From Pseudemcibacter aquimaris (GTDB lineage Bacteria > Pseudomonadota > Alphaproteobacteria > Sphingomonadales > Emcibacteraceae), in NCBI RefSeq assembly GCF_028869115.1, contig NZ_CP079800.1, positions 310,001-374,000 on the forward strand: a stretch of DNA of 64,000 bases, read 5' to 3'. The notes beneath the pieces are model-generated. The model saw nothing but the letters and a program-made list of their open reading frames with translations. It was not told where the DNA came from and did not search any database. The position numbers were made by a program, and so were the translations under genes. Below, piece by piece: positions 1 through 64,000 of this stretch (the stretch's first letter is position 1; each line of letters opens with the position of its first letter).

Positions 1-137
1 TTGTGGCCGCGATCCCGGCGGTTGTTGCATATAACGTTCTATCGAATGATCTTGGGCGTTATGCAAACCGTATGGAAGGTTTCGCAGAAGAGTTTGGCAC
101 CATTCTATCCCGTCAGATGGAAGAGGAGCACCATTAA
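1..137 (+). CDS. tolQ: TolQ, C-terminal end (partial)
   Basis: Only the last 44 codons are in the window, read from base 3. They end in a Glu/His-rich tail, and the stop shares one base with the tolR start (TAATG). TolQ is the inner-membrane proton-channel subunit that, with TolR, energises TolA during cell constriction. The retained part covers the end of the last membrane segment (AAIPAVVAYN) and the cytoplasmic tail. The call rests mainly on position directly before tolR-tolA-tolB-pal and on the typical tail. ExbB would be the only alternative, and the neighbours argue against it. Confidence 0.9.
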   Translation, partial: VAAIPAVVAYNVLSNDLGRYANRMEGFAEEFGTILSRQMEEEHH

Positions 138-577
138 TGCAAATGCACGGCAATAAAGGTGGCAGCGGTCACCGCACCGGTTTTTCAAAACGCCATCAGC
201 AAATGAGCGAAATTAACGTGACGCCATTTGTGGACGTGATGCTTGTGTTGCTTGTTGTGTTTATGGTGACGGCGCCACTTTTAACAGTGGGTGTTCCGAT
301 TGATCTGCCGAATAGTCAGGCAAACAATTTGCCGGAAAATAATACGCCGCTTTCCATCACCATTGATGGTGAGGGTAAAATATATCTTCAGGACGAAGAA
401 GTACGCCTTGAACAACTTGTGCCGCGTATTACGGTGATTTTTGAAAACCGTAAAGAAGACCGCATTTATGTTCATGGTGACGAGGGGGTAAGTTATGGCC
501 GCGTGATGGAAGTCATGGGGCTTTTAAACGGTAACGGATTTTCAAGGGTGGCCATGGTCACTGATCCGGCGAGGTAA
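137..577 (+). CDS. tolR: TolR, biopolymer transport protein (ExbD/TolR family)
   Basis: 146 aa, usual length. It has a basic cytoplasmic N-terminus, a single membrane helix at about residues 32-50, and a periplasmic domain. Asp33 at the start of the helix (TPFVDVML) is the family's proton-path aspartate. TolR couples proton flow through TolQ to TolA, which pulls on Pal to draw the outer membrane in at the septum. Translation is probably coupled to tolQ by the one-base overlap. tolA follows after 6 bases. Confidence 0.95.
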   Translation: MQMHGNKGGSGHRTGFSKRHQQMSEINVTPFVDVMLVLLVVFMVTAPLLTVGVPIDLPNSQANNLPENNTPLSITIDGEGKIYLQDEEVRLEQLVPRITVIFENRKEDRIYVHGDEGVSYGRVMEVMGLLNGNGFSRVAMVTDPAR

Positions 578-583
578 TTAAAT

Positions 584-1384
584 TTGAAGAACGCATTATA
601 CATTTCTGGTGGTTCACACGTGGCACTGTTGCTGATCGCAACGGTGGGTATCCCGTTTTTCAGCACCCCCAGAGATGTAGAAATGGTGATCATTCCGGTG
701 GAAATGGTCGAAATTGCAAAAGAGACCGCGACACAGGAAATTGCAAAACGCGTTGAACCAAAAGACAAACCCGCGCCGCCGGACCGTCCACGCCGTGCAG
801 CAGAATTACCACCCCCACCACCGAAAATGGCATCAACCATGCCATTAATGGATCAGCCAAAAGATAAGCCTGCGCCGAAACCAAAACCGGAAGTGCGCGC
901 AGAAGCACCAACCGTTAGCCCGCGCTCAAGGCCACGCCCACCAAGCAGAATGACCAGTGACCGAATGGCCGCGCTTTTGAATAAAATTCCAGAAACACAA
1001 TCTGTCACAGAAAGACTTACAGAGCGTTTCGGCGAAAGAGAACAAAAGGCAACATCACTTGATGTACGCCGCCAAACCATGAGCATAGTTGCGGCCATTC
1101 AAAAGAAAATTTATGGCTGCTGGAACCCGCCATCCGGCGCTTTTGAGGCAGGCACACTTAAAGTGACTGTATTTTTTAGCCTGTCACGGGATGGCTCGAT
1201 TATGGGGCAGCCGCGCATTGATGATTATGTAAGAATGTCCGGGCCACAACGTACCGCCGCCGATAGCGCAAGACGCGCGGTATTAAGCTGTGCGCCATTT
1301 AGTGACCTTGAATTACCAAGTGATATGTATGATTACTGGCGTGATATTAAAATGAATTTTGACCCGTCCGCCATGATATCATAA
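584..1384 (+). CDS. tolA: TolA-like periplasm-spanning protein
   Basis: 266 aa, starting at TTG with a GAGG ribosome site nine bases upstream. There is one N-terminal membrane helix (about residues 5-22). A long Pro/Lys/Glu-rich, low-complexity stretch follows to about residue 125, then a C-terminal domain with the TonB/TolA-type segment IQKKIYGCWNPP near residue 173. TolA links the TolQR motor to TolB and Pal across the periplasm. The linker is shorter and richer in proline than in enterobacteria, as is common in Alphaproteobacteria. The family diverges strongly, so the call depends partly on the operon. Confidence 0.9.
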   Translation: MKNALYISGGSHVALLLIATVGIPFFSTPRDVEMVIIPVEMVEIAKETATQEIAKRVEPKDKPAPPDRPRRAAELPPPPPKMASTMPLMDQPKDKPAPKPKPEVRAEAPTVSPRSRPRPPSRMTSDRMAALLNKIPETQSVTERLTERFGEREQKATSLDVRRQTMSIVAAIQKKIYGCWNPPSGAFEAGTLKVTVFFSLSRDGSIMGQPRIDDYVRMSGPQRTAADSARRAVLSCAPFSDLELPSDMYDYWRDIKMNFDPSAMIS

Positions 1385-1447
1385 TGTTGTCACGATTGAT
1401 GACTAAAGAATAACAATAATAAAAGAATATAGAACCGGAGAATACGT

Positions 1448-2788
1448 GTGAAACACTTGAAAATTTTATTGATTTCCCTAGTTGGTTTTGCCCTTGGGAC
1501 ACTCTCGTCCCACGCGGTAATTGAAATTGATATTACCCAGGGTAACGTGCAGCCAATGCCAATTGCGCTTGCGAACCTTGTGGGTAGCGATCAGGACCTG
1601 ACGTCCCATGGTACGGGAAGAGAACTGGGTCAACAAATTATTCAGGTGATCACGTCGGACCTTGAAAGATCAGGACTATTTGCACCGATTGATCAGCGTG
1701 CGTTTATTAATTCCGGCTCAGCGAGCACGGCACCGCAATTCGCCAATTGGCGTGCGATTGGTGCACAGGCTCTGGTGACGGGTAATGTTGCATTGCGCGA
1801 AGATGGTCAGGTCAGTATCGAATTCATGCTTTGGGATGTATTTGATGGCAGAATGATGGAAGGAAAACGGTTAACGGCATCGCCACGAGCATGGCGAAAA
1901 GTGGCGCATCAAATTTCGGATTTGATATACGAACGCCTAACAGGTGAAAAAGGATATTTTGATACTAGAATTGTTTATATTGCAGAACATGGTCCATACC
2001 TTGATCGTATTCGTCGCTTAGCGATTATGGATCAGGATGGACATAATCATCAATTTATGACCGATGGATCATATATGATCCTTAGCCCACGTTTTTCACC
2101 AACCGAACAGGTTATTACGTATCTGTCGTTCTATAACGATATGCCGCGTGTATATCTTTTTGATCTTGAAACAGGAAAGTCGGAAATGCTTGGTGAATTT
2201 GACGGTATGACATTTGCGCCGCGCTTTTCACCTGACGGCGAAAGCATCATCATGTCAAAAGCGGAACGAGGAAATTCAGATATTTTCTCAATGGATTTGC
2301 GCACGCGCCAAATCGCGCGTTTGACCAGTCATTCAGCCATTGATACATCCCCGAGTTATTCACCATTTGGGCGTCAGATTGCGTTTAACTCTGACCGTGG
2401 TGGGACACAGCAGATTTATGTGATGGATGCCGATGGCAGCAACGTAAACCGCATCAGTTTTGGTGAAGGGCGTTACGCGACACCGGTTTGGTCACCACGG
2501 GGTGATTTGATCGCCTTTACTAAGCAGCTTGGCGGTAAATTCTATATCGGTGTGATGCGTCCTGATGGATCAGGGGAACGGATTCTCACCGAAAGTTATT
2601 TCGAGGAGGGGCCAACCTGGGCACCAAATGGACGTGTACTTATGTATTACCGTAAATACCCATACGATAACCGTGGTGGGGGCGGTGAAACACAGCTTTG
2701 GTCCATCGATTTGACCGGATATAACGAACGTCAGATTATCACGCCACTTGATGGTTCCGACCCGGCGTGGTCACCGTTAATGGATTAA
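1448..2788 (+). CDS. tolB: TolB, periplasmic beta-propeller of the Tol-Pal system
   Basis: 446 aa. The GTG start at 1448 has GGAG seven bases upstream; a second GTG two bases earlier is out of frame. An N-terminal Sec signal peptide (about residues 1-23) is followed by the TolB N-domain and a series of WD40-like PD40 repeats ([32 protein letters not shown]) from about residue 200 to the end. TolB shuttles between Pal and TolA or outer-membrane partners. Length and domain order are normal. Confidence 0.97.
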
Positions 2789-2834
2789 TGGTTAACGTAT
2801 GGAAAAATTTATCACTTTATCCCCTTGATGCCGC

Positions 2835-2863
2835 TTGATTCCTGACGAATCTATGTTTATAGT
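2835..2863 (+). promoter_or_regulatory. Probable pal promoter containing two GANTC sites
   Basis: TTGATT (2835-2840) and TATAGT (2858-2863) are 17 bases apart, a good sigma-70-type match 120 bases before pal. GATTC (2837-2841) and GAATC (2847-2851) lie within it. GANTC is the CcrM methylation target in Alphaproteobacteria. Promoter and methylation control are inferred from sequence only. It would let pal be expressed apart from tolQRAB. Confidence 0.5.
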
Positions 2864-2982
2864 CACGGGTAATTATATGGGCCAAGGGAATATATGATTG
2901 ATTGCGCATGTCAATTCTGATGGGGAATGACAGAAGTTTGGAAAAATAAGAATACACAAAATTATATGTGAAGGATCACTAA

Positions 2983-3495
2983 ATGCTTAATAAAATTAAT
3001 GCGAAATATTTAATAATGGTAGGGGCCGCACTTGTGTTAAGTGCATGTGCGAATACAAATGACACTGCTGTAACGGAAGCACCAGCTGACCCAGCACCAG
3101 CGCCAGCTCCAGCTCCTGCACCAGAAGTTGCACCAGTTGATACAACAACTCAAGAATATCTTGAGAACAGCCTGATGGCTGGTATGGATGCGTCAATGGT
3201 TCACTTCGGTTTTGACCGTTATGATGTTGATGCGGATGCACGTCGCATTCTACAGGCACAAGCCAACTGGATGAAAACTCATAACAAATCTATCGTTGTT
3301 GAAGGTCACTGTGACGAGCGTGGTACACGTGAATACAACCTTGCACTTGGTGATCGCCGTGCAAACGCGGTTAAGAACTATCTTGTTGCAATGGGTGTAA
3401 GCGCTAACCGTATCCGTACAGTAAGCTACGGTAAAGAGCGTCCAATGGGTACAGACCACAACAAAAACCGTCGTGGTAAAACACGCGTAGAGTAA
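2983..3495 (+). CDS. pal: Pal, peptidoglycan-associated lipoprotein
   Basis: 170 aa with a lipoprotein signal and lipobox LSAC, so Cys22 should be lipidated. An Ala/Pro linker (about residues 33-50) leads to an OmpA-like domain with the peptidoglycan-binding block GHCDERGTREYNLALGDRRA. Pal tethers the outer membrane to the wall and is the target of TolA/TolB. The start is supported by GAAGGA upstream. The gene has its own likely promoter and is closed by a strong terminator at 3514-3555. Confidence 0.97.
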   Translation: MLNKINAKYLIMVGAALVLSACANTNDTAVTEAPADPAPAPAPAPAPEVAPVDTTTQEYLENSLMAGMDASMVHFGFDRYDVDADARRILQAQANWMKTHNKSIVVEGHCDERGTREYNLALGDRRANAVKNYLVAMGVSANRIRTVSYGKERPMGTDHNKNRRGKTRVE

Positions 3496-3513
3496 TACTC
3501 GAATTATTTAAAG

Positions 3514-3555
3514 AATGCCCGTGGGACGTTGGACAGTCGCGCGGGCATTTTTTTT
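3514..3555 (+). terminator. Rho-independent terminator after pal
   Basis: A ten-base-pair stem (3514-3523 with 3540-3549, one G-U pair) and a 16-base loop are followed by a run of T through 3555. It lies 18 bases past the pal stop and separates pal from cpoB. Confidence 0.88.
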
Positions 3556-3609
3556 AGGGCTAACGGATAAACCCGAAAATTAATATGTAAAGCATACGGA
3601 GCTTAAAAG

Positions 3610-4506
3610 ATGTTAAATATAATGCATCATAAAACAACGACCCTATTAATGACGGCAGCACTTGCGATGGCGATGTTCATTTTGACCATCGATACATCGT
3701 CTGCACAATCAACACGCCAACGATTGACCGCGATTGAAAAGCAATTAAATGCGCTTCAGCGCCGCGTATTTACACCAGGTAGCCGTTTTCAATCTGGCGA
3801 AGAGCAATCATCAAGCGCGGATGCAGTGACATCGGCACCGCTTGACATGCCAGTGGGTGGTGAGGGTGCATTGATGGCAGAAATTAATATCCGTATTTCA
3901 GAGCTTGAAACACAAATCCGCCAAATGACAGGCCAACTTGAAGAGGCAAATTTCAAGGTTAATCAATTAACCCGCCAAATTGAAACCATGCAGAAAGATA
4001 ATGATTTCCGTTTTGGTGAACTGGAAAATGGTAGAGGTATGGTAAGTGGTAGTGCAGGTGGCGGCATGGCGGCACCAATGGCCGGCGCATCAACAGCACC
4101 AGCAGCAAGTGGTACAGCAGGCGGCACACCAAAAGAAAAATATGATTATGCATATGGCCTTGTTTCCAATGCCAATTACGCAGAAGCAGAAATTAATTTC
4201 CTAGAATTTCTTGAGCAACACCCGCAGGACGAATTAGCGGGTAATGCACAATATTGGCTTGGCCAAACATATTATGCGCGCGGCAATTATGCTGATGCGA
4301 CCCGTACATTCCTTGAAGGGATGAGCAAATATCCGGAAAGTTCAAAAGCACCGGCCTATTTATTAAAAGTCGGTATGTCGCTTAACCTTTTGGGTGAGAA
4401 AAATGACGCCTGCGAAGTATTCCGCGAATTAAATGCCCGCTTCCCGGACAGCACGGAAAATACCCGACTTCGTCCGACCGAAGAAAGAAAAGCAGGATGC
4501 AGTTAA
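3610..4506 (+). CDS. cpoB: CpoB/YbgF, Tol-Pal accessory TPR protein
   Basis: 298 aa. Signal peptide (about residues 1-33, cut after SSA), a coiled-coil region (about 90-135, ELETQIRQMTGQLEEANFK), a Gly/Ala linker, and TPR repeats from about 175 to the end (YWLGQTYYARGNYADA). CpoB coordinates cell-wall synthesis with Tol-Pal constriction in the periplasm. The start at 3610 has GGAG eight bases upstream. Its last ten bases overlap the start of tilS, so the two are likely translationally coupled. Confidence 0.93.
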   Translation: MLNIMHHKTTTLLMTAALAMAMFILTIDTSSAQSTRQRLTAIEKQLNALQRRVFTPGSRFQSGEEQSSSADAVTSAPLDMPVGGEGALMAEINIRISELETQIRQMTGQLEEANFKVNQLTRQIETMQKDNDFRFGELENGRGMVSGSAGGGMAAPMAGASTAPAASGTAGGTPKEKYDYAYGLVSNANYAEAEINFLEFLEQHPQDELAGNAQYWLGQTYYARGNYADATRTFLEGMSKYPESSKAPAYLLKVGMSLNLLGEKNDACEVFRELNARFPDSTENTRLRPTEERKAGCS

Positions 4507-5828
4507 AAGGGGGTAATCTTTCCCCCTTAACAAGCGCCGAATTCAATGAATTAATGGCGGGGCTGGATATTGGATGCTCTACAAAGATCGCTGTGGCCGT
4601 TTCCGGTGGCGCGGATAGTATGGCGCTTGCTTTAATGCTTGGTGATTGGTGTAGTGAACATTCGGTTCATCTGACGACATTAACCGTCAATCATGGTTTA
4701 AGGACTGAGGCAGCTCAAGAAGCAGAACAAGTCAATAATTGGTTATCAGCATATAATATCAATCATGAAACACTTAAATGGCAGGGTGATAAACCATCGG
4801 CGAATATTCAAAATGATGCACGAGATGCCAGATACAGATTAATGGCGGAGTATTGCGCGGACCATAAAATCAATCATTTATTCTTAGCCCATCATAAAGA
4901 TGATCAGGCGGAAACATTTTTAATTCGTCTGCTGCGTGGTAGTGGTGTTGATGGATTATCCGCCATGGATAAGGTATCACCGGTTCCACAGAAAAACGTG
5001 AATACTGAATTAAAATTATGCCGTCCGTTTCTGGATGTTGATAAATCACGCTTGCTTGAAACCCTAAAAGTAAAGGGGCAGGAATGGATCAATGACCCCA
5101 GTAATGAAAATACGTCATTCACACGGGTAAAAGTTAGAAACTTATTACAAGAAACAGATTTGGATGGGCTTGATAGTGACCGATTATCATCCACTGCAAA
5201 ACGGATGTCACGTGTCAGAGATTTGCTTGATGAACTAACGGAACAGGCCGAATCGCAATATCTTGAAATTAATGAATTGGGGTATGCGCGGTTAAATTCG
5301 GGTTTTCATCATACTCTACACGAAGAAATCGCTTTAAGAATGCTAAGTCGTATTTTCAAGAAAATTGGTGGCAATGATTATGGGCCTAGATATCAAAAAC
5401 TTTTGAGTCTCTATTCAGATTTGGGTAATAACGATTTTAACGGTAGAACACTCGCAGGTGTCGTGCTTCATAAAACCAAAGAGGGATATTTTGAGTTTGT
5501 AAGAGAAGCAGCCAATATAGATCATGAAATTAAAATTACGGAAGCGAAACAAATTTTATGGGATGGTCGTTTCATGATCAATTTGTGTGGTCAAATAGGA
5601 ACAGTGGTTTCATTTAGCACGGATCATATGGATCAGTTATCAGAAAAGCACCCTGATTTAAAAACAGAACTTTATGAACTTTTTGATGATTATAAGTTAA
5701 GGGATAAATTATTGCCGACTTTACCGGTTTTAATTGATAATAATGGTCAGGTGATTCTTCCTGATTTGCTAATTAATAAAATAAAATTGGATTTTTCGGG
5801 GAAATTTTCAGCCGTTTTTAACGATTAA
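4497..5828 (+). CDS. tilS: TilS, tRNA(Ile)-lysidine synthase
   Basis: 443 aa. PP-loop ATPase motif SGGADS at residues 36-41, then the TilS catalytic region (NHGLR, FLAHHKDDQAETFLIRLLRGSG) and a divergent C-terminal half. The enzyme adds lysine to C34 of the CAU-anticodon tRNA-Ile so that it reads AUA. Position between cpoB and ftsH is a common alphaproteobacterial order. The C-terminal half is AT-richer than its neighbours but has no break. Confidence 0.93.
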   Translation: MQLKGGNLSPLTSAEFNELMAGLDIGCSTKIAVAVSGGADSMALALMLGDWCSEHSVHLTTLTVNHGLRTEAAQEAEQVNNWLSAYNINHETLKWQGDKPSANIQNDARDARYRLMAEYCADHKINHLFLAHHKDDQAETFLIRLLRGSGVDGLSAMDKVSPVPQKNVNTELKLCRPFLDVDKSRLLETLKVKGQEWINDPSNENTSFTRVKVRNLLQETDLDGLDSDRLSSTAKRMSRVRDLLDELTEQAESQYLEINELGYARLNSGFHHTLHEEIALRMLSRIFKKIGGNDYGPRYQKLLSLYSDLGNNDFNGRTLAGVVLHKTKEGYFEFVREAANIDHEIKITEAKQILWDGRFMINLCGQIGTVVSFSTDHMDQLSEKHPDLKTELYELFDDYKLRDKLLPTLPVLIDNNGQVILPDLLINKIKLDFSGKFSAVFND

Positions 5829-5891
5829 CTCGTATTATGTTATGTAATTGCCATAAAAACGGCTAACATTGATAAAAATATATATTTTCAA

Positions 5892-5919
5892 CTTGTTTCT
5901 GGCGCATTTGCCCCTATCT
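5892..5919 (+). promoter_or_regulatory. Heat-shock (RpoH-type) promoter of ftsH
   Basis: CTTG (5892-5895), 17 bases, then CCTATCT (5913-5919). This matches the alphaproteobacterial RpoH pattern CTTG-N17/18-CYTATNT. The inferred start is near 5926, about 50 bases before the ftsH GTG. ftsH is a known RpoH target in many proteobacteria, and rpoH is encoded at 19817-20710 in this window. Confidence 0.65.
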
Positions 5920-5974
5920 ATTGGTTATGGAACATTAAGGTTTGAATTTCAGGTACTAAATAAAGGTTTAATGC

Positions 5975-7912
5975 GTGGACAATATGAAACGTAATTTTGC
6001 ATTCTGGCTTATCATTTTAATTTTGCTTCTTGCGCTATTCAGTGCGTTTAAGGGACCAGCTGGCGGTGATGCACGTCAGGAAATTTCCTATTCTGAATTT
6101 TTGGCGGGTGTTGAAAATGGCAGCATCACCAGCGTCACGATACAGGAAAATAATATTGCGGGTACGATGACCAATGGTCAAACGTTCCAAACATACGCAC
6201 CTGATGATGCCACGCTTATTGATAAGCTGAATGAAAGAGGCATTAATATTAATGCGAAACCTGTTGAAACCAGCGCATTCTGGATGTTTGTGTCCGGATG
6301 GCTTCCTTTCATTATTCTGATCGGTATCTGGATATTCTTTATGCGTCAGATGCAGGGTGGCGGCGGAAAAGCCATGGGCTTTGGTAAATCAAAGGCTAAA
6401 CTGCTTAATGAAATGTCGGGACGCGTCACATTCGAAGATGTCGCAGGTATCGAAGAAGCCAAAGAAGAGCTTGAAGAAATTGTTGAGTTCTTAAAAGACC
6501 CGAGCAAATATCAACGTCTTGGTGCGGTAATCCCGAAAGGCGCGCTTCTTGTGGGCCCTCCTGGAACTGGTAAAACGCTTCTTGCCCGTGCAATTGCGGG
6601 TGAGGCGAATGTACCGTTCTTCACCATTTCCGGTTCTGACTTTGTGGAAATGTTTGTCGGTGTTGGCGCGAGCCGTGTTCGTGATATGTTTGAACAGGGT
6701 AAACAAAATGCTCCATGTATTATCTTTATTGACGAGATCGACGCAGTGGGTCGCCACCGTGGTGCCGGTCTTGGTGGCGGTAACGATGAACGAGAACAAA
6801 CGCTCAACCAGCTGCTTGTTGAAATGGATGGATTTGAAGCGAATGAAGGTATCATCCTGCTTGCGGCGACAAACCGTCCGGATGTTCTTGACCCGGCGCT
6901 ACTTCGTCCGGGACGTTTTGACCGTCAGGTGGTGGTATCAAATCCTGATATTCTTGGCCGTGAGAAAATCCTTAAAGTTCATATGAAAAAAGTTCCACTT
7001 GCTGCGGATGTTAAGCCACGCGTAATTGCACGTGGTACACCGGGTTTTTCTGGTGCGGATCTTGCGAACCTTGTGAACGAAGCAGCACTTCTTGCAGCAC
7101 GTAGAGGCAAGCGCGTTGTCACAATGGAAGATTTCGAACAATCCAAAGACAAGGTGATGATGGGTGCGGAACGTCGTTCCATGGTCATGCAGGAAGAAGA
7201 GAAAAAATTAACTGCTTATCATGAAGCAGGTCACGCACTAGTGGCGCTTCATTGTCCGGCATCTGATCCAATTCATAAGGCAACAATCATTCCACGCGGT
7301 CGTGCGCTTGGTATGGTGATGCGTCTGCCGGAACATGACCAGCTTTCAAAATCACGTGAAAAAATGCATGCTGATCTTGCGGTTGCAATGGGTGGTCGCG
7401 TGGCTGAAGAGATTATCTTTGGTTATGATAAGGTGACGAGTGGTGCATCATCTGATATTTCTTATGCAACCAAAATGGCACGTGCCATGGTAACCCAATG
7501 GGGCATGAGCGATATTCTTGGCCCACTTGAATATGGTGAAAACCAACAGGAAGTTTTCCTTGGTCATTCTGTATCGCAAACACAAAATGTTTCTGCGGCG
7601 ACAGCGAAAATCATTGATGAAGAAATCCGCCGTATTGTGGATGAAGCACATGAAAAAGCAAAACAAGTGCTTAATGATAATCTTGATGATCTTCATACAC
7701 TTGGTAAAGGGTTGCTCGAATATGAAACACTTAGTGGTGACGAAATAAACGATCTTCTTGCCGGTAAAGATATCCATAAAGATTTCGATGACGAGGACAA
7801 GACAGATAACAAGCCGACAGGTTCTGTACCAACAACCAAAAAATCAGATGATGCAAAAAAATCTGATGACAAGGAAGGCGGTGTCGGTTCGGACCCTGTT
7901 CCAGAAGGTTAG
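5975..7912 (+). CDS. ftsH: FtsH, membrane AAA+ zinc protease
   Basis: 645 aa. Two membrane helices (about residues 7-24 and 105-125) flank a short periplasmic domain. The AAA module has Walker A GPPGTGKT near residue 194 and Walker [10 protein letters not shown]. The protease domain has HEAGH at about 416-420. It degrades misfolded membrane proteins and regulators such as RpoH. The start is GTG at 5975 after AAAGG; ATG at 5984 (fourth codon) is an alternative. An ATG at 5971 is out of frame and soon stops. The tail is rich in Lys/Asp, as usual. Confidence 0.97.
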
Positions 7913-7924
7913 GATAAAGAACAA

Positions 7925-9013
7925 ATGGGGATGGCAGTAGATTCAAGCTACTACATAGAGCCCCTGGGAATTACCAGGGGCTTTAATTTATTGGATGATG
8001 TATCCATGGAAATTCTGGGCAGCGATTTACGTTGCTTCGCTGTTCGCATTATTACAAAAAGTGCGGGTGAAATATCTTCGGAAACAATTCCTGTAAATAG
8101 TCTTGGCGTTTATCTTTCAACACTGGATGATGATAAAAAAGCCAAACTTTGGACATTGATTGATAATATTGCTGCGAAAAGAAGCAATATTTTAAATCTG
8201 GATTTTCAAGATACAATTATTCAAGGCGTGTTAAATGTAACGCCGGATAGTTTTTCCGATGGTGGAAAATTTGCTGACCCGAATTCAGCAATCAAGCAAG
8301 CTCAAGAAATGATAGATGCAGGCTGTGATATTCTTGATATTGGCGGTGAATCCACAAAACCTGGTGCAGAACCCGTTTCAATTGATGAAGAACTAAATCG
8401 CGTAATTCCTGTAATCCAAAAGATTTCTGATTTAAAAATCAATGTTTCAATTGATAGCCGCAATGCTGATGTTATGGAAGCGGCTGTTAAAGAAGGCGCC
8501 CATATCATCAATGATGTTAGTGCGATTGAACATGATCCTAAAGCCATCGAAGTGTTGAAAGAAACCGATGTTCCCGTCATTTTAATGCATGCGCAGGGTA
8601 CACCTGAAAATATGCAGGATAACCCGAATTATCAAAACGCTGTTCTGGAAATCTATGATTATTTGGAAAGCAGAATTGAATTTTGTGTTGCGAACGGAAT
8701 TGACAAGAACAGAATTATTATTGACCCAGGTATTGGTTTTGGCAAAACAGTGGATCATAATATTGAACTGATAAAACATGTTGCAATTTTCCACGGACTT
8801 GGTGTTCCAATCTTAATTGGTGTTTCCAGAAAAAGCTTTATTGGAAAAATCAGTGGTGAAGAAATTGCGGCGAATAGATTGCCGGGTTCACTTTCTGCGG
8901 CGCAATATTGTGTGCAGAACGGGGTTCAGGTTGTTCGCGTTCATGATGTTCCTGAAACCGTGCAAGCCATATCGGTATTTAAGAAAATTCGCCATATAAA
9001 AGACAATTTTTAA
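7925..9013 (+). CDS. folP: FolP, dihydropteroate synthase with N-terminal extension
   Basis: 362 aa. The catalytic TIM-barrel begins near residue 98 with GVLNVTPDSFSDGG and includes DIGGESTKPG and GVSRKSF. It joins dihydropterin pyrophosphate with p-aminobenzoate in folate synthesis and is the sulfonamide target. The first ~95 residues have no catalytic motif; similar extensions occur in other alphaproteobacterial FolP proteins, and their role is unknown to me. It starts 12 bases after ftsH, and glmM follows 75 bases later. Confidence 0.95.
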   Translation: MGMAVDSSYYIEPLGITRGFNLLDDVSMEILGSDLRCFAVRIITKSAGEISSETIPVNSLGVYLSTLDDDKKAKLWTLIDNIAAKRSNILNLDFQDTIIQGVLNVTPDSFSDGGKFADPNSAIKQAQEMIDAGCDILDIGGESTKPGAEPVSIDEELNRVIPVIQKISDLKINVSIDSRNADVMEAAVKEGAHIINDVSAIEHDPKAIEVLKETDVPVILMHAQGTPENMQDNPNYQNAVLEIYDYLESRIEFCVANGIDKNRIIIDPGIGFGKTVDHNIELIKHVAIFHGLGVPILIGVSRKSFIGKISGEEIAANRLPGSLSAAQYCVQNGVQVVRVHDVPETVQAISVFKKIRHIKDNF

Positions 9014-9088
9014 CAATATTCAGCTTCTGTTAAGACAAAATCGCTATTTATTGGTATAAAAGTTAAGCTCAATTTAAGAAAAAATAAA

Positions 9089-10444
9089 ATGACGAGAAAA
9101 TATTTCGGGACGGACGGAATTCGCGGTAAAGCGAACGAAGGTAAAATGACATCAGAAATTGCCATGCGCGTTGGTATGGCCGCGGGGCGCTATTTTACCA
9201 ATGGCGATCATCAGCATCGTGTCGTCATTGGTAAAGATACTCGTCTTTCCGGGTATATGCTTGAACCTGCGTTAACATCCGGCTTTATATCAATGGGCAT
9301 GGATGTCGTACTTCTTGGCCCAGTGCCAACCCCGGCTGTTGCGATGCTAACAAGATCACTGCGTGCAGATCTGGGTGTGATGCTTTCTGCGTCACATAAT
9401 CCCTTTCATGATAATGGTATCAAGTTGTTTGGGCCTGATGGCAATAAGCTATCGGATGAGATCGAGCTTCAAATAGAAAGCATGATGGATAACGGATATA
9501 ACGAACATCTTGTTGCATCAGAAGAACTGGGACGAGCACAGCGTCTTAAAAACGTGGTTGGTCGTTATAATGAATTTGCCAAAAGCACTTTTCCCAAACA
9601 TTTAAGATTAGATGGTTTTAAGATTGTTATTGATTGTGCTAATGGCGCCGCATATAGGACAGCACCGGAAATTCTATGGGAATTGGGTGCAGAGGTTATT
9701 GCCATTGGTGTTTCACCAAATGGAACAAATATCAATGAAGATTGCGGTTCAACCAAACCGAAAGCCATGTGTGATAAAGTCATCGAAACGGGTGCCGATA
9801 TCGGTATTGCTCTTGATGGTGATGCAGACAGATTGATTATTTGTAATGAAAAAGGCGAGGTCATCGATGGTGACCAGTTGATGGCAACAATTGCCACCAA
9901 TTGGGATCAGTCAGGCAAGCTTAAGGGTGGCGCACTTGTAGCGACCATCATGTCAAACCTTGGTCTTGAAAAACATATGAAATCGCTCGGTTTAAATTTG
10001 GTGCGTACCAAGGTTGGCGACCGATATGTGGTTAAAGCAATGCAAGAGCTTGGCTGTAATGTCGGTGGGGAACAATCAGGTCATATCGTGCTAAGTGATT
10101 TTAACACCACGGGTGACGGTCTTGTTGCAGCGCTTCAGGTTTTGGCGGTTCTTGTGGAAAAAGGACGTCCGGCAAGTGAATTATTCAGGCTGTTTGAGCC
10201 TTATCCACAGCTTCTTAAAAATGTAAGGTATGATGAGGCCACAGACCCGCTTTCAGATAATCATGTAAAACAAGCTATTGCTGACGGTGAAAATTCATTA
10301 AATGGTAATGGCCGTGTTGTGATCCGTAAATCAGGTACAGAGCCGCTTATCCGTGTCATGGTTGAAGGCGATGATGATACACTGATTGAAAATGTTGCGA
10401 ATGATATTGTCGCATCCGTAGAAGCAACAGTGGGAAGTGCCTGA
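9089..10444 (+). CDS. glmM: GlmM, phosphoglucosamine mutase
   Basis: 451 aa, family length. It has an N-terminal FGTDGIRG motif, the phosphoserine loop SASHNP near residue 101, the Mg-binding DGDADR, and the C-terminal [12 protein letters not shown] phosphate-binding loop. It converts glucosamine-6-P to glucosamine-1-P for UDP-GlcNAc, peptidoglycan and LPS. The ftsH-folP-glmM order is widely conserved. thiD starts five bases later. Confidence 0.97.
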
Positions 10445-10449
10445 TTATA

Positions 10450-11244
10450 ATGAAGGGTAGAGTACTAACAATTGCGGGTTCAGATTCAAGTGGTGGCGCC
10501 GGAATTCAGGCGGATATAAAAACCATTTCATCACTGGGTGCGTATGCCATGTCGGCGATCACCGCCATTACGGTTCAGGATACCAATATGGTCAGCGACG
10601 TTCAACCGGTGCCGGAAAATATCGTCAAATCCCAAGTTTTATCTGTTATAGGTGATATTGGTGTCGATGCCATTAAAACCGGCATGTTGATGTCACCGGA
10701 AATCATTGAAGGCATTGCTGAAATAATCGGTAAACATGCAGCAGATGTGCCGCTTGTAGTTGATCCGGTGATGATGTCGACCAGTGGTACGATGCTTCTG
10801 AAACCAAGAAGTGTGCGTGCGATGGTTTCTGAAATTCTGCCGTTAACGACATTACTTACCCCTAATCTTGCAGAAGCATCAAAATTAACGGGTGTTGAGC
10901 TATTAAAAAATATGGATGATATGCGACGCGCGGCATATGATCTTTTGGAAATGGGACCAAAAGCGGTACTTGTAAAAGGTGGTCATTTAAAAGGGGATAT
11001 TCTGACCGATTTGTTGGTTACGGAAAATTCAGAAAAAATATTTTCTGCCCTTCGTGTTCCGGGTAAAGACAATCATGGTACCGGATGCACGCTTGCATCA
11101 GGCATCGCAACCGGACTTGCGCAAGGATTAGCGCTTGAGGATGCTGTTAACCGTGCCCATAATTTCGTTCAAAAAGCACTAGAGGCAGCGCCCGGATTTG
11201 GTAGTGGTTGCGGCCCGTTAAATCATCTTGTCCGTGTTGAATAA
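10450..11244 (+). CDS. thiD: ThiD, hydroxymethylpyrimidine(-phosphate) kinase
   Basis: 264 aa ribokinase-fold kinase. N-terminal IAGSDSSGGAGIQADIKT, central VDPVMMSTSG, and C-terminal NHGTGCTLASGIA with the catalytic Asp/Gly loop. It phosphorylates HMP and HMP-P in thiamine synthesis or salvage. It is coupled closely to glmM and probably ends that operon. No TPP riboswitch was seen upstream, as expected for an internal operon gene. Confidence 0.94.
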   Translation: MKGRVLTIAGSDSSGGAGIQADIKTISSLGAYAMSAITAITVQDTNMVSDVQPVPENIVKSQVLSVIGDIGVDAIKTGMLMSPEIIEGIAEIIGKHAADVPLVVDPVMMSTSGTMLLKPRSVRAMVSEILPLTTLLTPNLAEASKLTGVELLKNMDDMRRAAYDLLEMGPKAVLVKGGHLKGDILTDLLVTENSEKIFSALRVPGKDNHGTGCTLASGIATGLAQGLALEDAVNRAHNFVQKALEAAPGFGSGCGPLNHLVRVE

Positions 11245-11322
11245 CGTCATACTGGACTAACCCGCCAATAAAATATACTATCGCCCCAACAAAATATAAA
11301 AGTCAGTTAGGGGACTATAGAA

Positions 11323-13755
11323 ATGCTCAAACTAAAATCCGTCATTTTTGGTTTTATTGGTGCGGCTGCGCTTGTTGTGCAATCCAATGCACAAACCATG
11401 GAACAGCTGAATGATAAATTCCGTCAATTAAATGAATATTTGCCGACACCCAACGCGTATAGAACAGCATCAGGTGCGCCTGGCCATGAATATTGGCAGC
11501 AACAGGCCGATTATAAAATTGATGTGACGCTTGATGATGAAAATCAATCGATTACAGGTTCAGCAACGATTAAATATTATAATAATTCCCCGGATGCTCT
11601 TAAATATATTTGGCTGCAAATGGATCAAAACCGTTTTGATCCAGAAACGTCGATGGATATTAGCAGTGAAACTGTTTCTAAAAACACAAAAGGGATGTCA
11701 TTTTCCGCATTTCGTAGCCATGTTGAACGCCGTAAATTTGACGGTGGTTTTAAAGTAAGCCGCTTACAGGATTTAAATGGCAACGATCTTCCTTATACTG
11801 TTGTTGGTGCAATGCTACGTATTGATTTGCCGACCGCACTTGAGCCAAACCAAATCACGGATTTCGAGATTGATTGGTCATATAATATTATGGATTCAAA
11901 AATCCTTCGTTCCCGTCAGGCGGCCGAATATTTCAAACGTGATGATAACTATATTTATGAAATCGCCCACTGGTACCCGCGTGTAACCGTATATTCAGAT
12001 TATGACGGTTGGCATAATAAAGATTTCGTGGGTGGTGGTGAATTTACTCTGGAATTTGGTAATTATGACGTGACAATTACGGCGCCTGCGGATCATATTG
12101 TGGCATCAACAGGCGTGCTGCAAAATGATGCAGAGGTGTTAACACAAGATCAACGTGACCGTTTGATCGAAGCACGCACAGCATCCGTTCCGATTTTCAT
12201 CGTAACTCCGGAAGAAGCGGTTGAAAACGAAAAGGAAAAATCATCTGAAACCAAAACATGGCATTATAAGGCGGAAAATGTACGTGACTTTGCCTTTGCA
12301 TCATCGCGTAAATTTATCTGGGATGCCATGGGTTACCGAATGAAAGAAAACGGCAAAACTGTTATGGCCATGTCTTATTATCCGATGGCAGGTCAGCCTT
12401 TATGGTCAGATGTTTCTACACAAGCCGTGATGCATACGCTTCAGGTTTATAATAAATATTCAATGACATACCCTTATCCGGTGGCCATTTCCGTGAACGG
12501 TCCGATTGGTGGTATGGAATATCCAATGATCAGCTTTAACGGTGCGCGCCCAACAACGCACCCTGATGGAACACGTACATATGGACGCCGTACAAAACAC
12601 GGTCTTATCGGCGTGATTATTCATGAAGTTGGTCATAACTATTATCCGATGATCATCAATTCAGATGAACGTCAATGGACATGGATGGATGAAGGTTTAA
12701 ATACGTTTGTTCAAAACCTTGCTCATCAAGAATGGAAAGATGATTACCCGCTTGGCCGTATCGATCCGCGTAATATTACCGGGTATATGACAAGTACAAA
12801 TCAGGTTCCGATTATGACCAATTCGGAATCATTGCTTCAAAAAGGTAATAATGCCTACGCGAAACCGTCAACGGCGCTTAATATCCTTCGTGAAAGTATC
12901 ATGGGGCCGGAATTGTTTGATTTTGCTTTCCGTGAATTTGCACAGCGTTGGAAATTTAAACGTCCGACACCCGCTGATTTCTTCCGCACAATGGAAGATG
13001 CCAGTGGCGTTGATCTCGATTGGTTCTGGCGTGGATGGTTCTATACCACGGAACATGTTGATATTTCGCTTGATAATGTACGTCATTTCACCATCGATAC
13101 CAAAGATCCTGAAATCGAGGAAGCGTTCAAACGCCGTCAAGAAATGGCAAAACGTACGCATCCATCATATTTCAGTAATGATGAACTTCCCAAACGCGTT
13201 GATGAGTTCCCATCGATTAAGGATTTCTATAACGATAATGATGAATTCACTGTCACTAACAAGCAACGCGACGAATATAATAAATTGATCGCGGAACTCG
13301 AAGATTGGCAGGTCGAACTTCTTAATGATGATAGTCATATTTATCTGATGGATTTCTCGAATGTTGGTGGGCTTATCATGCCGATCTATCTTGAAATTGA
13401 ATATGCTGATGGCAGCAAGGAAGAAAAGCGTTTTCCGGCTGAAACATGGAAGCAAAATTATAAAAATGTGACCAAAATGATCATAACTGATAAGGAAATC
13501 GCATCGGTTACTCTTGATCCGAAATATGAAACAGCGGATGCGGATATGTTTAATAACTTCTTCCCGCGCCGTATTCTTGAAAGCAGATTTGATCTTGCAA
13601 AACAAAAGGCAAGACAGCGTCGTGACATGCTGAAAGAAAACCTTGAAGAGGTTAAATCGCTTGAGGATTACAAGTCCGAAAAAGAAAAGAAAGATGCAGA
13701 TGATGAACGCAGTGCAAAGCGTAAATTTGATGCACTTGTGAAAGAGTATCAATAG
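11323..13755 (+). CDS. Secreted M1-family-like metallopeptidase
   Basis: 810 aa with a Sec signal peptide (about residues 1-23, cut after SNA). There is an M1-type N-domain, then GGMEYPMISF, a zinc site HEVGHN near residue 434 and the downstream Glu in WMDEGLNTF about 20 residues later. The C-terminus is highly charged (Lys/Glu/Asp). It should be a periplasmic or surface zinc aminopeptidase; the substrate is unknown. The start has AGGGGA upstream. Its TAG stop overlaps the GTG start of the next gene. Confidence 0.88.
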   Translation: MLKLKSVIFGFIGAAALVVQSNAQTMEQLNDKFRQLNEYLPTPNAYRTASGAPGHEYWQQQADYKIDVTLDDENQSITGSATIKYYNNSPDALKYIWLQMDQNRFDPETSMDISSETVSKNTKGMSFSAFRSHVERRKFDGGFKVSRLQDLNGNDLPYTVVGAMLRIDLPTALEPNQITDFEIDWSYNIMDSKILRSRQAAEYFKRDDNYIYEIAHWYPRVTVYSDYDGWHNKDFVGGGEFTLEFGNYDVTITAPADHIVASTGVLQNDAEVLTQDQRDRLIEARTASVPIFIVTPEEAVENEKEKSSETKTWHYKAENVRDFAFASSRKFIWDAMGYRMKENGKTVMAMSYYPMAGQPLWSDVSTQAVMHTLQVYNKYSMTYPYPVAISVNGPIGGMEYPMISFNGARPTTHPDGTRTYGRRTKHGLIGVIIHEVGHNYYPMIINSDERQWTWMDEGLNTFVQNLAHQEWKDDYPLGRIDPRNITGYMTSTNQVPIMTNSESLLQKGNNAYAKPSTALNILRESIMGPELFDFAFREFAQRWKFKRPTPADFFRTMEDASGVDLDWFWRGWFYTTEHVDISLDNVRHFTIDTKDPEIEEAFKRRQEMAKRTHPSYFSNDELPKRVDEFPSIKDFYNDNDEFTVTNKQRDEYNKLIAELEDWQVELLNDDSHIYLMDFSNVGGLIMPIYLEIEYADGSKEEKRFPAETWKQNYKNVTKMIITDKEIASVTLDPKYETADADMFNNFFPRRILESRFDLAKQKARQRRDMLKENLEEVKSLEDYKSEKEKKDADDERSAKRKFDALVKEYQ

Positions 13756-14285
13756 TGAAATTTTTCACCAAAATATTATTTCCAATTTTAATTTTGTGCG
13801 TGGCTATTCCTAGTCACGCACATCGATTCTACGCGGCCTTTAGCCAAGTGGATATGCAATCTGAAAAAGGGACCATCGAAATTACCCACCGTTTATTCAC
13901 ACATGATATTGAAGATCTTTTGATGCGGTATAACGGTGGGCCGGTTGAGTTAACCGACGACATAATTGAGTCGTTTTTACAGGAATATATCATCCAGTCA
14001 TTCGCGCTTTACGGCACAGACGGCGATCAAATTCCACTGAATTGGATCGGTGTTGAGGTAACATTCAGCGACATTTATGTTTATCAGGAAGCGCCATTAT
14101 CAGATGGTCAGGACACATTGATTTTGACCAACCGGATATTAATGGATCTCTTTGAAGAACAAAGCAATACAGTCAATGTAAAGCTGGACGGTAAGGTGAA
14201 AAGTCATACGTTTCAATATGACAGTAAACTCTATCAAATATCATTCAGCGGTCAGACTGGCGACTACCCATTTGACCCGTCATAA
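13755..14285 (+). CDS. DUF6702-like exported protein
   Basis: 176 aa, GTG start overlapping the preceding stop (TAGTG), so it is probably coupled to the M1 peptidase. The signal peptide ends near residue 22 (SHAH). The body shows FYAAFSQVDM, a LFTHDIEDLL helix and a beta-rich C-terminus. This resembles the DUF6702 family, often encoded next to M1-like peptidases. Function is unknown; a periplasmic partner or chaperone of the peptidase is an inference from coupling. Confidence 0.7.
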   Translation: MKFFTKILFPILILCVAIPSHAHRFYAAFSQVDMQSEKGTIEITHRLFTHDIEDLLMRYNGGPVELTDDIIESFLQEYIIQSFALYGTDGDQIPLNWIGVEVTFSDIYVYQEAPLSDGQDTLILTNRILMDLFEEQSNTVNVKLDGKVKSHTFQYDSKLYQISFSGQTGDYPFDPS

Positions 14286-14305
14286 ATTTTTCATCAAGCT
14301 TCTGA

Positions 14306-14333
14306 TTGACAATTAATTTTTGATCTCTATATT
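14306..14333 (+). promoter_or_regulatory. Strong sigma-70-type promoter of serC-serA
   Basis: A perfect TTGACA (14306-14311), 16 bases, then TATATT (14328-14333). Transcription should start near 14340, giving a leader of only about 55 bases before the serC ATG. Confidence 0.75.
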
Positions 14334-14339
14334 CCGCTG

Positions 14340-14395
14340 TGGGCTATCCCTCCCCAACGAGGGACGTCTGTTCTGGAAGGAATAGGAGAAAATTG
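14340..14395 (+). promoter_or_regulatory. serC leader RNA candidate (structured 5' UTR)
   Basis: The short leader has a perfect six-pair hairpin: TCCCTC (14347-14352), loop CCCAAC, GAGGGA (14359-14364). The Shine-Dalgarno AGGAG (14384-14388) follows. A conserved 'serC' cis-regulatory RNA is known upstream of serC-serA operons in Alphaproteobacteria, and gene context and length fit. I cannot run its covariance model, so identity is inferred. The pyrimidine-rich strand CCCTCCCC could also pair with the GGAAGG/AGGAG segment, suggesting control of translation start. Confidence 0.55.
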
Positions 14396-15550
14396 ATGTT
14401 ACCAGAAAAGAAACCAGCGTCACCGCTGTTTTCGTCAGGTCCGTGTGCGAAACGCCCGGGCTGGACGATTGATGTATTAAAAAATGCGCCTCTTGGGCGT
14501 TCTCATCGTGCCGCAATCGGCAAATCCCGCTTAAAAGAAGCAATTGATAAAACGCATGAACTTTTAGAATTACCTGAAGGTTACCGTGTTGGTATCGTGC
14601 CGGGTTCAGATACCGGTGCTGTTGAAATGGCATTATGGTCACTGCTTGGTGAGCGTGGCGTGGATATGCTTGCATGGGAAAGCTTTGGATCGGGATGGAT
14701 TACCGATGTAACCAAACAACTTAAGCTTGATGATGTCCGTAAAATCGAAGCGCCATATGGTGAACTTCCGGACTTAAGCCAAGTTGATTTCGCCCGTGAT
14801 GTGGTGTTCACATGGAACGGTACAACGTCTGGCGTTAAAGTGCCAAATGGTGACTGGATTGCCGAAGATAGAGGCGGCCTTACAATTTGTGATGCGACCT
14901 CAGCGGCATTTGCCATGGATCTTCCATGGGAAAAATTAGATGTTACCACTTTCTCATGGCAGAAAGTGATGGGTGGCGAGGGTGCGCATGGCATTCTTAT
15001 TTTGTCACCACGCGCTGTAGAGCGCCTTGAAAATTATACGCCGTCATGGCCGCTTCCGAAAATTTTCCGCCTTACTAAAAACGGAAAACTGATCGAAGGT
15101 ATTTTCAAAGGGGCAACGATCAACACACCATCTATGTTATGTGTTGAAGATTACCTTGATACCCTTAACTGGGGCGCTGAAGTTGGCGGTCTAAAAGGAC
15201 TGATCAAGCGTTCAGAAGATAATCTTGCGGTGCTTAAATCTTGGGTCGAAAAAACCGATTGGGTTGATTTCCTGGCCTCGGATCCTGCGACATTATCGAA
15301 TACTTCAGTGTGTCTTAAAATCACGGCTGACTGGTTCCAAAACCTGTCCGACGATGACAAAGCGACAGCGGCAAAGAAACTTGCATCATTACTTGATGAG
15401 CAAGGCGTTGCTTATGACATCGGTGCTTACCGTGATGCGCCAGCGGGCCTTCGTATTTGGGCCGGATCAACCATCGAAGCGGAAAATCTTGCTGATTTGA
15501 CGCCATGGCTTGATTGGGCGCACGACGAAGTACGCAGTATTTATAAATAA
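14396..15550 (+). CDS. serC: SerC, phosphoserine aminotransferase
   Basis: 384 aa from the ATG at 14396, which has AGGAG eight bases upstream. The frame stays open upstream to a GTG at 14339, but that lies in the promoter and leader, so it is not used. PLP lysine in [10 protein letters not shown] near residue 190. Enzyme class V fold; makes phosphoserine from phosphohydroxypyruvate and glutamate. It forms an operon with serA, 42 bases downstream. Confidence 0.95.
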
Positions 15551-15592
15551 TTTTTTACATTTAAAAACCGAATTACATGAAAGGTACACCTG

Positions 15593-17170
15593 ATGGTTAA
15601 GGTACTTATTTCTGATAAGATGAGCCCGCTTGCAAAAGAAATTTTTGAACAGCGCGGTATTGAAGTCGACGAAATCGTTGGACTAACTAAAGAAGAACTA
15701 GAAGCAAAAATTGGTGAATATGATGGTCTTGCCATTCGTTCAGCGACAAAAGTAACACCGAAAATTCTGGCGGCTGCGACGAATTTGAAAGTTGTCGGCC
15801 GCGCCGGTATTGGTGTTGATAACGTTGATATTCCAGCAGCAACAGGTAACGGTGTTGTTGTAATGAACACGCCAATGGGCAACAGCATCACGACCGCTGA
15901 ACATGCCATTGCAATGATGTTTGCTGTTGCGCGTCAAATCCCGCAAGCGAGTGCATCAACCCACGAAGGGAAATGGGAAAAATCCAAATTTATGGGTGTC
16001 GAGCTTACATCAAAAACACTTGGTATTATCGGTTGCGGTAATATTGGTGCGATCGCAGCAAGCCGCGCAATCGGCCTTAAGATGAAAGTAATCGCGTTTG
16101 ATCCGTTCCTATCCGAAGAACGCGCAGAAGAAATCGGCGTTGAAAAGGTTGAGCTGGATGAACTTCTTCCACGTGCTGACTTTATCTCGCTTCATACGCC
16201 ATTAACGGATAGCACACGAGGTATTCTTGGCGCGGATGCATTCACAAAAATGAAAGACGGCGTACGTATCGTTAACTGTGCGCGTGGCGGTCTTATTGAT
16301 GAAGATGCGCTGAAAGAAGCACTCGATAGTGGTAAGGTTGCCGGTGCGGCGCTTGATGTGTTTGCGGTTGAGCCAGCAAAAGAAAACGTTCTATTTGGTC
16401 ATGAAAAAGTTGTGGTAACACCACACCTTGGTGCGTCCACAACAGAAGCACAGGTTAACGTGGCCGTGCAGGTTGCAGAACAAATGTCAGATTACTTGCT
16501 TGATGGTGCAGTAACAAACGCACTGAACATGCCGAGCCTGACAGCGGAAGAATCAAAACGTTTAAGCCCGTATATGTCACTAGTTGGCCAGCTTGGCGGA
16601 TTTGTCGGTCAGCTTACAGAAGATGCAATTAAAGAAATCCATATCGGCTATCAAGGTGATGTAACGGATCTTAACGTTCGTCCATTAACTGCGATTGTTG
16701 TTGAAGGGCTTCTTCGTCCGCTATTAAGCAGTGTGAACATGGTCAATGCGTTAAGCATTGCCACAGAACGTGACATCGATGTTGTTGAAAGCAAACACGA
16801 AGGTGAAGGCGATTACCACACGCTCGTAAGTGTAAAAGTTATCACGGATAAAGGTGAGTTTGGTGTTGAAGGAACATTGTTCGCGGATCGTCGTCCACGT
16901 ATCGTACAGGTTGATGACATCCGTCTTGAAGGTGAACTGACAGACAATATGATTTTTGCCACAAACGAAGACAAGCCGGGCTTTATCGGTTCACTAGGTA
17001 CAATTCTTGGTGAAGGCGGTCTAAATATCGCGACATTTAACCTTGGTCGTCACCATGAAGGTGGTCGTGCTATCGCCCTTGTTGCGGTTGATCAAGCGGC
17101 ACCAGAAGCGGTTATTGCAGAGATTTGCAAGATCGATCAGGTACGCCGCGTTAAGGCTTTAAATTTTTAA
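15593..17170 (+). CDS. serA: SerA, D-3-phosphoglycerate dehydrogenase
   Basis: 525 aa, the long form. N-terminal substrate and NAD domains with GCGNIGAIAASRA near residue 148, catalytic CARGGLIDEDAL and TPHLGASTTEAQ. An intervening domain precedes a C-terminal ACT domain (DKPGFIGSLGTILGEGGLN), normally the serine-sensing site. First step of serine synthesis. The operon ends at the terminator 17210-17235. Confidence 0.97.
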   Translation: MVKVLISDKMSPLAKEIFEQRGIEVDEIVGLTKEELEAKIGEYDGLAIRSATKVTPKILAAATNLKVVGRAGIGVDNVDIPAATGNGVVVMNTPMGNSITTAEHAIAMMFAVARQIPQASASTHEGKWEKSKFMGVELTSKTLGIIGCGNIGAIAASRAIGLKMKVIAFDPFLSEERAEEIGVEKVELDELLPRADFISLHTPLTDSTRGILGADAFTKMKDGVRIVNCARGGLIDEDALKEALDSGKVAGAALDVFAVEPAKENVLFGHEKVVVTPHLGASTTEAQVNVAVQVAEQMSDYLLDGAVTNALNMPSLTAEESKRLSPYMSLVGQLGGFVGQLTEDAIKEIHIGYQGDVTDLNVRPLTAIVVEGLLRPLLSSVNMVNALSIATERDIDVVESKHEGEGDYHTLVSVKVITDKGEFGVEGTLFADRRPRIVQVDDIRLEGELTDNMIFATNEDKPGFIGSLGTILGEGGLNIATFNLGRHHEGGRAIALVAVDQAAPEAVIAEICKIDQVRRVKALNF

Positions 17171-17209
17171 TATTGTAGAAACTGTATCCAAATTTGATTT
17201 CTACAATTA

Positions 17210-17235
17210 GGGAGGGTTTTAGCCCTCCCTTTTTT
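17210..17235 (+). terminator. Rho-independent terminator after serA
   Basis: Perfect GGGAGGG (17210-17216), loop TTTTAG, CCCTCCC (17223-17229) and six T. A second inverted repeat, TGTAGAAA (17174-17181) with TTTCTACA (17198-17205), sits just upstream. Confidence 0.93.
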
Positions 17236-17287
17236 CGTATTTTCGTTTTGGGTTTTTTGCCATTGGTGATATAAGCACAGCGAAACT

Positions 17288-18469
17288 GTGAGTCTAATTT
17301 CAATCGGCTTTAAAAAAATGCTTGAACCAAATGAAACAGCCCTGCTGCCAGAAGGATTGCACGACAGTCTTGTCGGCGATGCAATGCAGGAAACCAAGGT
17401 TGTTGAAAACCTTTTAAACAGCTTTTCTTCTAATGGATATGATCTGGTTCTGCCGCCGATGGTGGAATTCGAAGAAAGCCTTCTTTTGGGGCCTGGAAAG
17501 GCACACTCTCGCAATATGTTCCGCTTGCTTGATCCTGCGTCACAGCGCATGATGGGTGTGCGTACGGACATGACGGGGCAGGTGGCCCGTATTTCCCATT
17601 CAAGGCTTAAAAATGCACCGCGTCCATTACGTCTTGGATATGCTGGTGATGTTTTAAGAATTAAAGGAACACAACTGCGCCCGGAACGCCAATTTAAACA
17701 GGCGGGTGTGGAACTTATTGGTTCCGATAGCACGGAAGCATATGTTGAAATTATTATGCTTGCTTATGATGCGCTTAAGGCCGCAGGCGCAAAGAAATTA
17801 AGCATTGATCTGGCGATGCCAATGTTGGTTCCGGCGATTACGGATGGTCTTGGCCTTGATGATGCGACAAGTAAACTTGTGCGTCATGCCCTTGATGCCA
17901 AGGATATCGGCGAACTTTCCAATATTCAGGACGAAATTGGTGAGATTAGCCGCGCGTTGCTTGGTGCAGCGGGCCCCGCTGAAAAAGCGCTTGATGCTAT
18001 TGGGGTGCTTTCACTGCCGGTGGCTGCGAAATCAATTGTTGATGAGCTTGTAAAACTCGTTGAAAAATTATCGAATGTCGCCCCTGATTTGGTTGTGACC
18101 ATTGATCCGGGTGAATATACCGGCTTTGAATATCAAACGGGTATTAGTTTTAGTTTCTTTGCGGGCGGTGTGCGTGGTGAACTTGGCCGTGGTGGCAGAT
18201 ATATCGTAAACGCCGAACGCGGCGAAGGCGAGCCTGCAACCGGATTTTCCCTTTATCTTGATAGCCTTATTCGTGCGATCGGTGAATATAAGGGCGCAGA
18301 AAAAATATATATTCCGCTAGGAACAGATAGAGCCATTCTGAACGAGCTTCAGAATAAAAATTATAGAACCATTCAAGGGCTAACGGAAACGGATGACACT
18401 GTTTCTGAAGCCAAAAGAATGGGTTGTGAATGTGTCTGGCTTGATGGTCAGATTGAAAATATTTCCTGA
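17288..18469 (+). CDS. hisZ: HisZ, ATP phosphoribosyltransferase regulatory subunit
   Basis: 393 aa from GTG at 17288. An ATG at 17318 (383 aa) is equally possible, because neither has a clear ribosome site and family members usually begin just before LLPEGLHD. It has a class-II tRNA-synthetase-like fold (motif 2-like RLGYAGDVLR; GRGGRY) but lacks the anticodon domain and length of HisRS. HisZ activates the short HisG in histidine synthesis. hisG is not in the window. purA follows 21 bases later. Confidence 0.88.
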   Translation: MSLISIGFKKMLEPNETALLPEGLHDSLVGDAMQETKVVENLLNSFSSNGYDLVLPPMVEFEESLLLGPGKAHSRNMFRLLDPASQRMMGVRTDMTGQVARISHSRLKNAPRPLRLGYAGDVLRIKGTQLRPERQFKQAGVELIGSDSTEAYVEIIMLAYDALKAAGAKKLSIDLAMPMLVPAITDGLGLDDATSKLVRHALDAKDIGELSNIQDEIGEISRALLGAAGPAEKALDAIGVLSLPVAAKSIVDELVKLVEKLSNVAPDLVVTIDPGEYTGFEYQTGISFSFFAGGVRGELGRGGRYIVNAERGEGEPATGFSLYLDSLIRAIGEYKGAEKIYIPLGTDRAILNELQNKNYRTIQGLTETDDTVSEAKRMGCECVWLDGQIENIS

Positions 18470-18478
18470 AGATGATGA

Positions 18479-19795
<1,317 letters not shown>

Positions 19796-19804
19796 GAATG
19801 AATT

Positions 19805-19835
19805 GATTACGATTGATTACTGATCAATCGTAATC
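19805..19835. terminator. Hairpin between convergent purA and rpoH
   Basis: Thirteen perfect base pairs (19805-19817 with 19823-19835) around a five-base loop. It overlaps the last codons and stop of rpoH. Neither strand has a long T run after it, so it may be a 3' stabilising hairpin or a weak bidirectional terminator. Confidence 0.5.
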
Positions 19836-20710
19836 ATATTGTCTTCGGCTGCAGCACTTTGCATGGCTTGCTGCAGCTTTTCAAACGCGCGTGCTTCGAT
19901 CTGACGAACGCGTTCACGGCTGATGTTATATTCGATGCTTAGCTCTTCCAGCGTTTTTGGGCTATCGCTTAGACGACGTTCAGCAATAATATGCTGTTCA
20001 CGTTCATTAAGCGCGCTCATGGCATCGGCCATCAATCCGCGGCGATAATCCATTTCTTCCGCATCAGCATAGGCCGTTTCCTGATCTGGTGTGTCTTCAT
20101 CAACAAGCCAGTCCTGCCATTCGCCCTCAATATCGGCTTTCATTGGCGCATTCAGGGAATGATCACCACCGGACATACGGCGGTTCATTTGCACAACTTC
20201 GTCTTCTTTAACATCAAGCTTGTTGGCGATTTCCGTCACCTGATCCGGGTGAAGGTCACCATCATCAACCGCTTCAAGCTGGCCTTTAATACGGCGTAGG
20301 TTAAAGAATAATTTTTTCTGTGCGGCGGTCGTGCCGATTTTAACAAGCGACCATGAACGCAGGATATATTCATGAATGGATGCTTTAATCCACCACATGG
20401 CGTACGTGGCAAGTCGGAACCCTTTATCAGGGTCAAAACGTTTTACCGCCTGCATCATGCCGACGTTACCTTCTGAAATCAGGTCACCCAGTGGCAAACC
20501 ATACCCGCGATATCCCATGGCGATTTTCGCCACAAGACGCAGATGTGATGTCACAAGCTTATGCGCGGAATCCGTATCACCGTGTTCCGTCCATGCTTTG
20601 GCGAGCATAAATTCCTCGTCTGGCTTAAGCATTGGGAATTTACGGATTTCATGCAGATAGCTCGTTAAACTTCCATCCGGCGATATTGTCGGTAGGTTAT
20701 TCTGTGCCAT
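19817..20710 (-). CDS. rpoH: RpoH, heat-shock sigma factor (sigma-32)
   Basis: 297 aa. Sigma-70 region 2 (GNVGMMQAVKRFDPDKGFR, TYAMWWIKASI), the diagnostic RpoH box QKKLFFNLRR near residue 134, and region 4 (TLEELSIEYNISRERVRQIE). It directs heat-shock transcription, with ftsH here as a likely target. Encoded 63 bases downstream of rluD on the same strand. FtsH-mediated turnover of RpoH through the RpoH box region is a known loop in other proteobacteria. Confidence 0.95.
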   Translation of the reverse strand: MAQNNLPTISPDGSLTSYLHEIRKFPMLKPDEEFMLAKAWTEHGDTDSAHKLVTSHLRLVAKIAMGYRGYGLPLGDLISEGNVGMMQAVKRFDPDKGFRLATYAMWWIKASIHEYILRSWSLVKIGTTAAQKKLFFNLRRIKGQLEAVDDGDLHPDQVTEIANKLDVKEDEVVQMNRRMSGGDHSLNAPMKADIEGEWQDWLVDEDTPDQETAYADAEEMDYRRGLMADAMSALNEREQHIIAERRLSDSPKTLEELSIEYNISRERVRQIEARAFEKLQQAMQSAAAEDNMITIDQ

Positions 20711-20773
20711 TTTGAGTATTACCCCTGATCCTTAATTCATTTTTTTGAGCTTACCAAAACAATTAGGCCATAA

Positions 20774-21799
20774 TTAGACGGCTTCAAGCGCTTGAATAAG
20801 CTGTTTCATATCATTTGGTATTTCTCTTTCAAATGTCAAGTGCTCCTTGGTAATTGGATGGATGAATCCAATTAGATATGCGTGTAAGGCCTGACGTTTA
20901 AAGCCATTTATCGCTTCTTTGGCTTTATCAGAAAAATTTTTCTGGGGGTTGTTTCTGCGACTATATAGCGGATCACCAACAAGTGGATAACCTTTATGTG
21001 ACATATGGACTCGGACTTGATGGGTTCTTCCGGTCTCTAACCGACACTCAACAAGGGCAAGACTTGGGGGTAATCCCTGTTTTACATTTTGCCTTGATGT
21101 GATCTTGCGGGGTGGCTCAAGTCTTCTGACGACACGGTAATGTGTTAGCGATTCTTTTCCGCCTTCGCGTACCGCCATTTTAAGTCTGTTTTTCGGATCA
21201 CGTTTAATGGGTGCGTAAATTTCATCTGCCGTTGGGTTTGGAACCCCCCAGCATATGGCGTAATATGCACGTTCAAGGCTGTGTTTTGCGAATTGTTTTG
21301 CAAGTCCCTTATGGGCTTTGTCGGATTTGGCCGCAACCATAAGGCCGCTTGTTTCTTTATCAATACGGTGAACAATGCCGGGGCGTTTAACACCATTTAT
21401 GCCCGACAAGCTATCACCACAATGATGAATGAGAGCATTAACAAGAGTGCCGCTATTATTACCAGGGGCAGGGTGAACAACCATTCCGGCCGGTTTATAA
21501 AGAACGATTAAATGTTCATCTTCATAATGGACCTCAAGCGGGATGTCTTCCCCGATCGGATCGGGGTCAACAATTTCCGGTACAGTGATGACGAATGTTT
21601 CGCCTTCTTTCACTTTATAGGAAAGTTTATCCATTTTCTGTGCTGATTCTTTCAGAATCACTTGACCTTCCCCGATCAGGCTTTTAAGACGGGAACGGCT
21701 AATGTCCGGCAGTTTATTGCTTAGAAACTTATCAAGGCGTGTGCCTTGATCGTCTTCATCGGCGACTGCTTCAAATATGTGAGGTTCATTTAAGGTCAT
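20774..21799 (-). CDS. rluD: RluD-type 23S rRNA pseudouridine synthase
   Basis: 341 aa. An N-terminal S4 RNA-binding domain (TRLDKFLSNKLPDISRSRLK) is followed by the RluA-family catalytic domain with HRIDKETSGLMV, in which Asp is the nucleophile. RluD modifies helix 69 of 23S rRNA; RluC is the close alternative, but the context before rpoH and the length favour RluD. Its start codon overlaps, on the opposite strand, the ATG of the next gene within CATG at 21797-21800. Confidence 0.88.
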   Translation of the reverse strand: MTLNEPHIFEAVADEDDQGTRLDKFLSNKLPDISRSRLKSLIGEGQVILKESAQKMDKLSYKVKEGETFVITVPEIVDPDPIGEDIPLEVHYEDEHLIVLYKPAGMVVHPAPGNNSGTLVNALIHHCGDSLSGINGVKRPGIVHRIDKETSGLMVAAKSDKAHKGLAKQFAKHSLERAYYAICWGVPNPTADEIYAPIKRDPKNRLKMAVREGGKESLTHYRVVRRLEPPRKITSRQNVKQGLPPSLALVECRLETGRTHQVRVHMSHKGYPLVGDPLYSRRNNPQKNFSDKAKEAINGFKRQALHAYLIGFIHPITKEHLTFEREIPNDMKQLIQALEAV

Positions 21800-22154
21800 G
21801 ACAGAAGAAGAAATGCCAAAAAATTACAAATTACTCAAGGGAATAGTGATTACCCTGGGTATTTTAATTATTGTGATGGTTGTTGTGATCATTGTTGCCT
21901 CCATCATGAAATATAATGAACAAAAGTCTGCAGAAGCCGCACTCGTTGAAAAGTATGAAGCTTCAACAGGGCCAATTTCTTCCATCTCGAGACCATTTGA
22001 AATGGATCTTAAACTCGAAAACGGTCAGCAGGTTATTTCGACATCAAGCAGTGAAAAAGGTATTCTTGTGACCGTTGGCATCAACGGTGTTGCGCAAAAA
22101 ATCTTACTGATTGATTATTCCGGCAAAGTTACCGGCACGATTAATGTCAATTAA
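21798..22154 (+). CDS. Small membrane-anchored protein (DUF6476-like)
   Basis: 118 aa. One strongly hydrophobic helix (about residues 13-38, rich in Ile/Val) follows a short cytoplasmic N-terminus. The periplasmic part is small and beta-rich and ends in SGKVTGTINVN. This layout fits an alphaproteobacterial family of unknown function that I believe is DUF6476. It is divergent from rluD with overlapping start codons, and its last bases overlap the end of the convergent next gene. Confidence 0.6.
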   Translation: MTEEEMPKNYKLLKGIVITLGILIIVMVVVIIVASIMKYNEQKSAEAALVEKYEASTGPISSISRPFEMDLKLENGQQVISTSSSEKGILVTVGINGVAQKILLIDYSGKVTGTINVN

Positions 22155-22468
22155 TCTTCGTCCACTGGCAGTGAAAATTTAACGAGCCCCTTCATTTTAT
22201 TCGGGTCGATTACTTTGCCACGTCTTAAAATGCTAATGCGACCTGCGCGCGCCAAAAATTTGGCTTGCTGTTTTACCGCAAGCATATATTTGCGCCAAAT
22301 ATCATCAGGATCGCTGTCTTTCGCGCGGTCCTTGGCGATTTGAATGGCAATATCGTTTGGGCTAACATGTGATCCATCAGCCACAGCATCAAGGATATAA
22401 AGGCGAACCGGGTCTTCCTTTTTTTCCTCTGTCTCATTTTGTTCATTTGCATCAGTCATGCCCGCCAT
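22151..22468 (-). CDS. DUF3253 family protein
   Basis: 105 aa, soluble, with an acidic N-terminus. The core has VSPNDIAIQIA, DIWRKYMLAVKQQAKFLARAG and a basic RRGKVIDP segment. This matches the pattern of DUF3253, a small winged-helix-like family of unknown function. It overlaps the 3' end of the preceding gene by four bases, tail to tail. Confidence 0.7.
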   Translation of the reverse strand: MAGMTDANEQNETEEKKEDPVRLYILDAVADGSHVSPNDIAIQIAKDRAKDSDPDDIWRKYMLAVKQQAKFLARAGRISILRRGKVIDPNKMKGLVKFSLPVDED

Positions 22469-22518
22469 GTAACATGTTTTCTTAAAAGATGCACGTTAAT
22501 TAAATTCAAGAGAGTAGA

Positions 22519-23136
22519 ATGTATCTCATATGGGGAGTATTGATCGGGCTGGTGATGGCAGCGCCTATTGGTCCGGTAAATATCATTTGTATCCGCCGCG
22601 CACTGACCAAGGGACCAATGAATGGTTTTACGGTGGGAACAGGTGCTGCAATTGCAGACGGCATATTTGGGGCATTCGCCGCGTTTGGCCTAGCAGGTCT
22701 TACAGCATTCATCGAAGAATTTAATATATGGTTTCAAGTGGTGGGCGGAAGCGCCCTTATTATCATTGCTGTTAAATTATGGTTCAGTCACCCTCATGTA
22801 GATGATGTAAAGGATACCTATAAAGACAGAATAAAGGCCGCTGTTGGAACGTTTTTACTGACGTTTTCGAACCCACTTACCGTACTTGGGTTTGTGGCGA
22901 TATTCATCGGTATGGGGCTTGGTGAAATGGGCAATGACCTTGTGAATGCGACCCTAATTTCAACTGGCATTTTATTAGGGTCGTTATCTTGGTGGTTTAT
23001 TGTGTCATTTGGCGCCGCTAAACTTGGAAAAGGGTTATCGGACCAGGGACTTGAAACCGTGAATCATGTTTCCGCCGTGATCATTTTTCTTTTCGGTATT
23101 GCGGCTGTCGCCAAAAATTTATCGGCCGTATTATGA
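22519..23136 (+). CDS. LysE/RhtB-family amino-acid exporter
   Basis: 205 aa with about six membrane helices. The N-terminal APIGPVNIICIRRAL motif is the LysE-family signature, and the family's mid-protein FSNPLTVLGF is present. Exports amino acids or related small molecules; the substrate cannot be told. Its stop overlaps the end of cysQ, convergent. Confidence 0.87.
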   Translation: MYLIWGVLIGLVMAAPIGPVNIICIRRALTKGPMNGFTVGTGAAIADGIFGAFAAFGLAGLTAFIEEFNIWFQVVGGSALIIIAVKLWFSHPHVDDVKDTYKDRIKAAVGTFLLTFSNPLTVLGFVAIFIGMGLGEMGNDLVNATLISTGILLGSLSWWFIVSFGAAKLGKGLSDQGLETVNHVSAVIIFLFGIAAVAKNLSAVL

Positions 23137-23916
23137 AACATTGCCTTTTGCGATAAAGGCGCCATTTAAATATCCTTTTTTCTGATATTCAAATGGTGAA
23201 CCGTCAGGGTTGGTGACGGTGCCGCCCGCTGCTTTTAAAATGGCGTGTCCGGCCGCAATATCCCATTCCATGGTTGGCCCAAATCGCGGGTAAATATCCG
23301 CACCACCCGTTGCAACAATGCAGAATTTAAGTGAACTGCCAACGGATACCGTGTCTTTGATGTTATGTTCTTCAAGGAAACTGGCAGTTTTTTCATCCAT
23401 GTGTGATTTACTAGCAACGGCGGTCATGCCGTCTTCCGGGGTAGGGCGAATGGTGATTGTTGTTTCTTCGTCATTAATAATGCCGTCTGTAACATTTTGA
23501 AGAACGGCTTTTTCCGAACCAAAGGCTGTGTATAATTTTCCGGTAGCTGGTACATAAATAATACCGAATGTAGGTTCACCATTTTCAATAAGTGCGATGT
23601 TCACTGTAAAATCAGTGCCGCCACCAATAAATTCTTTTGTGCCGTCAAGTGGATCAACAAGCCAAAATTTTTCTTTCGTTTCCGGAATTTCACCGGCACT
23701 GACGCTTTCTTCCGCGATAATGGGAATGTCCGGTGCTACTTTTCTGATATCTTTTAATATTATTTTTTCCGCTTCCTGATCGGCGATGGTAACGGGTGAA
23801 CTGTCCCCTTTAATCTGAACGCCAAGGTTTCCGGAACGGATTTCCATAATTTTTAAGCCAGCACGTACGGCTGTATCCCGCAAAGTATTCGCGAATTCTA
23901 TGTAATTTATTTTCAT
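23131..23916 (-). CDS. cysQ: CysQ, 3'(2'),5'-bisphosphate nucleotidase
   Basis: 261 aa inositol-monophosphatase-superfamily enzyme. Metal-binding EES near residue 70, VDPLDGTKEFIGG near residue 87, and the C-terminal EWDIAAGHAIL. It removes 3'-phosphate from PAP left over from sulfate assimilation. A generic inositol monophosphatase is the alternative; the KEFI sequence after DGT favours CysQ. Confidence 0.9.
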   Translation of the reverse strand: MKINYIEFANTLRDTAVRAGLKIMEIRSGNLGVQIKGDSSPVTIADQEAEKIILKDIRKVAPDIPIIAEESVSAGEIPETKEKFWLVDPLDGTKEFIGGGTDFTVNIALIENGEPTFGIIYVPATGKLYTAFGSEKAVLQNVTDGIINDEETTITIRPTPEDGMTAVASKSHMDEKTASFLEEHNIKDTVSVGSSLKFCIVATGGADIYPRFGPTMEWDIAAGHAILKAAGGTVTNPDGSPFEYQKKGYLNGAFIAKGNVS

Positions 23917-24009
23917 TTATTATGATCTTATAATATTAGACTTGTCGTTTTAAATATGCTCGGTATTATATGTTTCGCAAGTAACAAAATACAAGACGGA
24001 AAATTACTT

Positions 24010-24636
24010 ATGAAAGAATTAGAATTTGCCTCACTCCTATGTTCGCGTCTTTGCCACGACTTAATCAGTCCTGTGGGTGCGATATCAAACGGTATTGAAA
24101 TTCTAAGTGATGAAGATGATGAAATGATGCGCGCCGAAGTTATGAAGCTTCTGGAATTAAGCGCTGGACAAACATCAAACCGTCTTAAATTTTATAGACT
24201 TGCTTTCGGTGCCGCAGGGGGCATCGGGGCACATGTTCCAATTCGTGATGCCAAAAACGCGACCGTTTCATTATTTGAAGGCACACAAATCAACCTTGAA
24301 TGGGAATCCGAGGTTGGTGAAATGGAAAAAAGCGCTCTTAAGGTTCTGCTAAACGTTATATTGGTGGCTAGTGAAACATTGATTCGTGGTGGCGACTTAA
24401 TTGTTAATATTTCTGTGGCCGGTGAAAAGCTAAATACGGAAGTTACCGTTAAGGCGGACCGTATTATTTTCCAAGACAAGGCAAGAGAGATGATTTGCGG
24501 TGAAGTTGCTGAAATGGAAGCTGATCCAAAAATCGCGCCGGCATATCTTGCGGCAAGCGTTGCTGCAGAGTTTGGAAGCAAAATTGAATATATTTCTGAC
24601 GAAGAAAACAGCTTTACATTAAAGGTTGTCTTATAA
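24010..24636 (+). CDS. chpT: ChpT, histidine phosphotransferase of the cell-cycle phosphorelay
   Basis: 208 aa from ATG at 24010. The frame is open from 23956, but family members start just before the ASLLCSRLCHDLISP block. His in LCHDL is the phospho-acceptor, followed by a degenerate HATPase-like domain. ChpT passes phosphate from CckA to CtrA and CpdR. Here it sits directly before the che operon, with ctrA just after that operon, so all of the phosphorelay except cckA and cpdR is clustered. Confidence 0.9.
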   Translation: MKELEFASLLCSRLCHDLISPVGAISNGIEILSDEDDEMMRAEVMKLLELSAGQTSNRLKFYRLAFGAAGGIGAHVPIRDAKNATVSLFEGTQINLEWESEVGEMEKSALKVLLNVILVASETLIRGGDLIVNISVAGEKLNTEVTVKADRIIFQDKAREMICGEVAEMEADPKIAPAYLAASVAAEFGSKIEYISDEENSFTLKVVL

Positions 24637-24679
24637 GGCTTACCTTACGTTCCATAAAATTTATGTAAATATTTCTCTT

Positions 24680-24701
24680 TTTTTACGGATTTTCGTAAAA
24701 A
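24680..24701. terminator. AT-rich inverted repeat between chpT and cheA
   Basis: Eight-base arms (24680-24687, 24694-24701) with a six-base loop, T-rich on the left and A-rich on the right. It could be a weak terminator for chpT. TTAACC at 24715-24720 is a possible CtrA half-site before cheA. Confidence 0.35.
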
Positions 24702-24776
24702 GCTTTACCTCATTTTAACCAATTTCCTAGAGATTAGATCAGGTATACCCGGAATTTAATAATAAAGGTAATTGGA

Positions 24777-27700
24777 ATGGATGATCTATTAAATGAATTT
24801 CTCACAGAAACGTTCGAAAGTATTGAGGTCGTAGACGTTGAGCTGGTGGAGCTAGAGAAAGATCCAAACAATAAATCTGTACTGGATAATATTTTCAGAT
24901 TGGTTCACACAATCAAAGGAACATGTGGCTTCCTTGGACTTCCAAGACTTGAATCTGTCGCCCACGCCGGCGAAAACGTACTGGGTAAATTCCGTGATGG
25001 TGAAATGGAAGTAACACCGGATGCGGTGACACTTATTCTGAACGCGCTTGACCGAATCAAGGAAATTCTTGAAGGGCTTGAACAAACACAAGAAGAGCCC
25101 GAAGGCGATGACAGTGCAATAATCGATGAACTTAACGCCATGGCAGAAGGCAAAAGCGCCCCTGCTAAGGAAGAAGCGCCAATCGAGGTCGCTGAAGAAC
25201 GTGAGACAAGACCCGGTGAAGTATCACTGGATGAACTTGAAGCAGCCTTTGCAGCGGCCCCAGGTCCAGATGATGAAGAACCGGCAGATAACATTCCTGC
25301 TGCCGCTGGTCGTCTTGATGCATTTGGTGGCGCTGATACTGTGGCCGTACTTGCTCATTTATTCCATAACCGCATTTTTGGCGATGATTCTCTTAAAGCA
25401 ATTCTTGAAGGCGCAGACGTTCGTCAAAGCAAGAAGGCGATGGAAGAGTTCTTCGTAGGATCGCTTCAACAAGATAAATGTGACACGGATAAAATTTCAT
25501 CCGGGTTTGTGGCATTTATTAAAAATGGAATTGCTGAAGATCAATTTTATAACACAGTGAAGCATCTTGAAAGTGTTCTTAAAGAAGTAGGTGTTCCAAA
25601 TTCTGAAGTTGAATTTATGAAAGATATTTATTTCCAATGTTCAGATGGAATTCTTGCTGAAGCCAAGAAAAATTCAAAATCAGTTGTTAAGGCCAAGAAA
25701 AAAGAAGTGGCAAAACCAGCTGGTGGCGGTGCTGCAAAAGAAACAAGTATTGCCAACCAGTCTATCCGTGTTGGTGTTGATGTTCTTGATAACCTAATGA
25801 ATATGGTGAGTGAGCTGGTGCTAACGCGTAACCAATTAATGCAAATTTCAAGACGTGCTGGTGAAAATGATTTTGAAATTCCATTACAGCGTTTAAGTCA
25901 GTGTACAACGGAACTTCAGGAAGGTGTGATGAAAACACGCATGCAGCCAATTGGCAATGCATGGTCAAAACTTCCGCGTATTATTCGTGACCTTCAAATG
26001 GAACTGGGCAAAAAGATCGACCTTCAGATGCTTGGTGCTGAAACAGAACTTGACCGTCAGGTTCTTGAACTGATTAAAGATCCACTAACGCATATGATCC
26101 GTAACTCGGCTGATCACGGTATTGAAAGTGTTGCTGACCGTATTGCAGCGGGTAAAAAAGAAACAGGCACAATTCGCCTGAATGCGTTCCATGAAGGCGG
26201 TCAAATTATTATTGAAATTGCTGATGATGGTGCGGGTATCCCTGTTGATAAGCTTGCGGCTAAAGCACTTGCCAATAATCTGGCAACAGAAGAAGAAATC
26301 GCTGAAATGTCAGACACGCAAATTCAGCGCTTTATTTTCCACGCTGGTTTCTCAACAGCGCAGAAAGTAACAAGTGTATCCGGTCGTGGTGTGGGCATGG
26401 ACGTTGTAAGAACCAATATTGAAAAAATCGGTGGTACAATCGAACTTAAATCAACAGAGGGTAAAGGAACGACATTCTTTATTAAAATCCCACTGACACT
26501 TGCGATTGTTTCGGCGCTGATCGTTGAATCCGGTGAAGAGCGTTTTGCGATCCCGCAAATCAGTGTTCTTGAGCTGGTTCGTGCATCTGGCGATTCTATG
26601 CATAAGATTGAGTATATTAATGCGACGCCGGTGTTGCGTCTTCGTGACAGATTGTTGCCGCTATTACACTTAAATAAAATTCTCGGGTTTGATGAAACCG
26701 CAGGAACTGAGGCCGCCGCCGATGATACTGAAGATTTCATCATTATCACACAAGTTGGTGATTTCACATTCGGTATTGTTGTTGACCGTGTGTTTGACAC
26801 AGAAGAAATCGTTGTAAAACCTGTTGCACCAATTCTTCGTGATCTTACAGTCTTTTCCGGTAATACAATTCTTGGTGACGGTACCGTGATTATGATCCTT
26901 GATCCAAACGGTATTGCGAACGAAGCAAGTGATGCAATGACTGATATGTCTGATCAAAGAGGTGAAGAATCAGATGAAACAGCCATCGCGACAGTTGATG
27001 ATAAAGAAGCAATTCTGCTGTTCCGTGCGGGTGGAGAAACAAAGCGTGCCGTGCCGCTATCACTTGTTTCAAGACTTGAAGAATTTGATGTTGCACAGAT
27101 TGAAATTTCAGAAGGCAAGAAAATGGTCCAGTACCGTGGTAAGCTGATGCCTCTTGTCATGATTAATGATGATTATGAAATTAAATCAGAAGGCCGCCAG
27201 CCAATGTTGGTATTCACAGATGATGATAGAGCCATGGGCATCATCGTTGATGAAATTTCCGATATTAAAGAAGACAGCATTAATGTTGAACTTTCATCAA
27301 GTACTGTTGGTCAGTTGGGCACAGCGATTATCGACGGCGACGCGACAGAAGTCATCGATATTGCTTATTATTTCGAACAAACATTCAATGACTGGCAAAT
27401 GGGACTTGAATATTCGCCAACAGAAATCAAAGCGAAGCGTAAGAATATTCTGATCATTGATGATAGTGCATTTTTCTTAAATCTGCTTAAACCGCTTCTT
27501 TCATCATCTGGCTTTAATGTCACGATTGCCAATTCGGCTGCAGAGGCGCTTGAATTAAGAGACGAGGGTTACGAATTTGACTTGATCGTTAGTGATATTG
27601 ATATGCCGGAAATGGATGGGTTTGAATTTGCAGAAGATGTTCGTTCAAATGGTATTTGGAAAGAAACACCGATGATCGCGCTTTCAGCAAACAGTTCTGA

Positions 27701-27818
27701 AAAACGTTTTGCCAAAGGTCGTGAAGCAGGTTTTGATAATTATATCGAAAAGTTAGACCGTGAAACTTTGATCAAAGCCATTGAAGAACAAATCAGTGAT
27801 AAAGATACAGCTGCGTAA
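24777..27818 (+). CDS. cheA: CheA hybrid chemotaxis histidine kinase with two CheW-like domains and a receiver
   Basis: 1013 aa, much longer than a typical 650-750 aa CheA. Order: Hpt domain with His44 in VHTIKGTCGFLG; variable linker; dimerisation domain (about 335-400); HATPase with RNSADHGIE, DDGAGIP and GRGVGMDV; a first CheW-like domain (about 570-710); a second CheW-like domain (about 740-870); a C-terminal receiver with DIDMPEMDG, Asp near 940. The kinase couples receptors to CheY/CheB. The receiver could act as a phosphate sink. No receptor gene is present. Confidence 0.95.
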   Translation: MDDLLNEFLTETFESIEVVDVELVELEKDPNNKSVLDNIFRLVHTIKGTCGFLGLPRLESVAHAGENVLGKFRDGEMEVTPDAVTLILNALDRIKEILEGLEQTQEEPEGDDSAIIDELNAMAEGKSAPAKEEAPIEVAEERETRPGEVSLDELEAAFAAAPGPDDEEPADNIPAAAGRLDAFGGADTVAVLAHLFHNRIFGDDSLKAILEGADVRQSKKAMEEFFVGSLQQDKCDTDKISSGFVAFIKNGIAEDQFYNTVKHLESVLKEVGVPNSEVEFMKDIYFQCSDGILAEAKKNSKSVVKAKKKEVAKPAGGGAAKETSIANQSIRVGVDVLDNLMNMVSELVLTRNQLMQISRRAGENDFEIPLQRLSQCTTELQEGVMKTRMQPIGNAWSKLPRIIRDLQMELGKKIDLQMLGAETELDRQVLELIKDPLTHMIRNSADHGIESVADRIAAGKKETGTIRLNAFHEGGQIIIEIADDGAGIPVDKLAAKALANNLATEEEIAEMSDTQIQRFIFHAGFSTAQKVTSVSGRGVGMDVVRTNIEKIGGTIELKSTEGKGTTFFIKIPLTLAIVSALIVESGEERFAIPQISVLELVRASGDSMHKIEYINATPVLRLRDRLLPLLHLNKILGFDETAGTEAAADDTEDFIIITQVGDFTFGIVVDRVFDTEEIVVKPVAPILRDLTVFSGNTILGDGTVIMILDPNGIANEASDAMTDMSDQRGEESDETAIATVDDKEAILLFRAGGETKRAVPLSLVSRLEEFDVAQIEISEGKKMVQYRGKLMPLVMINDDYEIKSEGRQPMLVFTDDDRAMGIIVDEISDIKEDSINVELSSSTVGQLGTAIIDGDATEVIDIAYYFEQTFNDWQMGLEYSPTEIKAKRKNILIIDDSAFFLNLLKPLLSSSGFNVTIANSAAEALELRDEGYEFDLIVSDIDMPEMDGFEFAEDVRSNGIWKETPMIALSANSSEKRFAKGREAGFDNYIEKLDRETLIKAIEEQISDKDTAA

Positions 27819-27853
27819 GTTGTTATATATGAATAATATTTGAAGGATTGAAA

Positions 27854-28306
27854 ATGGAAGTTTTAAATAAAAATGATTATGTAACAATCTGGCTGGATGG
27901 GCAAATGTGCGGCATTCCTGTTCTTGAGGTTTATGATGTACTTTCAAAACAGACGATCACAAAAATTCCGAAATCCCCGGCCGCTGTTGCTGGTGTGTTA
28001 AATCTTCGTGGACAAATTGTGACAGCTATTGATTTACGTAAGCGTCTTAAGTTAAAAGACCGTGAAGATGATAGCGAAGAGATGAATGTTGTTGTAGAAT
28101 TTCAATCAGAACCGTATAGTCTAATTATAGACAGGGTAGGTGATGTTTTGTCGCTTTCGGATGATGCCTTCGAGAAGAACCCGGTTACTCTTGAAGCACA
28201 TTGGCAAGAAGTGTCGACAGGAATTTTTAGATTGGAAGAAGAGCTTTTGGTTATTCTCGATATCGAGAAATTATTGTCATTTGGGGATGCGAAAGCAGCC
28301 GCTTAA
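27854..28306 (+). CDS. cheW: CheW, receptor-kinase coupling protein
   Basis: 150 aa from ATG at 27854 with AAGGA six bases upstream; the TTG two codons earlier is not needed. A single CheW domain (GIPVLEVYDVL, VLNLRGQIVTAIDLRKRL). It bridges chemoreceptors and CheA in the membrane array. Operon with cheA and cheY. Confidence 0.94.
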   Translation: MEVLNKNDYVTIWLDGQMCGIPVLEVYDVLSKQTITKIPKSPAAVAGVLNLRGQIVTAIDLRKRLKLKDREDDSEEMNVVVEFQSEPYSLIIDRVGDVLSLSDDAFEKNPVTLEAHWQEVSTGIFRLEEELLVILDIEKLLSFGDAKAAA

Positions 28307-28341
28307 TAAATAAAAACGTAGAAGAATGTTGGAAATTTAAA

Positions 28342-28707
28342 ATGAAATCATGTCTCGTTGTAGATGATTCTAAAATCATAAGAAAAGTGGCAAGAAGAAT
28401 ACTCGAAGAACTGAACTTCGAAATCAGGGAAGCGGTAGACGGTCAAGACGCCTTGGATTCATGCAAGACAGAAATGCCAGATGTTGTTTTACTAGACTGG
28501 AATATGCCGGTTATGAATGGTCTGGATTTCCTTAAAACACTCCGTAAAACAGAAGGTGGGACAGAACCTGTTGTGGTATTTTGCACAACAGAAAATGATA
28601 TGGCCCATATCAGCGCTGCTATTTCTGCGGGTGCCGATGAATATATTATGAAACCATTTGATCGCGAAATTATCGAATCAAAATTTGTGCAAGTTGGATT
28701 ATTATAA
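28342..28707 (+). CDS. cheY: CheY, single-domain response regulator
   Basis: 121 aa. Acidic pair DD at residues 9-10, phospho-acceptor Asp near residue 53 (LLDWNMP), Thr at about 83 and Lys at about 104 (MKPFD), all conserved. In the che operon it should bind the flagellar switch or serve as a sink. With the flagellar lesions downstream, its motor output is doubtful. Confidence 0.93.
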   Translation: MKSCLVVDDSKIIRKVARRILEELNFEIREAVDGQDALDSCKTEMPDVVLLDWNMPVMNGLDFLKTLRKTEGGTEPVVVFCTTENDMAHISAAISAGADEYIMKPFDREIIESKFVQVGLL

Positions 28708-28735
28708 CGTGAATAGCCTTCCATTGGATAAAGAG

Positions 28736-29872
28736 ATGAACCGAAAAAGTTCAGCTAGATCCGGCCCTTATAAAGTAATGCTTGTTGATGATTCCTCTGT
28801 CATTAGAGGGTTATTGTCCAGATGGCTAGGGGCTGATCCCGCCATTGAAATTGTTGCCAGTGTTGGCAATGGTCAGGTTGCGCTTAATTCATTAGAACGC
28901 ACTGACCCGGAAATTGTTGTTCTGGACATTGAAATGCCAGTTATGGATGGCCTTACAGCATTACCTTTAATTCTGAAAGCCAAGCCTGATGTACAGGTTC
29001 TGATGTCTTCTACACTGACCGCAAAAAATGCAAAAGTCAGTCTTCAGGCAATGTCACTAGGTGCAGCTGACTATATACCAAAGCCGACGACAAACCGCGA
29101 AGTGATTACATCAAGATCTTTCCAAACGGAAATCATTGAAAAAGTAAAGAACCTAGCGGCATCGAAACGTAAGCTATTGGGTTATAGACCATTTAAAGAA
29201 GAAACGGATGCTAAATCCGCTCCTGAGCAGGATGTTGCTAAACCGGCACCTGTTAGTAAACCAAAAACATTGGTTACAAGAAAAGCATCACTTACAGCAC
29301 CAAGAATTATTGGCGTTGGTAGTTCAACGGGCGGCCCACAAGCGCTTCTTAAATTTTTGAACGGTATTAAGGACGGATTAAATTTACCGGTTGTGATTAC
29401 GCAGCATATGCCGTCTTCATTTACAAAAATTCTGGCTGGTCATTTATCAAAGGCAACAGGCCTTGATTGTATCGAAGCAGAAGATAAAACTCTGCTTGAA
29501 AATGGCAAGGTTTATATTGCACCAGGTGATCATCACATGGTGATTAAAAATGACGGTGGTAATCGGTATTTAAGACTTAATCAGGACCCGCCGGAAAATT
29601 TCTGTCGTCCTGCGGTTGATCCGATGTTTAGAAGTATTTCTGATGAATTTGGATCCGGTTCATTATGTGTCATACTAACAGGTATGGGACAGGACGGATT
29701 AAAGGGCAGCAAATATGTCGTTGATAATGGCGGTACAATTGTTGCACAGGATCAGGAAACAAGTGTTGTTTGGGGGATGCCGGGTGCGGTAAGCGAAGCT
29801 GGAATTTGTCACGCAATTCTACCGCTTGACGAAATCGGTGGTAAAATTCAGAGACTGGTAAAGGGGAGATGA
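28736..29872 (+). CDS. cheB: CheB, receptor methylesterase
   Basis: 378 aa from ATG at 28736; a GTG at 28709 in frame would add nine residues. N-terminal receiver (VLDIEMPVMDG), linker, and methylesterase domain with GSSTGGPQAL (catalytic Ser), QHMP (His) and GMGQDG (Asp). It demethylates or deamidates receptors for adaptation. The stop overlaps ATGA at 29869. Confidence 0.94.
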   Translation: MNRKSSARSGPYKVMLVDDSSVIRGLLSRWLGADPAIEIVASVGNGQVALNSLERTDPEIVVLDIEMPVMDGLTALPLILKAKPDVQVLMSSTLTAKNAKVSLQAMSLGAADYIPKPTTNREVITSRSFQTEIIEKVKNLAASKRKLLGYRPFKEETDAKSAPEQDVAKPAPVSKPKTLVTRKASLTAPRIIGVGSSTGGPQALLKFLNGIKDGLNLPVVITQHMPSSFTKILAGHLSKATGLDCIEAEDKTLLENGKVYIAPGDHHMVIKNDGGNRYLRLNQDPPENFCRPAVDPMFRSISDEFGSGSLCVILTGMGQDGLKGSKYVVDNGGTIVAQDQETSVVWGMPGAVSEAGICHAILPLDEIGGKIQRLVKGR

Positions 29873-29877
29873 AGAAG

Positions 29878-30723
29878 ATGAGATCAGAAGATTTTGATTT
29901 AATCAGCGGCATCCTTAAGCAAAGATCCGGCCTGGTTCTCCCGAAGGATAAGGTTTATCTGCTTGAAAGTCGTTTGACCCCAATTGCACATAGACGCGGT
30001 TTGGAGACGTTAGACGATCTGGTTAATGAAGTACGTTTGAAGCGTAAGGAAGATCTGCTTGTTGAAATTACAGAAGCAATGACAACGAATGAATCTTTCT
30101 TTTTCCGTGATAACAAGCCGTTTGATTTGTTTAAAGAAACGGTTCTTCCACAACTGCTTGCAAGCAGAGCAAATTCGCGTAGGATTAGAATTTGGTGTGC
30201 TGCGGCATCAACCGGACAAGAGCCATATTCACTGGCTATTATCTTAAAAGAGATGGAAGCAAAGCTTGCAGGTTGGAAGATTGAAATTCTGGGAACTGAC
30301 ATTTCACAGGAAGTTCTTGATAAAGCAAAGGTTGGTTTATTTTCCCAATTTGAAGTACAGCGTGGACTGCCAATTCAGCTGTTGATTAAATATTTCAATC
30401 AGGTTGGCGATCTGTGGCAAATTTCTGATGATATTAGAAATATGGTTACGTACCGTAAATTTAATCTGCTTGATGCCTATACAATGCTTGGTTCGTTTGA
30501 TGTTATTTATTGCAGAAACGTACTTATTTATTTCGATCAGCAAACAAAATCCGAAGTGCTTGAAAAAATGAGAAGGCTTGTACCGGATGATGGGATGCTT
30601 TTCCTTGGTGCTGCGGAAACGGTGCTTGGTATCACTGATAAATTTAAACCGGTACCAGGGCAACGTGGTCTATATTCCACATCTGATGCCAGCTCGGAAG
30701 TATTGGAAAAATTAAGAGCATAG
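29878..30723 (+). CDS. cheR: CheR, receptor methyltransferase
   Basis: 281 aa from ATG at 29878, chosen because GGGGAG lies nine bases upstream. The ATG at 29869 (ATGA with the cheB stop) has that site directly against it. CheR N-domain, then a SAM-binding domain with ESFFFRD, WCAAASTGQEPYS and FDVIYCRNVLIYFD. It methylates receptor glutamates. It ends the che operon at a strong terminator. Confidence 0.94.
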   Translation: MRSEDFDLISGILKQRSGLVLPKDKVYLLESRLTPIAHRRGLETLDDLVNEVRLKRKEDLLVEITEAMTTNESFFFRDNKPFDLFKETVLPQLLASRANSRRIRIWCAAASTGQEPYSLAIILKEMEAKLAGWKIEILGTDISQEVLDKAKVGLFSQFEVQRGLPIQLLIKYFNQVGDLWQISDDIRNMVTYRKFNLLDAYTMLGSFDVIYCRNVLIYFDQQTKSEVLEKMRRLVPDDGMLFLGAAETVLGITDKFKPVPGQRGLYSTSDASSEVLEKLRA

Positions 30724-30746
30724 AAGAAATTCATAGAAAACGAAAA

Positions 30747-30782
30747 AAGGCTAATTCCTAGGAATTAGCCTTAAGTTTTTTA
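30747..30782. terminator. Bidirectional terminator between cheR and ctrA
   Basis: A perfect 26-base palindrome: 12-pair stem (30747-30758 with 30761-30772) around TA. T-rich tracts follow on both strands (30775-30782 on +, the A run 30743-30748 on -). It serves the convergent cheR and ctrA. Confidence 0.9.
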
Positions 30783-30814
30783 ATCGCAGTTTTTATTCTT
30801 TTAAATTCTGATTA

Positions 30815-31519
30815 TTAACCTGCTTCAGCGACCGAAGAACTGTCTTCGTCCGGATCACGTAGCACATAACCTCGTCCCCAAACGGTTTCGATGTAATTCT
30901 CGCCACTGATAGAAGCGAGCTTTTTACGCAGCTTACAAATAAAGACGTCAATGATCTTAAGTTCTGGCTCATCCATGCCACCATATAGATGGTTTAAGAA
31001 CATTTCTTTTGTAAGTGTTGTTGTTTTGCGCAAAGAAAGAAGCTCAAGCATTGCGTATTCTTTACCCGTAAGGTGTACGCGTTGGCCGTCAATATCAACC
31101 GTTTTCTTATCAAGATTTACGGATAGTTTTCCTGTACGTATAATTGATTCAGCGTGCCCTTTTGAACGGCGAATAATCGCCTGAATACGTGCAACGAGTT
31201 CTTCTTTATAGAATGGTTTTGTAAGGTAGTCATCAGCACCAAAGCCAAGGCCCTTAACTTTGTTTTCAAGCTCTACCATGCCGGAAAGAATAAGAATTGG
31301 TGTATTCACTTTCGACATGCGTAATTTTTTCAAAACATCATAGCCGTGCATGTCCGGCAAGTTTAGATCAAGCAGGATGATGTCGTAATCATACAATTTT
31401 CCAAGATCAATACCTTCCTCTCCCAAGTCGGTACTGTAAATATTAAAACCTTCAGCAGAGAGCATCAGCTCAATACTTTTTGAAGTGGAAGGATCATCTT
31501 CTATGAGTAAAACCCGCAT
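30815..31519 (-). CDS. ctrA: CtrA, master cell-cycle response regulator
   Basis: 234 aa. Receiver with Asp51 ([13 protein letters not shown]) and an OmpR-type winged-helix DNA-binding domain ([31 protein letters not shown]) that is nearly invariant in Alphaproteobacteria. CtrA binds TTAA-type boxes and controls cell cycle, flagellar and chemotaxis genes. Several TTAACCAT half-sites lie just upstream, consistent with self-control. It ends in Ala-Glu-Ala-Gly. Divergent from fliI across 332 bases. Confidence 0.97.
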
Positions 31520-31851
31520 TTTGAGGTTCCTTTCTTGTTATTATTATTAACCTTTCAAAGGCGTTGTTAACCATATAACGTTAACCATTGTTAATATAAA
31601 TGGTTAACAAAGTATTATCAATGTCAAAATTTTCACTCTAATATAACGTGATGTTAAAGAATTATTTTGTGCTTATATTATGGTTAAATAATTAATTTAT
31701 TGATATTAAAGGATAAATTTTATTTTGAGGTTATGTGAGTGGGTTTAAATTAAAAAGTAACTTTGGTTAATTTTTATGATAATTTTTTGGATTTTAACCA
31801 ATTAACATCGTATAATTTGTTAATTTTAATAGAATCTAACGGGCAAAACCG
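31520..31851. other. ctrA-fliI intergenic regulatory region
   Basis: 332 bases, very AT-rich, no credible gene. It holds the CtrA half-site cluster (31567-31607), many further TTAA words (for example 31684, 31692, 31794, 31802) and one GANTC site, GAATC at 31832-31836. Promoters for ctrA and fliI must lie here, but I cannot assign their -10/-35 elements with confidence. Confidence 0.7.
31567..31607. promoter_or_regulatory. CtrA-binding half-site cluster upstream of ctrA
   Basis: TTAACCAT at 31567-31574 and 31581-31588, and its reverse complement ATGGTTAA at 31600-31607. TTAACCAT is the known CtrA half-site; the full box is TTAA-N7-TTAA, and the nearest pairs here are spaced 6, 9 or 10. The cluster is 47-88 bases from the ctrA start, suitable for autoregulation. 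Confidence 0.6.
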
Positions 31852-33196
31852 GTGCATACCTTACAAAAAGAGATAGAACGACTCCAGTCAACAAAGGTTT
31901 ATGGCCGTGTATCTGGTATTCAAGGTTTATTGGTTGAGGTCGCTGGCGCTTCCAGAAGCTTAAGCATTGGTTCACGTATAAATATTCAATCACGAAATGA
32001 CAAAATGATCCCGTGTGAAGTGGTTGGGTTTAATTCCGATAAAGCATTATTAATGCCATACACCATGATCGAAGGTGTTGGTGTCGGCTGCAAAGCGTTT
32101 GTGGATACTGATACCGCCCATGTACATCCTTGCGAAGCATGGCTTGGTCGTGTGGTTAATGCCATGGGTGAACCGATTGATGGCAAAGGGCCGATTAAAT
32201 ATGGCCCAGAATCCTATCCAATCAGAAGTGGGCCACCACCAGCACACATGCGTGGCCGGGTACGCGGTAAAGTGGATTTAGGTGTGCGTTCCATCAATAC
32301 ATTTGTCACATGCTGTAAAGGGCAACGGATGGGAGTGTTTGCGGGTTCCGGTGTTGGTAAATCTGTACTACTTTCCATGTTTGCAAAATATACGGCATCC
32401 GACATCACCGTTATTGGCTTGATCGGTGAACGTGGACGTGAGGTTCAGGAATTTATCGAAGATGATCTTGGTGAAGAAGGTTTAAAACGAAGTGTGGTTG
32501 TGGTTGCCACATCAGATGAAACAGCCCTCATGAGAAGGCAGGCGGCTTATCTGACATTGGCGATAAGTGAATATTTCCGTGATCAGGGACGTGATGTTCT
32601 TTGTTTAATGGATAGTGTAACCCGTTTTGCGATGGCACAGCGTGAAATTGGTCTTGCGGGGGGGGGAACCACCGGCAAGTAAAGGATATACACCAACCGT
32701 ATTTTCAGAGCTTCCGAAACTATTGGAACGCGCTGGCCCAGGTACAAATCAGGGTTCAATAACAGGATTGTTCACAGTGCTTGTAGAGGGTGACGACCAT
32801 AACGAACCAATATCAGATGCGGTGAGGGGTATTTTGGACGGCCATATTGTGCTAGATAGGTCCATTGCTGAACGGGGGCGTTTCCCAGCCGTAAATATTT
32901 TACGTTCCGTTAGCCGTACATTACCCGGCTGTAATAATGATGATGAAAATCAGTTATTACGATTGGCCCGGAAATATATGGCCGATTATAATGACATGGA
33001 AGAAATGATCAGACTTGGTGCATATAGGCCCGGTGCAAACCGTGAAATTGACGAAGCCATCTATTTCCATCCGGAATTAGAAGGGTTTCTTGCACAAAAT
33101 AAAGAAGAACAAAGTAATTTGGCTTCTGGATACGAGTTGTTAAGTAATATATTGCATAATCAACCTCAGTTCGAAAATACTGATTCTGAACAATAG
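31852..33196 (+). pseudogene. fliI: FliI flagellar export ATPase, frameshifted
   Basis: Reads as 276 aa from GTG at 31852, then leaves frame at nine G (32658-32666) and stops at 32682. The family sequence continues in the next frame ([17 protein letters not shown]) to 33196. With eight G the product would be about 447 aa, normal for FliI, with Walker A GVGKSVL and [15 protein letters not shown]. FliI powers the flagellar type III export. The break removes the end of the catalytic domain and the C-terminal domain. Sequencing error, true mutation or phase variation remain possible. Confidence 0.9.
32658..32666 (+). repeat. Nine-G homopolymer at the fliI frameshift
   Basis: Nine consecutive G where the frame requires eight (or eleven). 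Such a tract is prone both to replication slippage and to sequencing miscount. It is unusual for this AT-leaning window. Confidence 0.95.
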
Positions 33197-33246
33197 GTTC
33201 TCTGATATGAGACTAAGATAACAATAAAAACAATAAGAGTATCATA

Positions 33247-33666
33247 ATGGCTAAAGGTTTAAGCGGCGTAATCAGATTACATAAGTGGCAAGTGGATGAA
33301 AAAAGACGTCAAATTGCCGAACTTGAAAGCATGCGCGAAGAACTTATCCAGAAAATGGAGAGGCTCGACCAGGAACTGGCCAGAGAGCAAAGACAACTTG
33401 CTGAAAGTAATGTGGTTGATATCAATTACGCGAACTATGCCAATTCTGTTATGCGCCGAAAAGAGAATCTTGAATCATCAATAAATGAGGTCGACGTTTC
33501 TATCGAAGAAATGAAAGACGAACTGGCAGATGCATTCAAAGAACTTAAGAAATATGAAATTGCCCAGGAACGCGCCGAAGAGCGTGAACGTGAAAAACTA
33601 AAACATAAAGAGCAGGAAAGACTGGATGAGCTTTCCTTAAATATGTTCCGTTCAGGACAAAGATAA
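33247..33666 (+). CDS. fliJ: FliJ, flagellar export chaperone
   Basis: 139 aa, almost wholly predicted coiled coil (Glu/Lys/Arg-rich heptads, for example ELESMREELIQKMERLDQEL). FliJ works with FliI and FlhA in flagellar export. The family is poorly conserved in sequence; length, coiled coil and place after fliI support the call. Intact reading frame. Confidence 0.82.
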   Translation: MAKGLSGVIRLHKWQVDEKRRQIAELESMREELIQKMERLDQELAREQRQLAESNVVDINYANYANSVMRRKENLESSINEVDVSIEEMKDELADAFKELKKYEIAQERAEEREREKLKHKEQERLDELSLNMFRSGQR

Positions 33667-33675
33667 TTTAATCAT

Positions 33676-33999
33676 TTAAATCTGTGTTGATGGATACTCG
33701 GTATTTTCTTTGCCGGGTTGGCGGTCTTCTGCCTGAATGGTTAAACCATCCTTTTCATAAATAACCTCAAGCCAGTCAGGTATCAGCTCATTATTAATGG
33801 CTTCCATGATACTTAGAACAAGATCTTCCGGTGTGTCATATCCCTTATTCACGATAGACATAATGCAATTTTGCAAATCTTCGTGACTGGCCATGAATTT
33901 ATCCGGAATAAATTTAAGCGATATTGAAACGGGATTTTGGACAGCAACTTTAATGACCCATTTTTTTCTGGGGTCTGGGTTTGTATATGTTTGAACCAT
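33676..33999 (-). CDS. Orphan 107-aa protein at the end of the flagellar unit
   Basis: Not recognised with confidence. Soluble, no signal or membrane segment. The central stretch (FIPDKFMASHEDLQNC, then IPDWLEVIYEKDGLTIQAED) is reminiscent of the helix-strand layout of T-fold enzymes such as QueF, but no catalytic Cys context or family signature is visible. It starts nine bases after the FliK-like gene, so it is probably cotranscribed as the last gene of the minus-strand unit, and is convergent with fliJ. Confidence 0.65.
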   Translation of the reverse strand: MVQTYTNPDPRKKWVIKVAVQNPVSISLKFIPDKFMASHEDLQNCIMSIVNKGYDTPEDLVLSIMEAINNELIPDWLEVIYEKDGLTIQAEDRQPGKENTEYPSTQI

Positions 34000-34008
34000 A
34001 TTTTTCCT

Positions 34009-36144
34009 TTAAACCGAACTTTCAAATTTTTTATTATGGATCATGTTAGCGACTATTTTTGATACGCTTGCTTCGTCAGGTGAATTATCAATTATAACAA
34101 GTTCTCCTTCGAAGTCGCTTTTATTTAGAGCTTCCGTAAAGTGTCGTGATAATTTCATTTTGGTTGCGAAAGGAACCTGTTTTTTCGATTTTAAAATAAT
34201 ATCCAATCGTTCGTGTCTTAACATGCCATCAATTGTCATAAGGCCGAATTGGCTGAAATTAATCTCGATGATAAACCGTTTAGATGATTTCGCGGCCTCG
34301 TCATCATTTTCATTCTGGCGTTTATTTTGTTCATCTTCATCAACGATATGTTTGGTGAGCATCGGGATCGCATTTACGTCAGGCCCATTTTGAACCGGAA
34401 TTAAATGTGGACGCCATTCTGATTGCGGCACATCAGAAGAGAGACGCGCAATTCTGGATAAATCCGCATCAATTTTTTCAATAATTTTATCAGCACCAAT
34501 TTGCGTGAGCCTTTGGGTTACATCCTTACCCAACCAAGTTCTGGTTGGATTGGCGACTTTAATGGCACTAAGGAAGAAAAACATGGTGGCCGTAAATTGT
34601 TCCGGCGTTTGAATGTTTGGTATCCTGCTCATCATCGCGGTGGATGCTGCCGCTGAGTTTGTTGACGCAAGCGCGCTCATCGCCAGTGAAATGCTGTTCC
34701 ATTCTTCGATTAAATTTTCAACCGGTTGCGGATAAAAATGTTCTATCTGTTTTGCAAGCGTTGATGAAATTTCATTACTTTGTGGTTGGCTAGATGGTTG
34801 AAACTCACTTTGGGGTGTAGATGTTGGTGTTTGTACCGTTTGTTGTGATGATGCACCCGGATTTGTTTCCTGCAGTTCAACCGCCGCTTTTTCGGGGCGG
34901 CTTTCTTTAGCAGCCATTGTAAAGCTAACAATTGTACCGGGTACAAGCGGCGTGTCACTTTTAAATTTCATCACAGATGTCGGTGTCGCTAGCAAATATT
35001 CATTGTCCGGTTTTTGGGATCTACTGTCTGTTTGTTTGTTCTTCTCATTTTCAACGATAATGCCAGACATAACCGTATCCTGTAAGGATGTCGCTTTCCC
35101 TGTATTTGTTATGGGTGGGGTATCCGTTGGTGGTGCAAGCGATATATCATCCGTCTCGGGAATTGCCACGGCGGCAATGTCGATATTTATTTTTTGACCG
35201 ACGTTCACATAATCCAGTGGAGTTAAGGCATTTATGTCTTTAACAACAGATGCCGGCAATCCTGCGGGTAATGGAGTTGGTGTTTTTGGAACAGATTTAA
35301 TGACTTCTGCGGCGACTGTTTTTCCAAGAATTTGTCCCAGATTGACCTGTGATTGTGGTGTGTTAGGTTTGCTTGCTACGGGTGCTTGTTTCTTTACTTC
35401 CTGAACAAATATATTAGTGGAAACCTGTTTTGGTGCTGGGACGGATGACATAGTCCCTTCCGTGGAAGCACCGAAAATTGTGTAATTTGGTGATGATGTC
35501 GGTAAGGGAAGGTTATCCAGTTTGTCTGAAATTTCCCGTGCGATCCGTTCCGCCTTGAACAAAGTTGTCGCCTGATATTGCGATCTTACATCATCAATAG
35601 GGGTGTCTTGTCTTGCCGCGGTGGCTTGTGTTTTCAAAGAATCTTTATCCAGTGGCTGCGCCAGTTCAGTAAGCAGCAAGCTAACAGGAATGATGTTTGG
35701 TTTGAAACTTTCACTGTCAGGAATAGGGGGGCGAATGATTTCCGCTTTTATTTCTTTGCCTACCGATATTACGCGTAATTCAATATGGGCTTCGCTTGGA
35801 ATTTTTTGAATATCATCTGCATAGCTTGCACTAACATCAACCAGATAGGTTCCAATATCCGATGAAATAATCTGACGCCCGTCGGCATCTTTTCCCGTAA
35901 CAGTGGCGACAAAATTACTGCCAGCATCAAGTTTTGATAAGGTTGACGCTAGGGTCACAGCCGGGTCATGATGCGAAGCGTGTTTTTCTTGTTCCTGTTC
36001 AGCGGTATGTCCGCTGCCCGGTTGTTGTTGTTCGCCAGCCTGTTTTCTTGAAGGTTCCTGATCAGCAGAAGCACCAATACGGTTAATCCGGGAACTTGTA
36101 TCCCCGGTTGGTATTTCCTGTGGTTGCTGTGTGATTTCGCTCAT
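34009..36144 (-). CDS. FliK-like large protein with hook-length-control-type C-terminus
   Basis: 711 aa, mostly low complexity and rich in Gln/Pro/Ser/Thr. The last ~100 residues are folded: FIIEINFSQFGLMTIDGMLR, then a helix and FEGELVIID, the strand-helix-strand layout of the FliK/Flg_hook C-terminal domain. A second, more typical FliK lies at 41677-43605, so this one may be a paralogue with another role. Start ATG has AAGGGA upstream. It follows flhG by 43 bases. Confidence 0.6.
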   Translation of the reverse strand: MSEITQQPQEIPTGDTSSRINRIGASADQEPSRKQAGEQQQPGSGHTAEQEQEKHASHHDPAVTLASTLSKLDAGSNFVATVTGKDADGRQIISSDIGTYLVDVSASYADDIQKIPSEAHIELRVISVGKEIKAEIIRPPIPDSESFKPNIIPVSLLLTELAQPLDKDSLKTQATAARQDTPIDDVRSQYQATTLFKAERIAREISDKLDNLPLPTSSPNYTIFGASTEGTMSSVPAPKQVSTNIFVQEVKKQAPVASKPNTPQSQVNLGQILGKTVAAEVIKSVPKTPTPLPAGLPASVVKDINALTPLDYVNVGQKINIDIAAVAIPETDDISLAPPTDTPPITNTGKATSLQDTVMSGIIVENEKNKQTDSRSQKPDNEYLLATPTSVMKFKSDTPLVPGTIVSFTMAAKESRPEKAAVELQETNPGASSQQTVQTPTSTPQSEFQPSSQPQSNEISSTLAKQIEHFYPQPVENLIEEWNSISLAMSALASTNSAAASTAMMSRIPNIQTPEQFTATMFFFLSAIKVANPTRTWLGKDVTQRLTQIGADKIIEKIDADLSRIARLSSDVPQSEWRPHLIPVQNGPDVNAIPMLTKHIVDEDEQNKRQNENDDEAAKSSKRFIIEINFSQFGLMTIDGMLRHERLDIILKSKKQVPFATKMKLSRHFTEALNKSDFEGELVIIDNSPDEASVSKIVANMIHNKKFESSV

Positions 36145-36187
36145 TACATCCCTTCATTGATGGTCAATGAAGTGATTCTACACCAGT

Positions 36188-36955
36188 TTACAACTTTTTG
36201 GCAATTTCAATCACATTCTCACCCGCTTTACATTGTGGGTACTTGCTTAATAGCGGTGTTTGAGAACGGATTGCCTGCGCGACATGTTTGTCCCTCACAA
36301 TAACGCCAAGCAGCTTTGGTGTTAGATTTAAAAAGCTTTGGCAGACTTTATTGATTTTATCAAAGGCACGCCGTCCTTCGGTTTGATCTTCTGCCATGTT
36401 AACGACGATATTAATTTCCGCCTTTTCATTGCGCATTCTGTAAAGCTTGATAAAAGCATAAGCATCCGTAAGCGATGTTGGGTCAGGTGTAATAATCACA
36501 AGAATTTTGTCTGATGCACGTGCAAGTGTCATTACGGAATTTTCAACACCAGCACCAAGGTCCATAACGGTATAATCATATTCCTGTGAAATGCCGCTGA
36601 TATCTTTGCCCAATGAAATCAAGCTTTCCATGGTGAGGGATGCAAGTGCCCCACTGCCGGATTGACCTGAAATGACATCAAATGAAAGGCCGGATTCAGT
36701 TTGCGGGTAAATAGCTTCGAGCATGCTTATTTCGCTTGAGATAACTTGGCCCAAGTCATTTTCGGGCATGAGCCCAAGTTGAATGTCCACATTTGCAAGA
36801 CCAAAATCACAGTCAAAAAGAAGCGCTTTTTTACCGCGTGATGCAAGAGCCTGACAAAGAGTGGCGGCGAACCATGTTTTACCAACACCGCCTTTGCCTG
36901 ATGCCACTGTCACAAGCATTTTCGTCAAATCGTTATTTTGTGCCTGATCATTCAT
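36188..36955 (-). CDS. flhG: FlhG/FleN, MinD-like flagellar number regulator
   Basis: 255 aa from ATG at 36955, just after the flhF stop; an upstream TTG at 36973 would overlap flhF. Deviant Walker A ASGKGGVGKTW near residue 20, MinD-type Asp switch DCDFGLANVDIQLG. FlhG antagonises FlhF to set flagellar number and place. Intact. Confidence 0.9.
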   Translation of the reverse strand: MNDQAQNNDLTKMLVTVASGKGGVGKTWFAATLCQALASRGKKALLFDCDFGLANVDIQLGLMPENDLGQVISSEISMLEAIYPQTESGLSFDVISGQSGSGALASLTMESLISLGKDISGISQEYDYTVMDLGAGVENSVMTLARASDKILVIITPDPTSLTDAYAFIKLYRMRNEKAEINIVVNMAEDQTEGRRAFDKINKVCQSFLNLTPKLLGVIVRDKHVAQAIRSQTPLLSKYPQCKAGENVIEIAKKL

Positions 36956-36959
36956 CTTA

Positions 36960-37991
36960 TCAATCTCTTTCAAAGCTAATATTATTCTTTTTCGGGATTT
37001 TGGTTAGAAGCCTGGATAGCTTCATACTATCCAGTGTTTCAATCCCATCGCCAAGGTAAGGTGTGATACCAACACCAGCGAAAGCCATCTTTCCGCTTTC
37101 TGCAATAGAAAGCAGGCTTGCGTACCTACGCGCGACATCAAGTTTTGTTGTGATAAACCTTTTGACGCCAAGTCCGGCATATGTTTCGCCCACTTCTCTG
37201 GCTTCATAGGGGTCCATGCCGGCGGGCACCACCAAAATGGCTTCGCAGTTCGTGGTTTTTAAAAAGGAATGCAGCTCTGACATTTCTTTTTTGCTGTATG
37301 GGTTATACCCCATGCTATCGATTAGAATGACATCGCTTTCTTTTTCGGCCGTTTTGATGGCGATATCCAAGTCTTCTGGTTTTTCGGCTTCGGTCAGGCT
37401 AACGTCAAGGACACTTGCGTATCCTTCAAGTTGGGCGACGCCACCGGTTCTGAAAACATCAGTGCTGATGAAATGGACTTTCTTTCCACCAATCACATAA
37501 TGGCTTGCGATTTTCGCCGTGGTGATTGTTTTACCAGCACCGGGTGGGCCGATTAACATAATCGGGCGATTGGGCACTGTGTCTGTGATCGGTTCGAAAT
37601 GGAAAATATTATCAAGGGCCGTGGCCAGCGTCAGTTCCGGTGTTTCGCATTCAAGGGATTTACCAAGATCCATCAGTTTCAATTGCAAACCGTCAGCAAA
37701 ACCATGATGTTTTAAGCTGCTGACCAGATCGAGTTTATCATCCGTTGAATATTGTTCATCCAGTTCACGAAGTGATTTTTTAACCGGGGCTGGTTTTGGT
37801 TTTGGCGCAGGGTTCACATGCGGGTTTACACGCGGGGCTGGTGCCTCAATCGCGGCCGTGATTTTAACCGTTTTAACACCATTGATAATCTGTTCTGTAG
37901 TATCAATGATAACAGCATCATCACCAAGTTTCTTTCGAACCTGCTTTAATGCTTCTTCCATACTTGGTGCGCTAAAGATTTTCAGCTTCAT
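36960..37991 (-). CDS. flhF: FlhF, SRP-like GTPase for flagellar placement
   Basis: 343 aa from ATG at 37991 with AGGCAGGG upstream; the frame runs back to a GTG at 38027, which is unlikely. N-terminal B domain (KLKIFSAPSMEEALKQVRKKLG), Pro/Lys linker, NG GTPase domain with GPPGAGKTITTAKIA and STDVFRTGGVAQL. It recruits early flagellar parts to the pole. Intact, four bases before flhG. Confidence 0.92.
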   Translation of the reverse strand: MKLKIFSAPSMEEALKQVRKKLGDDAVIIDTTEQIINGVKTVKITAAIEAPAPRVNPHVNPAPKPKPAPVKKSLRELDEQYSTDDKLDLVSSLKHHGFADGLQLKLMDLGKSLECETPELTLATALDNIFHFEPITDTVPNRPIMLIGPPGAGKTITTAKIASHYVIGGKKVHFISTDVFRTGGVAQLEGYASVLDVSLTEAEKPEDLDIAIKTAEKESDVILIDSMGYNPYSKKEMSELHSFLKTTNCEAILVVPAGMDPYEAREVGETYAGLGVKRFITTKLDVARRYASLLSIAESGKMAFAGVGITPYLGDGIETLDSMKLSRLLTKIPKKNNISFERD

Positions 37992-38054
37992 TTTATTGGC
38001 CCTGCCTTTTTCCAAAATGAGAACCACTTATATCAATAATATTCTGAAAAAGCA

Positions 38055-39827
38055 TTAAATCTGTCCCAAGGTTTTAATCTTAACTTTCGGATGAATTTCA
38101 TTTTGTGAAAGCACCACAGTTGCGGGACGGAAACGTTCGATAATGGATCTGACATATGGTCTGATCATCGGGCTTGTTAGCAGAACCGGAAGCTCACCTG
38201 CATGGGCCTGATCCTCGAATGTCATTCGGACCAGACCGATAAATTCCTGTAGCTGACTTGGCGCCATGGCGAGTTGTTTTTCCTCGCCTTGTCCAACGAG
38301 TGATTCAAGGAAGTTTTGTTCCCATTCCGGTGACATGCTGATAAGGGCAACGACACCTTCCGCATCGGCATTGTCATGGCTAATCTGACGCGCAAGTCGG
38401 GTTCTGACGTGTTCTGTTACCATGATAATATTCTGTGTGTATCCGCTTGCTTCTGATATCCCTTCCATAATGGTTGGCAGATCACGGATTGATACACGTT
38501 CACCCAATAAATTTTGCAATATACGCTGTACACTGCTTTGTGAAATTTGCGACGGGATCAAATCAGCAACAAGTTTTTGATGTTCTGATGGCAGATCATC
38601 CAGCAGTTTCTGTACCTCCGCATAAGATAACAGTTCAGACATATTGTCTTTAATCACTTCGGTAATATGGGTGGTGATCACGGTTGCGGCATCGACGACC
38701 GTATAACCGCGGAATGATGCTTCTTCCTTCATGCTTTGATCAACCCAAACGGCAGGCAGACCAAATGCCGGTTCTGTGGTGGCTTCGCCCTGAATGGCGA
38801 CTTGTTCGCCGCGTGGGTCCATCACCATTAACATATTCGGGCGAATGTCACCCCGCCCACTTTCTGTTTCCTTAAGTCTTACAACATAGGTGGTCGCGGG
38901 TAATTGCATATTGTCCAATATCCGAACGGACGGCATAACAAATCCCATTTCCGATGCCATCTGGCGACGAAGCGCTTTAATCTGATCAGTAAGTTTTACA
39001 CCCGTATCATCATTAATTAATGATAATAGACTGTATCCAAGCTCAAGACGGATCGGGTCAATGGCAAGGGCCGTTGTAATCGGCTCTTCAACGGGCTCAT
39101 CTTCCTCTTTGGTTAAATCTTCAAGGGCCAGAGCTTCTTCGCGTTCGGCTTCCTCGATTTTATTTCTGGCAGCAACAACGCCAGCTGATGCAAGCAGTGC
39201 AGAAAATACGGCAAATGGTAAAAACGGAATACCAGGTAATAAGGAAAGCGCAGCAAGAAGTCCTGCCGTAACATATAAAGCGCCCGGATTAAGTGAAAGC
39301 TGATTAATTAGGGCTTTATCGGTTTTACCTGTAACACCTGCCTTGGTGATTAAAAGACCAGCTGCAACAGATACGATCAGGGCAGGGATCTGGCTAACGA
39401 GGCCATCACCAATGGTTAACAGTGTATATGCATTGGCGGCCGCACTGAATGACATGCCGTTTTGGGCAACACCGATAATAATACCGCCGACGATATTGAT
39501 GAATGTAATCAATAGGCCCGCGACAGCATCACCACGAACAAATTTGGATGCACCATCCATGGCACCGAAGAACGAGCTTTCGTCCTCAAGTTCCTTACGG
39601 CGTGCGCGTGCGGCATCCTCATCAATAAGACCGGATGATAAATCCGCGTCAATTGCCATTTGTTTGCCGGGCATGGCGTCGAGGCTAAAACGCGCGGCCA
39701 CTTCTGCGATACGGCCAGAACCTTTGGTAATAACCATAAAGTTTACAATCAAAAGGATGATGAAAACGATACCGCCTACAATGTAACTGCCACCTGTTAC
39801 AAATGATCCAAAGGCGGCGATTACGTT
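38055..39827 (-). pseudogene. flhA: FlhA flagellar export gate, N-terminal part missing
   Basis: About 590 codons match FlhA from NVIAAFG (codon at 39825) to the end; full proteins are near 690-700. The first ~100 residues, with the first membrane helices, are absent. The best internal start is ATG at 39752 (565 aa). The rest is normal: NFMVITKGSGRIAEVAARF, later helices, and the cytoplasmic domain. Upstream the sequence changes at 39819-39832 into flgE. Without the missing helices the export gate should not work. Confidence 0.88.
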
Positions 39828-40894
39828 ACGATACCTTCTTCATTAACACTAACACCGATCACACTACCGAACTTGGCACCATTTGTTGTTGATGAAATCA
39901 CGGTTGATTCGCCAGCGAATTCTGAAATACCATCACTTTCGCCATCTGTACCTAAGTTAAATGTGATCTGTCCTGGCTCAGCACCACCAGCCCAGTTCAC
40001 TGTAAGCGGTGCAAGCAGCGCAGCGGATGAGGCACCAACATCAATTGTACCGTCACCATTAAACGCGATCTGACCTGATGCAATTTGACCAGTACCGGCA
40101 AGAGTACCAGCTGTAATATCAGCAGCAGGGCTGATGAAAATTTCAGCATTCCAAAGATTGTCAGCTTGTTTCATTGCTGCAAAAGTTACTGTGTGGATAC
40201 CACCTTTTGCATCATAAACCTGAATATTTGTTTGGAAGTCCGGCTGCACACCTTGTGTTGCAGGGATAATGCCTGCTGAAATATCAGCATCATATCCGGC
40301 CATAGAGTTTGCAACAGAGTTTGGATCATAAGTACCACCCGTAATTGATGGGTGAAGTGCTTGTGATGATTGAAGGTTCGCACGGATTGTTACGTCCGTG
40401 GTTGCTTCCGCGGTGATGGTAAAGTTCGATACGTTGATCGGTTCAAGGTTATCAATATTTACCGTTGGTGCATTACCACTTGAATCAAGGGCGTAGCCTT
40501 GTAAATAAAGGCCTGCTGTATTTTGCAGGAAGCCATTGTCATCAGGTGTAAAGGAACCAGCACGCGTATAGGAAATTGTTGAGTCAGCATCTGTGCCGTC
40601 CGGTTGATTGGATACGACAAAGAATCCGGCACCATCGATACTAAGGTCCGTTGCGGATGTGGAACCCTACAATAGGCCCTGTTGACTGATTAAGGCTTGT
40701 GGTTTTGCTTGTACACCACCTGGTGAATACGACGCAGTAGAGTTTGATTCTGTCACAAGAGACGAAAATTTCGCCTGTGTGCCTTTATAACCAACGGTAT
40801 TGATGTTCACGATATTATCGGAAATCATACCCATCGCACTGCTGTTCGCGGCCAAGCCTGATACGCCTGAGAATAGGGATGCGTAAAGACTCAT
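39821..40894 (-). pseudogene. flgE: FlgE flagellar hook protein, amber codon and truncated 3' end
   Basis: A single frame from ATG at 40894 to 39821 is broken only by TAG at 40667-40669 (codon 76, after SQQGLL), where CAG/Gln would restore it. The frame before reads MSLYASLFSGVSGLAANSSA and after reads STSATDLSIDGAGFFVV, both FlgE. The match ends at VNEEGIVT, then a stop supplied by the flhA joint. The C-terminal ~80-100 residues, including the terminal coiled-coil needed for assembly, are missing. Confidence 0.88.
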
Positions 40895-40973
40895 AATTGT
40901 ACTCCTTCTTTATCTTTTAAATGTCCGTTGTCCTGCGACATTTCATTCAATTGTTTTTCGTGTGTTTCACACA

Positions 40974-41663
40974 TTATTCTGTGCTTGCTTCTGCAGGCGC
41001 GGGTTCTTGTTTGATTTCTCTTACGACCAATACATTGTTTGGTGAGGTGAGAATTCCATTAGCGGCGAGCAAAACGTCGCCATTATATTTTTCAACTCCT
41101 GTGACTACTCCTTTTGAGTAAACAGAGTGACTGATTGCTTCCTCATTCCCTGAAAGCGGTTCGATTTCTACTCGGTAAATACCAGGTTCTGATCCTTGAG
41201 GAACCGGCCATTTTAGCTCATGTGTTCCTGCTTTAAGTTCACCGTTGAAACTATCCACTTCAAAGCCGTTCTCGTCTCTGATTGTGATTTTATTGGTACT
41301 TGCTGATGCATCCAGCGTGTATTCCCAATTGACTGTGCCGTCTTCTGCGACACCGGCTTTGTTGGTTTCAACGATTACTTCGCGACCCAGATAATTTACG
41401 GCATTGCTTGCTTTGTTGGCATTATTCTGATTTACGATTGCTTCCAAATTCTGGTTGGTTGCGATGGCTTGTTCTACGCCGGTAAATGCCACAAGTTGCT
41501 GTGTGAATTGGTTGGAATCCATAGGGGAAAGCGGGTCTTGATACTGAAGTTGCGTTGTTAGCAGACTTAAGAAATTATCAAAATCCTTTGCCAGCGTTGC
41601 TGCTGAATTTCCAGCGGCACTTTCTTGTGCCTGTTGTTGTCCTACGATTGCGCCAATATCCAT
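40974..41663 (-). CDS. flgD: FlgD, hook-capping protein
   Basis: 229 aa. N-terminal LAKDFDNFLSLLTTQLQYQDPLSPMDSNQFTQQL signature region (residues ~25-60), then the FlgD Ig/Tudor-like domains (GTHELKWPVPQGSEPGIYRVEIE). It caps the growing hook for FlgE assembly. Intact; between fliK and flgE on the same strand. AAAGGA precedes the start. Confidence 0.92.
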   Translation of the reverse strand: MDIGAIVGQQQAQESAAGNSAATLAKDFDNFLSLLTTQLQYQDPLSPMDSNQFTQQLVAFTGVEQAIATNQNLEAIVNQNNANKASNAVNYLGREVIVETNKAGVAEDGTVNWEYTLDASASTNKITIRDENGFEVDSFNGELKAGTHELKWPVPQGSEPGIYRVEIEPLSGNEEAISHSVYSKGVVTGVEKYNGDVLLAANGILTSPNNVLVVREIKQEPAPAEASTE

Positions 41664-41676
41664 TATACGTCCTTTT

Positions 41677-43605
41677 CTATACGCTTATATCCAGGGCTTG
41701 ATTAGAGTAGGCCATGCGAATTTCTTGCACGCTTGCCATATCCATAAATTCATCCATACCCATTTCATCATTTGATGACTGGGTCATGTTTGCAAAATGC
41801 CTTGCGTTATTTTGCTGGTTTTGCTTCATCAATGAGAAGCTCAAATTCTTATTCGAAAGATTGATGCCTGCATCCTGTAATGCTTTTTCAAGCGATGCTT
41901 GATCGCGTTGTAGCATTGATAGTGTTCTTTCATTTTCAACCATCATTGATGCCTGCATTTTACCGTCAGCGGCAAATTCCAGTTTGATATCCACTTGTCC
42001 AAGTTCGGCTGGATGCAAGCGAATGCTGAAATTGTTTAATCCTTTAACAACGTTTTTGTTGATCGCCACTGTGATTTGTTCATTAATCATTTTGGCGCTC
42101 GAAGGCAGATCGGTTTTGGATGTTGCACCGACACTCGAAAGTGTTTTTTGGAAATTTACATCCTGTGCGGCAAGCATGCTGTTGTTCGGTAATGTTGATC
42201 CACCATTTGCGGTCATGCTTTGGCCAAGCGGAGCGTCAAATTTTTGACCGGCTAAGCCCATATCAAGCTGAATATCGCTTTTTTGTGCGTTTAGTAGCGC
42301 TGACTGTGACGCACTATTTTGCATTGCCTGGGCAGCTACATTATTTGCAGAAGAAGCACCTGTAACTTTTGTAGCAGTAACCGAAGAGCCTGACTTTTTA
42401 CCCGCGGATGATGGTCTTGCAGCATTATTCGGGCTTTGTACCACAGCAAACGGAAGTGTTTTTTTGCTTTCCATGGCCACTGTTTCCGGCTGCGGTGCTG
42501 GTTTTTGCATGAGTTCAGCGTTATTGATCTGATCTTTCATGGCTTTTGCCATTGCTGAAACAGATGCGCCGATTTCTGAATGCTGAACTTCTTCATTCAC
42601 CAATGGGGCAGGGGTATTAACCGCTGCGTTTTGTTGGTTTTGTGGCTTTTGTTGTTCTAAAACTTTTGCAACTTCTTCTGCAATGCCGCCACCATTTGAA
42701 ACGGGTTTAACAGTTTCATCAGCTTGGCTTGCTGCAACTATGCCAGTGTTTTTCGGATCGGTTGCCGCATTATTAACGGGCAATTGTTCTGAAGTTTCTA
42801 TAACAGGTTTCGTAGCGGTTTTTGTCGAAGCAGGTGCAGCGTTATTTGTTGCGATTGTTGGTTCCTGAACTTTTGTTTCTTCAGGAATTTCAGTCGTATT
42901 TGCCGCAAAAACAGGCGCTTTTTCCTGTGCATTCACATTGTTGTTTTCAAGCGCGGTTTGAAGGCCGTTACCTGCATTTGGTTTACTTTGACCATTGTTA
43001 TTTTGTTCAGCATTTCCACCAGCTTCTGATGATGATTTCATAACCGCATTTAGTGCGGTTTGTGGCACAGATTTATTTTCAGAATTTTCAGTGTTTATAG
43101 CTGAATTTTGGTTGCTGACGACTGCTGCTTTTTCTGGTGCAACTTCAGAAATCAAAAGATCTTTTGTGGTTAAGCCGGGTTTATGATCAGCGGGCTTTTG
43201 TGTACTAGCGTTTTCAGATACGACATTTGTTTCATTTTCTGAATTTTGCTGTACTGGTTTTTCGCCTGTTTCAATGTTTTGTTCTGCGTGCGCCTGCTGA
43301 TCATTAGGGTTATTGTTATTATCTTCTGATGCAGGGCGTTCTTGAGGGGTATTTTGATCATTGTTATCTGCACGTGTGTTATTTGCGTTATCCGTTACAG
43401 GACGTTCGTCAGATACACGCTCATTTTCAAGATGATCGGTGAATGATTTTTCACGAACCTCGTCATTTCTATCATTTCTGGATACAGAAGAACGTTCCTG
43501 ACTGTAATCCGAATTTACAGATGGCGCATCAGGGCGACTGATGCGGTCATCTGCACGGCTTACTGTCGGAAGCTCTTTAAATAATATGTCAACGCCAGTT
43601 GTCAT
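41677..43605 (-). CDS. fliK: FliK, hook-length control protein
   Basis: 642 aa. A long Asn/Gln/Glu/Ala-rich disordered region is followed by the conserved C-terminal domain near residues 525-600: NFSIRLHPAELGQVDIKLEF and ALQDAGINLSNKNL. FliK measures the hook and switches export specificity. Driven by the sigma-54 promoter at 43648-43661. flgD starts 13 bases downstream. Confidence 0.88.
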   Translation of the reverse strand: MTTGVDILFKELPTVSRADDRISRPDAPSVNSDYSQERSSVSRNDRNDEVREKSFTDHLENERVSDERPVTDNANNTRADNNDQNTPQERPASEDNNNNPNDQQAHAEQNIETGEKPVQQNSENETNVVSENASTQKPADHKPGLTTKDLLISEVAPEKAAVVSNQNSAINTENSENKSVPQTALNAVMKSSSEAGGNAEQNNNGQSKPNAGNGLQTALENNNVNAQEKAPVFAANTTEIPEETKVQEPTIATNNAAPASTKTATKPVIETSEQLPVNNAATDPKNTGIVAASQADETVKPVSNGGGIAEEVAKVLEQQKPQNQQNAAVNTPAPLVNEEVQHSEIGASVSAMAKAMKDQINNAELMQKPAPQPETVAMESKKTLPFAVVQSPNNAARPSSAGKKSGSSVTATKVTGASSANNVAAQAMQNSASQSALLNAQKSDIQLDMGLAGQKFDAPLGQSMTANGGSTLPNNSMLAAQDVNFQKTLSSVGATSKTDLPSSAKMINEQITVAINKNVVKGLNNFSIRLHPAELGQVDIKLEFAADGKMQASMMVENERTLSMLQRDQASLEKALQDAGINLSNKNLSFSLMKQNQQNNARHFANMTQSSNDEMGMDEFMDMASVQEIRMAYSNQALDISV

Positions 43606-43647
43606 TTTACGTTTTTATCCAAAATAATTTAACTCAGCCCATTAAAT

Positions 43648-43661
43648 GCAAAAAGCGGGCC
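43648..43661 (-). promoter_or_regulatory. Sigma-54 promoter of fliK-flgD-flgE
   Basis: On the minus strand it reads TGGCCCGCTTTTTGCA, with GG (43660-43661) and GC (43648-43649) exactly ten bases apart, the required -24/-12 spacing. Start expected near 43636, 30 bases before fliK. Confidence 0.75.
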
Positions 43662-43825
43662 AAAAAAATAAACCATTGATATTAAAAGGTTTTTATTTTT
43701 TATAATTGGATTTGAAGGCCAAAAAGGCAAAAGATTCCCGCCCCATGAGGATTAATTTTCACAGTTCAGCCGATTTTGCCTATTGAACGTAAATTGATGC
43801 CAATTTTAGGGAAGCGAAAAAAGTT

Positions 43826-43839
43826 GGCATCATGTTTGC
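43826..43839 (+). promoter_or_regulatory. Sigma-54 promoter of flgK-flgL
   Basis: TTGGCATCATGTTTGCAT: GG (43826-43827) and GC (43838-43839) ten bases apart, a close match to TGGCAC-N5-TTGCW. Middle/late flagellar genes use sigma-54 in Caulobacter and many other bacteria. Confidence 0.78.
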
Positions 43840-44075
43840 ATATATAAGGGGTAGCAAAGAGCGAAGAAAATGCGAGATGTGTAAAAGTTCGTTCTTATAA
43901 AATTATAAAAAACGTTTATTAACAGTTGGTTATAAAGAAATTATGGAAAAAAATATAACGGATAATAATAAAGTGAATGTGGCTAGAAACGCTGCAGATA
44001 CGCGTAATTTTTTCCTGTTCGGGCAACAGTTGCCTATCCTTTTAATGAATGTTTGGCGAATTGGAGACGTGTAAA

Positions 44076-46190
44076 ATGACTATTAGCACAATCATCAATA
44101 ATTCACTGACCGGTATTTTTACAAGCCAAGCCGCGCTTCGTACAATTACGGATAACGTATCCAACGTAAATACCGAAGGTTATGCCCGTAAGGTCGTAAG
44201 GCTTGATCCAAAAATTACAGGGGCACAAGGGGCCGGTGTTGATATCACATCCATCGAACGTGTTGTTGACAACTTTCTTGTGAAATCTTCATATGAAACC
44301 AGCGCTGAAGCATCAAGATACGAGCTAGAAAATACATTTCACGCTCGAATGCAGGCATTGCTTGGTCGCCCGGATGTGAATAGTTCATTAAGTGGTAAAA
44401 TGAATAACATTTTTACCACTATGTCTGAACTGGCACTTAATCCGCTTTCAACTATTTTAAAAGAGTCCACCGTTACTAGTATCAATTCATTCGGTACCGA
44501 ACTTGGAATGATTGCGGAAAATATCCAAAGCATGCGTCTGGATGCCAGTACCCAAATCAGTGAAACAATTGAAAAGATTAACGGTCTTGTAAGACGCGTT
44601 GAATATCTTAATCCGCTAATTGTGAAAGAAACTGTGACAACCGGTGATGCTGGTGCTCTTATTGAGCAGCGCTCACAAGCCTTAAGCGAGCTTTCAAAAT
44701 TAATTGATATTAATATTGTCGAAGTTGGTAACAATAAAATCGAAATTAACACCAAATCAGGCTTAAGCTTACTTGGTAATGTCAGACGTGAATTACAATA
44801 TAATACACCTGGCCTTGTTAGTTCTGCGACACCATTCCCGCCTATTACGGTTCATGATGTTGATCCGACAAGTGGTAATGTAACACCAACCGGTCTGACA
44901 TTAGATGGCAATATTTCGTCTGGTGAGATTTATGGTCTGATGCATCTTCGTGATGTTGAACTGGTCGCAATGTCAGAAGAGCTTGGCGCGTTAGGTGCTG
45001 CAGTGATGCATGAATTTAATAAAGTTCATAATGAAAATACGGCTGCGCCGCCACCCAATAGTCTAACAGGTATTAATACAGGAATGCTTGCAACAGACCC
45101 GCACCGTTTTACGGGGGAAAGCACATTCGCGATTACAGATGCAAATGGAAATTTGGTGGACAGCGTAACCATTGATTTTGGTGTAACAGGTCCTAACTTT
45201 TCTGATGTGATCAGTGCCGTGAATGCGGGGCTTGCTGGTAATGGTTCCATGGCTCTTACGAACGGTGTTTTAACATTTTCTGCGACCAATGGGTCAAACG
45301 GTGTTTCTATTTCGCAAGTCGCTGGTAACGAAAGTGACCGTGCTGGTAAGGGTTTCTCACATTTCTTTGGAATGAATGATTTGGTGCAAGCTCGTGAAAT
45401 GGGCATGTATAAAACAGGTATTGATGCAACTGATGCACATGGTCTTGTCGGCGGCAGTACTATCAACCTGGAAATTAAGGGTGAGGGTGGCATCGATCTT
45501 GCCAGTTATACTTATACCGTAACTGCCGGACAGACTTATAACGATATACTGACGGATCTTAATGCAAGCTCGCTTGGTGCTTATATGAATTTTGCCATTA
45601 ATGCGGATGGTGAATTTACATCCACACCGAACGCCGGCTATCCGGAAGCAAAATTACATGTGAAATCAGACAGTACATCACGGGGTACAACAGCGGTTCC
45701 AATTTCAGATTTCCTTGGTATGGATAGCAGATATAAAATTGATGCTGCTTTTGATTTCTCGGTCGTGGATAGAATTAACGACGATGTAAATTTACTTTCG
45801 CTTGCCCGTTTTGATGATACGGCCCTTGTTGGTGGGACAGCCATTAGTTTCGGTGATCAACGCGGTGGTATCGCCCTTCAGGATATTGAAAATGCAACTG
45901 TGAATATTGCGGCGGCTGGCGGATTAAATCAGTTTAACAGCTCGCTTGGTCAATATGCGGCAGCTGTGCTTGCTGATTTTGGTTTCCGTGCCCAACTTGC
46001 GGAAAGTTTTGGCGAAGATAGTAATGTGCTTCTTGGTGAAATTAACCAACGCATTGAAAGTATTTCCGGTGTTAACGTCGATGAAGAGCTCAGTAACATG
46101 ATCGTTTTTCAGAATGCCTATAGTTCATCAGCCCGTATGTTGAATGTGGCAAAGGAAATGTATGACGAGCTAATCGGGTTAATTCAGTAA
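44076..46190 (+). CDS. flgK: FlgK, hook-filament junction protein
   Basis: 704 aa from ATG at 44076 with GGAG nine bases upstream; an upstream in-frame ATG at 44049 has no site. N-terminal rod signature (ALRTITDNVSNVNTEGYARKVV) and C-terminal VNVDEELSNMIVFQNAYSSSARML. It joins hook to filament with FlgL. Intact, as are FlgL and the promoter, so the late genes have not visibly decayed. Confidence 0.93.
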   Translation: MTISTIINNSLTGIFTSQAALRTITDNVSNVNTEGYARKVVRLDPKITGAQGAGVDITSIERVVDNFLVKSSYETSAEASRYELENTFHARMQALLGRPDVNSSLSGKMNNIFTTMSELALNPLSTILKESTVTSINSFGTELGMIAENIQSMRLDASTQISETIEKINGLVRRVEYLNPLIVKETVTTGDAGALIEQRSQALSELSKLIDINIVEVGNNKIEINTKSGLSLLGNVRRELQYNTPGLVSSATPFPPITVHDVDPTSGNVTPTGLTLDGNISSGEIYGLMHLRDVELVAMSEELGALGAAVMHEFNKVHNENTAAPPPNSLTGINTGMLATDPHRFTGESTFAITDANGNLVDSVTIDFGVTGPNFSDVISAVNAGLAGNGSMALTNGVLTFSATNGSNGVSISQVAGNESDRAGKGFSHFFGMNDLVQAREMGMYKTGIDATDAHGLVGGSTINLEIKGEGGIDLASYTYTVTAGQTYNDILTDLNASSLGAYMNFAINADGEFTSTPNAGYPEAKLHVKSDSTSRGTTAVPISDFLGMDSRYKIDAAFDFSVVDRINDDVNLLSLARFDDTALVGGTAISFGDQRGGIALQDIENATVNIAAAGGLNQFNSSLGQYAAAVLADFGFRAQLAESFGEDSNVLLGEINQRIESISGVNVDEELSNMIVFQNAYSSSARMLNVAKEMYDELIGLIQ

Positions 46191-46211
46191 TAATAAGGAT
46201 AGGATAAGAAA

Positions 46212-47129
46212 ATGACACGCGTATCAAGTTTCGGACAACAGCAGGTAATGTTAAATAGCCTGCTTAATAACCAATCCAAATTATTCGAAGATCAAAAACA
46301 GGTTGCGACGGGTAAAAAGTTTGAAAGTTATAAAGAGGTTAGTGGTGACTTAAGCACGCTTCTTGGCTCTAAAAACGTTCTTGACCGCACGACAAGTTAC
46401 ATCAATGCGGCGACACATGTGAAACGTAATCTTGATGTTAATAACCTTCAGCTTGAAAATGTCATTGGTAAGGCGGAAGATATTCGCCATGCGATGCTTG
46501 AAAGTATTGCGCAGGATAAAACATTTGTACTTATGGATACAATTGAAGAAGCCTTTAGTTCAATGATTGCATCCTTAAATACTGATATTGGCGGCGTCCA
46601 TATTTTCAGTGGTGGTCGCACAGATGTTGATCCGATTGTTGGAACTGAATTAAATGATCTTGTTGCCGCTGCCTCTGCGTCAGATATGTTCCAAAATGAT
46701 GGTCGTAAGGCCATTGCAAAAATTGGTAAAAATACGGATATGGAATATAGCTTGCTTGCGGATGAAGTTGCAGAAGATTTATTCGCAGCAATTAAAACCA
46801 TTGCAGATTTTAATAACCTGACCCCAATTCAGGGTGATCTGACACCAGCGCAGAATGCATTCATTGAAGGTGAGCTGGCAACTTTTGACGCGGTGATCGA
46901 AGATTTGCGTATCGTTCTATCTAGTAACGGTATGCGCTATGGCCGTGCGGATGAACTGCTCGAGGAGCATCAGGAACAAGAAAACTTCATGTTAAATTTC
47001 ATTTCCGATATCGAAGATGTGAATATGGCCGAAGCGATCACTCGTGTGAATAATGATCAAACGGCGCTTGAGGTTTCTTATAAGCTAACCAGTGAATTAT
47101 CCCGATTATCGTTACTGAACTTCATTTAA
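46212..47129 (+). CDS. flgL: FlgL, second hook-filament junction protein (flagellin-like)
   Basis: 305 aa flagellin-family protein: N-terminal FGQQQVMLNSLLNNQSKLFEDQKQVATGKKF coiled region and C-terminal ISDIEDVNMAEAITRVNNDQTALEVS. It sits 21 bases after flgK. No filament flagellin gene is in the window; the FlgK neighbour and flagellin-type ends without a hypervariable insert make FlgL the best call. Confidence 0.88.
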   Translation: MTRVSSFGQQQVMLNSLLNNQSKLFEDQKQVATGKKFESYKEVSGDLSTLLGSKNVLDRTTSYINAATHVKRNLDVNNLQLENVIGKAEDIRHAMLESIAQDKTFVLMDTIEEAFSSMIASLNTDIGGVHIFSGGRTDVDPIVGTELNDLVAAASASDMFQNDGRKAIAKIGKNTDMEYSLLADEVAEDLFAAIKTIADFNNLTPIQGDLTPAQNAFIEGELATFDAVIEDLRIVLSSNGMRYGRADELLEEHQEQENFMLNFISDIEDVNMAEAITRVNNDQTALEVSYKLTSELSRLSLLNFI

Positions 47130-47157
47130 TGACTTGAAAATTACTTAATGACTTGAA
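47126..47157 (+). repeat. 13-base direct repeat at the flgL stop
   Basis: TTAATGACTTGAA occurs at 47126-47138 and 47145-47157, a 19-base period. The first copy contains the flgL stop. It looks like a small tandem duplication in the flgL-mnmA gap; no function is evident. Confidence 0.8.
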
Positions 47158-47187
47158 GTTTTGCAGCCAAAGCATTATGTGACGGTC

Positions 47188-48327
47188 ATGGAACAGAATG
47201 AAGTCAATAGCCTTGGAATTGCCAAGCCCGTAAGTGAAACGCGTGTTGTCGTCGCCATGTCAGGTGGTGTCGATAGTTCCGTTGTGGCTGCAATGTTAAA
47301 AGATCAGGGTTATGACGTGATCGGTATTACGCTTCAACTTTATGACCATGGGGTTGCTATTCAGAAAAAAGGCGCATGCTGCGCGGGTCAAGATATTCAC
47401 GATGCGCGCCGTGTATCCGAAGCCATCGGTATCCCCCATTATGTACTCGATTATGAAAGCCGTTTTAAAGACAGCGTGATGGAAGATTTCGCCGACAGTT
47501 ATATTCGCGGGGAAACACCCATTCCCTGTGTCAGATGTAATCAGGAAGTGAAGTTTAAAGATTTGCTAATCACAGCAAAAGATCTTGATGCAGATGTATT
47601 GGCCACAGGACATTATGTTCAGCGCATTGATGGTGAAATTAAATCAGAAATGCGCCGAGCGGTGGATCCGGCAAAAGATCAAAGCTATTTCCTTTTTGCA
47701 ACCACGCAAGATCAACTGGATTATTTACGTTTCCCTCTTGGCGGTATGGTTAAAGATGACGTGCGTAAACTTGCGGAAAAATATGGTTTAAGCATAGCCA
47801 ATAAACCGGATAGTCAGGACATCTGTTTTGTACCAGAAGGTGGCTACGCGAGTGTAATTGAACGCTTAAGGCCGGGCGCTGGTGAACCTGGTGAAATCGT
47901 TCATATGGATGGTCGTGTGCTTGGTGAACATAAAGGTATTATTTATTATACAATTGGCCAGCGTCGTGGGCTGGGTATCGGCGGTGGCGATCCGTTATAT
48001 GTCATCAAGCTTGACCCTCATAAAAAACAAGTCATCGTTGGGCCAAAGGAAGCGCTCGAAATTTCTAAAGTCGGCATTAAAGAGGTTAACTGGCTTGGTG
48101 ATGTTGAAATTCCGAAAGACGGTCTTGATGTAATGGTCAAGGTTAGATCGACACGCCCTGCGGAGCCAGCGACACTTTTCCCAGGTGAAAATTCACAAGA
48201 AGCCTATTTTAATCTGACCAAACCTGAATACGGCGTTTCGACAGGACAGGCAGCCGTTTTTTATAAAGATGACAGAGTGCTTGGTGGTGGCTGGATTGCC
48301 AGCGCTGAGACATCATTCACATTATAA
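47188..48327 (+). CDS. mnmA: MnmA, tRNA 2-thiouridylase
   Basis: 379 aa from ATG at 47188; the frame extends to TTG at 47161, and neither has a strong ribosome site. PP-loop [15 protein letters not shown], catalytic cysteines in GACCAGQD and TPIPCVRCN, and later DSQDICF. It thiolates U34 of Glu, Gln and Lys tRNAs. Intact and unrelated to the flagellar genes before it. Confidence 0.95.
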
Positions 48328-48349
48328 TTTCAATAATTAAAAATATCTG

Positions 48350-48378
48350 TTTACAGCGAAATAACAATTCACTATAAG
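48350..48378 (+). promoter_or_regulatory. Promoter of the tRNA-Met gene
   Basis: TTTACA (48350-48355), 17 bases, TATAAG (48373-48378). It lies about 45 bases before the tRNA and points at it. Confidence 0.6.
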
Positions 48379-48423
48379 AGCGCTGTCTGACGCTATTTTA
48401 GAGTCGGAAAACATATTTGGTAT

Positions 48424-48500
48424 GGCGGGGTAGCTCAGCTGGTTAGAGCAGCGGAATCATAATCCGCGTGTCGGGGGTTCGAGTCCCTCCCCCGCTACCA
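48424..48500 (+). tRNA. tRNA-Met (anticodon CAT), CCA encoded
   Basis: A 77-base cloverleaf: seven-pair acceptor (48424-48430 with 48490-48496, first pair G-U), D-arm 48433-48449, anticodon stem GCGGA/TCCGC around loop ATCATAA (CAT at 48458-48460), T-arm with TTCGAGT, then ACCA. It resembles alphaproteobacterial elongator tRNA-Met rather than initiator (no three G-C pairs in the anticodon stem). CAT could also mark tRNA-Ile2 modified by TilS; Met is more likely by overall sequence. Confidence 0.88.
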
Positions 48501-48512
48501 AATGTTTAAATG

Positions 48513-48538
48513 AACCGACCTTTTGGGTCGGTTTTTTT
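48513..48538 (+). terminator. Terminator after tRNA-Met
   Basis: AACCGACC (48513-48520), loop TTTTG, GGTCGGTT (48526-48533) and a T run to 48538, 12 bases past the tRNA. Confidence 0.92.
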
Positions 48539-48596
48539 ATAATAAAGTATCTATCGATGTAGTTCCTATCTTGGGTCACCATACTTATAATTAGTT

Positions 48597-49388
48597 TTAC
48601 GTGCTGCTTTTCTTCGGATGACTAATATCAATCGTATTTGCTATCCATTCAATATTCAAGAAATCACCTATATCTTGCCAAGGTGTTGTGTGGACGTCAT
48701 TTGTAAAAGAGGAAGAGACAATTATATTTGAACTATTATACTTAAAATTCACTCTTTTTTCCGTTTTAAATAAAATTCCATATTCAAAAATCGAAATGAC
48801 TTCCGCATTTTTACATTGAAAAGTTACTTCATTGCAAATCACCCAAGGCTTTTTAATTTCATCATATAAAAGAATGCTTCCTTTTTCAGCACCATAAGTG
48901 AATGATAAAGCGAAAAATGCCGGAAGCCAATGAATTGCATTTCTTAACGCCACGTTATTATCAATATAGTTTTGCGCAGGTGTTAACATGCTTAGTCCAT
49001 ACTTTAACCATATAAGCATTGAAAACCACCCCAATACGCTGAGCCACGAATGTAGTTTAAGTATCATTAAGAATGCAGCAAAGTGCATTAATATATCAAA
49101 AAAAATTGCTTTATATTTTGTTGAATTAATAGCACTATCTTTTGCGATACTATTTTCTTCTGCTGCAGACAACCCAATATAGAAAGCAAGTGCTTGTGAT
49201 AAAAATACATATGGTGTTAACTTTAAAAAAATCATTATATGATCTTGCAAACTCAGTATTGTGAAAAACTGGAAGCCTATCTCTTGGTAGAATCCAACTT
49301 GATATGACATAATTAGACCAATTGATATTAATGATCCCCATTTTAATAAATCAGAAATGGAAAAATCTGTTTCGTTTTCTTCACTCAT
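48597..49388 (-). CDS. Unrecognised membrane protein beside tRNA-Met
   Basis: 263 aa from ATG at 49388 with AAAGG seven bases upstream. I do not recognise the family. There are about four or five hydrophobic segments (about residues 15-35, 45-65, 90-125, 140-165), then a soluble C-terminal domain of ~100 residues with two Cys (ICNEVTFQCKN). Base composition is AT-richer than its neighbours. It lies between the tRNA and a truncated permease, which suggests acquired or rearranged DNA. It starts 15 bases past the permease stop. Confidence 0.65.
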   Translation of the reverse strand: MSEENETDFSISDLLKWGSLISIGLIMSYQVGFYQEIGFQFFTILSLQDHIMIFLKLTPYVFLSQALAFYIGLSAAEENSIAKDSAINSTKYKAIFFDILMHFAAFLMILKLHSWLSVLGWFSMLIWLKYGLSMLTPAQNYIDNNVALRNAIHWLPAFFALSFTYGAEKGSILLYDEIKKPWVICNEVTFQCKNAEVISIFEYGILFKTEKRVNFKYNSSNIIVSSSFTNDVHTTPWQDIGDFLNIEWIANTIDISHPKKSST

Positions 49389-49402
49389 AAATCGACCTTT
49401 GT

Positions 49403-50056
49403 TCAATAAGTGTTTGTTAAAAAATTGTCAGAATTAATTATTACTTTCATGCTCTTGATTTTCGCCATCCAGCTTGTCTTGGCATTTTCCATAGAGCCGT
49501 TTGCAATACCGGCAATGATAAAAAAAGCTGCAGAAAGAATGAATAGAATAATTACTAAGTTTTGAAATTTTGCTGCCGTTCTACCGCCGCGTAAATTTAT
49601 CCATGTGAGGATGGCGCTGCCGCCTACGCCAATTAATAATGAATAAACGGTAATTGGTGCGTCTAAAAATTCATAAAGTGCTGTGCCTTGGCTGAGGGCA
49701 GGGAAAATGGCACCGAGTATCCAGGCGGTTGAGACTGCCTCAAAGGCGCATGCTGAAATAAAAATTAATGCTAAAAACCAGCCCATTGCATATGAAATTT
49801 CTGTGCCAAATCCTTCGTATGCGTAAACAACTTCGCCCCCGGATTGTGGGAACATCATCCCCATTTCACCGTAACATAAACCAATGATCATCACGGCGAG
49901 GGCACCCACAAAAAATGCAATAGAAGCGCCAAAAGTGCCTGCGCTTTCTATCCATCCGCCGGCGAGCATAATCCAGCCAACACCGACCATAGTACCAAAT
50001 CCAATGGCAAATAATTGATGCAATTTTACGCCTTTTGCCAGTGTATTTGTACTCAT
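49403..50056 (-). pseudogene. APC-family amino-acid permease, truncated
   Basis: 217 aa with the APC N-terminal half: FAIGFGTMVGVGWIMLAGGW, SGGEVVYAYEGFG and about six helices. Family members have ~450-500 aa and 12 helices. Similarity appears to end near residue 195, followed by an unrelated polar tail. In another frame the tail reads a plausible hydrophilic C-terminus DKLDGENQEHESNN and stop at 49434-49436, as if an internal deletion had fused the gene to its own or another gene's end. Probably non-functional. Confidence 0.75.
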
Positions 50057-50163
50057 GCTATTGGTTCCCTGTAATTGCTTTATCCCTAAATGCTGATATT
50101 AATTATAACGATTAGAAATATAAGTTCTTTCTTTTTCAGCTATGCGAAAATAAATGAACTAGA

Positions 50164-50184
50164 ATACAATTATATTAATTGTAT
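50164..50184. promoter_or_regulatory. Perfect dyad between permease and S9 peptidase
   Basis: Arms ATACAATTA (50164-50172) and TAATTGTAT (50176-50184) with a three-base spacer. The right arm overlaps a TATAAT (50182-50187) facing the peptidase. The layout fits a repressor operator in a divergent promoter region; the regulator is unknown. The rest of the 231-base gap is AT-rich with no gene. Confidence 0.5.
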
Positions 50185-50287
50185 AATGCATAGAATGTGA
50201 GTTGCGACATATTCATATTAATTAGGATTTTGTTGCATGTTTATCAAAAATAATAATTACACAACATCAAAAAATAAAGGGAATGTC

Positions 50288-52303
50288 ATGAACATTAAAA
50301 ATATTGCAGTAGTGATTTTAAATGTAATGTTTTTATCAGCAACCGCATTTGCTGATGAAGGAAATAAATTTGGTATTGATCATATTCTTGGTATTCAAAC
50401 CCCTAGTGCTGTGACGGTGAGCCCGGATGGTGAATGGGTTGCTTATGTTGTTAGTCGCAATGACGAAGAAGAAGATAAGGGGTATTCCCAAATTTGGATG
50501 ACATCCGTTGATGGAAAAACAACAATCCCAATGACAGCATCATATTTAAATGCGGGAAGTCCGCAGTGGAACCCTGATGGCAGTTCGTTGGGTTTTATAG
50601 GCACACGTGGAAAAGGCGATGATGCCAAATCACAAGTTTGGCTGCTTGACCGCCGTGGTGGTGAGGCGCAGCAATATACCCATGTTGAGCAAGGCGTTTC
50701 AGGTTTTCTTTGGTCGCCGGATGGTAGTAAAATGTTACTATCCATCAAAGATCCGGAACCAAAAGAACTGGATGAGAATGGTGAAGAGGTTGATGCACCA
50801 AAAGAAAAGCCCTTCGTTATCGACCGCCTACAGTTTAAACGCGATTATGTGGGTTACTTAGATCGCCGTAGAACGCATTTATACCTTCATAATGGTGATG
50901 AAGATCCAATTCAAATTACAGCCGGTGATTATGATAATAGTGATCCAAAATGGTCACCAGATGGAAGCAAAATTGCATTTGTGTCCAAAAGAGAAGGTGA
51001 TCCGGACGGCAATTCCAACAGTGATATTTGGGTGGTAACGGCTGATCCGGATGCGGGCGAATATACACCGACCCAGATTACCAAGAATAAAGGATCAGAC
51101 AGCAGCCCTGCATGGTCGCCGGATGGAAAATGGATTGCCCACATTACAATCACGGAGCCTGAAAAATTATGGTATGCGACATCAATGCTTGCGGTAATTG
51201 CATCGGACGGTAGTGGCAAGGCCAACATATTGACCAAAGATTATGATTATATGGTCTACCGCCCATCATTTTCAAAAGATGGTCAAAGTATATATTTCTT
51301 ACCCGACGAAGGTGGAAATGGCCCATTAATGTCAATTGGTGTTAATGGTGGTGATATGACCACTCATACAAATGGCGAAATAACGGTTCGTGATTATGAT
51401 GTTGGTCAGGATGGAACCATCGCTACCATCCAATCAAGCCATCACATTCCACACGATGTACATGTTTTGAATGATGGAATGGCAAATCGCATCACAACAC
51501 TTAATGATGAACTTCTGGATGGAATTGAGCTTGCGAATGTCGAACGATTAAAAGTGCCGGGTTGGAATGACGAGCCAGTTGAAAGTTTCGTTTACTATCC
51601 ACCAAACTATGACAGCAGTAAAGCTTATCCGACTATCTTTGTCCTTCATGGTGGTCCGGTTAGTCAGCATGATACGGCGTTTGATACATGGGGACAGTTA
51701 TATGCCGCGAATGGATATATCGCCGTCCTTCCAAACCCGCATGGATCAACCGGATATGGCAGTGATTTTACATATTCACTGAACCGCCAATGGGGAGTGC
51801 CGGATTTTGCAGATGTTGATAAAATTGCTGATTATTTGGTGGCGAACGGCATCAGTGATGATGACCGTCTTGGTGTTGGTGGCTGGTCTTATGGTGGAAT
51901 TCTTACCAATTATGTGATTACACAATCAGGGCGCTTTAAAGGTGCCGTGACCGGTGCAAGCGAGGTAAATCACCGCGCCAATTATGGTCATGATCATTAT
52001 CAACTTCAGTGGGAAATTGAATTTGGTCTTCCGTGGGAAAATATTGATGCATGGGAAGCGATTAATCCGTTCAATAATATCGGTAAAATCACAACGCCGA
52101 CACTTGTGATGGGCGGACAACTTGATTGGAATGTTCCAATTCAGAATTCAGAACAACTTTATCAAGGTCTAAAACGATTGGGAATTGATACCCAATTAAT
52201 CGTTTACCCAAATGAGCATCATGGCATCAGAAGGCCAAGTTTCCAACGGGATCGGTTAGAGCGTTTCTTGGGGTGGTATGATAAGTATGTAATAGGGCAG
52301 TAA
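50288..52303 (+). CDS. Exported S9-family prolyl-oligopeptidase-like peptidase
   Basis: 671 aa from ATG at 50288 with AAAGGGA upstream; the longer frame from 50237 would bury the signal peptide (cut after TAFA). N-terminal beta-propeller with SPDG repeats, C-terminal alpha/beta hydrolase with nucleophile in GGWSYGG (Ser near 534), GGQLDWNVP (Asp) and NEHHGI (His). It likely cuts peptides in the periplasm, as acylaminoacyl- or dipeptidyl-peptidases do. Monocistronic. Confidence 0.9.
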   Translation: MNIKNIAVVILNVMFLSATAFADEGNKFGIDHILGIQTPSAVTVSPDGEWVAYVVSRNDEEEDKGYSQIWMTSVDGKTTIPMTASYLNAGSPQWNPDGSSLGFIGTRGKGDDAKSQVWLLDRRGGEAQQYTHVEQGVSGFLWSPDGSKMLLSIKDPEPKELDENGEEVDAPKEKPFVIDRLQFKRDYVGYLDRRRTHLYLHNGDEDPIQITAGDYDNSDPKWSPDGSKIAFVSKREGDPDGNSNSDIWVVTADPDAGEYTPTQITKNKGSDSSPAWSPDGKWIAHITITEPEKLWYATSMLAVIASDGSGKANILTKDYDYMVYRPSFSKDGQSIYFLPDEGGNGPLMSIGVNGGDMTTHTNGEITVRDYDVGQDGTIATIQSSHHIPHDVHVLNDGMANRITTLNDELLDGIELANVERLKVPGWNDEPVESFVYYPPNYDSSKAYPTIFVLHGGPVSQHDTAFDTWGQLYAANGYIAVLPNPHGSTGYGSDFTYSLNRQWGVPDFADVDKIADYLVANGISDDDRLGVGGWSYGGILTNYVITQSGRFKGAVTGASEVNHRANYGHDHYQLQWEIEFGLPWENIDAWEAINPFNNIGKITTPTLVMGGQLDWNVPIQNSEQLYQGLKRLGIDTQLIVYPNEHHGIRRPSFQRDRLERFLGWYDKYVIGQ

Positions 52304-52316
52304 AACTCCCAAATTC

Positions 52317-52345
52317 TTGCCGTCAATTATGATGTATGTTATACT
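52317..52345 (+). promoter_or_regulatory. Promoter of the TadG/TadE-like cluster
   Basis: TTGCCG (52317-52322), 17 bases, TATACT (52340-52345), about 120 bases before the first gene. No gene is seen between it and the cluster. Confidence 0.55.
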
Positions 52346-52467
52346 CACTGCTGGTAAATTGTTGGGCAATACAAATTTTTTACAACTTTAAATTAAATTA
52401 ACGGTTCTTTTACAAGAACTCGTTATGGTAATTTCATGGATAAATGGGCCATTGAGGAAATCTAAAT

Positions 52468-53946
52468 GTGTCTAGGGAATTAAAGATGTTAAAAAAATAT
52501 CTAGATTTATTAAAGAAATGTCATAGTCACCAAAAAGGTGTAACAGCTGTATATTTGGGTATTATGTTACCGATTTTTGTTGGGTTTGCTGGGTTGGCGT
52601 TTGATACGTCTGTTTGGTTTTTACAAAAACGGCATAATCAAAGTACTGTTGATGCAGCCGTAATGGCCGCAGCATTGGAAATTAGAAATCAATTGGATAA
52701 TAACAGCACAGCCACGCAGGCAAGCTTGTCTGCAATTGCAATTGCAGATGCTGCAAATAACGGATTTACTGTTGGCGGTAGCAATTCACTAACTGTCAGC
52801 AGTCCGCCTTCGGCTGGATCATATAGTGGTCAAAATAATTACGTGCATGCGGTAATTTCATCACCAGTAGAAGGGTTTTTCACGAGAGCTTTAGGTTTTA
52901 GTGACGTTATGGTAACGGCATCAGCTACTGCTGGGACACGTGAAATTGTTGCTGGTGGTGGCGGTGGATGTATCGTAGCACTGGATGAATCAGCATCAGG
53001 TGCCCTTATAACAATCGGCACCACAACGATTGATGTGAATTGTGCGCTTTCTTCTAATTCAACAGCTGAAGATTCAGTTATTCTAAGTGGTAATTCAACC
53101 CTAGAGGAATTGGTTTCAGCTATTAACGCAGTTGGAAATATTAAAATTGGTGGCAGCACAGATATCCATGTGGATACAGATGTTAATACGTATACTTCTG
53201 GCACTGATGATCCTTTTCCTGATTTAACTGTGCCTGCGATACCGTCTACTTGTGAAGTAAATGTTGGAAACGGACGAGGTAATTCATTAAGTACGCTTGC
53301 ATCGGATTATCCATCATTTGTCATTGAAGAAACGAACGATAGTGGTGATGTTACAGGTTATACTTTTAAGCCAGGGCGTTATTGTAATACGGGAAGTAGT
53401 AATAACGCCATTGATTTTGGTGGTGAGAATATCACAATGGATACAGGCGTCTATATATTTGATGATGGTTTGAATTTATCTGTTGGCTCCAGCGATAATA
53501 TTTCTGGAACAGGTGTGTCAATCGTTTTAACTGGTGATACTTCATCATCTATTGGTGATGTAAATATTAATGCTGGCGCAACCGTTAATTTGACTCCTCC
53601 CACGGTAGCTGGGGTTGCATCGTGGTCAGCAGAAAATGCGCAATATGCAGGTGTTACTCTTTATGTTGACCGAAATAAAGATTGGGAAAATAATGCCAAT
53701 AAAATTAACGGTGGTGCGAATGTTTTATTAGATGGCGCCGTTTATATGCCATCTCAGGATTTGGAATGGATTGGTAATTCGAATAATGTCGGTGGTTGTG
53801 GAATGTCTGTTAGCGCAACTGCAAAATTTTCAGGTAGCAACGGATATAATCTTTCGTTGACTGAGGCTACATGTACAGCATATGGTATTTGGGACCTAAT
53901 TAATAATAGTGGTACGTCAGTTCGCATTGCGTTGTTGGTTGAATAA
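52468..53946 (+). CDS. TadG-like Flp-pilus-associated protein
   Basis: 492 aa from GTG at 52468 with GAGGAA upstream; ATG at 52486 is an alternative. After a basic N-terminus comes the TadE/G-type helix (GVTAVYLGIMLPIFVGFAGLAFD, residues ~24-46) and VDAAVMAAAL. The rest is a Ser/Thr/Asn/Gly-rich secreted beta region with four Cys pairs in GGGGGCIVAL-type contexts. Likely a surface or pilus-linked minor pseudopilin. The core tad machinery is not nearby. Confidence 0.78.
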   Translation: MSRELKMLKKYLDLLKKCHSHQKGVTAVYLGIMLPIFVGFAGLAFDTSVWFLQKRHNQSTVDAAVMAAALEIRNQLDNNSTATQASLSAIAIADAANNGFTVGGSNSLTVSSPPSAGSYSGQNNYVHAVISSPVEGFFTRALGFSDVMVTASATAGTREIVAGGGGGCIVALDESASGALITIGTTTIDVNCALSSNSTAEDSVILSGNSTLEELVSAINAVGNIKIGGSTDIHVDTDVNTYTSGTDDPFPDLTVPAIPSTCEVNVGNGRGNSLSTLASDYPSFVIEETNDSGDVTGYTFKPGRYCNTGSSNNAIDFGGENITMDTGVYIFDDGLNLSVGSSDNISGTGVSIVLTGDTSSSIGDVNINAGATVNLTPPTVAGVASWSAENAQYAGVTLYVDRNKDWENNANKINGGANVLLDGAVYMPSQDLEWIGNSNNVGGCGMSVSATAKFSGSNGYNLSLTEATCTAYGIWDLINNSGTSVRIALLVE

Positions 53947-53956
53947 TGGGCGTGAC

Positions 53957-54463
53957 ATGATAAGATTTTCTCTTAAAAAATTTACAAAAGATAACAGCGG
54001 CACTTCTGCGTTAGAACTTGCGCTATTGTCGCCAGTGATTATTTTAATGCTTGTAGCTGCGGTTGATTATGGTTCTGCGTATGTGCGGCAAATGGAAATT
54101 ACAAACGCTGTAAAAGCTGGTATTCAATACGCAATGGTGATGAGACCTGTTACAATCACAAACGTTAATGCAGATACGAATGAAGTTACGGTTATTGCAG
54201 ATATTGAATCACTTACTTCTGCAGAAGTGAATTCCCATCTTGCATCGTCATCGAATGATACAACAACAATTGTTTCTAATCTTTATTGTACATGCGGCGG
54301 GACTGAGCAATTATGTACGGCAACTTGTGTTTCTGATTTTGGTGCGTATATGGAAGTAACAGTTTCAGAAACGTTTGTGCCACCACTTTTAAATTATAAT
54401 TGGTTGCCTGATGGATATATTAACTTGTCATCCAGCTCTACCATAAAAATTAATAGTAAATAA
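53957..54463 (+). CDS. TadE-like minor pseudopilin
   Basis: 168 aa from ATG at 53957. The frame is open from 53909 inside the previous gene, but the basic stretch before the TadE helix (NSGTSALELALLSPVIILML) sets the start. Periplasmic domain with a Cys-rich LYCTCGGTEQLCTATC. Ten bases separate it from the previous stop. Confidence 0.8.
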   Translation: MIRFSLKKFTKDNSGTSALELALLSPVIILMLVAAVDYGSAYVRQMEITNAVKAGIQYAMVMRPVTITNVNADTNEVTVIADIESLTSAEVNSHLASSSNDTTTIVSNLYCTCGGTEQLCTATCVSDFGAYMEVTVSETFVPPLLNYNWLPDGYINLSSSSTIKINSK

Positions 54464-54473
54464 TGGACGTTAA

Positions 54474-54920
54474 ATGTTTCAGAAGTTAAGAAAACTTAGA
54501 GAAAGTGAAAATGGAGCTGTTGCTGTAGAATTTGCAATGGTAATTCCTGTTACATTGGCATTGACGTTTTTTTTCTTTGAACTTTGCCGAATAGTTTTCT
54601 TGCAAAATGTATTAAGCTATTCAGCTGCTCAAGCATCCAGATATGCCATGGTGCATTTTGATAATACGAGTGTTGACAGCGATTATCTTGATGGGCTTGA
54701 AGCTGACATCAAGACATATGCTAAGCGTTCTATGTATTTAATTGATGACAATTTGATTTCCGATTTTACTATCACTACTGCTGATCCCGATGACGAAGGG
54801 CGAAGAAATGTTGATATATCTATCAGTTATTCATATTCTCCTATGATGCCACTTTTGTCCGAACTAGAAGTGACAATGAAAGGTGAGTCAAAAGCATTCC
54901 TTGTGCAAGGTATTGATTAG
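54474..54920 (+). CDS. TadE/TadF-like minor pseudopilin
   Basis: 148 aa with NGAVAVEFAMVIPVTLALTF at residues ~13-32, the TadE helix with its conserved Glu, and a small periplasmic domain. Third gene of the cluster, ten bases after the second. It ends next to the convergent DMT gene with no clear terminator. Confidence 0.82.
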   Translation: MFQKLRKLRESENGAVAVEFAMVIPVTLALTFFFFELCRIVFLQNVLSYSAAQASRYAMVHFDNTSVDSDYLDGLEADIKTYAKRSMYLIDDNLISDFTITTADPDDEGRRNVDISISYSYSPMMPLLSELEVTMKGESKAFLVQGID

Positions 54921-54921
54921 T

Positions 54922-55830
54922 TTATTTCTCTTTCACAATTCCAAGTTTTCTTAAATTGGAAATGATAATTCCGCTACATACAAGCACGAACCCAATGATG
55001 TGGTATGTTTCAACGGGTTCATCCAATATGATTATGGCGAGTATGCCGCTGAAGACTGGCATGCTGTAATAAATCAGGCTGGTTTTAACGGAGCCGATAT
55101 TATCCACAGAATACTGCCATGCGAACCATGCGACAACGGATGCCATAATTCCCACATATGCATATATGCCCCATGCTTCTAATGTGAATGGGGTTGGTGC
55201 CACATAGGTTGCTTCCCATAAATAGCAAGGCAGTAAGAACAATGTGCCAATACCCATGATCGCGGTTAAGAATGTCCTCGTTGACATTTCTTTTGGCTTA
55301 AAAGTAATTGCAACGCTCCATGCCGCCCAAATCAGCGTACTGAATATCAAAATAATATCACCATTGTTCCAATCCTGACTGAATACGGTTAGCGGATTAC
55401 CATGGGTCACAACCATTAGCGCGCCAATGAAAGCGCAAATCGCACCCAGAACTTTATATCTGGATAATCTTTCCACACCCATGATACCGGCAATGACCAG
55501 CGTCCCGATAGGCGCTGTGGCAGATACGATGGCAATATGATGGGTTGTTGTAAATTGGCCTGCGAAATAAATCAGCGTGTTATAAAACCCGATGCCGATA
55601 ATCCCCATGACCACCATGAATTTCCAGTTATCCCTTACCAAATGCCATTCTTTAATGGTTGCTTTTAATCCGATAGGCAATATGAAAATAAACGCCACCA
55701 GCCAGCGCCAAAACGCAAGGGTAAATGGCTTTATCCATTCATTGACACCCTGGGCGATCACAAAATTACCTGACCAGATAACGCAGGCGGAAAGGGCGAT
55801 TAAAATCGCTAATAACTCTTTTTTAGTCAT
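54922..55830 (-). CDS. EamA-family (DMT) transporter
   Basis: 302 aa with ten predicted helices and two EamA repeats (ACVIWSGNFVIAQG at the start; STLIWAAWSVAITFK at mid-protein). Exports metabolites such as amino acids; the substrate is unknown. It starts six bases after the PLP-enzyme stop, so it is likely cotranscribed with it. Confidence 0.87.
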   Translation of the reverse strand: MTKKELLAILIALSACVIWSGNFVIAQGVNEWIKPFTLAFWRWLVAFIFILPIGLKATIKEWHLVRDNWKFMVVMGIIGIGFYNTLIYFAGQFTTTHHIAIVSATAPIGTLVIAGIMGVERLSRYKVLGAICAFIGALMVVTHGNPLTVFSQDWNNGDIILIFSTLIWAAWSVAITFKPKEMSTRTFLTAIMGIGTLFLLPCYLWEATYVAPTPFTLEAWGIYAYVGIMASVVAWFAWQYSVDNIGSVKTSLIYYSMPVFSGILAIIILDEPVETYHIIGFVLVCSGIIISNLRKLGIVKEK

Positions 55831-55836
55831 GGTGAA

Positions 55837-57066
55837 TTATCCCAGTTTCGCGATTTCTGATGTGACCGCGTTAAAATGATCAATGTCTGCGTCGTTGTTA
55901 AAAAGTGATGCGCCAACGCGGATTTTTGTGCCGCCATGTTTGTATGTGACCTTGATGTTTTCATTTTGATATTGTGATCTGACAGCATCCGGCGATTTTC
56001 CGTGATAGAAAGTCACGACCGATGACCTGTTCCCTTCGGGTGTATCGCACTTAAGGCCCAGCGACACAATATGTTCACGCATTTTGTGGGCAAGGGCAAC
56101 TGTGTGGCCTTCTATGTTGTTTACGCCAATGCGGCCAATATAATCAAGCGCAGTTCCAACAACAGATACGGACCCAAAGGCCGGTGTTGCAAAACCATAT
56201 TTTGCCGCATCAGGGTACGGATCAAAATCACGGAATTTTTCCATATCGGTCACGGCGAACATGCCGCGACGATCAGCGGCGATCATGTCCTGTAATTCAC
56301 GCTTTACATAAAAGAAAGCCGTACCATAACTGGCGAGTAGCCATTTATATGTGCCGCATCCCATAAAGTCGATATCTGCCGCCTTGACGTCAAGTTCGAC
56401 CATGCCGACGCCTTGAATAGCATCAACGTAAATATAGGCGCCATTTGCATGGGCAAGGTCGGATAACGGACGAAGGTCATGACATAAACCATTTTCATGG
56501 GATACGAATGACACGGAAACAATGCGCGTATTGTTATCAACCATTTTTTCGAAATCTTCGAACCGTGTGCGGCCTGTTTCATCGCGTTCTACTATGCGGA
56601 CTTCTACGCCCATATTCTTGGCGAAATAATCATAGAGAATAAAACTCGCGTTATATTGAAGATCATCCGTCACCACATTGTCACCGGCTTTTAGTCCAAG
56701 ATTGTTAACGACAATATTTTCGGCTTCTGTTGTGGTGTAAATTAGTCCGATTTCGCCCTGTTCCGCATTCACAAGGTTTGCAAACTTTCCGCGCACAACA
56801 CGCCCTTCCGCAAGGAATGGCCCAATACTATCGGCTGGATCAGCACGGTCCTTGAAAAAATTAATGCCTGCTTCCACAACTTGATTGGGGGAAACTGCAT
56901 GATAGGCCGTGTTGAGGTAATTTGTGGTTTTTAAAAGCGGGAAATCTGAACGAATACCAAGCGGGTCATCATGGCTGTTACTTGCCGCGCGCGCCGCCGT
57001 TAACATTGGCGATGCGACAAGCGCAGCGGAAGTTGCCCCAACAAATTTTCTTCTGGTGATATCCAT
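55837..57066 (-). CDS. Tat-exported class-V PLP-dependent enzyme
   Basis: 409 aa. A twin-arginine signal (TRRKFVGATSAALVASP, cut near residue 28) precedes a class-V aminotransferase/cysteine-desulfurase-like fold with the PLP lysine in CGTYKWLLASYG. The nearest relatives are 'isopenicillin-N epimerase-like' enzymes; the reaction is unknown. Tat export of a folded PLP protein is unusual. It lies 21 bases after a SoxD-like cytochrome c and SoxC-like dehydrogenase, so a sulfur-compound role is possible. Confidence 0.85.
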   Translation of the reverse strand: MDITRRKFVGATSAALVASPMLTAARAASNSHDDPLGIRSDFPLLKTTNYLNTAYHAVSPNQVVEAGINFFKDRADPADSIGPFLAEGRVVRGKFANLVNAEQGEIGLIYTTTEAENIVVNNLGLKAGDNVVTDDLQYNASFILYDYFAKNMGVEVRIVERDETGRTRFEDFEKMVDNNTRIVSVSFVSHENGLCHDLRPLSDLAHANGAYIYVDAIQGVGMVELDVKAADIDFMGCGTYKWLLASYGTAFFYVKRELQDMIAADRRGMFAVTDMEKFRDFDPYPDAAKYGFATPAFGSVSVVGTALDYIGRIGVNNIEGHTVALAHKMREHIVSLGLKCDTPEGNRSSVVTFYHGKSPDAVRSQYQNENIKVTYKHGGTKIRVGASLFNNDADIDHFNAVTSEIAKLG

Positions 57067-57087
57067 TAATTTTCCCTCTTTTACAAA

Positions 57088-57639
57088 TTACTTATCCGCC
57101 AGGTCCTCAGCAGTGAAACGCGAATCCGGATCAATGATAAATTTATCACGGTTTGGCATTTTTATGGCCTTAAGGCTTTCTGCATCAAGTGTTAAATCCG
57201 GATCATCAATCACACCCGTTTCAACAAGTAAGAATGCTGTTAAACCGTAGGCTTCATCATTGCTAAGTGTGCCCGGGTCGGTCAGTGGCATGGCACGGCG
57301 AATAAAATCAAACAGTGATGTTGCATAGGGTAGCTTTTTGATATCGCGGCGACCTTCGTGCATGCTGCCTGCCCCCATTGCGCGCACGCCTTCTAATTTT
57401 TCACCGTGGCATACGGCACATTGATATTCATATAATTCACGGCCAAGGGCAACATTGCCGCTGCCGTCTGGTAAGCCAGTACCATCAATATGAATATCGC
57501 CGTCATATCTTGCAATTTCATCGGGGCTGACGGATGTGCCGAAGCCATATTTTTCTTGCGCAGTCGCGTAAACAGCACCAAAGGTGAGGGACGTTGCAAC
57601 GGCTGTAAAACCGATAATATTTTTATATTTAGCGAACAT
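57088..57639 (-). CDS. Monohaem cytochrome c, SoxD-like
   Basis: 183 aa from ATG at 57639 with GGGGAGA upstream. Signal peptide (cut near TAQ), one haem site CAVCH near residue 73 and a downstream Met (RAMPL) as likely axial ligand. It overlaps the end of the molybdoenzyme gene by 11 bases, so it is probably its electron acceptor. Shorter than dihaem SoxD. Confidence 0.88.
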   Translation of the reverse strand: MFAKYKNIIGFTAVATSLTFGAVYATAQEKYGFGTSVSPDEIARYDGDIHIDGTGLPDGSGNVALGRELYEYQCAVCHGEKLEGVRAMGAGSMHEGRRDIKKLPYATSLFDFIRRAMPLTDPGTLSNDEAYGLTAFLLVETGVIDDPDLTLDAESLKAIKMPNRDKFIIDPDSRFTAEDLADK

Positions 57640-58840
57640 TTGTAATCTCCCCATCTTGTGCGATGTGCCATTTCTGGATGGCGTTGTTATGCATTATGCC
57701 AACGGGACCCTGAAGCTTATACATTTCATCATAGGTCGGCTGAACATATCCGGTATCATCGGTGCAGCGGCTAAGGATTGTTGTTTCTTTGCCGTCCCAA
57801 CGCCATGGATGGGTAAAGCGCGTATGACATTTCGGAAGTACTGGGCCTTGCAATGTCGCGTCCTGCCAAGTGTTGCCGTCGTCCGTTGATACTTCAACCT
57901 TTTTGACGGTGCCATGACCAGACCAGCCAAGACCGCTTATTTCATAAAAACCGGGGCCATTCAGCTTCATTCCTCCGGATGGGGATGTGATGACAGAACG
58001 TGCTTCCATATAAAATGAAAAGGCGCGGATTTCATCATTGGGTCGTGGGTCGGCATATTCGGTGTTTTCATGATGGGTCCACCATGGTTTATCACCAACC
58101 TCTAACCTGCGTAGCCATTTGACATTCATGTTGCCTTCAAAACCCGGTACAATAAGGCGCAGCGGGAATCCTTGTTCAGGGCGAAGGAATTCACCATTTT
58201 GCGCATAGGCAAGAAACGCATCATCCATCGCTTTCCAAAGCGGGATGCTTCGGGTCATGCGGGCGCCATCGTCGCCCTCGGCCAATATCCATTTGGCGTC
58301 ACCACGAACTCCAAGTTCATTAAGCAGCACTTTTAATGAAACACCCGTCCATTCGGAACAGCTTGTAAGTCCGTGTGTTTGCTGAACGGTCTTGCCGCGC
58401 GGGGCCATCCATTCACCCATACCGTTTCCGGCGCATTCAAGGAAATGAAAATGACTAACCGATGGAAATCTCAGAAGATTTTCCATGGTAAATATTTTTT
58501 CATCATCCACCAATCCGTGGATCAGCAATTTATGCTCGCTCGGATCAATATCAGGAACACCGCTATGATGTACTTCGAAATGAAGACCGGATGGTGTGAC
58601 CATGCCGCGGCTGTGTTGAAGTGGGGTAAAGCCACCACCCACAAGACCGTTTGCAGATCCCCGCATTTTCGCGTCTTTTACATAGGGTGATCTGTCAGCA
58701 TAGGTAACAGAACTATCAATTGGTTCCCCCGGTCCGCGCCCTGGTATCAGTGTAGTATCCTGCGCGAGTGCACTATCCGCAAGCAGCGCGGCACTTCCCG
58801 CCAGGCTAGCCTGCATAAAATGTCTTCTGGATGATTTCAT
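57629..58840 (-). CDS. soxC: SoxC-like sulfite dehydrogenase, molybdopterin subunit
   Basis: 403 aa from ATG at 58840 with GGGAG eight bases upstream. Tat signal SSRRHFMQASLAG, then the SoxC-type GMVTPSGLHFEVHHSGVPDI and the Mo-ligand cysteine in HFLECAGNG, with a C-terminal dimerisation domain (STDDGNTWQDATL). It oxidises sulfite or protein-bound sulfur in the periplasm and passes electrons to the adjacent cytochrome. No soxXYZAB genes are here, so a stand-alone sulfite oxidase is likely. Confidence 0.85.
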   Translation of the reverse strand: MKSSRRHFMQASLAGSAALLADSALAQDTTLIPGRGPGEPIDSSVTYADRSPYVKDAKMRGSANGLVGGGFTPLQHSRGMVTPSGLHFEVHHSGVPDIDPSEHKLLIHGLVDDEKIFTMENLLRFPSVSHFHFLECAGNGMGEWMAPRGKTVQQTHGLTSCSEWTGVSLKVLLNELGVRGDAKWILAEGDDGARMTRSIPLWKAMDDAFLAYAQNGEFLRPEQGFPLRLIVPGFEGNMNVKWLRRLEVGDKPWWTHHENTEYADPRPNDEIRAFSFYMEARSVITSPSGGMKLNGPGFYEISGLGWSGHGTVKKVEVSTDDGNTWQDATLQGPVLPKCHTRFTHPWRWDGKETTILSRCTDDTGYVQPTYDEMYKLQGPVGIMHNNAIQKWHIAQDGEITNVR

Positions 58841-58900
58841 GATTTTTTCTCCCTGAGTATGGAGAAAGAGTATGATCGCTGAAATGCAATTTGGCAATAA

Positions 58901-58933
58901 AAAACCCCGCCGAATTTTTAAGGGCGGGGTTTT
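58901..58933 (-). terminator. Terminator after the Bax-inhibitor-like gene
   Basis: Eleven-pair stem AAAACCCCGCC (58901-58911) with GGCGGGGTTTT (58923-58933), T run on the minus strand beyond 58901. It lies 18 bases past the stop at 58952. Confidence 0.88.
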
Positions 58934-58951
58934 AAATCAATCGGTTACGAT

Positions 58952-59683
58952 CTATTCGCGGTTGCCTAGGAATTGGAGTAGGTGTAAGAATAGAAGGATG
59001 AAATCTAGGTATAAATCTAAAGCTCCATAAATCGCTTTCTTTTTAGCAACCTCATGACTGTCGTTAATATCATACCATAATTTTATTTTCTGTGTATCGT
59101 ATGCTGTAAACCCTGCAAAGATTAGAACGCCTACTGCAGATGTTACAAAATGTAGCATTGTAGATTGCAAGAAAAATGCATTTACAAGCCCGGAAATGAG
59201 TAGGCCAATTAGCCCCATCATTAAGAATGTTCCCAAAGGGGCCAAGTTTCTTTTGGTTGTATAACCATAAATACTTAGTGATCCAAAAGCCGCTGCTGTT
59301 ATGAAAAACGTTCTGGCTATGCTTACACCTGTATAAATCATAAGTACGTATGATAATGAAACACCAAATAATACAGCAAACACCCAATATAGTATTTGAA
59401 CAGTTGAAGCTTTCATACGGTTCAAGCCTGCACTAATTCCGAATGATAAACCAATAGTCACGATAAATAGAATCATTCCTAAACCTGTTCGCCCGCCCTC
59501 AGCTGTAAAAAAGAGCGAAGCCAATGCAGGCGTATTCGCTGTCACATATGCAGCAAGACCCGTAAGCGCAAGCGCAGATGCCATGTAATTATACACGGTT
59601 AACATATACGCGCGCAGGCCCTCATCGATCTCTGCCGCAGTCTGTGTGCGTGAATTTGAATAATATTGGTTTTGATCAACCAT
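58952..59683 (-). CDS. Bax inhibitor-1/YccA-family membrane protein
   Basis: 243 aa from ATG at 59683 with GAAAGGA upstream; the frame begins at 59701. Seven membrane helices and the C-terminal Asp motif (YDTQKIK, then ALDLYLDFILLFLHLL). The family forms pH-sensitive calcium leak channels; bacterial YccA also modulates FtsH. A known ybhL leader RNA occurs before such genes in Alphaproteobacteria, but I could not make out its structure here. Confidence 0.92.
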   Translation of the reverse strand: MVDQNQYYSNSRTQTAAEIDEGLRAYMLTVYNYMASALALTGLAAYVTANTPALASLFFTAEGGRTGLGMILFIVTIGLSFGISAGLNRMKASTVQILYWVFAVLFGVSLSYVLMIYTGVSIARTFFITAAAFGSLSIYGYTTKRNLAPLGTFLMMGLIGLLISGLVNAFFLQSTMLHFVTSAVGVLIFAGFTAYDTQKIKLWYDINDSHEVAKKKAIYGALDLYLDFILLFLHLLQFLGNRE

Positions 59684-59755
59684 TAAAATCAATCCTTTCA
59701 AAAATAAACATAGTTACACTATATATTGTCATATCATCACAATATTTCAAGAGTT

Positions 59756-60232
59756 TTACAGATTATGTTCTCTTTTTATATGATTTAGGAAACCTTCGGC
59801 GGCATCCTCAATAATTGAAAATGTCTTTTCAAAACCGTCACTTCCACCGTAATAGGGATCCGGAACGACCGGTTCGCCAACGTGACGATCACAAAATTCA
59901 GTAAATTTGAAAAGCTTATGACGATGTTCGCCCGGGCATTCTGACTGCATATTGCGTAAATTTTCATTGTCCATGGCAATGATGTAATCAAATTCTGTGT
60001 AATCGGAATATGCAACCTGCCTCGCGCGTAAGGTGGATAGATCGATACCATATTTACTTGCCGTGTGTTGTGATCGTTTATCAGGTGGATTACCGATATG
60101 ATAGGCGGCGGTTCCGGCGCTATCGATCATGATGTCCGTTAATCCTTCTTCTGATGCTTTATGTCTGAACACCCCTTCTGCGGTTGGGGATCTGCAAATA
60201 TTCCCAAGACAGACGAATAGTATTTTTATCAT
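59756..60232 (-). CDS. Low-molecular-weight protein tyrosine phosphatase
   Basis: 158 aa. P-loop CLGNICRS with Cys8 and Arg14, and the general-acid Asp in DPYYGG near residue 121. Its ATG shares a base with the stop of the upstream DMT gene (TAATG), implying coupling. Substrate unknown. Confidence 0.93.
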   Translation of the reverse strand: MIKILFVCLGNICRSPTAEGVFRHKASEEGLTDIMIDSAGTAAYHIGNPPDKRSQHTASKYGIDLSTLRARQVAYSDYTEFDYIIAMDNENLRNMQSECPGEHRHKLFKFTEFCDRHVGEPVVPDPYYGGSDGFEKTFSIIEDAAEGFLNHIKREHNL

Positions 60233-61104
60233 TATATATCCTGTTTTCTGTTAATCGCTTCACGGTGGGCGGCATATACTGCGCTGCCTAGAATAATCGA
60301 TGCACCGATGAATGTGTAAATATCCGGTGTTTCATCAAAAAAGAAATACCCGATCAGAGCCGCGAAAATCAATCTTGTGAAATCGATGGGTAAGATGGCT
60401 GTGGCTTCTGATTGTGCAAATGCTTTTGAAATAGAATATTGGGCCATGGCGGCACACATACCCACGGCGATGATGGCCCACCATAACTCGACAGGCGGCC
60501 ATGACCATTGGGTCAACGCCACAATGAAGGAAAGCGGTAATGTGAATAGCAATGACCACACAGCCACCACATTCGGTTTGTCGGATTGGCTTAGGGTTCT
60601 GATGCAAATAATGGCGATGGCAACTGTAAAGGCACCAGTAAGCGCTGCCGCAACACCGCTGTTAAACGGAATTGATCCGGGTCTTAACAGTATCAGCATA
60701 CCAATAAAGCCTGCGATCACGGCGCTGATGCGTGGTAACCTGATGCGTTCTTTTAAGAATATGGCTGCCAAGATCGTTGCAAAAATGGGCGCCGCGAAAC
60801 TATATGATGTGGATATGGCCAGCGGAATAACGGTAACCGCATAAAAACTGGCAATCACCGCAATGCCTGATACCATGCCGCGAAAGAAATGTAGCCCTAA
60901 TCTTTCTGTTCTTAACCCGCGAAGGCCGACTTTGGAAAAGGTGGGGATAAGAAATATGATCGCGAATAATGTTCTGACAAATGCAGTCATAAAGGGGTGG
61001 ATATCATGAACCGATAAATATCTGATAAGGCCGCCCATTGTTGAAAACAAAAGACAGCTCAGCAGCATAAACAATGGACCTTTCAAATTTTCGTTTATGT
61101 CCAT
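60232..61104 (-). CDS. EamA/RhaT-family (DMT) transporter
   Basis: 290 aa, ten predicted helices with two EamA repeats (LLSCLLFSTMGGLIRYLS; VRTLFAIIFLIPTF). Resembles S-adenosylmethionine/drug-metabolite uptake proteins of the family; the substrate is not determined. Coupled to the phosphatase downstream. Confidence 0.88.
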   Translation of the reverse strand: MDINENLKGPLFMLLSCLLFSTMGGLIRYLSVHDIHPFMTAFVRTLFAIIFLIPTFSKVGLRGLRTERLGLHFFRGMVSGIAVIASFYAVTVIPLAISTSYSFAAPIFATILAAIFLKERIRLPRISAVIAGFIGMLILLRPGSIPFNSGVAAALTGAFTVAIAIICIRTLSQSDKPNVVAVWSLLFTLPLSFIVALTQWSWPPVELWWAIIAVGMCAAMAQYSISKAFAQSEATAILPIDFTRLIFAALIGYFFFDETPDIYTFIGASIILGSAVYAAHREAINRKQDI

Positions 61105-61128
61105 TGTTCTCTTTCAGTTTTGATTTAT

Positions 61129-62091
61129 TTATCGTGATCGGATGTCTATATCGAGCCAGTCTTCGATATCTCTTGGGATATCAGGATCGATCAGGTCCCG
61201 TTTCCTCATCATAAGAAATGCAAAATTATCTGCAATGATTTCTTCAGGGTGGTAATCAAAATTCGTGTTATGGCCAACCTGTTCATAAAAATCCGGAACA
61301 TCTTCATGTTTATAAATGCTTGGGCTTCCGTCCGCTTTAATCACAGGCTTACATATTCCTTTATCCACGGTGACTTCTAATAAATCGGCGGATATATGAC
61401 CATCAAAACCACGCTCAATACTCGCATCGAAACCATCATGTGTTGTATGCAGATGGGTCATCACATATGTGTCGCGGTCATCGATTTCCACAGGTACAAA
61501 AAATTCTGTAAACGGTGCTTCCGGGTTTCTGACGCTGTATTTATCAACATCTTCCGTCGGTTGGAAATAACAAGGACGGAAATTAATCAGTTTATAAAGG
61601 CTTGCGCGTTTTACACGGTTATGTCTTGAGATGATGTGGAAAATCTGATGGAAAAATAGCTTTGTTGATAAAGATGTTCTGCGCGCTGGTGAAATAAAGG
61701 CATTACCACGCGTGTGCGGAACGCCACCTTCAATTTCATCGGTAACTTTGATGAAATAAACCTCATCCGGTAACAAGTGTGCAATTTTGGCAAGTTTCTT
61801 TTTATGTGTGACAATAAGCGCCTTAAGAAGTGCTTTTTCGGCTTCCGGCCACGGAATGACATTTGCCGCATAATGTGCTTTTAAATCATCAATGGTTTTG
61901 TCAGCCGTCGGCGAACCAACACGTAATGCAATTTCAATTGGTTTCATTGCGGTCAGATATTCATCATCTGCCGTAAGAATTTTTATGCCGGTTTCAACAT
62001 CAGCAAATTTAAAATCTGTCGCTAATGCAGCGTTGTTTGTAAATGCAATCAGCGCTGAAAATGCAAGAATGACTTTCTTAAAATTAAGCAT
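61129..62091 (-). CDS. Secreted metalloprotease-like protein with HQxxH motif
   Basis: 320 aa with a signal peptide (cut near ALA, residue 24). At 148-152 it reads HQIFH within FFHQIFHIISRHN, where zinc peptidases have HExxH, and a later HPEEIIADNFAF near residue 280 looks like the third-ligand helix. The active-site Glu is thus Gln (CAG at 61645-61647). I do not know the family name. It may be an inactive zinc protein or a substrate-binding relative. Monocistronic. Confidence 0.7.
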   Translation of the reverse strand: MLNFKKVILAFSALIAFTNNAALATDFKFADVETGIKILTADDEYLTAMKPIEIALRVGSPTADKTIDDLKAHYAANVIPWPEAEKALLKALIVTHKKKLAKIAHLLPDEVYFIKVTDEIEGGVPHTRGNAFISPARRTSLSTKLFFHQIFHIISRHNRVKRASLYKLINFRPCYFQPTEDVDKYSVRNPEAPFTEFFVPVEIDDRDTYVMTHLHTTHDGFDASIERGFDGHISADLLEVTVDKGICKPVIKADGSPSIYKHEDVPDFYEQVGHNTNFDYHPEEIIADNFAFLMMRKRDLIDPDIPRDIEDWLDIDIRSR

Positions 62092-62178
62092 ACAAAAATC
62101 AAGTCTCTATAATTTTTATTCTTTATTATGAATCAGTCAGCCTTTATAGCGTATTTTATAACATAATGGCATATTTTT

Positions 62179-62823
62179 TTATGAAATATCTGCTGCAATC
62201 TTAAAATCGGCCTCGGTTCTGGCTTTGGCGTCGTCAATTGTAACACCCGGCGCCAGCTCTGTTAAGGTTAAACCCTGATCATTTATGGTGAAAACACCGA
62301 CATCAGAAACAATCATATCAACCACGCCCACACCGGTAAGCGGCAATGTGCATTTTTTCAGTAATTTTGCACTGCCGTCACGCGCATTATGATCCATGAT
62401 CACCACAACTTTTTTTACGCCAGCAACCAAATCCATAGCGCCGCCCATGCCTTTAACCATCTTGCCTGGTATCATCCAGTTGGCAAGGTCGCCTTCTTCG
62501 GATACCTGCATAGCACCCAGAATACTTAGGTCAATATGGCCGCCACGGATCATGCCGAAACTGTCGGCGGATGAAAAATAGCTGGTGCGGTTTAGTTCTG
62601 TGATTGTTTGCTTGCCTGCATTGATCAGGTCGGGATCTTCTTCGCCCTCATATGGGAAGGGTCCCATACCAAGCATACCATTTTCACTTTGTAACGTGAC
62701 ATCAACGCCGTCCGGAATAAAGTTGGCAACCAGTGTCGGAATACCAATACCAAGATTTACATAATAACCATCATTAAGTTCCTGAGCTGCGCGGCGCGCC
62801 ATGTCTTCTCTTGTCCAAGCCAT
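62179..62823 (-). CDS. scoB: 3-oxoacid CoA-transferase subunit B
   Basis: 214 aa. [13 protein letters not shown], then the catalytic Glu in SENGMLGMG near residue 47. With subunit A it moves CoA from succinyl-CoA to acetoacetate or another oxoacid for ketone or PHB use. Two bases separate it from subunit A upstream. AtoA-type or adipate-type enzymes are alternatives. Confidence 0.92.
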
Positions 62824-62825
62824 GA

Positions 62826-63533
62826 TTATGCTCCTTCTCTTGGTTGTGTTGTTCTTTGTTCAATGCGTTTTTCAAGATCTTTTGAAACGATGATGCGCTG
62901 CACAAAAATACCCGGTGTGTGGATTTGATCCGGATCGAGTTCTCCTGTTTCAACCAGTTCTTCTACTTCGGCTACGGTGATTTTTCCGGCCGTTGCCATC
63001 ATAGGGTTAAAGTTTCTGGCGGTTTTTCTGAAAATCAGATTGCCTTCTTTATCGCCTTTCCATGCTTTAACAAGGGAAACATCGGCCTTTAGACCAGTTT
63101 CCATGATGTATGTTTCACCGTCGAAATCTTTATGTTCTTTTCCTTCTGCAACCAATGTGCCGACACCGGTTTTCGTATAAAAACCCGGTATGCCTGCGCC
63201 ACCCGCACGAATGCGTTCTGCAAGGGTTCCTTGCGGATTAAATTCAAGTTCAAGTTCTTCTGCAAGATACTGTCTTTCAAATTCCTTGTTTTCACCAACG
63301 TAAGAAGAGATCATTTTTTTAATTTGTTTGGTTTGCAGAAGTAATCCCAACCCGAAATCATCAACACCTGCATTATTACTAATGGCCGTAATGCCTGTTG
63401 TGCCGCTATCGCGAAGGGCAATGATTAGATTTTCCGGGATACCGCATAATCCAAATCCACCAGCCATTATTGTCATATTATTGGATAAGATGCCTTCCAA
63501 TGCGGAAGTCGCATTTTCATAGACTTTGCTCAT
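62826..63533 (-). CDS. scoA: 3-oxoacid CoA-transferase subunit A
   Basis: 235 aa from ATG at 63533 with AAAGGA upstream; the frame is open from 63572. [13 protein letters not shown] near residue 26 is the CoA-binding glycine loop, followed by [16 protein letters not shown]. First gene of the pair, with a dyad in its promoter region. Confidence 0.92.
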
Positions 63534-63564
63534 GATCTCAAGTCCTTTTGAAATTAGTTTCATT

Positions 63565-63585
63565 TGTAACAATATGTTTGTTACA
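63565..63585. promoter_or_regulatory. Operator-like dyad upstream of scoA
   Basis: TGTAACA (63565-63571), seven bases, TGTTACA (63579-63585), a perfect inverted repeat 32 bases before the scoA start. A further GTTACAA lies at 63675-63681. This is a typical site for a repressor near the promoter; the regulator is not in the window. The rest of the 249-base gap has no gene. Confidence 0.5.
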
Positions 63586-63782
63586 TCAAATTTTGATCTA
63601 TTGCTACAATAATCAGATTAGCAGACAAAAAAACAGCAAAAATTAAAGAAAAATCGTGTGAAATTATTGACAATCGTTACAATATAATCAAAATTCTGAC
63701 AAAATTGATTTATAACTATAAAATAGACTTGAACCGTTTGGCAGATAATTGCCAAAAAGATGTGATTTTAAGAGGAAATTTG

Positions 63783-64000
63783 ATGAATAAAAAAATGACT
63801 TGGTTATCTGTTGCCATTTCATCTTCATTGGTATTTACATCCGTTGCGATGGCGGATAGCCGCCAGCTTTTAAGCAGCAATCGTGATTGGGATGCATTTA
63901 AATTGAGCAAGGATTCAGGTGAAACTGAATGTTATATGATTTCTGTGCCAAAAGTGAAAAGACCAAATTCATTAAGGCACGGTAATCCATTCATCACAGT
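63783..64000 (+). CDS. IalB-like exported protein (5' part, cut by window end)
   Basis: 72 codons from ATG at 63783 with AGAGGAAA upstream. A Sec signal peptide (cut after VAMA, about residue 24) is followed by DWDAFKLSKDSGETECYMIS and KRPNSLRHGNPFITV. This resembles the invasion-associated locus B family: small periplasmic proteins with a Trp/Cys pattern and an Arg-His/Arg-Gly turn. The 3' part is outside the window. Confidence 0.6.
   Translation, partial: MNKKMTWLSVAISSSLVFTSVAMADSRQLLSSNRDWDAFKLSKDSGETECYMISVPKVKRPNSLRHGNPFIT

Follow-up and report, generated by a model that had tools for sequence, protein, structure and literature searches.

A decaying flagellar system in Pseudemcibacter aquimaris, with a deletion joining flgE to flhA as one lesion among many

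The window, the whole 64,000-nucleotide stretch of DNA analysed here, contains a flagellar island in which flgE runs directly into flhA, each gene lacking one of its ends. How did the two genes come to meet, and does the joint stand alone? The window belongs to a genome (G000) assembled as one contig of 3.37 Mb, with an estimated completeness of 100% and contamination of 0.45%. We compared it with 12 congeners, 11 of which are near-complete; the remaining one (G012) is 53% complete and uninformative on loss.

The flgE-flhA joint

An earlier note on this DNA had claimed that similarity to FlgE ends and similarity to FlhA begins exactly at TTACGTTACG (39821-39830), and alignment to relatives confirms it (Table 1). 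Relative to the flagellated congener G009, 103 residues of FlgE and 110 of FlhA are missing, close to the hundred or so estimated for each protein in that note. The window has a single copy of TTACGTTACG, a tandem TTACG on the plus strand. After dinucleotide shuffling the mean is 0.03 copies, and 3 of 100 shuffles contain one.

Read on the minus strand, flgE ends in ...GGT ATC GTA ACG, followed directly by a TAA at the joint, and the sequence of flhA continues in another frame as ...AAC GTA ATC GCC GCC TTT GGA. A FlgE-FlhA fusion protein is therefore ruled out. The hexamer GTAACG (39824-39829, minus strand) can be assigned to either parent, as V-T (GTA ACG) in flgE or as (G)-N-V ((G)GT AAC GTA ATC) in flhA, and the intact flhA of G009 has GTAACG at the equivalent place. 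Judged from these reading frames, a 6-bp microhomology at GTAACG is a likely but unproven route for the deletion; its length depends on inferred ancestral third codon positions, with a strict minimum of 0 bp. If the 6-bp reading holds, each parent would have supplied one CGTAA, the two copies sharing GTAACG, and the tandem TTACG would not be a leftover double repeat.

Table 1. Features of the window island and the FliN-domain paralogue. Plain numbers are window positions; residues of FlgE and FlhA are numbered as in G009.
Feature	Position	Strand	Observation
chpT (CckA-ChpT-CtrA relay)	23956..24636	+	open
ctrA	30815..31519	-	open; 96-98% identical to five flagellated congeners
fliI, frameshifted	31852..33196	+	two ORFs in two frames; single frame in G009 (451 aa) and G010 (447 aa)
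nine-G run at fliI frame shift	32658..32666	+	longest G run 3-5 in the matching 162 bp of 7 relatives
MinD-family ATPase beside flhF	36188..36973	-	open; name flhG inferred
flhF	36960..38027	-	open frame
flhA remnant	38055..39829	-	aligned over residues 111-699 of 699, first 110 absent; frame differs from flgE
flgE remnant	39824..40894	-	residues 1-356 of 459, 3' end deleted; aligned by tblastn with the intact G009/G010 proteins
premature TAG in flgE, codon 76	40667-40669	-	Gln in 6/6 congener FlgE
flgD	40974..41663	-	open
fliK-like protein	41677..43605	-	open; name inferred from position and similarity to G009/G010; NCBIfam match absent
flgK	44049..46190	+	open
flgL	46212..47129	+	open
FliN-domain paralogue	G000:C1:682119-682385 (L125:10119-10385); G001 L130:9348-9614; G009 L126:6088-6345		

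A deleted block of motor and export genes

The earlier note had read the joint as a deletion. In all five flagellated relatives measured (G006, G008, G009, G010 and G011), the endpoints lie 7,466-7,502 bp apart, separated by a block that comprises the 3' end of flgE, sciP, fliF, fliG, fliH, fliN, a motA-like gene, flbD and the 5' end of flhA. In both G009 and G010, flgE is followed in turn by a 102-aa gene, fliF, fliG, fliH, fliN, a 253-aa gene, flbD and flhA. NCBIfam identifies the 102-aa gene (in G010) as SciP, the inhibitor of CtrA and, like it, part of a circuit essential in Caulobacter. The 253-aa gene has PomA/MotA-type stator matches below the NCBIfam cut-offs and a match to Pfam MotA_ExbB. 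FlbD, FliN, FliG and FliF score above their NCBIfam cut-offs, FliH below its own.

The intact congeners share the fliF-fliG-fliH/flbE-fliN-flbD-flhA order with the fliF operon of Caulobacter, where fliF-fliG-flbE-fliN-flbD precede flhA, as the earlier note had stated, and where there is a FlbD regulon. G009 and G010 differ from that operon in two additions, sciP after flgE and before fliF, and the motA-like gene after fliN and before flbD. In G000, by contrast, the block is deleted.

Relocation of the missing genes was rejected, as whole-genome searches found no second FlhA or FlgE and no FliG, flagellar FliN, FliF, SciP or FlbD orthologue. An intact flgE or flhA elsewhere, the finding that would have told against the earlier note, did not turn up. 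The FliG and FliF profiles have no match in the entire G000 genome, and SciP is likewise unmatched throughout. The best match to the FlbD of G010 is 42% identical, compared with 87-91% in G006, G008, G009 and G011, and was not taken as an orthologue. FHIPEP has a single match in the genome, over profile positions 76-656 of 657, which is the beheaded flhA of the window and not a full-length FlhA. There is no second flgE among the five matches to Flg_bb_rod, a short profile that missed flgC and is thus not airtight. The FliMN_C search returned two matches only, FliM at 1,029,331 and an 88-aa FliN-like paralogue beside lipB, so that FliM is present and the flagellar FliN was not found. The suspicion that switch genes had gone with the ends of flgE and flhA is thus borne out. 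FliH and the motA-like gene, together with flgA and flgH, were sought within the fetched stretches of G000.

The stand-alone FliN-domain protein (85-88 aa), next to a lipB-like gene, is little changed, with matches also in G001, G003, G005 and G007, which have no FliF. Because it is kept in congeners without FliF, its role is probably non-flagellar.

Lesions in two flagellar clusters

The window island carries further damage. The TAG at codon 76 of flgE is a second lesion in that gene, absent from the earlier note. The frame of fliI breaks in a run of nine G, and this frameshift may be a sequencing error in the homopolymer. It could also be read as phase variation, with the G9 run switching the flagellum off reversibly and the isolate caught in the off state. 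Such a switch would be in keeping with a second run, of eight G, at the 3' terminus of a MotB-like gene (L120, G000:C1:1032285), the only other G/C run of at least eight in the 204 kb of G000 examined. We find this scarcely credible: a 7.5-kb deletion that takes FliF and FliG is irreversible, seven relatives have no such run in fliI, and two G/C runs of this length per 204 kb are roughly what base composition leads one to expect, by a rough estimate.

A second flagellar cluster lies at ~1.017-1.044 Mb, 0.68 Mb from the window island. Here flgG ends at residue 91, flgB and one flagellin contain nonsense codons, and flgA and flgH are unmatched in the fetched stretches. Near 1,021,160, two flagellins that converge on each other have been truncated and now meet tail to tail. 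Several other genes separate these flagellins in G009 and G010, among them, in G009, genes for a polysaccharide-biosynthesis family protein and a cytidylyltransferase. With the nonsense codon and truncation of flgE, the truncation of flgG and the nonsense codon in flgB, neither the hook protein FlgE nor the rod proteins FlgG and FlgB are intact. In addition, cckA has a TAG at codon 472.

At G000:C1:1025491-1026483, two small ORFs take the place of the flgH, flgA and remainder of flgG found in relatives, and G001 has two different ORFs there. Outside the flagellar genes, window positions 48597-50056 hold the N-terminal half of an amino-acid permease (217 aa) and, after a 4-base overlap, a 269-aa ORF without family match. 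This is possibly a frameshifted non-flagellar gene; it has no orthologue in the compared stretches and was kept out of the lesion count. A Tad-domain gene and two TadE-like genes at 52468-54920 are perhaps part of a Flp pilus locus.

All four nonsense codons fall at positions where relatives have glutamine, in 6/6 congeners for FlgE, FlgB and CckA, and in three relatives' flagellins for the flagellin, where others differ. Stop-codon reassignment was considered and rejected: TAG ends 14 and TAA 120 of the 164 long ORFs examined, and deletions are present too.

Only genes for which G009 and G010 each have an orthologue entered the lesion count, so that wholly absent genes are left out of both sets. 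Breaks affect 6 of the 39 flagellar rows whose orthologue survives (one flagellin locus is matched twice among them), compared with none of 66 control rows (Fisher p = 0.002). One of the original 67 controls, flagged at the edge of the fetched DNA, was dropped, and one DksA-like row, not flagged, was set aside as ambiguous. The single broken row among ten for chemotaxis and regulators is cckA. Several independent inactivating lesions are thus confined to one functional system, the flagellar rows plus cckA, as in a pseudogene island, with positions 48597-50056 as one possible non-flagellar exception. In the second cluster, 26 of the 29 rows are not flagged as broken, which counts against the reading as decay.

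We considered that the 7.5 kb might be present in the organism and have dropped out of the assembly through a false join, in favour of which there is the short repeat at the joint. This is very improbable. One misjoin leaves the nonsense codons in flgE, flgB, the flagellin and cckA unexplained, as well as the losses in the second cluster, and the controls are unbroken. Furthermore, the assembly is a single contig with an estimated completeness of 100%, and FliF, FliG, SciP and an orthologue of FlbD are not found elsewhere in it.

To look for relaxed selection on the genes that remain, we asked in a three-branch comparison with G009 and G010 what share of the amino-acid changes belongs to G000 alone. 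The median share is 0.444 in flagellar and 0.368 in control rows (p = 0.02, one-sided Mann-Whitney test), and pooling of all sites yields 0.413 and 0.390. Tested separately, the 10 rows of the window cluster give p = 0.0003, and the 29 rows of the second cluster reach no significance (p = 0.26). On the branches of G009 and G010 themselves, flagellar and control shares do not differ significantly. The rate shift of G000 fits a recent loss and is, taken alone, weak evidence.

The deletion is one lesion among many in a decaying flagellar system. We are confident in the following reading as a whole. A deletion of 7.47-7.50 kb, probably via GTAACG, joined codon 356 of flgE to codon ~111 of flhA and removed sciP, fliF, fliG, fliH, fliN, the motA-like gene and flbD. 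A flagellum presumably cannot be built when the MS ring, the switch, a full export gate and FlbD are missing. Because none can be built, the remaining flagellar genes of both clusters would decay through nonsense codons, a frameshift and further deletions. This would be an early stage of a loss that is further along in several other species of the genus, with ctrA and sciP gone together with the flagellum. While the joint, the absent genes, the lesions and the state of the congeners are observed, non-motility, the order of events and the repair mechanism are what we infer here.

Flagellum loss and the CtrA circuit in the genus

FlhA and FliF are present in 6 of the 12 congeners, and both are absent from G001, G002, G003, G005, G007 and the half-complete G012. 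Five of the 11 near-complete congeners have no match to FliF, FlhA or CtrA. Outside the genus, FlhA matches were found in 27 of 27 genomes searched, those in G028 and G034 being only 35-36% identical. The losses are incomplete: G003 and G007 retain open flgK and flgL, and G001 part of flgL.

CtrA and CckA were searched at thresholds chosen to shut out paralogues. CtrA (E <= 1e-60) is unmatched in G001, G002, G003, G005, G007 and G012, and also in the flagellated G011. In G011 the conserved part of fliI is already reached at base 848 of the contig that carries the cluster, and ctrA therefore probably lies beyond the contig end. SciP is unmatched in the same five near-complete congeners, in G012 and in G000. 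For CckA (1e-100), only the C-terminal part was found in G001 and G005, with an N-terminal piece (residues 40-140) also in G005, and no match was found in G002, G003, G007 or G012. The survival of chpT without FliF, in G007 and, with an internal stop codon, in G001, indicates no strict tie to the flagellum.

In the three congeners whose islands could be read, these have collapsed with other endpoints, in G001 at both islands and in G003 and G005 at one each. In the counterpart of the window island, G001 has the broken chpT adjoining flgL from residue 103, while the chpT of G003 breaks off near residue 104, with a fliK-like remnant behind it. Because the endpoints differ, the deletions in G000, G001 and G003 look separate. 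A tree of AlaS and RecA, built without G006, in which AlaS was not found, places G000 as sister to G001 (98/97 support). The best tree requires four changes (G012 uncounted) and has several weak branches; the well-supported branches alone force two to three. The flagellum seems to have been lost repeatedly among these relatives, and G000 is at an early stage.

The sister relationship raises the alternative of an old loss common to G000 and G001, which is without FliF and FlhA, with G000 having merely retained more debris. FliF and SciP are unmatched in both genomes, and cckA is broken or truncated in both. We nevertheless consider a shared loss unlikely, since the CtrA of G000 is open and 96-98% identical to that of flagellated congeners (Table 1), most of the flagellar genes left in G000 still have open frames, its rate excess is small and the island endpoints of G001 differ. 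Because CtrA is conserved, most frames are open and the rate excess is small, the G000 branch seems to have been under selection for most of its length.

Returning to a recent decay in G000, we ask what becomes of the regulators. The CckA-CtrA circuit is called essential in Caulobacter (PMC3692519). In this genus, the CckA-CtrA-SciP circuit might serve the flagellum only, and its collapse in G000 might begin with the ring and export genes, sciP and cckA while ctrA and chpT are still open. We put this forward tentatively, as a reading nearly as credible as its opposite. It is supported by the five near-complete congeners that have neither FliF nor FlhA, none of which has a match to CtrA or SciP. 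The missing CtrA match in the flagellated G011, probably a contig gap, counts against it, as does the retention of chpT in the flagellum-less G007 and, broken, in G001.

Repeated flagellum loss is already in print for the Caulobacteraceae (PMC12700997) and the Rhodobacterales (PMC12363192), as far as the accessible text of these sources goes. The former describes convergent loss in Phenylobacterium immobile and Acaudatibacter. As in our genus, the losses there were independent, extended to developmental regulators and took place in lineages that branch from within flagellated groups. However, the available part describes the flagellar genes as completely absent, while here many are in place and some broken, so that a single genus displays the stages. 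The sporadic losses of the fla1 cluster in the Rhodobacterales likewise concern a whole flagellar cluster lost independently, but the accessible portion of that account describes no intermediate stages and no loss of ctrA or sciP alongside the flagellum. A clade treated in PMC10008586 retains flagellar genes, according to the part of the source at hand. Within a limited search of the literature, we saw no description of a comparable half-decayed flagellar island.

Loss of flagella is common, yet usually the end states alone are visible. This genus combines flagellated species, one complete part-way genome and advanced losses whose scars lie at two shared chromosomal sites. The order in which genes disappear, and whether CtrA control outlasts swimming, thereby become open to test. 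If the circuit does serve the flagellum only, the genus would be a natural series for following how a master regulator becomes dispensable.
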